Below, piece by piece: positions 1 through 34,093 of a stretch of DNA of 34,093 bases. Under the pieces are notes generated by a model that searched no databases, was not told the origin of the DNA, and saw only the letters and a list, made by a program, of their open reading frames with translations. Within the stretch, counting starts at the first letter, position 1. Every line of letters starts with the position of its first letter. The translations under genes were made by a program, and so were the position numbers. This stretch comes from Haloplanus natans DSM 17983. GTDB taxonomy: Archaea > Halobacteriota > Halobacteria > Halobacteriales > Haloferacaceae. The stretch spans positions 1-34,093 of the forward strand of contig NZ_ATYM01000004.1 of NCBI RefSeq assembly GCF_000427685.1, written 5' to 3'.

Positions 1-2258
1 CGGTCCGCGACCGCCTGTTTCAGACGTACCCTCGTGGGGTTGAAGCCGTTGCATTGCTACCTCCAAGCCCGCCGCCGGAGTGTTTCAGACGTACCCTCGT
101 GGGGTTGAAGCGGTTTAATAATCGTGCCGTCGGCTGCCACAACTTGTTTCAGACGTACCCTCGTGGGGTTGAAGCTACTACACCCTCTCGCGACGACGAC
201 CGCGGTAGCCGTTTCAGACGTACCCTCGTGGGGTTGAAGCGCCCTCGGCACTGCTACCGCTCGCCGCCGGGGTCATGGTTTCAGACGTACCCTCGTGGGG
301 TTGAAGCGTCGCCATCGTCGCCACACTCCCCCTACTCCGGCGTTTCAGACGTACCCTCGTGGGGTTGAAGCCGACCGCCGACCGACCACGACCGGGAGAT
401 ACGCGACGTTTCAGACGTACCCTCGTGGGGTTGAAGCCTCTGACCTTGACAAGTTGATTGTCTCTTGCCCAGCGTTTCAGACGTACCCTCGTGGGGTTGA
501 AGCGGCGTGTCGTGGTCGGACCCCGACGAATGGCGGAGTTTCAGACGTACCCTCGTGGGGTTGAAGCAGTCATCGTCTCACGGGGATAACGTTTGTCTCT
601 CGTTTCAGACGTACCCTCGTGGGGTTGAAGCGTGGCTATGACTACCTGCATGACATTATTTACGGGAGTTTCAGACGTACCCTCGTGGGGTTGAAGCTCC
701 CGGAATAATCGCAGTACGGCGGCGGGTTCGAAGTTTCAGACGTACCCTCGTGGGGTTGAAGCCAAACCCGAAGGTTGAATGTTGAGACTTGGGAAATAGT
801 TTCAGACGTACCCTCGTGGGGTTGAAGCTCAGCCTGGGAGGTCTCGATCATGACGTCGTCCCGGTTTCAGACGTACCCTCGTGGGGTTGAAGCCCCGTGT
901 TGTTTTGGGCCGCCAGATACCCGCTGGCGTTTCAGACGTACCCTCGTGGGGTTGAAGCGTAGGTGGCCATCGGTATGGAAACGTTCTGCAGTCGTTTCAG
1001 ACGTACCCTCGTGGGGTTGAAGCCCGGAGAAGGTCGCGTTCGAGACGCCCGACGGGCGGTTTCAGACGTACCCTCGTGGGGTTGAAGCGGTTTGTACGCG
1101 AGCCGTTCAATCAGGTGGAGCGCGGTTTCAGACGTACCCTCGTGGGGTTGAAGCGTCACACTTGCTAAGGGGATTGTCCCGCCCCGCGGTTTCAGACGTA
1201 CCCTCGTGGGGTTGAAGCGAGGCCTCGGTCGAGGAGCAGATCCGCCGCGACGCACGTTTCAGACGTACCCTCGTGGGGTTGAAGCCTCGCAGGAGATGCC
1301 GATGAGGCGGCTCGCGCCGGTTTCAGACGTACCCTCGTGGGGTTGAAGCTTCGACGCGACAAACAGGCGTCTTTAGCCCGTGCCGTTTCAGACGTACCCT
1401 CGTGGGGTTGAAGCTTCACCCGCGTCGCGGACGCCGTTGGCCGCCGCGCCGTTTCAGACGTACCCTCGTGGGGTTGAAGCGACATCGCACTCGTCGTTCG
1501 GGCAGACGTACGTGTGTTTCAGACGTACCCTCGTGGGGTTGAAGCCACCCCACCGCCGGGGTATATCGACGATTTACAGGGTTTCAGACGTACCCTCGTG
1601 GGGTTGAAGCCTGCCGACCCTGTGGGTCGACGTATTCTTGAGCCCGCGTTTCAGACGTACCCTCGTGGGGTTGAAGCGCCGCCTCGGACGTGCGGACGTA
1701 CAAGTCGGCCGTTTCAGACGTACCCTCGTGGGGTTGAAGCAACGGGACGCTGACGGGGTCGGAGCAAAGCGCGGTTTCAGACGTACCCTCGTGGGGTTGA
1801 AGCGGTCTGTGGTTCGAATCCGCTCCCGTCGTTGGGAACGGTTTCAGACGTACCCTCGTGGGGTTGAAGCCTATGTAAGAGGCATGAATCTCACCATGCG
1901 CCCGTGTTTCAGACGTACCCTCGTGGGGTTGAAGCCATCATTACCAGTAGGTGCGTCACCTATTACTAGTTTCAGACGTACCCTCGTGGGGTTGAAGCGA
2001 CGAGCGCGCCCTGCAGTTCCGGCAGCTCGCCCCGGTTTCAGACGTACCCTCGTGGGGTTGAAGCGTCGTGGGTGCGCGACAGTGAACGTGTCATAGTATC
2101 AGTTTCAGACGTACCCTCGTGGGGTTGAAGCATACCATGTTAGCTGATTGTGACCATCCCGAAGCGAGGTTTCAGACGTACCCTCGTGGGGTTGAAGCCG
2201 ATGACTGACCCGCGAATGAATAGCACCCGGCCGTTTCAGACGTACCCTCGTGGGGTTT
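1..2258 (+). CRISPR. CRISPR array 1, 35 repeats, type I-B
   Basis: A 30-bp repeat beginning GTTTCAGACGTACC and ending GGGGTTGAAGC occurs 35 times from position 17 to 2258, every 63-67 bp, with 34 complete spacers of about 33-37 nt. The array continues past the left edge, because positions 1-16 look like a partial spacer. The repeat ends in GTTGAAGC, the 8-nt 5' handle of haloarchaeal type I-B crRNAs, so transcription runs rightwards and the leader should lie outside the window to the left. All internal repeats look identical and only the last is damaged. The spacer at 1804-1840 resembles a tRNA T-arm. The same repeat forms array 2 beyond the cas operon, so both arrays should feed the same Cas proteins. 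Confidence 0.99.
2233..2258 (+). repeat. Truncated terminal repeat of array 1
   Basis: The last repeat matches the consensus for its first 25 bases, to about 2257. It then diverges where TTGAAGC is expected, reading TTTCATCG instead. Loss of the 3' end of the leader-distal repeat is common in CRISPR arrays and confirms that array 1 ends here with its old end facing the integrase gene. Confidence 0.9.
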
Positions 2259-2494
2259 CATCGAAGGTAGTCTGAGCCATATGTGCGTCTCTGTGATGGC
2301 TGAGCTATGAACCTGGCTGTTCGGAGGAGAACGATCCGGCTGATCCAGTACACTCTGTCCCTAATGCCGACTTATTGGAGAAGTCGTCACTGGAACACTG
2401 CTATTCTCCGCTCAAGCGGCCTAATCAGGGGGTGACACACCACCGTTTCTGATGCTCGACAGATATTTAGTGTAAGCTTGTTTTAGAAGATACT

Positions 2495-3100
2495 ATGCGA
2501 CTGGAAGCGACCGCAAAGCAGGACGAATACAAGGTCTGGATGACCGACGCCGAACTCGAAGAGCTGCGGCGGGCCGCTGCGAACCATCGCGACGATCTCA
2601 TCATCCAACTCGGTGGCTACGTCGGCCTCCGAGCCTTCGAAATTCCGCAGATCCGTCCGGAGCACGTGAAACGCACGCCGGACGGCGATCACTACCGGCT
2701 CCGGGTTCCAGAGGGGAAGGACACGACCGGGAACGGCGGGAAGCCCCGTGATGCCTACCTCCCCGCGGACGTCGAGGGCGACGTTCATCGCTACCAGACT
2801 GCCGAAGATATAGCGCCACACGATTTATTGATCGATCTCACCGAGCGCGGCGTCCGCGACGTTGTGAAGCGCACGGCCGAGCGTGCGGCCGCCGAAACCG
2901 GCGACGACGACTACCAGTACGTGAGTTCCCACGATCTCCGCCGACGCTTCGCGCAGCGACTCCTCGTCGACCGCCAGATGAATCCTCGCGTCGTGATGGC
3001 CGTCGGCGGCTGGGATAGCTTCCAGGCCATCGAACCCTACCTCAACGCGCCGACCGCCGACGTCGTCAACGATGCCTTCGAGGAGGCCGGGCTCGCATGA
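2495..3100 (+). CDS. Tyrosine recombinase/integrase (short XerC/D-like)
   Basis: This 201-aa protein is probably a site-specific tyrosine recombinase. The catalytic residues can be placed as R46 (in GLRAFEI), H146 and R149 (SHDLRRRF), W173 (GGW, replacing the second His as in many family members) and nucleophile Y182 (EPYLN). It is shorter than typical XerC/D or phage integrases (about 300 aa) and lacks most of the N-terminal SAM-like core-binding domain. It may need a partner or act on a restricted site. Its start overlaps no upstream gene, and an A/T-rich stretch at about 2461-2490 could hold its promoter. Its last codons overlap the next gene by 4 nt, which implies translational coupling. 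It is the first gene after array 1. Confidence 0.85.
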   Translation: MRLEATAKQDEYKVWMTDAELEELRRAAANHRDDLIIQLGGYVGLRAFEIPQIRPEHVKRTPDGDHYRLRVPEGKDTTGNGGKPRDAYLPADVEGDVHRYQTAEDIAPHDLLIDLTERGVRDVVKRTAERAAAETGDDDYQYVSSHDLRRRFAQRLLVDRQMNPRVVMAVGGWDSFQAIEPYLNAPTADVVNDAFEEAGLA

Positions 3101-3513
3101 CCGAAGACGACGTCGACCCCGAGGACCCGCGACCAAAGGGCCACTACCCGCGATTCGCGGACAACGAGTGGCACTACGTTCCGGACAAACTCGCACAGAC
3201 GATCTCGCTCGGGCCGGGCGGCGACGGCGAAGAAGGGCAAAACTGGGTGCTCACGTACACACCGGAGCAGCGAGATGAGGATGACCGCGAGAAAGTCCTC
3301 GTTCGGCTGACGCCGCGGGCGCTCCAAGAGCTCTATGTCGAGACAAAGAACCTCTCACCGGACGCCCGGCAGGCAGGGCATACAGCTGAGTGCGACCTCT
3401 GCGGTGAATCCGTCCCGCTCGAGAATGCTGTCCCGAACCCGAGAGGCGAGCCGGCACACAAACAGTGTTACGTCGACGCCTACGGCGGGCCAGAGTGGCT
3501 CCAAGACTACTAA
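3097..3513 (+). CDS. Small acidic protein with C-terminal Cys/His zinc-finger-like motif
   Basis: I do not recognise this 138-aa protein by name. It is highly acidic. The C-terminal third carries CDLCGE followed about 25 residues later by HKQC, a spacing suited to one zinc ion. The start overlaps the recombinase stop by 4 nt (ATGA), and the following gene begins 3 nt after its stop, so all three are probably one transcript. A role as accessory DNA- or protein-binding partner of the recombinase is only inference from the coupling. Codon use and acidity match the neighbours, which supports a real gene. Confidence 0.75.
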   Translation: MTEDDVDPEDPRPKGHYPRFADNEWHYVPDKLAQTISLGPGGDGEEGQNWVLTYTPEQRDEDDREKVLVRLTPRALQELYVETKNLSPDARQAGHTAECDLCGESVPLENAVPNPRGEPAHKQCYVDAYGGPEWLQDY

Positions 3514-3516
3514 CCC

Positions 3517-4011
3517 GTGCATCAAAAAGGCCACTACGGCGCGGCGTTGGTCGCCTACGCACCCATTGTGTTCATCCTGACTGCGCTCGGCTACACCACG
3601 CTCGGAGTGCTCGGTGGTGCCGTCGTCGTTGGCGGGGCCATGCTTCCCGACGTCGATCAACGAATCCCCGGCGTGAAACACCGAGGACCAACACATACCG
3701 TGTGGTTCGCGCTCGCTGTCGGCACGGTCGTCGGTGTCGGTGGCCTACTACTGGGGGCGTCCCGTGGGGTGCTGGCCGCACTCGGGACGGGACTGTTCGG
3801 CGCCGTCGTCGGGACCGTCACCGTGGTGGCTCACATCCTCGCCGACGTACTCACACCGACCGGTGTCCGTCCGTTCTCGCCCGTGCGTGGCGAGAAGTAC
3901 ACGCTCGACGTCGTCACGGCTGCGAACCCGATAGCGAACTACGCCCTGCTCGTGATCGGTGCCGTGGTCGCCAGTGTGGCGGTTGCCGGCGGGCTCGCGC
4001 TCAGTACTTAA
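3517..4011 (+). CDS. Metal-dependent membrane hydrolase-like protein (DUF457/YdjM family)
   Basis: A 164-aa membrane protein of the DUF457 (YdjM-like) family. It has several hydrophobic segments and the family's polar signatures: LPDVDQR near residue 45, HRGPTHT near 56-62, and HILADVLTPTG followed by RPF near 108-122. The His/Asp residues are thought to bind metal at the membrane. The start is GTG, 3 nt after the preceding stop, and the next possible start would remove the conserved N-terminal HxxGHYG-like segment. Its TAA stop (4009-4011) lies inside the left arm of the first dispersed inverted repeat. Substrate unknown. It is probably co-transcribed with the two genes before it. Confidence 0.8.
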   Translation: MHQKGHYGAALVAYAPIVFILTALGYTTLGVLGGAVVVGGAMLPDVDQRIPGVKHRGPTHTVWFALAVGTVVGVGGLLLGASRGVLAALGTGLFGAVVGTVTVVAHILADVLTPTGVRPFSPVRGEKYTLDVVTAANPIANYALLVIGAVVASVAVAGGLALST

Positions 4012-4049
4012 CCAACATACGGCCCAGAAGACCGGCAGTTGTTGGTTAA
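4008..4049. repeat. Dispersed inverted repeat, copy 1 (42 bp)
   Basis: TTAACCAAC at 4008-4016 and GTTGGTTAA at 4041-4049 are exact 9-bp inverted arms around 24 unconserved bases. The left arm supplies the stop codon of the membrane-hydrolase gene. The site lies between two convergent genes. It is the only copy with a 24-bp spacer; the other four have 23. Confidence 0.9.
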
Positions 4050-4232
4050 GACCGTGGACAGGAGCAGGCGTACGCCATCGTCGCTGCTGGGCTGACGCCT
4101 ACGGTTCCCCCGATGGTTCACTGACCACACGTAGCGAAAATCGGTGAAACTGAAGGATACGCCGGCGAGGGAAGCGGTTTCCCGGGCACGAGGGTAAGGG
4201 TTGTACCAGAGAGAACCGGGTTCCAGAGCACG

Positions 4233-4676
4233 CTATGGGAGCAAATCGCGGAGATCGTCCTCGTCGAGCGCATCGTGATCCGCGAAGTATTGCTCAACAT
4301 CGGACACCTGCTCCAGCGCCGTGATCTCCTCAGCTTTCGCCTCTGCACTCGGACTGTACGCTGCCAGCGCCTTGTGGGGGTAGTCGTGGTACGGATCGAT
4401 GAAGAAGAGATAGATGACATGATACTCCGTGTCTCCATGTGGGATTTCGTCAACGACCTTGGTGTACAATCGGCACTGATCACCGACGGTGATGATATCG
4501 AGGTTGGCGATACGCTCATAGATGAACGAGCTGGGTGGTGCCTCGCTCGTGACGATGTTCAGGAGCCGGGTGATGACCTCCTCCTGTTCCGAGGCATCGA
4601 GTGCAGCAAAATCTGTAGCGGCTTCCCCAGCAAAGATGACCTTCGTCTCTTCGTCCGACAGTGATACGTAGCTCAC
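4233..4676 (-). CDS. RelE/ParE-like toxin
   Basis: This 147-aa protein resembles haloarchaeal RelE-type toxins. A basic/aromatic core (CRLYTKVVDE, then YHVIYLFFIDPYHDYP) is followed by an acidic C-terminal tail that ends DEDDLRDLLP. The start is GTG at 4676, supported by a GAGG about 8 nt upstream and by absence of an earlier in-frame start after the antitoxin stop. A 50-aa gene ends 21 nt upstream on the same strand and looks like its antitoxin. Expected role: an mRNA interferase or similar growth inhibitor that stabilises the element. The family assignment rests on overall pattern rather than a clear catalytic motif. Confidence 0.6.
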   Translation of the reverse strand: MSYVSLSDEETKVIFAGEAATDFAALDASEQEEVITRLLNIVTSEAPPSSFIYERIANLDIITVGDQCRLYTKVVDEIPHGDTEYHVIYLFFIDPYHDYPHKALAAYSPSAEAKAEEITALEQVSDVEQYFADHDALDEDDLRDLLP

Positions 4677-4697
4677 ATCTGCCTCAGGAAAAGTCGG

Positions 4698-4850
4698 TTA
4701 GTACTTCAGTAGAGACTCGAGGTCCTCTTTGCTCGCTGTATTCCCTTCGGCGATGTCCTCAATGCCGCGAAGAACGCCCTCAGGAACCTCAGGACGATCT
4801 CCGTCCTCGGCGTCGCCCTCGCGGTCGTCGCCAGCGGGGTGGAGACTCAT
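4698..4850 (-). CDS. Small antitoxin partner of the RelE-like toxin (50 aa)
   Basis: A short gene encoding 50 residues, starting ATG at 4850 and ending TAA at 4698. The N-terminal half is very acidic. The C-terminal half reads LRGIEDIAEGNTASKEDL and ends LLKY, a pattern I associate with small haloarchaeal antitoxins that wrap around RelE-type toxins. It precedes the toxin gene by 21 nt in the same reading frame, the usual antitoxin-first order. It should neutralise the toxin and, with it, repress the operon. It is short enough to be missed by automated annotation. Confidence 0.65.
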   Translation of the reverse strand: MSLHPAGDDREGDAEDGDRPEVPEGVLRGIEDIAEGNTASKEDLESLLKY

Positions 4851-4996
4851 TGATGAAATACCGGTGCTCCTCTGTAATAAGCCTGTGGACCGCTACGCGG
4901 AAGCCGGTGACTCAGACCGATCACCACTGTTGTGATATCTTCCCTTGACGATGTACGTGGTCTTCTATACACTTGCGTGATTATGGAGACCCAACA

Positions 4997-5872
4997 ATGG
5001 CGGCTGACGATGTTGAGACGCTCCGACTTCTCTGTATGGGAGACAACCACGGGGACGTTGACTCTCTGGAACGGGTCGTCGACGGAACTGAAGACGAAGA
5101 ATTCGACTTCGTAATTCACGTCGGCGATATTACGAATGCGTGGTTCGATGGCGTCGACGAAGGTCGGGAACAGCTCGATGCGGTCACGCCGTATTTCAAG
5201 ACGCTCCACGAGCGGGGAGAGCTCCTCTACATCTGGGGGAATCGGGACGGGGCAATCGGTCCAGAACAGCCGTTCCAAGACTACCACCTTCCAGGGACGT
5301 TCATCCCCGAAGATGACAGTATCACCGTTGCTGGAGAGACGTTCACGCAAAATCCCGAGCTAGTCGAAGACGAGACAATCCTCGTGAATCACTACTGGCA
5401 CCCCGAACTGCTGGAACACTTCGCGGGGAAGGCATACTTCTCTGGTCATATACACACCGGTCGCTACAAGAACAAGGCTCTCAATACCGCATTCCTCTAC
5501 CGAACGGCAGACCATGGTGCAGACGCGCTTCTCGGCGCGTACTTCGTCGTTGAGATCGCCCCTGACGGAACGTGGGAGGTCGATTTCCGAAACATCGGGC
5601 AGGTTCGCAAAGGAATCTGTCCCAAACACCAGGCGCTCGGTGTGCAGTTCGTCCCCGACTACTGGCGAAACGACTGTCAATTCTGCTACGACGAAGAGGA
5701 ATTCTACAGTGAGGTCGTCCGCACAGTGCTCTACGGACTGGGAACGATACAAGAGGAAGCCGAGACTGATGAAGTGGTCGAATCTGCAGCGTCAACGTTC
5801 GGGGCTACTCCATCGTCGTTCGAATCGAAACTGCGAGAGTTTCTCGAAGAGCGGACAGCGGATCACTCATAG
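4997..5872 (+). CDS. Calcineurin-like metallophosphoesterase
   Basis: The 291-aa product carries the complete metallophosphoesterase signature in order: GDNHGD near residues 15-20, HVGDIT near 47, GNRDG near 85, NHYWHPE near 130 and GHIHTG near 150. These Asp/His/Asn residues form the two-metal site. A C-terminal extension holds CPKH and CQFC, possibly a zinc knuckle, which is less usual for the family. I chose ATG 4997, whose protein begins MAADDVETL. An upstream GTG at 4973 would add eight residues. The substrate could be a nucleic acid, nucleotide or phosphoprotein and cannot be told from sequence. It stands alone between two toxin-antitoxin pairs on the opposite strand. Confidence 0.85.
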   Translation: MAADDVETLRLLCMGDNHGDVDSLERVVDGTEDEEFDFVIHVGDITNAWFDGVDEGREQLDAVTPYFKTLHERGELLYIWGNRDGAIGPEQPFQDYHLPGTFIPEDDSITVAGETFTQNPELVEDETILVNHYWHPELLEHFAGKAYFSGHIHTGRYKNKALNTAFLYRTADHGADALLGAYFVVEIAPDGTWEVDFRNIGQVRKGICPKHQALGVQFVPDYWRNDCQFCYDEEEFYSEVVRTVLYGLGTIQEEAETDEVVESAASTFGATPSSFESKLREFLEERTADHS

Positions 5873-5899
5873 CGGCCACTATGGGACGAGAACCAGGAT

Positions 5900-6328
5900 C
5901 TATGCCGGTTCGGTCCGGAACCGAGTGATTGGGACGTCGGTGACGTCGTCGTAGTCGTCGTCCGCACCGACCAGGAGCATCCCGTCGACGTGCGCTGCGG
6001 TCCCGAGCGCAAAAGCATCGCCAAGCGCCGGAGAGTAGCGGAATTTGAAGTCGGCTGCTGACGCCCAGGTCTGTTCGGTGTCGACGCGACGGATGCCGCT
6101 TTCCTCGAGGACGTCGACGACAGCATCAGCGCGCTCCTCGCCGTCAATCGCCCGGACGATGTAGTGGACCTCGGCGAGATTGATCGCCGAGATGTAGCCG
6201 TCTGCTGCGCCTTCAACGGCGTCAACGTACGTTTCGACGGTGTCGCTCCCCGGTTCGTTGCAGAAATAGGCGATGAGTGGTTCGGCGTCGAAGACGATCG
6301 TTTCGGGAATCTCTGCCCCGTCCGTCAT
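5900..6328 (-). CDS. vapC: PIN-domain ribonuclease toxin (VapC-like)
   Basis: This 142-aa PIN-domain protein has the four acidic positions of VapC nucleases: FDAEPL near residue 14, NLAEVH near 50, LGDAFA near 105 and the GADDDYDD cluster near 120. PIN toxins cleave RNA, often tRNA or rRNA, using Mg2+ or Mn2+. The start overlaps the stop of the AbrB-type gene by 4 nt, the classical antitoxin-toxin coupling. Expected role: addiction or stress toxin inhibited by the upstream partner. Confidence 0.88.
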   Translation of the reverse strand: MTDGAEIPETIVFDAEPLIAYFCNEPGSDTVETYVDAVEGAADGYISAINLAEVHYIVRAIDGEERADAVVDVLEESGIRRVDTEQTWASAADFKFRYSPALGDAFALGTAAHVDGMLLVGADDDYDDVTDVPITRFRTEPA

Positions 6329-6633
6329 GCGTCAGCCTCGTCGTCACCAGCGTAGCGCTGCCGCAACTCCTCTTCACTGGCTTTGTCCGCTGCACGTTCC
6401 TTCCGTAGGCGTTCGGTTGCCGAGCGCCCCTGCTCGTCGGTTTTCCCTTCCAGAACCCCACGCAGGTCTGTAACCGAGTGGATGGGGCGAACGACGATCT
6501 CACCCTCTTCGGTCCGAATGAACTTCACACGGCCGGGCGTGTCGATACCCAACTCCTCGCGGAACTCCTTCGGGATGGTGGCTTGCCCGCGTGAGGATAC
6601 AGACACCACTTTTTCAGACTCTGTCTTACTCAT
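6325..6633 (-). CDS. AbrB/MazE-type antitoxin
   Basis: A 102-aa swapped-hairpin AbrB-family protein. Residues 8-50 hold VSSRGQATIPKEFREELGI followed by GRVKF and GEIVVRP, the DNA-binding fold of MazE/VapB antitoxins. The C-terminal half is charged and helical, the likely toxin-binding tail. I start it at ATG 6633 (MSKTES); an in-frame upstream start at 6669 would add residues unlike the family. On the minus strand an A/T-rich TAATGATAAAGG just upstream of the start suggests a promoter giving a nearly leaderless mRNA. The protein should repress its own promoter with the PIN toxin. Confidence 0.85.
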   Translation of the reverse strand: MSKTESEKVVSVSSRGQATIPKEFREELGIDTPGRVKFIRTEEGEIVVRPIHSVTDLRGVLEGKTDEQGRSATERLRKERAADKASEEELRQRYAGDDEADA

Positions 6634-6741
6634 ACTATCCTTTATCATTACTTTGGTACAGTCATACAAAAGACTAGCGTTGGGTTCGGTAGTTAGCGAA
6701 TCAAGCTGGTCATTACAGTCGACACCACTCGGAGCACCGCC

Positions 6742-6782
6742 TTAACCAACGAGTCCGATTGTATCGGCTGTTTGTTGGTTAA
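6742..6782. repeat. Dispersed inverted repeat, copy 2 (41 bp)
   Basis: Exact arms TTAACCAAC (6742-6750) and GTTGGTTAA (6774-6782) flank 23 bp. In this copy the spacer is itself palindromic, with CCGAT-TGT-ATCGG at its centre. It lies in the divergent region between the AbrB/PIN operon and the mobilisation operon. Confidence 0.9.
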
Positions 6783-7052
6783 TCGATTCACATTCCGATT
6801 GTATTCGGAGTACTCGAGCTACAGTATCCGTGTTATTCGCAGCTCGACTGTGGGCATAATAATTAAGGTGGAATCCAATGTGGGAGTAGATACAGCCAAT
6901 GTGGTCCCCACAAACTGCCGTCCAGCGATTTTTCACAGACCAATGTGCAGCTTTGGCTTGCCCTCTACCGCCACACACCCGCCTTCCGCGAACAACGACT
7001 GCCGATTTCTCCACCGGATCGCTCATACCAATCACAACGAGTATCGCTCGGA

Positions 7053-7664
7053 GTGTCTGAAGTGGGTGGGCGCGACACGCAGATTACGGTGTACGTCACG
7101 GACGAACGCAAGGCCGAACTCAAACAGCGCGCCGATGAGGAGGACACCTCCATGTCCGGGATCATCAACGACATGATCGACCGCCAGCTCCAGCAGGACG
7201 CCCAGGACGCGATAGCCTCAGAGGCCCGGGCTGAAGAGCGAATTCAGGAGCTGATCTCAGTCGGCACCGAGCAAATGGTCGAGACCGCCAAGGAGATCCG
7301 CGATATGAACGCGAAGTTCGGTGCTTACACAATCGCCAACTTCGAACTGATGAAACAGGATCGGTCAGCGCACGTCCGGAAGGATGCGCTCGATACGGGC
7401 GCTCGTCGGATCCGCCAAGATCTCGAGACAGGTATCCAGGAGGTGGGTGAGGACACGTCGGCCACGGAGGCGAGTGCTGAGACCACGACTGGTTCGACCA
7501 CGACACAGCGGCCCACGTCCGACGGAGCCCCCGACTCGCCTGATCCGGCCACCGACGACACGCCAGACGACGTCGACGAGACGACAGACGGCTCCGACGA
7601 TGCAGAGAGCGATGCGGACGATGGCAGCGACCTCTTCACCAAACTTCGGAGTGATCGCGAATGA
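7053..7664 (+). CDS. Ribbon-helix-helix protein, MobC-like accessory factor
   Basis: The N-terminal part contains TQITVYVTDERKAELK, followed by a helix pair that ends SGIINDMIDRQL: a ribbon-helix-helix DNA-binding domain. A helical coiled-coil region follows to about residue 120, then a long low-complexity Ser/Thr/Asp/Glu tail. From GTG 7053 the protein is 203 aa; GTG 7062 is equally possible, while earlier starts add a basic stretch unlike haloarchaeal proteins. The gene overlaps the relaxase by 4 nt. In bacterial mobilisation systems RHH proteins bind the origin of transfer and recruit the relaxase. That role here is inferred from context. It probably also controls its own operon. Confidence 0.75.
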   Translation: MSEVGGRDTQITVYVTDERKAELKQRADEEDTSMSGIINDMIDRQLQQDAQDAIASEARAEERIQELISVGTEQMVETAKEIRDMNAKFGAYTIANFELMKQDRSAHVRKDALDTGARRIRQDLETGIQEVGEDTSATEASAETTTGSTTTQRPTSDGAPDSPDPATDDTPDDVDETTDGSDDAESDADDGSDLFTKLRSDRE

Positions 7665-8227
7665 AGGTCTTCACGGACACCAACTACCGCGAGCACGGTG
7701 CGCGGAACCTCGTCGAGTATCTGGATAAGGAGAAGGGGCTTGAGAACCGCGCCGGCGAGGAGATGTCCGACGAGGAGATCGAGGCGTTCATCGAGAAGTC
7801 CGAAGAATACGAGTTCGAGCGGGAGGTCATCATCTCGCCGCAGAACGGCACCGACCTCTCTGACGACCAATTCAGTCTGTACACTCGGCAGGTGATGAGC
7901 GAGTTTTGCAAGGACCGCAATACAGCGACGTACTGTTATGCAATCCATCGCGATACTGATCATCCACACGCCCAAGTTGCACTGACTGGAACGAAACGCG
8001 ACCTCTGGATGGACAAAGAGGACTGCGAACAGCTCCGCGAGCGCGCCCAAGAGCAGTTCCACGACCAGCATCGCGAACTCACCAAGGAACTCTCGCACCA
8101 GTTCGAACAGACGTTGCAGCACGAGACCACACACGACCTAGAGACTGAATCCGATCGGGATCTGGACCAGGAACAAGACTCCGGACCAGCCCCCGAGCAG
8201 GCACAAGCACAGGGGCCTGACTCGTGA
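7661..8227 (+). CDS. MobA/VirD2-like relaxase
   Basis: This 188-aa protein has the relaxase metal-binding signature as H96-x-D98-x-x-H101-P-H103-x-Q105 inside AIHRDTDHPHAQVAL. MobA/VirD2 relaxases usually end this motif with His, so Gln at 105 is notable and may change metal binding. Tyrosines near the N terminus (Y9, Y20) are candidates for the nicking residue. The C-terminal third is acidic, Gln-rich and probably disordered. It is short for a relaxase, close to a bare catalytic domain. Expected role: nick one strand at an origin of transfer and pilot it to the coupling protein encoded next. Both junctions overlap by 4 nt, arguing for one operon. Confidence 0.72.
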   Translation: MKVFTDTNYREHGARNLVEYLDKEKGLENRAGEEMSDEEIEAFIEKSEEYEFEREVIISPQNGTDLSDDQFSLYTRQVMSEFCKDRNTATYCYAIHRDTDHPHAQVALTGTKRDLWMDKEDCEQLRERAQEQFHDQHRELTKELSHQFEQTLQHETTHDLETESDRDLDQEQDSGPAPEQAQAQGPDS

Positions 8228-9948
8228 GCGCCCGTACTGATTCCGAGTCACAGAGCAAGGACTACCGGCAAGAAGACGAGGTCGAGATTTTCTTCCAGAT
8301 TGCGGCCGTGATGACGGCTGCACTGCTGTTGCCCTGGGTGTATGCCATCCTCGAACGCGCGAATTTCTACGACTTCAAATTCGACGGGTTACACCGGAGT
8401 CGCGCGCTCTGGCTCGTCCCCCTGTTCTATCTGGTGGGCGCAGTCGGCACTGTCCTGCTGTTTCCAGCGCATCTCCAGCTGTTCTGGGCGTTCCACGTCC
8501 TGCTGCTCGCACAGATCGCCGAAGTCCTCCTTCATCAGGCCGGCTATCTGACCGGCTTGTCGCTGCCGCTCATCGAGCAGTTCACGCCGCTCCGTGTGGG
8601 TGGCTTCGTCGTCGTACTCGGAAGCGCAGTGTATGCAGCCCAGCGACTGCGGAGTTGGGATACGGAACGCGAACTCCGTCGAATCATCGACGACGGGAAC
8701 TACGTCCTCCCGTTTCAGGGCCTCTCTGCAGCAAGTGATCGCATGAGTCTCTCGCGGTTTGTCCCGCTCCGCAAGGACCGATCGATTCTCGTCCTCGGAG
8801 AGACGGGCGCCGGGAAGACCGAGACGATCAAGCTCCTCACTCACCAGATGCAGGCCGGAACTGGCGATCCGTTCGTTGTCTTCGACTACAAAGGCGAATA
8901 TCAGGAGAACTTTGAACAGGACCACGATCACGAGAACCTGATCTACCTCTCGTCGACGGACGCAACCGAATACTGGAATCTCTTCGCCGAAATCGAACGC
9001 GAAGCCGATATCGACGAAATCGGCCGGGCGCTGTTTCCCCACACAGATGGGTCAGAATTCTTCAGCCAAGCTGGCCGCCAACTGTTCGTTGCCGTCGTGA
9101 CGTACCTTCATCGAGAAGCCCAGGCGAGCGATACGACACCGACGAACGCCGACCTCGTGGCGTTCGTCCAGTCGACGGATAAGCAAGAGATGCACGAGCG
9201 GCTCACGGACTATTCGGATCTCACTGCGGCAGCGTCGGCAATCGACCCGGATTCGGAACGACAGGCGGCCGGCGTCTACGCGAACTTCCAGCAAGTCATC
9301 GCTGACCTCTTCCGCGGTGATTTCGCAGAGGCAGGCGAATTTTCGATTCGCGAGTATATGAACGATCCACAGGGACGGACGTTACTGTTGGATTTCCCGA
9401 TTACAGAGAGCGATGCAGTCCAACCCGCGTTTCGGTTCTTCATCGACTGGGCGGCACGGTTTGCACTCGCGAACGAGCAGGACACGTACTTTGTCCTCGA
9501 CGAGTTTGCGCGGCTCCCTGGCCTCCGCAAGATCGGCGACCTGATCAATGCAGGCCGGGGCCGAAACACCCAGCTCTTGCTCGGTGTGCAGTCGGTCGCA
9601 CAACTCCACGACACCTACGGAAAAGACCGGGCGAACGCGCTGTTGAGCGGCCTCGTCCAATCAGTCATCATGCGCGTTGGCGATGCAGCGAGTGTTGAGT
9701 ACGCGCAATCACAGATCGGCCGTGAGAAACAGCACCGTTCCGTCCCTGTCCACGACCGCGACGGCCGCTCGGTTGGCCGGCAGGAGCTTCAAGATGAAAC
9801 CCATCCAATCGTCGAAAGCGATCTCGAACGCCTCAACGATGGCGAGGCGATCGTCGTCGTCCCCGACGGCTGGCTGCGCGGCCTAATCACCCGTTTTACA
9901 GCCATTCGGACGCAGCTCGAGCGGGCGCTTGAGCGCACACCGGAGTAG
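8224..9948 (+). CDS. VirD4/TraG-like conjugative coupling ATPase
   Basis: A 574-aa membrane-anchored DNA-pumping ATPase. Hydrophobic segments lie near residues 22-43, 61-80, 84-105 and 125-140. They are followed by Walker A GETGAGKT (192-199) and Walker B YFVLDEFARLP (about 422-432), with an all-alpha insertion between. Type IV coupling proteins bind the relaxase-DNA complex and drive it to a secretion channel. The start is GTG 8224, overlapping the relaxase stop. No mating-pair genes (VirB4, VirB6 or pilins) occur in the window. The element is therefore at most mobilisable from what is visible, or it uses a channel encoded elsewhere. Confidence 0.88.
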   Translation: MSARTDSESQSKDYRQEDEVEIFFQIAAVMTAALLLPWVYAILERANFYDFKFDGLHRSRALWLVPLFYLVGAVGTVLLFPAHLQLFWAFHVLLLAQIAEVLLHQAGYLTGLSLPLIEQFTPLRVGGFVVVLGSAVYAAQRLRSWDTERELRRIIDDGNYVLPFQGLSAASDRMSLSRFVPLRKDRSILVLGETGAGKTETIKLLTHQMQAGTGDPFVVFDYKGEYQENFEQDHDHENLIYLSSTDATEYWNLFAEIEREADIDEIGRALFPHTDGSEFFSQAGRQLFVAVVTYLHREAQASDTTPTNADLVAFVQSTDKQEMHERLTDYSDLTAAASAIDPDSERQAAGVYANFQQVIADLFRGDFAEAGEFSIREYMNDPQGRTLLLDFPITESDAVQPAFRFFIDWAARFALANEQDTYFVLDEFARLPGLRKIGDLINAGRGRNTQLLLGVQSVAQLHDTYGKDRANALLSGLVQSVIMRVGDAASVEYAQSQIGREKQHRSVPVHDRDGRSVGRQELQDETHPIVESDLERLNDGEAIVVVPDGWLRGLITRFTAIRTQLERALERTPE

Positions 9949-9975
9949 TGACTAGAGAGCGATCAGGGATCTCGG

Positions 9976-10218
9976 CTAGCGCTCCGGATCAGTGATCCGA
10001 AGTTCGCCATCGACCTCGTAGAGCCACCCGGAGTTGAGCAGCCGTTCGATAACGTACTCCGCATCAGCCGTTTCATCCGGGAAGTCCTCAGCAGCGAGCA
10101 GGAGGTCCTTGGCCTGGTCCTGCGAGAGCTCCGTCTGCTGATCCAGCGTCCCCGACACAAGGATCTGATAGGCATCCTCGATCCAATCGGGCAGCGACCG
10201 GGGTTCGTTTGACCACAT
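9976..10218 (-). CDS. Small acidic hypothetical protein
   Basis: I do not recognise this 80-aa protein. It is acidic, predicted mostly helical, and ends with a short strand-rich stretch (SGWLYEVDGELRITDP) reminiscent of a winged-helix tip. Composition and codon use match haloarchaeal coding DNA. It is convergent with the coupling-ATPase gene, whose stop lies 28 nt away. Confidence 0.55.
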   Translation of the reverse strand: MWSNEPRSLPDWIEDAYQILVSGTLDQQTELSQDQAKDLLLAAEDFPDETADAEYVIERLLNSGWLYEVDGELRITDPER

Positions 10219-10369
10219 CGTCAGATCTCAGATGGCTAGTGCTTCGTGTCACAGCCAATTAAGAGCCGCTGTCTGGGAACTACGTGGTCCTCACTCTCGG
10301 GTTCCCTCCATCCTCGAGAGCCGTCGAAGAGGTCGGACCTCGAAATCGATCGTAGCGATGCAGGCGGAA

Positions 10370-10747
10370 TTACGGAGAGTCGTGGACTGGCTCGAGGATG
10401 CCGACCGCGCTGAACCGGACGTCGACGGCGCCACAGCCAGCGCAGTCGTCGACGAACGCACAGACCTGCAACGAAGTCTCTAACTCTCGGAGGGCCCCAC
10501 ACACCGAACACTCGTACGAGGTCCGATATCGAACGGGTATTCGACTATCTCTTTCTTGCGTGTGGGGCGCTGTTGTCGACGATGGCTCTTGGTTGTGTTC
10601 AGGTGCCGTGTCTGCTTGGCCTGGATCGGACTGGTCGGGTGAACCGTGCCACATGTCGTCGGGGAGACTGTCGTAGAGTCGATCGGGGTCGCTGTCAGTG
10701 TCGTCGACGGGGACAGCGTCAGCTGGTCGTGTTGGTTCCGCTGATTC
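10370..10747 (-). pseudogene. 3' part of an ORF split by an in-frame TAG; Cys-rich domain
   Basis: This reading frame directly continues the gene at 10748-10996 after a single TAG and stays open for 125 codons. The encoded segment is acidic and Pro/Thr-rich, then basic, and ends in a Cys-rich module: CSVCG near the middle and CAGCG about 20 residues later, probably a zinc ribbon. An internal ATG at 10654 could start a separate 94-aa protein. The uninterrupted frame across the 93 nt between TAG and that ATG, with the same base composition, suggests one ancestral gene of about 208 residues broken by a nonsense mutation. I cannot exclude two adjacent real genes. Confidence 0.55.
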
Positions 10748-10996
10748 CTAGTGTGTTTCTGACCCGGCATCGTCGACACCAGCAGAGCGATCAGTCGGTG
10801 GGAAGGCTGTCGTTGACGCGCTGATCGCGACGTACTCCGTACTGTCGTGGAGTTCGCCATCGATTGCAGCGGCGAGTTCAGCGAGGGGGTTCGCGATCTG
10901 TGGCTCGGCATAGTTCTCGACACCCGTCTCGAATAACCAGTCGCGAAAGGCGGTTGCTGTCTCAACGTCGAGCGTAAACGATGGGGTTGGTGACAT
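10748..10996 (-). CDS. Small hypothetical protein, possibly the truncated 5' half of a longer gene
   Basis: An 82-aa acidic protein beginning MSPTPSFTLDVETATAF and ending at TAG 10748-10750. It contains two short helices and the phrase NPLAELAAAIDGEL, then strand and low-complexity residues. No known family is recognised. It is followed in the same frame by the Cys-rich segment at 10370-10747, so it may be the N-terminal half of an interrupted gene. Confidence 0.5.
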   Translation of the reverse strand: MSPTPSFTLDVETATAFRDWLFETGVENYAEPQIANPLAELAAAIDGELHDSTEYVAISASTTAFPPTDRSAGVDDAGSETH

Positions 10997-11384
10997 CAGT
11001 GACTCGCTCCATCCCTCTTGGGAACAACAAACCAGCGCTCACCCGCTATCCACCAACCGACGAGTGACAGTAGTGGTAGTGAGGTTGTAGGATGCCGTTG
11101 AATGGGCGTACAGCTATTTGTTTCAGGGATATCAGAGCCGAACCTATCACTACGTGGGTGTGCCTATTGGCTGCCGGAGATTCTACCACTTCAGAGAGCT
11201 GTTCTGATAACCGTGCGAGATACAGAGCGCATATCTTGCAGATAATTACGATTGTTCGGACGACGACGAGCTCCCCGTTTTGATCCTGCAATTGTGAGGG
11301 CTTCAACGTCCCTAACCGGAGCGTCGATGAGAAGCAATCAAATAGGGCTGGTTGAGAACCTCTGTTCGTGGACGGGGTCGTGGA
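10997..11384. other. Intergenic stretch with no supported gene
   Basis: About 390 bp without a convincing gene. Open frames here lack the acidic composition of the neighbours. A/T content is higher than in flanking genes. I see no inverted-repeat element or CRISPR-like repeat in it. Confidence 0.6.
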
Positions 11385-11765
11385 TTATTTATTAAGAGGG
11401 GTGACAAGCTTGTACGATTCGACGAGAGCTTCTTCGACTTCTTCTGGTATCTCGTCCTCTTCGTCAAGCATACGAGAATAATTGAAACTCCCGTCCCAAC
11501 TTTCCGTCTTGTCGAAGTTGGAGTCTCCGATAATAACCTCGGGGGTTGAGCCGTAGACGCTTATCTTTGCCGATGGATCAACGTATACACGCGGCCCCGG
11601 CGTCACCGCCGCGAACAGGCTACCTCGTCCCTTACCGTCGGGGTAGAAACTGTAACCGTTAGTCCGTTCCCGCGTGTGGACCGGGAGTAGTTCTTCTACA
11701 CGGTCGCGGATGTCTTCCATAATTAACGTCGACACCTTCTCAGTTCGGAAGTCATCTAACGCCAT
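11385..11765 (-). CDS. Hypothetical protein (126 aa)
   Basis: I do not recognise the family. The protein begins MALDDFRTEKVSTLIMEDI, has a central strand-rich part (SLFAAVTPGPRVYVDP, then VYGSTPEVIIGDSNFD) and an acidic C-terminal helix. On the minus strand TGATAATACA lies about 20 nt upstream of the ATG, a plausible TATA box for a nearly leaderless transcript. Codon use is slightly less GC-biased than in the cas genes. It is isolated, with gaps of about 390 and 560 bp on either side. Confidence 0.55.
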   Translation of the reverse strand: MALDDFRTEKVSTLIMEDIRDRVEELLPVHTRERTNGYSFYPDGKGRGSLFAAVTPGPRVYVDPSAKISVYGSTPEVIIGDSNFDKTESWDGSFNYSRMLDEEDEIPEEVEEALVESYKLVTPLNK

Positions 11766-12325
11766 GTCTTCAGGATTGTATTATCAGATAGTAAAACACA
11801 CGAATCGAATAACCGACACTAGGATGCCTAGACAAAGAGATTAGCTAGGTCAACTAGTATCACATAGCAAATAGGCCGTCGATTTATCCCTATCGAACTT
11901 GGCCGTCTCACGGTAAATGAATCCCAGCATGTCTGCCGCTATCCCCCTGGCGACTGTCTGTTCGGCCTCTGCTTGCCCTCTTTGTTCGACGTACGGCAAT
12001 ATTTCCCCCTTTGAGGTGTGTCACGCCATCCGGTAAACGTCATAGTTTACGACAGATATCGACATTCCTCTCGGATTTGCCTGACGCATATGCTAACTTC
12101 ATCCTCTACATATTTCACCGGTCTTCTGATAGAGTTCAGAGAAATCGTTACGCATCACGGTGCGTGTGCACTCTGTATTGACCAGTGTAGGCATAGCGAA
12201 GAATGAGTAGATGCTGTTATCAGGTTGTGGCTGCCGGCCGACCGGAGGGAGGCCGGGAGCGGAGGGTGGGGAGGTGGGGCGTCTACTGGGCGGTGGTCGC
12301 AAGAAAAAACGAGGGAGGAGTTCGC
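11766..12325. other. A/T-richer intergenic region with no supported gene
   Basis: About 560 bp between the 126-aa gene and the 3' end of the TFB gene. Possible reading frames are short and not haloarchaeal in composition. The right third turns GC-rich close to the TFB stop. No tRNA, CRISPR repeat or dispersed inverted repeat was found. Confidence 0.55.
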
Positions 12326-13408
12326 TCAGTGCAGGGTGTCCGGCTCCTGGTCGAGGATGACACCCGGGTCTTTCGTTCCGTGTCTGGCCTCGTAGGCGTC
12401 GACGAGCTCGCAGTTGTACCGGCTGATCCGGCTCGTCGATGTCGGCACGACCGTACTGGTCGCCGCCGCAACCTGCTTGTGGGTGAGATGCTTCTGAGGC
12501 GTCAACCGATCGGCACCATAGAGTGCCGCCGCCGCGATGGTGAGCCGCGACGTCCCCGGCCCGACCGGCTCTTGATCGCCCAGCTTCATCAGGTGGTGTG
12601 CCAGCCGCCACGTCCGCACGGCTGCACTCCCCGGGATGGCGTCGTCATCGAGCGCGTCCACGACCGTCATCACCGCGTTCGGTCGGGTAACGGAGACAGT
12701 GTCGACCCCGAGTTCACACCGAATCTTCCGCGCCGCAGCACACACCCGCTCGTGAGGTGCCTTCGTGTAGGTCGCCACGTCGACGTCGATTGCCTCGCGC
12801 TCAATCCGCGACTCGCGCGCTGCGAGGAGCATGGCACCGCCCGCGAGTGCCTCCCAGGCCATCCGCCCGCCGGCCAACCGCGCCTCTGAGGCGCGTCGGA
12901 GGTATCGTGCCGCCGTCTTGACGACGTGCCCCGGCAGCCCCAGGTTGCCGCCGATCATCTCGATATCGCGCAGCCCCTCGTTGAGCCGCTTCGTCCGCTT
13001 GCGACCCTCACCGAACTGGTAGCGCTTGTGCCACTTCCGGAGACGCTGGAACTTCTTCCACTGCTTGTTACTGAGCGGATTTCCGTGTCCGTCAGTGCTC
13101 TTCGTTATCTTCGTGTGGAGGCCCTTGTCCGTCCGCAGCGGGTCCACCGTCTCGATGCTCTGCTCAGCGTTCCCGATCATCCCCAGATCGCCCAGCGTCG
13201 GGCTCCGATCGACCCACTCGGCCGCGACGACCAGGCCACAGTCCGTACAGAACGACTCCTCATCGTGGGTCACAACTCGACCCTCGCACTCCGGGCACGC
13301 CGACCGGGCCGCTGGCTCTCGCTCGACGACCGACTTCTCGGACGCCTCATTGTTCTCGGATGCCTGTTCGACCGAAGATTCATACCGTACAAAGCTCGTA
13401 CTTGACAT
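12326..13408 (-). CDS. tfb: Transcription initiation factor B (TFB), divergent
   Basis: A 360-aa archaeal TFIIB homologue. The zinc ribbon uses C38, C41, C54 and C57 (CPEC then CTDC). A linker carries GNPLSNKQWKKFQRLRKWHK, the usual TFB pre-core segment, followed by two cyclin-like repeats (about 150-245 and 255-345). TFB binds the BRE and TBP-TATA complex and recruits RNA polymerase. The B-reader region after the ribbon (VVAAEWVDRSPTLGDLGM) departs from the common form, so promoter-opening behaviour may differ. I chose ATG 13408; GTG 13420 would add four residues. Haloarchaea encode several TFBs, and plasmid-borne copies can steer subsets of promoters. Confidence 0.92.
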   Translation of the reverse strand: MSSTSFVRYESSVEQASENNEASEKSVVEREPAARSACPECEGRVVTHDEESFCTDCGLVVAAEWVDRSPTLGDLGMIGNAEQSIETVDPLRTDKGLHTKITKSTDGHGNPLSNKQWKKFQRLRKWHKRYQFGEGRKRTKRLNEGLRDIEMIGGNLGLPGHVVKTAARYLRRASEARLAGGRMAWEALAGGAMLLAARESRIEREAIDVDVATYTKAPHERVCAAARKIRCELGVDTVSVTRPNAVMTVVDALDDDAIPGSAAVRTWRLAHHLMKLGDQEPVGPGTSRLTIAAAALYGADRLTPQKHLTHKQVAAATSTVVPTSTSRISRYNCELVDAYEARHGTKDPGVILDQEPDTLH

Positions 13409-13420
13409 TGGTTCTTGCAC

Positions 13421-14146
13421 CGAACCTGAAGGCGCTCACGCGCCCGACCGCGATGCTACAACATCGCGGATTTCTCGACGACGACAACCCGACAGACTCG
13501 TCTGCGCGCTCTCGCTCGCGCCTTCGCGAGCGCCCTTGGGCGCGAGCGAGAGCGCGCCCGAGACGTCCGACCATCCAGCACCGCGCGCCGACCCGCCCGG
13601 AGCGAGCGGCCAGCTTTAAGCCGTTTCTCGTGTCCGGCCCGGACTGCGGGTCCGTGTCCAGGGCGACGGTCGTGAGCACGGCGAGTCGTGGCGTGACTCG
13701 CCGCGCGGAACGGCCCAAAGCGCTGGAACGCGAAAGCCCGCGAGGGGCGCAACCGAAAACGCGCTTAATGCTGGCGTCGAGACCAGATGCACTTTAGCCC
13801 GGAACGGGCGCGGGCGGTGCGGAGAGCGCCCGCACGCCCGGAATGGTCGGTCGCGAGCGACGCGGAGGGCGGCAGCGGCGAGCGGGGCGGGCCGCGACGA
13901 CCCACCTAGCTAACCGATTCCGACACTCGAGGAACCAGCTGATCTCCTGGTGGACTCAGAAAGGGCGAGGACGACTCGGTCGTCCCCCGACCCCGCAAGC
14001 ACCGAGCGACGAAGGAGCGAGACGCGCAGCGGCGTTCTCGTGAGCGCAGCGAACGAGGGCCAGCGAGACGCAGTCTCGCGCGGTCGCGGGATGCCGAGGG
14101 CTTTCGAGGGCGTCCACTCACTGTATTTATCAGGTCCGATGGCGCT
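13421..14146. other. GC-rich intergenic region with no supported gene
   Basis: About 725 bp of very GC-rich DNA between divergent genes tfb and the CPBP protease. Frames that stay open here encode Arg/Ala-rich, basic sequence, opposite to haloarchaeal proteins, so I reject them as genes. Motifs such as CGAGCGAG recur, and one perfect 19-bp hairpin occurs at 13504-13557. The promoters of both flanking genes must lie in this stretch. Confidence 0.6.
13504..13557. repeat. Perfect 19-bp inverted repeat
   Basis: GCGCGCTCTCGCTCGCGCC at 13504-13522 is exactly complementary to 13539-13557, with a 16-bp loop. It sits in the noncoding region upstream of tfb. It could form a strong hairpin in RNA or a cruciform, but has no T-tract typical of a terminator. 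Confidence 0.8.
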
Positions 14147-14983
14147 ATGTTGGATATGGGATTCGGACCGAGCATTTCGGCTCCGACCATAACAGGAACA
14201 CAGGTCGTCTACCCAGCACGGCTCCTTGCAGCGTGGGCCGTACTCACTGTCACGGGGCTTGTTCTTGAACGCGTCATCCGCCGGATCCAATACTGGATTG
14301 TCAAGATTACTGGAACGCATACATTCGGCTGGTACTCGTTCCTTCACAGCGATCACCAAGACGACTTGAGAGAGACGGAGACGTACACGGTTGCGGATCT
14401 CAAGGACCGACTCGACTGGGAACGCAAGTGGTGGCGTCGAACAACACAGCGAGGCGTCCGCGCCGTCGTGATCGCGCCGGTGGTCGAGGAACTCACGTTT
14501 CGCGGCGGCCCATACCTGCTGGCGGTAACCTTGGGCGTCGCTCAACTCCCACTGTTGGTCGCTGGGTCAGTCCTGTGGGCGTTCCTCCATACCCGAAATC
14601 CACGCCGCTACCGCCGGGGAACCCTCCCGGTGTTCGTCAGCGGATTGTTGAGCCTGTATCTGTGGCTGATAGGGCTCTGGTGGCTGGCGATCCTGGTGCA
14701 TGCAGGCAACAATCTGGTTGCGATAGCGCTGGAAGCCAGCGAGAAGTGGTGGCGGCGCTGGCAGCATTCGTTCTCACCAGGCGAAGAATACACCGTGACA
14801 GTCGACGACCGGAGCCCACAACCGGATCGTCATGGCCTGTATCGGGCGTACACACCGGCTGACGAAACACTCCACGTCGCCGACGTCGAACCGGGTGAGA
14901 CGACGCGGGTGCGAGTGGCAACAACGGTTGGACTCCACGGCTACGCGTATCCCATCACCGACTCGGGCCAAGAACCCGACTGA
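14147..14983 (+). CDS. CPBP-family (CAAX protease / bacteriocin-processing) intramembrane protease
   Basis: A 278-aa membrane protein with the CPBP signature EELTFRG near residues 113-119 (the Glu pair and Arg of motif 1), FLHTRN near 147 (motif 2) and a hydrophobic C-terminal segment with HAGNN near 186-190. These residues form the intramembrane glutamate-protease site. Several hydrophobic helices surround them, and the last 70 residues form a soluble acidic tail. The family cleaves prenylated proteins or bacteriocin precursors, and some members take part in abortive infection. The substrate here is unknown. I start at ATG 14147; ATG 14156 is an alternative. The stop is 7 bp before inverted repeat copy 3. 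Confidence 0.82.
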   Translation: MLDMGFGPSISAPTITGTQVVYPARLLAAWAVLTVTGLVLERVIRRIQYWIVKITGTHTFGWYSFLHSDHQDDLRETETYTVADLKDRLDWERKWWRRTTQRGVRAVVIAPVVEELTFRGGPYLLAVTLGVAQLPLLVAGSVLWAFLHTRNPRRYRRGTLPVFVSGLLSLYLWLIGLWWLAILVHAGNNLVAIALEASEKWWRRWQHSFSPGEEYTVTVDDRSPQPDRHGLYRAYTPADETLHVADVEPGETTRVRVATTVGLHGYAYPITDSGQEPD

Positions 14984-14989
14984 ACTGTC

Positions 14990-15030
14990 TTAACCAACAG
15001 TAGAGTGGAATGGCTGCCAGTGTTGGTTAA
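14990..15030. repeat. Dispersed inverted repeat, copy 3 (41 bp)
   Basis: Exact arms TTAACCAAC (14990-14998) and GTTGGTTAA (15022-15030) around 23 bp. It fills the gap between two convergent genes. The right arm provides the stop codon of the HEAT-like gene on the minus strand. Confidence 0.9.
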
Positions 15031-15626
15031 CAGAACGACGGTCTTGCGATAGCATCAACCACGCCACCGGTTCCTGAAATTCGGTAGATACCGCAGGGCT
15101 TCTCTGCGTGAAAAGCGACGTTCTCGTAGGCCTCTTCGATGTGTTTCTGTGGGGCGTCGTCATGCTTCGCTGCAAGCGCCTCTAACTCATCGACCATCGT
15201 CTGGAGTTCATCGTCTGCCCCGATCATCTCGGCAGACAACGCTAAGTCTTTGAGCGCCTTGGCGGCGGCTCGTCGCACTCGTCCGTCGTCGTCGACGAGT
15301 GCCTCCACATAGAGCGCTCGCAGCTGGCGGCGATGCGTCGCAATGTCGTCGAGTGTCCACTCGCCAGGCAACGCGTTATCGGTGATGTCGGCCCCGACTG
15401 TCCGAATCGCAAGTCGTGGGTACAGCGCGGCCGCAAACCGAATCACGGACTGCCGTTGATAGCCGTCATCGCCCTCGTACAGATCACGACACAGCTCGAA
15501 GCAGTCGTTGAACAGCACGGCTCGCTCCTCGAGGTCCATGTCCTCGACCTCGTCGATGGAACGATTCACGCGCGCGGTATCACCCGACGACAGCGCAGCG
15601 CGGAATGCTTCCGGTGTCTGGTCCAT
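15027..15626 (-). CDS. HEAT-repeat-like helical protein
   Basis: A 199-aa acidic, almost wholly helical protein. The segment YVEALVDDDGRVRRAAAKALKDLA is a good HEAT-like unit, with at least one more weaker unit before it. HEAT-like proteins are scaffolds for protein or nucleic-acid contacts and no enzymatic motif is visible. Its stop codon lies within inverted repeat copy 3 and it is convergent with the protease gene. Exact function unknown. Confidence 0.65.
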   Translation of the reverse strand: MDQTPEAFRAALSSGDTARVNRSIDEVEDMDLEERAVLFNDCFELCRDLYEGDDGYQRQSVIRFAAALYPRLAIRTVGADITDNALPGEWTLDDIATHRRQLRALYVEALVDDDGRVRRAAAKALKDLALSAEMIGADDELQTMVDELEALAAKHDDAPQKHIEEAYENVAFHAEKPCGIYRISGTGGVVDAIARPSFC

Positions 15627-15799
15627 AGTCGTCGTTCCGTTGCCACTCGTGTAACTCCTCGGGGGACGAGGAGAGCAATGAGATAGCAGGAGATGGAGAG
15701 ATTGTAGCCGTGATCGCTATCGATGACGAACCGCACTCTAGAACTGCACGCGAACACGAGGAACGGACATACTTGTACCGACGGGCGGTAGTGACCGCT

Positions 15800-16096
15800 A
15801 TGACGGGCGACGATACGCCGGTGGAGCACTATGCGTTGGGCGAGCCCATCGATCTCCGCTCAGCGCTTGCGGCAGCTGGGATCGAATATCTCGACCTCGA
15901 CGACCAGCGAACGATTGTGATCTATCAGCAGGCGATTCTCATGCGGATCGCCACAGAAGGATCGGCAACGACAGCGCAGGCGTTCGACGTCGAATTCTGG
16001 AAGGAACCGCCGACCGACCCTGACCGTGATCCTGACTCGCTGTTCGCTGCATTCATCGATGAGCTGGTAGCGACTGCTGAGACGACCCGTCGTTGA
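15800..16096 (+). CDS. Small acidic hypothetical protein (98 aa)
   Basis: From ATG 15800 the protein begins MTGDDTPVEHYALG and continues with helices rich in Ala, Asp and Glu. A GTG at 15710 would add 30 residues that are more basic and less convincing. The sequence IVIYQQAILMRIATEG and the acidic C terminus have haloarchaeal composition. No family is recognised. It is divergent from the HEAT-like gene and points towards orc1. Confidence 0.55.
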   Translation: MTGDDTPVEHYALGEPIDLRSALAAAGIEYLDLDDQRTIVIYQQAILMRIATEGSATTAQAFDVEFWKEPPTDPDRDPDSLFAAFIDELVATAETTRR

Positions 16097-16152
16097 GTGG
16101 CCGATACACAAAGTAACATAGCGGTACTGTAACCGAGTTTACGCGGTTCACG

Positions 16153-16170
16153 CCCGTCGTGAACGACGGG
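16153..16170. repeat. Short hairpin, possible IS200/IS605 end remnant
   Basis: CCCGTCG (16153-16159) pairs with CGACGGG (16164-16170) around a 4-nt loop. The hairpin is preceded by GTTCACG and followed by ACTCTCTCGC. The layout resembles the subterminal palindrome at the right end of haloarchaeal IS1341/TnpB-type elements, but no transposase or TnpB gene is adjacent. If correct this is a scar. The identification is from memory of such ends and is weak. Confidence 0.3.
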
Positions 16171-16295
16171 ACTCTCTCGCTGTAGAAAGGTAGGATACTT
16201 CGGTGACTGGGCGACCGATGCCTTGCACCGTGTCGCTGTCTGTGGTTGGGAACTCACTCGTAACGAGGGGTGTTCACTGGAAACGTGGTCTGGTA

Positions 16296-16336
16296 TTAAC
16301 CAACAGATAGAGACAATAGGCGGTTGTGTTGGTTAA
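16296..16336. repeat. Dispersed inverted repeat, copy 4 (41 bp)
   Basis: Exact arms TTAACCAAC (16296-16304) and GTTGGTTAA (16328-16336) around 23 bp. It lies between convergent genes, about 100 bp beyond the orc1 stop. Confidence 0.9.
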
Positions 16337-16433
16337 GCAGGCTATGAACGGAACGGCGAGCGACTCGAGGTAGTCCGGAAGGTAGCACCAGTGATCGAAC
16401 GGGGCAATCGAGAGGAACACCGGCCGTCCAGAT

Positions 16434-17813
16434 CTAGCGGCCGACAATATCGATGAGCCGTTGGCGCATTCGGGAATCTATAGGAATCTCTGAGCATCGA
16501 TCATCGAGGCCGATCGATTGAAGCAAGAGACTCGCCTCGTCCAACAGTGAGAGCTGAAGGTATGTTCCTTCTCGATATCCGTCACTCGTTCGGGTCATAT
16601 CGATGATTTTCAGCGTCTCATACTCTCGAAGCTGATCGGTGATCCGCTTCTGCCCGAGGACATTCATATCAATCGCGTCGGCGAATTCGCGATACACTTG
16701 ATACATTTCGGTTGCTTTGAACTGAGACTGGTTCGTGTATTCGTCCATCGCGGCGAGCGCGGCAATTGCAACCTTCGCCTGCGTCGGACACCCGCGGATC
16801 AGATCCTGAATCCGTGTCACTTCGGCATCATCGTTGGCAGCGCGGACGTGTTCTTCGCGGACGTGGTCCGCATCGTCGTCACGAGCGATTTCGCCGGCGA
16901 GCCGAAAGAGGTCGATCGCGCGTCGTGCATCACCATGCTCCTGTGCAGAAAACGCCGAACACAGCGGGATGACGTCGTCCGAGAGGACACCGTCATGATA
17001 GGCGTCGCAACGTCGGTTCAGAATGTCGCCGAGTTGGGTTGCATCGTACGCTGGGAACACGATCTCGTCCGGAGCGAACGAGCTCTCAACACGAGTGTCC
17101 AGCCGGTCGCCGTATTTGAGGTCGTTACTGATACCGACGACTGTAATGCTGGCCTCAACATCATTCTCCTCACCAGCCCGGGACAACTGCATCAGGAGTT
17201 TGCTATCATCAGCCTCCTCAGGAGGGACATTTTGGGCGTCGTCAGGGGGTGCGAGACGGTCGATTTCGTCAAGAACGACGATAACGGCGTCGTATAACTC
17301 GTCGATAACCGTCCACAAACGATCGTAGTAGGCTCCCGTCGCGATGCCCGACTGTGGAATCTCCACGCCCGTTTTGTCAGAGTCATTCAAGCTCTTCGAG
17401 AGATGGATAATCGTCTGGACCTCCGAACGGCGTTGGGCACAGTCGATGATTGCACGGCCAATGCGAACGTCATTGCTTGCGCCTCGTTCTTCGACTTCAC
17501 GACTGACGTACCGAGTGACGAGTGTTTTTCCGGAGCCGGACTTGCCCAGAAGGAGTGTGCCCTTCCCGGAGCCACCGTCGATCGTCGGTTTGAATCGCCG
17601 AGCAACGGTCTCGATCTGGTCGTTTCGACCGACGATTTTGTCGTGGTCCGGGATGTGGTCGATACGGAGCAGATCTTCATTGGCAAAAATCGGATCTTCC
17701 TCGTCGAGGACAGAAAGCGGATCATCGCGAGACTTGGAGCGAGAGTAGGCAACGGCCCCGTGTTCGGCAGCATAATCGCCGAGTGTATTCGTCTGCTCCT
17801 CGCTTGAAGCCAT
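16434..17813 (-). CDS. orc: Orc1/Cdc6 replication initiator
   Basis: A 459-aa AAA+ origin-binding protein. Walker A is GKSGSGKT at residues 90-97, Walker B is VIVVLDEIDRL near 185, and a C-terminal winged-helix domain follows with about 150 residues. Orc1/Cdc6 binds origin recognition boxes and loads MCM helicase. I chose ATG 17813 (MASSEEQT); an upstream in-frame start at 17861 would add 16 residues across an ORB-like element and is less likely. An ORB-like sequence (17814-17835) touches the start codon, which suggests autoregulation. The gene faces away from the origin at 17.8-18.6 kb, the standard arrangement in haloarchaea. Confidence 0.93.
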   Translation of the reverse strand: MASSEEQTNTLGDYAAEHGAVAYSRSKSRDDPLSVLDEEDPIFANEDLLRIDHIPDHDKIVGRNDQIETVARRFKPTIDGGSGKGTLLLGKSGSGKTLVTRYVSREVEERGASNDVRIGRAIIDCAQRRSEVQTIIHLSKSLNDSDKTGVEIPQSGIATGAYYDRLWTVIDELYDAVIVVLDEIDRLAPPDDAQNVPPEEADDSKLLMQLSRAGEENDVEASITVVGISNDLKYGDRLDTRVESSFAPDEIVFPAYDATQLGDILNRRCDAYHDGVLSDDVIPLCSAFSAQEHGDARRAIDLFRLAGEIARDDDADHVREEHVRAANDDAEVTRIQDLIRGCPTQAKVAIAALAAMDEYTNQSQFKATEMYQVYREFADAIDMNVLGQKRITDQLREYETLKIIDMTRTSDGYREGTYLQLSLLDEASLLLQSIGLDDRCSEIPIDSRMRQRLIDIVGR

Positions 17814-17835
17814 ACACCGGATTTCAAATGAATTC
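17814..17835 (+). promoter_or_regulatory. ORB-like element at the orc1 start codon
   Basis: ACACCGG followed by ATTTCAAATGAATTC, directly abutting the ATG of orc1 on the minus strand. Orc binding here could repress its own transcription. Confidence 0.6.
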
Positions 17836-17953
17836 GACTTAGTTCTTTCCCTCGGTCCCATTGGTCGCTCGGATTTGGCCGAATACCGGCCTCATTCCTC
17901 TGGTTCGTTCTCGAACCAAGTTCGGCGATCAGCACTGAGAACACGTTTGCGTA

Positions 17954-17976
17954 ACACCGCATTTCGGATGATTTTC
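17954..17976 (+). other. Weak ORB-like element
   Basis: ACACCGC followed by ATTTCGGATGATTTTC. It shares polarity and the ACACC lead with the other copies but has a poorer core. Confidence 0.45.
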
Positions 17977-18005
17977 TCGTGTGGACAGATTAAACGGAGA
18001 AACTA

Positions 18006-18036
18006 CCCGACCCCACACCGAATTTCAGATGAAATC
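18006..18036 (+). other. ORB-like element
   Basis: CCCGACCCCACACCGA followed by ATTTCAGATGAAATC. It has the same polarity as 18070-18096 with a weaker C-tract. Confidence 0.65.
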
Positions 18037-18069
18037 TTGGTATCGTCTGGTTCGGTTAGAGTGGTACGT

Positions 18070-18096
18070 ACACCCCCACCCCGGATTTCAAATGAA
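18070..18096 (+). other. ORB element, left partner of the inverted pair
   Basis: ACACCCCCACCCCGG followed by ATTTCAAATGAA. It is exactly the reverse complement of 18549-18575 over 27 bp. The C-tract (G-string on the other strand) is the extended part of haloarchaeal ORBs and sets polarity. Confidence 0.85.
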
Positions 18097-18360
18097 TTCT
18101 CCAAAGAGTAGAAGCCCCGTATAGCCAATGCGTGAGAGAGAACAGTACCACGAAAGTCGGATAATCACGGGATAGAGGCTCTGTAAATGGGAAGTCATTC
18201 GAAATATGGTGCTGCTCTCGTAGGCATTCGAGAAGCATTGTAAGTAAGTCGTCGAGGAGGAACAGAGTAGCTGTTCTAGTAGAGAGTATATAAACAAGCA
18301 TCTAGGATTCATCGAGCTGTGATCGGTAGCTGTTCTAGCTCTCGAAACTGCGTCTTTCAC

Positions 18361-18420
18361 AGCTTCACTACTACTACTACTTTACCGTTATAGTAAAATA
18401 TATAATGGCGCGAAAAGTAA
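18361..18420. other. AT-rich candidate duplex-unwinding element
   Basis: A run of CTA/CTACT repeats followed by A/T-rich DNA (GTAAAATATATAATGG) between the inverted ORBs. It is the most A/T-rich part of the origin. TTTAC and GTAAA form a small inverted repeat inside it. Just to the right, CACGAAAT (18432-18439) and ATTTCGTG (18451-18458) form another perfect inverted repeat. Confidence 0.6.
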
Positions 18421-18548
18421 GCTGGTTTCCACACGAAATCTAAAACCTGAATTTCGTGCAACACAAACTCGCTACCGCACAATTGTCTTTCTCAGGCAGT
18501 CAACCGAGTTCCCTTCCGAACCAACCCACCCCTTCCTCTGGAACCGAT

Positions 18549-18575
18549 TTCATTTGAAATCCGGGGTGGGGGTGT
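18549..18575 (-). other. ORB element, right partner of the inverted pair
   Basis: Reads TTCATTTGAAATCC then GGGGTGGGGGTGT on the + strand, the exact reverse complement of 18070-18096. The opposing orientation across an AT-rich centre supports an active bidirectional origin. Confidence 0.85.
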
Positions 18576-18940
18576 TGTCCGGCAAGCGAGGTCGTTACTG
18601 TTGCAGTCTCATCTCGCTATGTTGCTTGAGGTTCGTGATGTTGGTCCCGGACCGCGCCTATTCTCACCGGCCGCCAGCTGATCCGACCTCTATCGCCGAG
18701 TGCTTTTGCTTCTTCGTCGACACCGGCTTATTCACTACGCTCTTCCGTAGGTGATTGTTGATACAGTTCTCCACAGGGAAGCCGTGACAGAGACTGACTG
18801 TCTGACCGCCCAACGACCTAGTGCTCGTCTCGCTCAATTCACGATGAAATCGCAAGACAGCTCTCCATCAACAATGTGCTTCACAAGAGCTGAGTACGAA
18901 AGAGCTCCGCTACGAACATCCGAGCGGCTGGCTGTATCTC
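18576..18940. other. Intergenic region between the origin and the winged-helix gene
   Basis: About 365 bp with no convincing gene. Frames open here are Arg/Ser/Cys-rich. The promoter of the downstream winged-helix gene should lie at its right end. Confidence 0.5.
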
Positions 18941-19243
18941 ATGAAGAATAGCTCCGAGGGCCTTCACCTCATCATCGATACCCTACTATCGGCCTCGGAC
19001 CGTGAATTCACGAAGAGCGAACTGGCTGAAGCAGCAGGTGTAAGTCGCCACACGGTCCGTGCACATCTCGGTACGCTCCTCGAACATGGGATCGTCCAAG
19101 CTGTCGCTAACGGGAAACGCTATCAACTCAATCTCGACAGCCCGGTCACACAGGAGATTTTCGAGTTGAACAGCGCGATCAACGCCGTCGGGGCTGGACA
19201 CGTGACAATCGAGAGCGATACTGGGACTGTCGTCGACGAATAG
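18941..19243 (+). CDS. Winged-helix transcriptional regulator
   Basis: A 100-aa protein with a helix-turn-helix at residues 22-57: TKSELAEAAGVSRHTVRAHL, then LLEHGIVQ and a wing GKRYQLN. This is the MarR/ArsR-like fold common in small haloarchaeal regulators. The tail is short and acidic. It is convergent with the partition operon and divergent from orc1, so it may control copy number or partition genes; this is inference from position only. Confidence 0.78.
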   Translation: MKNSSEGLHLIIDTLLSASDREFTKSELAEAAGVSRHTVRAHLGTLLEHGIVQAVANGKRYQLNLDSPVTQEIFELNSAINAVGAGHVTIESDTGTVVDE

Positions 19244-19266
19244 GCGGTCACCCCGCTGGATCGTGG

Positions 19267-19737
19267 CTACGTCGATTCTTCTTCCGCGTCGTCAGCCAAT
19301 CCGAGCTCCTCTTCTATTGTCGTCCGGTTACAGACGGCGTCGATTACTGCACCGTAGAACGCATCATTTTTCGGGAGATCCTCTTCAAATTCGATCTCGT
19401 ACTCTAACGACATCTCTTTGTAGAGCCGATCTAACCGCTTCAAACGATCCGTTCCAAGGTAGAACGTCCGTGCCTTCGTCTCACGAACGGTCTTTGAATC
19501 AGATGATGTCGTTGAGGTAGATGACGTCTTTGATGTCGTTGAGGGCGTTGTAGATTTGCCTGATTCAGCTGCCTCATTGATGTCATTGATGTCATTTACG
19601 TCATTGACTTCATTGTCGTCGTTGGGTACCTCCTCAGTGTCTGTCTCTTCATCCTCTACGGACTCACTCTGCTCGGCTCTGCTACCGAAGCGTTCACTCA
19701 TACGGTTCTGTCGATCCGTCTTCTTATCGTCAGTCAT
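19267..19737 (-). CDS. ParA-linked acidic protein, candidate partition adaptor
   Basis: A 156-aa protein. Residues 1-80 are disordered and acidic and include a short Asn-Asp-Ile/Val tandem repeat, then a Ser/Thr run. Residues 82-150 are structured, beginning RETKARTFYLGTDRLKRLDRLYKEM, a helix-rich part that could be an RHH-like or other DNA-binding unit. The start overlaps the parA stop by 4 nt, so the two are translated together. Second genes of archaeal and bacterial partition operons usually encode the centromere-binding protein; that role is inferred. The Asn-Asp repeat is encoded by 9-bp DNA repeats that also occur upstream of parA. Confidence 0.65.
   Translation of the reverse strand: MTDDKKTDRQNRMSERFGSRAEQSESVEDEETDTEEVPNDDNEVNDVNDINDINEAAESGKSTTPSTTSKTSSTSTTSSDSKTVRETKARTFYLGTDRLKRLDRLYKEMSLEYEIEFEEDLPKNDAFYGAVIDAVCNRTTIEEELGLADDAEEEST
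19574..19618. repeat. Tandem 9-bp repeats inside the parA partner gene
   Basis: Five consecutive 9-mers share the core TCATTG or TCATTT: TCATTGATG twice, then TCATTTACG, TCATTGACT and TCATTGTCG. The reverse complement core CAATGA also occurs as spaced copies around the parA promoter (20508-20580). Confidence 0.85.
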
Positions 19738-20504
19738 AGGGCGTCCTCCAGGTGAGCAGCGAGCTGGTCGAACTCGGCTTCCATATCGCAGTCTTCGGTG
19801 TGCTCGAACACTGAGACTCCATTACTCCACGCCCGCTTGAGGACGACACGCTTCCGTATCTCGAAGACGGGTAGCCCCGGCTCAAAGGTTTCCTGAAACC
19901 ACGTCATCATCTCTTTGGCTTCGCCATCGGGTTCGACGCGGTTCGCAACGATCGCCTGCTCGGTGATCGATGTCTCATACTCGGCCTCGAGCGTGTCGAT
20001 TTGATCAAAGAGAATATCGAGAGCGCGGGTTGACGTAGATTCTGCAAGGGCGGGAATGAGAACGTTCTGTGCAGCAAGGAGAGCGCTGTCAGTCAAGACG
20101 AGGAGTGAAGGGGGACAGTCATAAATGACGAAGTCGTAGCCTCCGTCGACGTCGGCGACGGCCCGCTGGAGACGTTTGCGGCCCTGCATCTCGGTGACGA
20201 GTTCAGCTTCGCCTTTGAACAGATCGATATTTGAAGGGACGAGATCCATCTCGGGATGTGTCTCGATAATCTCGGGTAACGCTGTGTCCTGTGAGACGAG
20301 CACTGATCGGAGGTTCGGTTCTGGCTCTTCATAGACCTCGGAGAGACCAAGCCCTTCAGTGGCGTTTCCTTGTGGGTCGACGTCGACGAAGAGGACGGTA
20401 TGGCCTCGCTGGTTAAGTGCACCCGCGAGATTGATGGCAACCATGGTTTTACCGACTCCACCCTTCTGGTTCGACACTGCGACGTGTTTCGTTGATGTGG
20501 ACAT
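19734..20504 (-). CDS. parA: ParA-type partition ATPase
   Basis: A 256-aa deviant Walker ATPase. Residues 14-20 are KGGVGKT with the signature lysine, followed by switch motif FVDVDPQGNATEGLG near 39-53, FVIYDCPPSL near 125 and conserved ALAES near 151. ParA forms ATP-dependent gradients on the nucleoid and pulls plasmid-partition complexes apart. It is about the length of small ParA/SopA-like proteins without an N-terminal HTH. It is followed by its acidic partner with a 4-nt overlap. A TATA-like sequence (TTTATATGA on the minus strand, 20526-20534) lies about 25 bp upstream of the ATG, implying a leaderless mRNA. Confidence 0.92.
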   Translation of the reverse strand: MSTSTKHVAVSNQKGGVGKTMVAINLAGALNQRGHTVLFVDVDPQGNATEGLGLSEVYEEPEPNLRSVLVSQDTALPEIIETHPEMDLVPSNIDLFKGEAELVTEMQGRKRLQRAVADVDGGYDFVIYDCPPSLLVLTDSALLAAQNVLIPALAESTSTRALDILFDQIDTLEAEYETSITEQAIVANRVEPDGEAKEMMTWFQETFEPGLPVFEIRKRVVLKRAWSNGVSVFEHTEDCDMEAEFDQLAAHLEDAL

Positions 20505-20507
20505 ATC

Positions 20508-20580
20508 TCAATGAATTCAATGAGGTCATATAAACTATGCTCACTCAACGACATCAATGATATCATTTACTGCATTGCAT
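20508..20580. promoter_or_regulatory. parA promoter with 9-bp repeats
   Basis: TCAATGAAT (20508-20516) and TCAATGAGG (20517-20525) are adjacent 9-mers. TCAATGATA (20554-20562), TCATTTACT (20563-20571) and GCATTGCAT (20572-20580) form a second group. The TATA-like sequence at 20526-20534 lies between them. The placement over promoter and start suits autorepression by a partition protein and possibly centromere function. Confidence 0.6.
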
Positions 20581-20624
20581 ATTATCTACGAACTTAGACT
20601 CTGCACGTCTTCTGAGCAAGACGA

Positions 20625-20665
20625 TTAACCAACACACTGCCGTTCTCGCCCGATTCGTTGGTTAA
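20625..20665. repeat. Dispersed inverted repeat, copy 5 (41 bp)
   Basis: Exact arms TTAACCAAC (20625-20633) and GTTGGTTAA (20657-20665) around 23 bp. It lies between the parA promoter and the pseudogene, the last copy before the cas operon. Confidence 0.9.
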
Positions 20666-20696
20666 TCCGGATCCAGAAAAACAGTTCGTATACGCA

Positions 20697-21239
20697 TTAT
20701 GACCGCGACCCGACCTCACTTCCGGGTTTGAACTCGGTCAATTCCTCAATGCGCTGCTCAAGCTCGTCGACTTCCTGACGAAGCTCCTCGGCGTTGGGAT
20801 CGTCGCTCAGCGCCAACTGATCCTTCAGTCCCTGCAGTCGCGTCTCTTTGCGCTCCTGGTCGACGTCGGCTTTCCGAACGTACTCGCTCTCCTCGATCTC
20901 ATAGACAGCCGATTCGGAGAGACCGGTCACGTCCAGGGCGTCATCGACCTTCTCACGATCGACGGCCAGAATCCGCTCACGAGGGATCCCCGCATCCTCG
21001 AGGATGTCCAAGACCTCATCGTCATCCTTCAGCGAGCGATTGCGTCGACTCGTCCGTTGGACAGAGCCATAGGCTGTGGACCGGCTGGTTATGTTGGAAC
21101 CGCCCGCGCAGTACCTCACGCACGTCCTGCCGGAGCTCCCCAGCGTTGCGTTGCACATCAGACAAGAGCGTATAGAGATTGATGAGCGCCGGCGTCTCAT
21201 AATCGAGACCGCATTTTAGACGTGCCTTTGTGAGGTTGA
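20697..21239 (-). pseudogene. Frameshifted remnant of a haloarchaeal coiled-coil protein
   Basis: The C-terminal 115 residues read normally (RNRSLKDDDEVLDILEDAG, then VTGLSESAVYEIEESEYVRK and a coiled coil ending ELTEFKPGSEVGSRS). Upstream of about 21072 the sensible frame shifts by one base. The other frame gives CGLDYETPALINLYTLLSDV, then a helical stretch to HNQPVHS, and removing one C at about 21072 rejoins both parts. No start codon is evident. The frame runs back through the decayed CRISPR repeat at 21213-21242. So the gene is frameshifted and probably lacks its 5' end. I cannot name the family. Confidence 0.7.
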
Positions 21240-21242
21240 AGC
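21213..21242 (+). repeat. Stand-alone decayed CRISPR repeat
   Basis: Matches the array repeat at 24 of 30 positions, in the same orientation, ending GGTTGAAGC. All six differences are transitions (positions 1, 5, 12, 15, 17, 21), consistent with descent by mutation. No second repeat follows at spacer distance. It lies 27 bp left of the proposed creT control region and overlaps the 5' end of the pseudogene frame. Confidence 0.85.
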
Positions 21243-21268
21243 AGGAGTGTGCTGGTACCCAAAGCCTT

Positions 21269-21290
21269 CCATATTGGTAGAAAAAATTAA
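21269..21290. promoter_or_regulatory. Candidate creT promoter with CreA-Cascade target site
   Basis: On the minus strand TTC (21282-21280) is followed by TACCAATATGG (21279-21269). The CreA-like spacer begins TACCAGTATGG, so 10 of 11 bases match and the only mismatch is at position 6, which type I seeds tolerate. TTC is an established PAM for haloarchaeal type I-B. On the + strand the site overlaps the BRE position of AAAAATTAA (21282-21290), a TATA-like box that would start transcription near 21312. Confidence 0.7.
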
Positions 21291-21311
21291 GTCGACACCG
21301 AGGAAATAGGC

Positions 21312-21375
21312 TGTTGATGAAGCCAATAATATGATGCTTGCCTCAGGAGAGTAGATATTCCTGATATCTACTCCA
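21312..21375 (+). ncRNA. creT: Candidate CreT toxin RNA with mini-ORF and hairpin
   Basis: Downstream of the TATA-like box, ATG AAG CCA ATA ATA TGA (21317-21334) encodes five residues with two tandem ATA isoleucine codons, rare in GC-rich haloarchaea. A perfect 10-bp hairpin follows (21349-21373, 5-nt loop). CreT of Haloarcula hispanica is a small RNA whose mini-ORF uses tandem rare arginine codons to sequester a scarce tRNA. Here an AUA-reading tRNA would be the analogous target. A second overlapping mini-ORF starts at 21331. The 5' end is inferred from TATA spacing and the 3' end from the hairpin. No homology search was possible. Confidence 0.55.
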
Positions 21376-21471
21376 GACCCTAGGTATGCAAGCACTGCAC
21401 CGAAACTACTGCGATAGGTGAGTACACGTCCAGCACTCATGATGGTTGTGGTTAGACAAGGCATCCACTTC

Positions 21472-21559
21472 GTATCAGATGAACGCAACTGCGGTTGAAG
21501 TTACCAGTATGGTGCCAACACCGTCACAAGTTTCAGATGAACTTCGGTGAGGTGGGTTC
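21472..21559 (+). ncRNA. creA: Candidate CreA antitoxin RNA (degenerate repeat-spacer-repeat)
   Basis: Repeat-like element 1 (21472-21501) matches 21 of 30 bases of the array repeat and keeps GGTTGAAG, the crRNA handle. A 28-nt spacer (21502-21529) follows. Repeat-like element 2 (21530-21559) matches 19 of 30 and keeps GTTTCAGA. Both share changes at positions 9 and 11 (GATGAA). Cas6 processing would yield a crRNA-like guide whose seed matches the creT promoter with a TTC PAM. This two-degenerate-repeat layout is that of CreA. It lies upstream of cas6; in H. hispanica the module is between cas6 and cas8b. The ORB core TTTCAGATGAA also resembles element 2, a competing reading. Confidence 0.72.
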
Positions 21560-21580
21560 TGGCATGTACTTCTCATCAGG

Positions 21581-21627
21581 AGAAAAGAATAATTACATAG
21601 GAACGGTATCCAAATCGACATAACACT
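21581..21627 (+). promoter_or_regulatory. Candidate promoter of the cas operon
   Basis: AAAAGAATAATTACAT at about 21582-21597 is the A/T-richest block before cas6 and sits 30-40 bp upstream of its GTG, which suits a TATA box with a short leader. It lies 22 bp beyond the CreA-like repeat, so the antitoxin transcript could run into the cas operon. Confidence 0.5.
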
Positions 21628-22434
21628 GTGAGACTACTAGCACGGCTACACGCGCGCGCTGATGCCGCATACGACAACGCGTATCATCACAAGCTCCGAG
21701 GTCGGATCTGGCGAGCGTTGCAGGGTACGGAGTACGAACAGAATCATGACGAAAACCGCCCACCGGGATTCAATTACAGTAACCCCTTCCCGCCGGGAGA
21801 TATGCAGGAAGGGGACGAGCGAACTCTGCTGATTTCAGCCCCCCAAGAGCAACTACTGGCCGATGTTGCAGAAGACCTGACCGCCGATCGCGAGCTCAAT
21901 ATCGGCCAGATGCCGTTCCATATCGACGAACTCACGTCACTGTCACCGGATGTCGGCGAACCAGGGAGCAGCGGGACGATCGAGACTGGCACTGGACTCC
22001 TCGTGCGCATCCCACCATGGCGTTGTGACGATTATGGAATTGAGAACCCCGGCGAAGAGGCGGTGTATTGGCAGCCAGAACATACAATCGAGCCACTGCG
22101 AGAGCAGCTCGAGGCGAATCTCGACCAGAAACACGATCTGTTCAGCCCGGAATACCTTCCGGGCCCAAGCGACACTGCGGGCGATCTCTTCGAGGGATAC
22201 GAGCTACTGAAGACGTTCGCCGTCCCGATTCAGGTAACCGCAGACCAGGAGCTAACCTTCGTGCTCTCGAAGTGGCAGTTCAACTACACCGTCAGAGACG
22301 ATGACCATCGACGCCACCTCAACCTCGCACTGGACTGCGGGCTCGGGGAACGAAACGCGCTGGGGCTGGGATTCTGTAACCTGGTCGAGAAGCGCAACCC
22401 GTACGGCGAACCCGCGGCGGAGGTCCACGGATGA
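21628..22434 (+). CDS. cas6: Cas6 crRNA-processing endonuclease
   Basis: A 268-aa RAMP endoribonuclease that cuts CRISPR transcripts within the repeat to leave an 8-nt handle. The C-terminal glycine-rich loop GLGERNALGLGFCN is the family hallmark, and His residues in NAYHHKLRG near the N terminus are catalytic candidates. The start is GTG 21628; no ATG precedes it in a suitable position. It overlaps cas8b by 4 nt and begins the type I-B operon. It would also have to process the CreA-like RNA just upstream. Confidence 0.95.
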   Translation: MRLLARLHARADAAYDNAYHHKLRGRIWRALQGTEYEQNHDENRPPGFNYSNPFPPGDMQEGDERTLLISAPQEQLLADVAEDLTADRELNIGQMPFHIDELTSLSPDVGEPGSSGTIETGTGLLVRIPPWRCDDYGIENPGEEAVYWQPEHTIEPLREQLEANLDQKHDLFSPEYLPGPSDTAGDLFEGYELLKTFAVPIQVTADQELTFVLSKWQFNYTVRDDDHRRHLNLALDCGLGERNALGLGFCNLVEKRNPYGEPAAEVHG

Positions 22435-24581
22435 GCCTGCTCCCCGAGCCGTCGACGTTCGAGAAGCGTTACAGCGACGACGAGAAGCTAGCAAGCGAGC
22501 TACCTGATCGACCGATCACCTCACTCCGCGACCTCCAGTACGTCTACGGCCGTCTGTACACGCTTGCGACCGCGGGGGGTGGCGAGTACGCGGCCTACCT
22601 GACGCCGGAGAAATCCACGGACCTGTTCGATGAACCGGAGAGCCTACTCTATCTCCGCATCGATCTGAGTGGGAACAAGCCCCGCCTCGACCCCGAGCAA
22701 CCGATCGGTGTCGAGAGCTACGGTGAGGAGAAAGTCGAGGCTGTCGCCCACTCGTGGTTTAACGCCGCAAAAGGGTTCGACCACAGTGTCACCCACCGAA
22801 CGGGCAAGAACAAAGAGCCAGAGAAGGTCGCGGAGTATCTCCACGAACGGCTCACCGCGTGGGCGGCCGACGACGTGATTCAAGAGGCTGTCGCCGATCA
22901 CGAAGACGGATGGATCGTCGACGCGCTCGCTGCACTCGGCGAGAGTGAGGGGCTTAGAGAACGCATCGAGACGGCCGTCGACGAACAGCTCGACGGGAAG
23001 ACCACGGCGCTCACGACTGTCGCAGTCAAACTCGATTCTGACGGTGAGTATCTCCTCCCGGGTGAGGCGAGTTCGGTGTTCAACGAAGCAATGCGAGCGC
23101 GCAAGCGATCGAAGCTCGTCTCGAAGGGAGAGGCCACGAACTCCATCGGTGAGGCAACCGATCTCGTCACCGGCAATCGAGGCCCGACTGTCGGGACAGC
23201 TGAGGATCCGCTGAACTACTTCCTCGGCAAGCAGCTCGAGAAGTTCCCCGGGTTCGATCCAGACGAGGCGTGGCGGACGCACCCAGTCTCGGAAGACGTC
23301 GCCGTGACGCTGATGAACGCGCGCACGTTCGTCGACGCCTGCGACTACTACACTATGGGAGCGAACGTCTACTACCTCCCGTACTTCTTCGGGCGATTAC
23401 AGCCGACAGAGGCCCGAGAGCTCTATCGGATGCTCTATGCCGTCGTACGGGAGCAGGATATGACCCCGATTCAGCACGTCTATCAACAGTTCCAGAATGA
23501 TCCGGCGCTACAGGAGTACGGAGAGCGGTTCCGCTTCTACGTCGCGGCCGTGATGGAGCACCAGACGAAGCGATTCGACGTGTTCGGCGATACACTCGAC
23601 GGATCACTGATGTCTCCCGTGGAGTTAATCGGTAGCCATATCGACGTTCTGGAGTCGCCGCTGTTCGACGTTCATGGCGACGCTGAACGGGACACCCCCG
23701 AACTCAGGCCAGCATTTCCAGCACCAGAGAGTTGGGACATCTTCGTACCTAGCGAACACGCTCTCTTAGGCACCCTCGCGACTGGGTGGTACTTCGAACA
23801 GACGTTCGCGCCGGCCGACGACGATGACGCCAGCGCCGACGACTACCGGATCCGCGCGCTCGTGGCTGTGCTCTCGGGCGAACCGCTTGATGTCGAGACG
23901 GTCCTCACAGAGTACGTGGAACGACTGCTCGAGGACGAGGGCGAGGAGTTCCCGAGCTTCCGTGTCTCCGCACAGTACGCACAGCTCTGTGCGCTCGCCG
24001 AAGCGGGGCTTCTCACCGGACGCGACGCGTACAAACCGGTTGCAGAGCCGCGGCAGTTGACACACAACCATACAGACGATATGCAACAGGACACACCAGC
24101 CCGAGCTGACGGCGGGAACGTCGCTGCGGCTCGGGAGACGAAGCTCGAACAGTTCCTTGAACAGACGCCAGCGCTCGCGGAGGATCAGCCCGAGCGGCGT
24201 GGCAGTTTCCTCCTCGGCGCACTGGTCGGTCAAGTAACCGGCTACCAGCAAGTCAGTGAGGGGCGCTCGACGACGCTAATCGACCAGTACCCGATCAAGG
24301 CCGTCACAGAGTCGAAGCTGAAGCGCCTTGCCAGCGACGTGCTCGACAAGAACATCGTCTACTCTCGGGAGAACAATATGGCGGGGACGATGTACAGCGA
24401 GGTTGTCGATCGGCTGGTGACGACACTCCCCCAGATCGATATCGACGGCGACTGGGAACTCGACACAACGGACCTTCGATTCTACTACTCGCTCGGGGTT
24501 GCCTACGGGATGAACAACTGGGCGAGCAACGACGACGAACAGGCCGATGGCCAGCCCGCAACCGAGGAGGAAGAAGCATGA
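22431..24581 (+). CDS. cas8b: Cas8b, large subunit of type I-B Cascade
   Basis: A 716-aa acidic protein whose length and position between cas6 and cas7 match Cas8b of haloarchaeal type I-B (Csh1-like). Recognisable stretches include NPYFLG-like NYFLGKQLEKFPGFDP near residue 262 and the helical C-terminal part from about 551. Cas8b recognises the PAM and helps load Cas3. In type I-B systems a small subunit (Cas11b) can be translated from an internal start near the 3' end; ATG 24081 (residue 551) would give about 166 residues of suitable size. It overlaps both neighbours by 4 nt. Confidence 0.93.
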   Translation: MSLLPEPSTFEKRYSDDEKLASELPDRPITSLRDLQYVYGRLYTLATAGGGEYAAYLTPEKSTDLFDEPESLLYLRIDLSGNKPRLDPEQPIGVESYGEEKVEAVAHSWFNAAKGFDHSVTHRTGKNKEPEKVAEYLHERLTAWAADDVIQEAVADHEDGWIVDALAALGESEGLRERIETAVDEQLDGKTTALTTVAVKLDSDGEYLLPGEASSVFNEAMRARKRSKLVSKGEATNSIGEATDLVTGNRGPTVGTAEDPLNYFLGKQLEKFPGFDPDEAWRTHPVSEDVAVTLMNARTFVDACDYYTMGANVYYLPYFFGRLQPTEARELYRMLYAVVREQDMTPIQHVYQQFQNDPALQEYGERFRFYVAAVMEHQTKRFDVFGDTLDGSLMSPVELIGSHIDVLESPLFDVHGDAERDTPELRPAFPAPESWDIFVPSEHALLGTLATGWYFEQTFAPADDDDASADDYRIRALVAVLSGEPLDVETVLTEYVERLLEDEGEEFPSFRVSAQYAQLCALAEAGLLTGRDAYKPVAEPRQLTHNHTDDMQQDTPARADGGNVAAARETKLEQFLEQTPALAEDQPERRGSFLLGALVGQVTGYQQVSEGRSTTLIDQYPIKAVTESKLKRLASDVLDKNIVYSRENNMAGTMYSEVVDRLVTTLPQIDIDGDWELDTTDLRFYYSLGVAYGMNNWASNDDEQADGQPATEEEEA

Positions 24582-25699
24582 CCGACGACACATACGCCGA
24601 CGACAGCTACGACCCAGTAACGAACCGATCCGAGATCGTCTTCTGCTACGACGCCGTCGACGCCAACCCGAACGGGAACCCCCTGAGCGGGGCGAACCGG
24701 CCGCGAATCGATCCCGAGACCCAGCAGGCGATCGTGACCGACGTCCGGCTGAAGCGCTACCTCCGCGACCAGCTAGACGACGACGGCCACGGCGTCTACG
24801 TGCGGAACGTCAAAAACGAGGCGGGCAAGCAGTCCTCGCGTGAAGACCTGCTCGCCGACCGGATGCGCGAACTAGATCCCGACGACTGGGACCTCAGCGA
24901 TCTGGATGACGATGAGGCGGCCGAACTCCGCGAAGAAGTATTCGGCACGTTCCTTGACGCCAGCGCCGACGTGCGGTATTTCGGCGCGACGATGAGCGTC
25001 GACATGAAGGGGAGCTACGAGGGGTTCGAGGACTACCTCCCGGACCACTTCACCGGGCCGGTCCAGTTCTCGCCCGCGAAGACGCTCCACCCTGTAACCG
25101 AGAACGAGGAGTACAACAGTCTCACGAGCGTCATCGCGACCGGTGAAGGGAAAGAGCAGGGTGGGTTCGACCTCGACGACCACCGTATTCAGTACGGCTT
25201 CATCGCGTTTCACGGATTGGTCGACGAGAATGGTGCCGCTGACACGAAACTCTCTGAGGCGGATGTCGAGCGTCTCGACACCCTCCCGTGGCGCGCGATC
25301 AAGAATCAGACCATCAGCCGGAGCAAGGTCGGCCAAGAGCCACGACTCTACCTCCGTGTGGAGTACGAGGACGAGAGCTTCCACCTCGGTGGGCTCACTC
25401 GCGATCTTGACATCGATGAAGAGAGCTCGGCCCCTGTGGACGAACTCCGGAACGTCCGAGAGTTCACGCTCGACGGGACTGAGCTCGTCTCCCGGTTGGG
25501 CCGCCACGCCGACCGTATCGCCCGCGTTCGTGTCGTTGCCAGCGACGTGCTCGACGTGACCGTCGGCGATGAGGTCTACACTGCGGGCGACAAGCCCAGT
25601 GAGCACGGGTTCTACGACGTGCTCCGTGAGGCTGTCGACGACGAGACGGTCGAGGTCGTCGACGTCTACGACGAGGCTGCCGCGACAATGCCCGAGTGA
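24578..25699 (+). CDS. cas7: Cas7, backbone subunit of Cascade
   Basis: A 373-aa RAMP protein of the Csh2 type. Near the N terminus NRSEIVFCYDAVDANPNGNP is the typical Cas7b opening, with DVRLKRYLRDQL following. Several copies polymerise along the crRNA spacer. The long acidic insertion near residues 90-125 (DDDEAAEL) suits salt adaptation. It overlaps cas8b by 4 nt and abuts cas5, so stoichiometry must be set after transcription. Confidence 0.96.
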   Translation: MTDDTYADDSYDPVTNRSEIVFCYDAVDANPNGNPLSGANRPRIDPETQQAIVTDVRLKRYLRDQLDDDGHGVYVRNVKNEAGKQSSREDLLADRMRELDPDDWDLSDLDDDEAAELREEVFGTFLDASADVRYFGATMSVDMKGSYEGFEDYLPDHFTGPVQFSPAKTLHPVTENEEYNSLTSVIATGEGKEQGGFDLDDHRIQYGFIAFHGLVDENGAADTKLSEADVERLDTLPWRAIKNQTISRSKVGQEPRLYLRVEYEDESFHLGGLTRDLDIDEESSAPVDELRNVREFTLDGTELVSRLGRHADRIARVRVVASDVLDVTVGDEVYTAGDKPSEHGFYDVLREAVDDETVEVVDVYDEAAATMPE

Positions 25700-26490
25700 T
25701 GGCCCAAGAGTCACTCGAAGGCAGGACTGACGAGGACGACGGGCTCCCAGAGACGTGTCTCTCATTCGAACTCCGCGGGGAGTGGGGGCACTTCCGACGG
25801 GTCGAGGGGAACATCGTCAAACAGACGTATCGGATCATTCCCCGGACGACCGTCGCCGGTCTCGTCGCCGCGATGCTTGGGTTGGACCGGGACAGCTACT
25901 ACGAGGCGTTCAGCCAGAACGTGTCGGCTGTCGCGGTGGAGCCGATCGACGAGCTCCGAGCGATCAATATGCCGATGAACACGCTCTCGACGGCCAAAGA
26001 GCACATGACGACGATGCCCAGCCGCGGGCATGCACGGATCTCGATGCCGGACCCGTCGGAGCTCCGCCAGCAACACAACTACGAGGTACTGGTCGAACCG
26101 GCCTACCGTGTCGACCTTCAGCTCGCGAACGACGATCTCCGAAACCGACTGCAGGACCGACTCCGCGATGGGACGTCCTACTACCCGCCGAGTCTCGGCC
26201 TTTCGGAGCATCTTGCAGAGGTCACGTATCTCGGCGAGTTCGAGGTAACGCCACACGAGCGCGAGACTACCGATGTCGATTCGGCGGTGCTCGAAGCCGT
26301 CGATAGCGTCGAGCTCACTCCTGAAACGGAGGTCAAAGTCGAACGCTCACCGGCGTTTATGACGGCCGACGAAGGTGGTCGGACGACGACGGCGTTCCAG
26401 TCGATTGCGTACGCAACTGGAGCGGAGCCACTCCGAGTACATGATGTCAAGACCCACGAGGTCGACGGCCGACGGGTGATGTTCTCGTGA
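25699..26490 (+). CDS. cas5: Cas5, crRNA 5'-handle binding subunit
   Basis: A 263-aa RAMP protein of the type I-B Cas5 family. ETCLSFELRGEWGHFRRVEG near residues 18-37 and YRIIPRTTVAGLVAAMLGL near 43-61 are characteristic. It caps the 5' handle of the crRNA in Cascade. I start at ATG 25699, which overlaps the cas7 TGA; GTG 25696 would add one residue. The cas3 start is 19 bp after its stop, the largest gap within the operon. Confidence 0.94.
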   Translation: MAQESLEGRTDEDDGLPETCLSFELRGEWGHFRRVEGNIVKQTYRIIPRTTVAGLVAAMLGLDRDSYYEAFSQNVSAVAVEPIDELRAINMPMNTLSTAKEHMTTMPSRGHARISMPDPSELRQQHNYEVLVEPAYRVDLQLANDDLRNRLQDRLRDGTSYYPPSLGLSEHLAEVTYLGEFEVTPHERETTDVDSAVLEAVDSVELTPETEVKVERSPAFMTADEGGRTTTAFQSIAYATGAEPLRVHDVKTHEVDGRRVMFS

Positions 26491-26509
26491 GCCGCGAGGG
26501 GGCGTAGTC

Positions 26510-29197
26510 ATGGTCGAGTTCACCGACCGACCGTCACATATCGGACCGGACGGGGAACGGATCCCACTCGAAGAACATCTCGACGACGTCCGCGAGCGGG
26601 TCGGATGGCTCGTCCCTGACGACGCCGAGACGCCAGCAGGGAACTCGCTTGCTGAGTTGGCAGGAGTTGTGGCACAAGTTCACGACTTCGGGAAGCTAAC
26701 TTCTTGGTTCCGCGAGCATCTCCTTTCGGATGACGCGCAGCCGGACGGGCCGAAGCATCATGCCCCGATATCGGCGTTGCTCGCCCACTACGCGCTAGAG
26801 GCGCGCGGGTTCGACGGGGCGGATCCACTCATTGGCTTTCTCGCAGTCGCTAAACACCATGGCCAACTTCCAGACGTTGCTCCATATGTCTCGCAGGCGG
26901 CCGCAGATAGCGCCCAGTCCCCTCTCAAGCGGCTCTTCCGACGCGACGCCTGCCAACAGGCAAAAAAGATTAACGAGGAAGTTCCAGCACTCGCCGAATC
27001 GGTTCTCGAGCAAGCGACCAACAACTCAGGATCTTGGGCAGCGTTTCTCGAATATGTCTCCGAAGGAGAACAGGCTGGGAAGTACCGAACGATCGCCGAA
27101 CACGCCTGTGGAGGGTTAACCCTGTCTCCGGAGCCAGAGAAGCTTCCTCCTGGCTTCTACGAGTCAGTGCTACAGGTCTGGAGTGCGCTCGTCTTCGCCG
27201 ACAAGGCGAGCGCGACGTACCTATCGACCGGAATCGAAATCGGCCGGGAGGCCTACCGGTCGCCGACCCCTAGGCGGCTAGAAATCGACGCGTACATCGA
27301 CGAACTCCAGACTGAGAATGCTGAGACAGAGCTGGACCCGCGCACGGAACAGATGAACGAGCGGCGCGAGGACGCTCGACAGGAGGTTCACGCTCGCGCC
27401 AAAGAGTTCGTCGACGACGATCGGAACGTCGCGACGCTGACGCTCCCCACAGGGATGGGAAAGACACTCACGGGACTGGACGCCGCCATAACAGTGCTCA
27501 AGGGGAGTGAGATTGCGTCGAACCCAAACGAGGGGCGCCTCGTCTATGCACTGCCGTACACGTCCATTATCGATCAGGTGGCTGAACAGAGCCGCGAACT
27601 GTTCGGGACCGGCGAGAGAGGCGAACGGCTTACCGTCGACCACCACCTTGCGGATACCCTCGTCTCGCCGCCGGACGAGCCCGAATCAGTCGCCGACGAC
27701 GCCGTCGAGAACGTCGCCGCCCTCCTCGGCGAGAGCTGGCGGTCGGGGATGGTCGTGACAACGTTCGTCCAGCTGTTCGAGAGTCTCGCCGGGCCGACGA
27801 ACGCCCGCTCGATGAAGCTCCCCTCGCTGTACGGGAGCGTGGTGGTTCTCGACGAGCCACAGGCGCTGCCGCTTGAGTGGTGGCCGCTCGTGGACCGACT
27901 GGTCGAACTGTTGACCGAGGAGTACCGCGCGTCGGTGATTGCTATGACAGCCACACAGCCCGAACTCCTCTCTGCCGGCGACCGAGAGCCGTTCTCTCTC
28001 GTCTCGGACCCCGATCCGTACTACGCCGAGCTGGACCGGCTCGACTTCGTGCTTCACCCGTCCGCGGTCGCGATGCTTCCCGGGCAGAACGAGACAGAGG
28101 GTGAGATGAACGACGACGCGGAGTCAGCAGCACTCTCCTACGACCGAGCCGGCGACCTCGTCGCGACCCGGGCCGACGATCGTAAATCGGTGTTGGCGAT
28201 CTGCAACACAATCGACAGCGCACGCGAGCTCGCCGAGTCGGTGGACGACAGAACGGCACCGCTGGACGTCAACGAGGTGTACGACGAACTGCTCACCGCC
28301 GCGGACCGATCAACCAAATCGATACGCTCCGAGCGGACGCTTGCCGATGCAGTCCGTCGACGACGACCGGGGCAGCCGCTGTTGGTTCACCTCACGACAC
28401 GCCACCGTCCGTGTGACCGACGTCACCTCATCGACGTGGCGTCCGACCTCGCAGAAGCGGGTGAACCAGTGTTGTTCGTCTCCACCCAGCTGGTCGAGGC
28501 GGGCGTCGACGTGAGCTTCGACGAGGTTATCCGTGATTTCGCGCCGATGGACAGCCTCGTGCAGGCTGCGGGTCGATGTAACCGGTCATACGACCGCAAC
28601 CGTGGGCGCGTAACGGTCTGGCAGCTCGCGCCGCCGCCGAACCGCGAGACAACGCCCGCAAGCGCGGTCTACGGTCGAGGAGAGAGTCTCACCAAATTGA
28701 CTGGCCAAGCGCTGGCAACGGTCTACGACGGTGAACCGATGCCCGAGCCAGACGTTACTCGAAACGCCGTCGAACACTACTTCGACCTCCTCGATGGGCG
28801 TGACGTCGGTGCCGACGAGTATGTGGAGTACCTCGAGCGAGCAGAAGCCGAACAGCTCGGGCGACTCTCGCTCATCGACGAGCGGCCCGCCGTCGACGTG
28901 ATCGTGACGAGAACGGCCGATGAGCGCGAGACCGTCAAAGAGATCCGGCGAGCGTTCGACGAGTACCGGTGGGACGATCTGGACGACCTCGTCGAGTCGA
29001 CCGGGGACTGGCAGGTCTCCGTTCCCGTCTACCCCGGCGACGACGACACGATGGAGAAGCTCGCTGCATGCGAGCCGCTGTTCCCCGACACCGACCGGCT
29101 GGTGCTCGACGGGCGCCCGGGTCGGCATAACGGCTACTTCGACGCCACCGACGGCGTCGTCATCCCTGACACGAGCGTGGAGGCACGTCTACTGTGA
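26510..29197 (+). CDS. cas3: Cas3 helicase-nuclease with N-terminal HD domain
   Basis: An 895-aa interference enzyme. The HD nuclease is N-terminal: H23, H58-D59 (VVAQVHDFGKL) and downstream His residues in HHAPISALLAHYA and AKHHGQ. The SF2 helicase follows with Walker A LPTGMGKT near residue 316, DEAD-box variant VVLDEPQ near 445-451, TATQPEL near 480 and motif VI AAGRCNR near 686. Cascade recruits it to unwind and degrade the non-target strand. HD and helicase are fused, as usual for this subtype. No frameshift or missing motif is visible, so it is probably active. Confidence 0.97.
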   Translation: MVEFTDRPSHIGPDGERIPLEEHLDDVRERVGWLVPDDAETPAGNSLAELAGVVAQVHDFGKLTSWFREHLLSDDAQPDGPKHHAPISALLAHYALEARGFDGADPLIGFLAVAKHHGQLPDVAPYVSQAAADSAQSPLKRLFRRDACQQAKKINEEVPALAESVLEQATNNSGSWAAFLEYVSEGEQAGKYRTIAEHACGGLTLSPEPEKLPPGFYESVLQVWSALVFADKASATYLSTGIEIGREAYRSPTPRRLEIDAYIDELQTENAETELDPRTEQMNERREDARQEVHARAKEFVDDDRNVATLTLPTGMGKTLTGLDAAITVLKGSEIASNPNEGRLVYALPYTSIIDQVAEQSRELFGTGERGERLTVDHHLADTLVSPPDEPESVADDAVENVAALLGESWRSGMVVTTFVQLFESLAGPTNARSMKLPSLYGSVVVLDEPQALPLEWWPLVDRLVELLTEEYRASVIAMTATQPELLSAGDREPFSLVSDPDPYYAELDRLDFVLHPSAVAMLPGQNETEGEMNDDAESAALSYDRAGDLVATRADDRKSVLAICNTIDSARELAESVDDRTAPLDVNEVYDELLTAADRSTKSIRSERTLADAVRRRRPGQPLLVHLTTRHRPCDRRHLIDVASDLAEAGEPVLFVSTQLVEAGVDVSFDEVIRDFAPMDSLVQAAGRCNRSYDRNRGRVTVWQLAPPPNRETTPASAVYGRGESLTKLTGQALATVYDGEPMPEPDVTRNAVEHYFDLLDGRDVGADEYVEYLERAEAEQLGRLSLIDERPAVDVIVTRTADERETVKEIRRAFDEYRWDDLDDLVESTGDWQVSVPVYPGDDDTMEKLAACEPLFPDTDRLVLDGRPGRHNGYFDATDGVVIPDTSVEARLL

Positions 29198-29739
29198 GCG
29201 ATCCCGTCTCTCGGCTGGTGGCCACGGCACAGGGCGACGCCGTCGACAACCCGTTTCGCGTCACTGGCGTGATGATGCAGTACTACTACGTCTGTGAACG
29301 CGAACTCTGGTTCGAGAGCCGGAACATCGAAATCGACCGGGAGAACGCAAGCGTTGCCCGAGGGACTCGCGTCGATGAGTCCTCCTACGGCGAACGTTCA
29401 CAGGAGAACCTTCGACTCGGGATGATCGCTCTCGACCTACTTGAAGACGGTCGGGTGGTGGAGGTGAAACCCTCATCGACGTTGACAGAGCCAGCGCGAA
29501 TGCAGCTCTCGTACTACCTCTGGTACTTCGACCGGGTATTAGGCGTCGAACGTGAGGGCGTGTTGGCACACCCGACTGAGCGTCGACGTGAGGACGTTTC
29601 CCTCGACGACGACCGATGCGACAAAGTCGAGTCGGCAATCCGAGGGATTCACGCGATCGTGACCGCGGATAGCCCGCCGGAAGCCACTGAGAAACCGTAC
29701 TGCGAGTCGTGTGCCTATCACGACTTCTGTTGGGTCTGA
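29194..29739 (+). CDS. cas4: Cas4 exonuclease of the adaptation module
   Basis: A 181-aa RecB-like nuclease with four cysteines for a 4Fe-4S cluster: C34, C170, C173 and C179. The nuclease core includes EVKPSST near residue 89 and QLSYYLWYF. Cas4 trims prespacers and selects the PAM with Cas1-Cas2. The start is GTG 29194, overlapping cas3 by 4 nt. The stop lies 2 nt before cas1. Confidence 0.95.
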   Translation: MSDPVSRLVATAQGDAVDNPFRVTGVMMQYYYVCERELWFESRNIEIDRENASVARGTRVDESSYGERSQENLRLGMIALDLLEDGRVVEVKPSSTLTEPARMQLSYYLWYFDRVLGVEREGVLAHPTERRREDVSLDDDRCDKVESAIRGIHAIVTADSPPEATEKPYCESCAYHDFCWV

Positions 29740-29741
29740 TT

Positions 29742-30734
29742 ATGGACAAGAACTACCACATCTTTTCGGACGGCCGCATCGAACGGAGCGAGGATACAGT
29801 TCGGCTGGAGACCGATGATGGCGAGAAAAAACATATCCCCGTCGAACACGCTGAGGCGATCTACCTACACGGACAGATCGACTACAACACGCGGCTGATG
29901 TCGTTTCTCAATGACCACGGCGTTGCTGTCCATGTCTTCGGATGGAACGATCGCTATGCAGGGTCACTGATGCCCGAACGCGGCCAGACGAGCGGTCGAA
30001 CTGTCGTCGAGCAGGTCCGGGCGTACGACGATCCCGAGCAACGGCAGTCTCTCGCTGCCTCGTTCGTCCGTGGGAGTATCCACAATATGCGGACGAACGT
30101 CACGTACTACAACAGTCGGGAGTACGAGCTCGGGGGCGTAATCGAGGAGTTGGACAACGCGACTGCGCGTATCGACGACGCTAGCGATATCTCCGAGCTT
30201 ATGGGTGTGGAAGCGACGGCCCGGAGAGCGTACTACCAGACGTTCGAGGCGGTTCTTCCCGACTCGTTCGCGTTCGACGGCCGAGAGTACAATCCACCAC
30301 CGAATCCGGTGAACGCGCTCATTTCGTTCGGGAACAGTATGGTGTACGCAAACTGTGTCTCCGCAATCCGTGCTACCGCACTTGACCCGACCATCAGCTA
30401 TCTCCACGAGCCGGGAGAACGGCGCTACTCCCTTTCGCTGGATATTGCTGACCTGTTCAAACCAGTATTAACGGATCGGCTGCTGTTCAGACTGGTCAAC
30501 CGTAAGCAGATCAGCCGAGACGATTTCCGAGACGAGGTTGGCTCCTGTCTACTTAACGAGGAAGGGCGAACGACGTTTCTGAAGGAGTTTGAGGAGACAC
30601 TCGAGCGAACAGTCGAGCACCCGACGCTGAACCGGAAGGTGAGCTATCAGTATCTGCTTCGCTTGGAGGTATACAAGCTCAAAAAGCACTTGTTAACCGG
30701 CGAATCCTATGATTCGTTCAAGCGGTGGTGGTAG
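29742..30734 (+). CDS. cas1: Cas1 integrase
   Basis: A 330-aa spacer integrase with catalytic residues E157 (MGVEATAR), H222 (SYLHEPG) and D237 (DIADLFKP). The N-terminal beta domain opens MDKNYHIFSDGRIERSEDT. I start at ATG 29742; an in-frame upstream start at 29709 lies inside cas4 and adds an atypical hydrophobic stretch. With Cas2 it inserts new spacers at the leader-proximal repeat, here probably the leader at 30996-31096. All catalytic residues are intact. Confidence 0.97.
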   Translation: MDKNYHIFSDGRIERSEDTVRLETDDGEKKHIPVEHAEAIYLHGQIDYNTRLMSFLNDHGVAVHVFGWNDRYAGSLMPERGQTSGRTVVEQVRAYDDPEQRQSLAASFVRGSIHNMRTNVTYYNSREYELGGVIEELDNATARIDDASDISELMGVEATARRAYYQTFEAVLPDSFAFDGREYNPPPNPVNALISFGNSMVYANCVSAIRATALDPTISYLHEPGERRYSLSLDIADLFKPVLTDRLLFRLVNRKQISRDDFRDEVGSCLLNEEGRTTFLKEFEETLERTVEHPTLNRKVSYQYLLRLEVYKLKKHLLTGESYDSFKRWW

Positions 30735-30995
30735 ATGTACGTCATCGTCGTCTACGACATGGAGGCTGACAGGACCCACCTGATGCTGAAGCTCTGTCGC
30801 CGATATCTTGTTCACGTCCAGAACTCGGTACTGGAAGGGGAAATCTCGGAGGGAGATCTAGCGACACTGAAGGGGGAGATTGAAGATCTCCTTCAGGAGG
30901 GAGAATCAGTCATGGTCTACGAACTCTCTTCGGACCGGCTATTGAACCGTACCGTGTACGGGGACGACCCGACCGAAAATAGTCGGTTCCTCTAG
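30735..30995 (+). CDS. cas2: Cas2 adaptation subunit
   Basis: An 86-aa ferredoxin-fold protein. It begins MYVIVVYDMEADR with the conserved Asp8, and ends with strand VMVYELSSDR that packs in the Cas1-Cas2 complex. It starts directly after the cas1 stop and is the last gene of the operon. The array 2 leader follows immediately. Confidence 0.97.
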   Translation: MYVIVVYDMEADRTHLMLKLCRRYLVHVQNSVLEGEISEGDLATLKGEIEDLLQEGESVMVYELSSDRLLNRTVYGDDPTENSRFL

Positions 30996-31096
30996 CTGAT
31001 GTCGACCCCCCGGGGGGTTTGGGGGGATTGCGGGTCGACGGAAATGATGAAGTGTATACCACTGGTAGAGGTGATATGGTGGGCAAAACCACTATG
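30996..31096 (+). promoter_or_regulatory. Leader of CRISPR array 2
   Basis: About 100 bp between cas2 and the first repeat. It starts with the palindrome GACCCCCCGGGGGGT, nested in a wider inverted repeat, GTCGACCC (31001-31008) and GGGTCGAC (31032-31039). GTGTATACC near 31053-31060 is TATA-like and would start transcription about 12 nt before the first repeat. Position and GC palindrome match haloarchaeal type I-B leaders that drive array transcription and guide Cas1-Cas2. Confidence 0.85.
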
Positions 31097-34093
31097 GTTT
31101 CAGACGTACCCTCGTGGGGTTGAAGCGTCCCGTCGACGGTCGCGTCGATTGGGCGCTGGAAGTTGTTTCAGACGTACCCTCGTGGGGTTGAAGCCCTCGG
31201 ACAGGGCGCGGTCGACGGGGTCGGCGCCGGTTTCAGACGTACCCTCGTGGGGTTGAAGCGGCGACCGTCACGTTGCCCTGTCCGTCGAGCGATACGTTTC
31301 AGACGTACCCTCGTGGGGTTGAAGCGACCCCTCGACCATCCAGTCCGTGTAGTCGTCGTAGTTTCAGACGTACCCTCGTGGGGTTGAAGCGACAAACGCA
31401 TGAACGTGCTGCACCGGACCGAGACGAGTTTCAGACGTACCCTCGTGGGGTTGAAGCGCGTGGTGGCGGTGACGGGCGGTTGGATCGGCGTTTCAGACGT
31501 ACCCTCGTGGGGTTGAAGCGCCGACCAGGTCGGTGACGAGCCAACGCCGAGCGAGGTTTCAGACGTACCCTCGTGGGGTTGAAGCGTGACGAGCGGGCCG
31601 CCATCCGCCGCGATACTGGAGTTTCAGACGTACCCTCGTGGGGTTGAAGCGCGGTGTATGCCCGAGCTCCCGGACCAAGTCTGGAAGTTTCAGACGTACC
31701 CTCGTGGGGTTGAAGCTCCCCGTTGAGGACACCTGCCGACTCCAAGCCGTGGTTTCAGACGTACCCTCGTGGGGTTGAAGCACGTCTACCCGATCTACGA
31801 CTGGGCCGTCGAAGACGTTTCAGACGTACCCTCGTGGGGTTGAAGCCACCCAACGGTCTTGCGGTTGTCCGCGGAGTAGACGAGTTTCAGACGTACCCTC
31901 GTGGGGTTGAAGCCACCCCCGCCCGGTGTGCTGGCGCCCGGGCGTCGCGTTTCAGACGTACCCTCGTGGGGTTGAAGCAGGCGACGAATACACAGTCCGC
32001 ATCTGTTGCCCACGTTTCAGACGTACCCTCGTGGGGTTGAAGCCCCGTCGAACTCACATGGGCGGAATGGAACCGGCTCGTTTCAGACGTACCCTCGTGG
32101 GGTTGAAGCCCGTCGTTGAGAGTTGCGTCGATCTTCTGAGTGCCGGTTTCAGACGTACCCTCGTGGGGTTGAAGCTGTCCGTACTGTGGCGACGCCGTCG
32201 ACGACGATCAGGTTTCAGACGTACCCTCGTGGGGTTGAAGCCATCCACCTGATGACCGTGGACTTAGCACAACCGAGTTTCAGACGTACCCTCGTGGGGT
32301 TGAAGCCTCCAAAGCATCATCGTCTCGCTGCATCACACGGCGTTTCAGACGTACCCTCGTGGGGTTGAAGCCAGTCCGACGTAGTGAACGCCGAGGCTGG
32401 CGCGGTTTCAGACGTACCCTCGTGGGGTTGAAGCCACCAGTCGTCGACGCGGCCGTCAAGCGTGAGTGTGTTTCAGACGTACCCTCGTGGGGTTGAAGCG
32501 GCTGGTCGAAGGGCAACTGGGCGTCGCTGACGGGGCGTTTCAGACGTACCCTCGTGGGGTTGAAGCGACGCCGACGCCCACGACGATCTCGACGTCGGCG
32601 TGCGTTTCAGACGTACCCTCGTGGGGTTGAAGCAACCGGGCTGCCGACGCCCTCGAATCCGCAGACGGCGGTTTCAGACGTACCCTCGTGGGGTTGAAGC
32701 TCACTGGTGGCAGTCGGTATCACGTCGTCTGTTCGGAGTTTCAGACGTACCCTCGTGGGGTTGAAGCGGTGAGTGTGCCCGTGATGCTCAGGTCGCCCGT
32801 GTTTCAGACGTACCCTCGTGGGGTTGAAGCGGTCGCGCGGGCGTCGATACCCTCGGTGCGGGAGGTGTTTCAGACGTACCCTCGTGGGGTTGAAGCGTTC
32901 AGAGGGGGTACGCGTGGACGCCCGGGCGCCCGCGTTTCAGACGTACCCTCGTGGGGTTGAAGCCAATCGTGGACGATAGTTTTCTCGGCGACGCGCTGCG
33001 TTTCAGACGTACCCTCGTGGGGTTGAAGCGAGCAGTGGGCCTCCGACATCGAGACCGAGTCGTCGTTTCAGACGTACCCTCGTGGGGTTGAAGCCGCAAG
33101 GGGATGGTCGCCGCCGTCGCCTTCGACGGCGTTTCAGACGTACCCTCGTGGGGTTGAAGCGCTACTCCAACAACGGACCGTCTATCTGCTCCCCGTTTCA
33201 GACGTACCCTCGTGGGGTTGAAGCCACCCACGGCCGGTGTGCTGGCGCCCGGGCGTCGCGGTTTCAGACGTACCCTCGTGGGGTTGAAGCTGCCGGTGGC
33301 TCCCGCGGCGGCTGTGGTGTTCGGTCGTTTCAGACGTACCCTCGTGGGGTTGAAGCGGCGTCACGCTCGCGAAGCCCTACAGTACCTCGAAGCGTTTCAG
33401 ACGTACCCTCGTGGGGTTGAAGCGAGGAGAGCGTCGACGGCCTCCGACTCACCGCGCTCGTTTCAGACGTACCCTCGTGGGGTTGAAGCGCCTCCGACGG
33501 GAGCGAGGAGAAGACAACCGTCGAGTTTCAGACGTACCCTCGTGGGGTTGAAGCCTCGCCACGGTGGCCGTGTCGAAGTACGCGGATGTTTCAGACGTAC
33601 CCTCGTGGGGTTGAAGCGGCAGGTCTAGGATGTCGTCTGGGTCTGCCATGTTGGGTTTCAGACGTACCCTCGTGGGGTTGAAGCGTCGATCCGAGTCACA
33701 GCCACCCCACCTTGTCGACGTTTCAGACGTACCCTCGTGGGGTTGAAGCCTTGAGTGGTGTGACGACAACAATATGACCCACAGTTTCAGACGTACCCTC
33801 GTGGGGTTGAAGCAAGAAGTGTCGGCGGTGTGGGCTCCCCCGGGCGACGTTTCAGACGTACCCTCGTGGGGTTGAAGCACCTCGCCGACGCTAACAGTCG
33901 GGCGAACGTCGTGTTTCAGACGTACCCTCGTGGGGTTGAAGCGTGCCTCGCCCCACGGGACCCCGTCGCCGTGGTCGGGTGGTTTCAGACGTACCCTCGT
34001 GGGGTTGAAGCGCCTCCCGGTTGGTGTACGTCTCGCCGCCGAAGCGGTTTCAGACGTACCCTCGTGGGGTTGAAGCTATAGGCTGTCGGCGGC
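31097..34093 (+). CRISPR. CRISPR array 2, at least 46 repeats, type I-B
   Basis: The same 30-bp repeat as array 1 occurs 46 times from 31097 to 34076, every 61-67 bp, with 45 complete spacers and a partial one at the right edge. The array is read rightwards from the leader next to cas2, so the newest spacers are near 31.1 kb. All repeats appear identical. The spacers at 31914-31948 and 33225-33260 are nearly the same. Identical repeats and an intact adaptation module suggest recent activity. Confidence 0.99.

What the first reader, a model, noticed from the sequence alone, without database searches (positions are those of the whole stretch)
21269..21559. Candidate CreTA RNA toxin-antitoxin guarding the type I-B Cas operon
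Seen in sequence: two degenerate copies of the array repeat (21/30 and 19/30) flank a 28-nt spacer just upstream of cas6. The first 11 spacer bases match 21279-21269 on the minus strand at all but position 6, directly beside TTC. The matched site overlaps a TATA/BRE-like sequence, followed by a mini-ORF and hairpin. Established: in Haloarcula hispanica a crRNA-like CreA with two degenerate repeats guides Cascade by a short seed match to repress CreT, a tRNA-sequestering toxin RNA; haloarchaeal I-B uses TTC and tolerates mismatch at seed position 6. Inference: this is a divergent CreTA upstream of cas6 that makes Cascade loss toxic.
Basis: partly seen in the sequence, partly recalled or inferred. 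Interest (0 to 1): 0.92.

Follow-up and report, generated by a model that had tools for sequence, protein, structure and literature searches.

The report
Known CRISPR-guarding RNA toxin–antitoxin (CreTA)
A salt-loving archaeon carries, beside its CRISPR immune genes, a tiny RNA toxin kept silent by a CRISPR-like guide RNA, so that losing the immune system would poison the cell; the reading is right, but this module belongs to a published, experimentally tested family, and this strain's copy is named in that paper.

Summary
Two degenerate repeats (21/30, 19/30) flank a 28-nt guide. Its positions 1-5 and 7-11 match a site beside TTC in the promoter of a mini-ORF (10/10 critical bases; 0 of 20,000 simulated sequences reach this).

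The interpretation (CreTA) is supported, but the module is not "divergent". It is a close homolog of the Halobacterium hubeiense CreTA tested in NAR 2021 (PMC8501985): 91% identical, with the same mini-ORF AUG-AAG-CCA-AUA-AUA-UGA, seed, target and PAM-to-AUG distance. The genome identifies as Haloplanus natans DSM 17983 through its tRNA cluster, and that strain is one of four homologs named in the paper's Fig. 6B. The toxin very probably sequesters tRNA-Ile(CAU), not the Arg tRNA of Haloarcula hispanica.

Not in the text I read: a third fossil repeat (21213-21242, 24/30) shows creTA abuts the end of an old CRISPR array; one relative has a mixed AGA-AUA mini-ORF; relatives that lost creT have mutated seeds, an interrupted creA or no creTA.

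Among six intact modules, target position 6 varies while the ten critical positions and PAM never do. Verdict: already known.

The parts
21213..21242 (+). psiR0: fossil CRISPR repeat (24/30, 5' handle 8/8), end of a lost array just upstream of creT; not part of the published module
21269..21279 (-). CreA target (protospacer seed TACCAATATGG), positions 1-5 and 7-11 match psiS
21280..21282 (-). PAM TTC (GAA on + strand), inside the purine-rich BRE-like stretch
21280..21291 (+). BRE/TATA-like promoter of creT (GAAAAAATTAAG); GAA-to-ATG distance 37 nt in all six intact modules
   Evidence: promoter assignment by analogy with PMC8501985
21317..21334 (+). creT mini-ORF ATG AAG CCA ATA ATA TGA (two rare AUA codons), predicted leaderless
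   Evidence: identical to H. hubeiense creT
21349..21373 (+). creT stem-loop (11-bp arms 21349-21359 / 21363-21373)
21472..21501 (+). psiR1, first degenerate repeat of creA (gives 5' handle GUUGAAGU)
21502..21529 (+). psiS, creA guide TACCAGTATGGTGCCAACACCGTCACAA
21530..21559 (+). psiR2, second degenerate repeat of creA (gives 22-nt 3' handle)
21494..21551 (+). predicted mature CreA RNA (8-nt handle + 28-nt guide + 22-nt handle)
   Evidence: by homology with the sRNA-seq result of H. hubeiense CreA (PMC8501985)
21628..22434 (+). cas6
   Evidence: TIGR01877 above cut-off
22431..24581 (+). cas8b (Csh1), type I-B
   Evidence: TIGR02591
24578..25699 (+). cas7 (Csh2), type I-B
   Evidence: TIGR02590
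25696..26490 (+). cas5b
   Evidence: TIGR02592
26510..29197 (+). cas3
   Evidence: TIGR01587 and TIGR01596
29194..29739 (+). cas4
   Evidence: TIGR00372
29709..30734 (+). cas1 (type I-B)
   Evidence: TIGR03641
30735..30995 (+). probable cas2 (86 aa), by position and size only

Best explanation
This is a CreTA module of the H. hubeiense type. The promoter at 21280-21291 makes a small leaderless RNA, creT, whose mini-ORF AUG-AAG-CCA-AUA-AUA-UGA with the following stem-loop ties up the rare AUA-decoding tRNA-Ile(CAU) and stops growth. The downstream creA is cut by Cas6 within psiR1 and psiR2 into a crRNA-like RNA. That RNA guides Cascade (Cas6-8b-7-5) to the creT promoter by PAM TTC plus seed positions 1-5 and 7-11, a match that represses but is too short to lead to cleavage, and so silences creT. 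If any Cascade gene is lost, creT is released and the cell is poisoned. Shown here: anatomy, conservation, seed-target rule, intact Cascade genes, homology to the tested module. Inferred: transcription start, processing, repression, tRNA sequestration in this strain.
For: Anatomy and significance. The match to the experimentally tested H. hubeiense JI20-1 locus (NZ_LN831303.1) is 91% over 363 nt of creTA, 87.7% when the array remnant is included; mini-ORF, seed and target bases are identical. In that module mutational, sRNA-seq and tRNA-rescue experiments established each step (PMC8501985). Six intact modules keep all 10 critical seed positions, the PAM and the 37-nt GAA-to-ATG spacing. Target position 6 takes A, G or C, and pairing past position 11 is 3-9 of 17, close to the 4 expected by chance in most. 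Modules without creT have mutated seeds or lost creA: L005 is changed at positions 3 and 10, L006 at position 4 with psiR2 interrupted, L007 and L008 lack creTA. AUA is 0.99 per 1000 codons in the window's cas genes against 22.3 for AUC, and TiaS, which makes the AUA-reading tRNA, is in the genome. All four Cascade genes are present.
Against: No RNA or genetic data for this strain. psiR2 on its own is little above chance (19/30). The tRNA-Ile(CAU) gene could not be told apart from the other CAU tRNAs with ARAGORN. The stem-loop shows no compensatory changes because the aligned sequences are too alike.
Confidence: 0.95

Rival explanations
1. CreR-type autoregulation: the guide RNA directs Cascade to the cas6 promoter to tune cas expression, and no toxin is involved.
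For: creA lies just upstream of cas6, and a separate promoter-like stretch (21575-21595) precedes cas6; relatives that lost creTA keep it. CreR as a class is reviewed in PMC12737573.
Against: The only PAM+seed match in the window is in the creT promoter; nothing else in the creTA-cas6 stretch of the window exceeds 5 of 10. A toxin gene identical in its mini-ORF to a proven toxin sits directly behind the target.
Confidence: 0.03
2. A decayed, non-functional remnant of CreTA.
For: Decayed relatives exist (L005, L006).
Against: In this copy the PAM, seed, promoter spacing, mini-ORF, stem-loop and both handles are all intact, unlike the decayed ones.
Confidence: 0.04
3. An ordinary two-repeat mini-CRISPR whose spacer came from a virus, with a chance match to the promoter.
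For: The architecture is repeat-spacer-repeat.
Against: A 28-nt guide is shorter than the 32-39 nt of the 78 array spacers. Simulated chance of the seed match is below 1 in 20,000. The same guide seed and target are conserved in six genomes of five genera, and no array spacer matches the window at PAM+10/10.
Confidence: 0.005

Closest known systems
Halobacterium hubeiense CreTA (Cheng et al. 2021, NAR, PMC8501985)
   Same: Same position upstream of cas6, two degenerate repeats, same seed and target, leaderless mini-ORF AUG-AAG-CCA-AUA-AUA-UGA, stem-loop, TTC PAM; 91% identical over the creTA stretch. The paper's Fig. 6B legend names Haloplanus natans DSM 17983 as one of four close homologs, and the window's genome matches that strain.
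   Different: A few bases in the promoter and in psiR2. In H. hubeiense psiR0 has lost part of its 5' handle.
Haloarcula hispanica CreTA (Li et al. 2021, Science, as described in PMC8501985)
   Same: CreA-guided Cascade represses a tRNA-sequestering RNA toxin through seed positions 1-5 and 7-11.
   Different: There it lies between cas6 and cas8, has one repeat, an SD motif and AGA codons (tRNA-Arg UCU). Here it lies upstream of cas6, has two repeats, is leaderless and has AUA codons.
CreR (RNA-guided cas autoregulation; reviewed in PMC12737573)
   Same: crRNA-like RNA using Cascade as a repressor.
   Different: CreR targets the cas promoter; here no match to it was found.

Membership tests
CreTA (H. 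hubeiense group) | Guide flanked by two divergent degenerate repeats beside a type I cas operon | tested here: met
   21/30 and 19/30 to the array repeat, 18/30 to each other; type I-B operon follows
CreTA (H. hubeiense group) | psiR1 keeps the 8-nt 5' handle better than psiR2; psiR2 keeps the first 22 nt better | tested here: met
   handle 7/8 vs 4/8; first 22 nt 14/22 vs 15/22, the second only by one base
CreTA (H. hubeiense group) | Seed 1-5 and 7-11 complementary to the creT promoter next to a TTC PAM | tested here: met
   10/10, unique in the window, conserved in six genomes
CreTA (H. hubeiense group) | Leaderless mini-ORF with two consecutive rare codons followed by a stem-loop | tested here: met
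   mini-ORF sequence identical; 11-bp stem; 'leaderless' rests on the 37-nt spacing and homology
CreTA (H. hubeiense group) | Cas6-dependent CreA RNA with 8-nt and 22-nt handles | not testable with these tools
   needs small-RNA sequencing
CreTA (H. hubeiense group) | creT toxic without Cascade, relieved by tRNA-Ile(CAU) | not testable with these tools
   shown for H. hubeiense in PMC8501985; AUA rarity and TiaS presence checked here
Haloarcula hispanica-type CreTA | Single repeat, SD motif, AGA codons, between cas6 and cas8 | tested here: not met
   two repeats, AUA codons, upstream of cas6
CreR | Guide matches the cas promoter with a PAM | tested here: not met
   second-best PAM+seed match on the target strand of the locus is 5/10, and no other site in the window exceeds 7/10

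The most novel reading that the evidence does not exclude
The H. hubeiense-type CreTA arose in place from the last units of a CRISPR array. A trail of increasingly degenerate repeats (live array in L004; fossil psiR0, and a second one in three relatives) still leads straight into creT. The toxin codons then drifted between AUA-AUA and AGA-AGA through a mixed AGA-AUA form that survives in one relative (L088).
Probability: 0.35. Interest if true: 0.35.

Novelty: already known. Interest (0 to 1): 0.2.

Why it matters
CreTA explains why costly CRISPR-Cas systems are hard to lose. This locus adds no new principle, since the strain is already listed as a homolog. Comparing its relatives gives natural evidence for the seed rule (position 6 free, ten positions fixed), shows that guide and toxin decay together, and suggests where such modules come from: the end of an array next to cas6.

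Tried and rejected
A scan of genome contigs with the mini-ORF pattern gave 66 stretches, nearly all chance matches in unrelated genomes; only Halorubrum amylolyticum ZC67 and Halorubrum sp. Atlit-26R were taken as real. psiR0 was tested as a further guide (CreR-like): its seed has one 9/10 match at 26325, inside cas5, and none in a promoter, so I treat it as a fossil. Array spacers were tested for self-matches in the window outside the arrays: none at PAM+10/10. tRNA-Ile(CAU) was sought among 53 tRNA matches, but the CAU tRNAs could not be assigned with confidence. Weak BLAST hits L009-L013 and L015-L018 (E > 1e-4) were not pursued.

Full report
Observation. psiR1 (21472-21501, 21/30), psiS (28 nt, 21502-21529) and psiR2 (21530-21559, 19/30) are present. 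The guide TACCAGTATGG matches the minus strand at 21279-21269 except at position 6, beside TTC. The match of PAM plus 10 critical positions is unique in the 34-kb window, and none of 20,000 Markov sequences of the same 441-nt region reaches it. A 19/30 repeat such as psiR2 would be expected about 0.65 times per 28.7 kb; it is credible because of its register and conservation.

Surroundings. A type I-B operon follows: cas6, cas8b, cas7, cas5, cas3, cas4, cas1, then an 86-aa frame in the place of cas2. CRISPR arrays with the repeat GTTTCAGACGTACCCTCGTGGGGTTGAAGC lie at both ends of the 34,093-base contig.

Identity with a published module. The mini-ORF at 21317-21334 reads ATG AAG CCA ATA ATA TGA. 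The paper on Halobacterium hubeiense CreTA describes a six-codon, leaderless mini-ORF with AAG CCA between the start codon and two AUA codons, a 12-nt inverted repeat, two degenerate repeats, seed positions 1-5 and 7-11, TTC PAM, and a position upstream of the cas operon (PMC8501985). I retrieved that locus, H. hubeiense JI20-1 plasmid pSTJ001, NZ_LN831303.1. It is 91% identical to the window over 363 nt, with identical mini-ORF and identical seed and target bases. The window's genome is 3.80 Mb with a tRNA cluster starting at C1:401628. PMC6333295 lists Haloplanus natans DSM 17983, 3.8 Mb, with a tRNA cluster at 401627-408099 of ATYM01000003.1. So the window is almost certainly that strain, which PMC8501985 names as a close homolog in Fig. 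6B.

Comparison. Intact modules were found in six genomes: the window, H. hubeiense, Halorubrum amylolyticum ZC67, Halorubrum sp. Atlit-26R, an AGA-AGA variant (L004, probably Halobonum tyrrellensis, by the paper's description), and a mixed AGA-AUA variant (L088) that the paper's text does not mention. All keep 10/10 critical seed positions, the TTC PAM and a 37-nt GAA-to-ATG distance. The target's position 6 is A, G or C against a constant G in the guide, and beyond position 11 there are only 3-9 matches of 17. In modules without a working creT the guide is no longer kept: L005 has seed changes at 3 and 10 and a ruined mini-ORF; L006 (Halobacterium sp. DL1) has a change at 4 and a 448-bp insert with inverted ends and an 8-bp duplication GATGAACT in psiR2; L007 (Salarchaeum sp. 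JOR-1) and L008 have lost creTA but keep the cas6 promoter. The RNA-model survey found intact modules in few genomes: 4 of 170 in the window's family and 1 of 26 in the family of H. hubeiense, plus the decayed L005.

Mechanism. By homology to the tested module, Cascade with CreA represses creT, and creT sequesters tRNA-Ile(CAU). Supporting facts here are the rarity of AUA (3 codons, 0.99 per 1000, in the cas genes), the presence of TiaS and all four Cascade genes. Processing, repression and toxicity in this strain are inferred.

Rivals. CreR-type autoregulation predicts a guide match in the cas6 promoter; none was found. A decayed module predicts broken elements; none is broken here. A plain mini-CRISPR does not explain the conserved promoter match.

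Beyond the finding. A third degenerate repeat, psiR0, lies at 21213-21242 (24/30, handle 8/8). In H. hubeiense, H. amylolyticum and Atlit-26R a second fossil lies 40 nt further upstream, and in L004 an array of at least four repeats runs directly into creT. The module thus sits at the trailing end of an array. This fits the paper's view that creA descends from a minimal CRISPR, and adds a place of origin; I did not find it mentioned in the main-text parts I read, and figures and supplements were not available to me.

Verdict.

Noticed in passing
window 21213-21242; L031 1153-1252; L043 3510-3609; L003 1878-1977 (minus strand); L004 51-273: Degenerate CRISPR repeats immediately upstream of creT: one in the window, two in three relatives, and a live array of at least four repeats in L004. 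creTA lies at the trailing end of an array.
   Followed up: partly
L088 1568-1585 (minus strand): Mixed mini-ORF ATG AAG CCA AGA ATA TGA, between the AUA-AUA and AGA-AGA toxins, in a module otherwise intact.
   Followed up: partly
L043 3636-3690: In Halorubrum sp. Atlit-26R the creT promoter is duplicated in tandem; the upstream copy lacks the PAM (AAA for GAA) and seed position 4.
   Followed up: no
L006 1604-2051: 448-bp insert with inverted ends GGCTCTGTTGAAATCC and 8-bp duplication GATGAACT interrupts psiR2 in Halobacterium sp. DL1, which has also lost creT.
   Followed up: partly
window 1-2198 and 31097-34093: The contig begins and ends within CRISPR arrays of the same repeat, so the assembly probably broke there and neither array is complete.
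   Followed up: no
G000:C1 401628-408100: Extra tRNA gene cluster outside the main chromosomal contig; it holds a CAU tRNA, but ARAGORN found no Arg-UCU tRNA in it. Whether such clusters could soften tRNA-sequestering toxins is open.
   Followed up: partly
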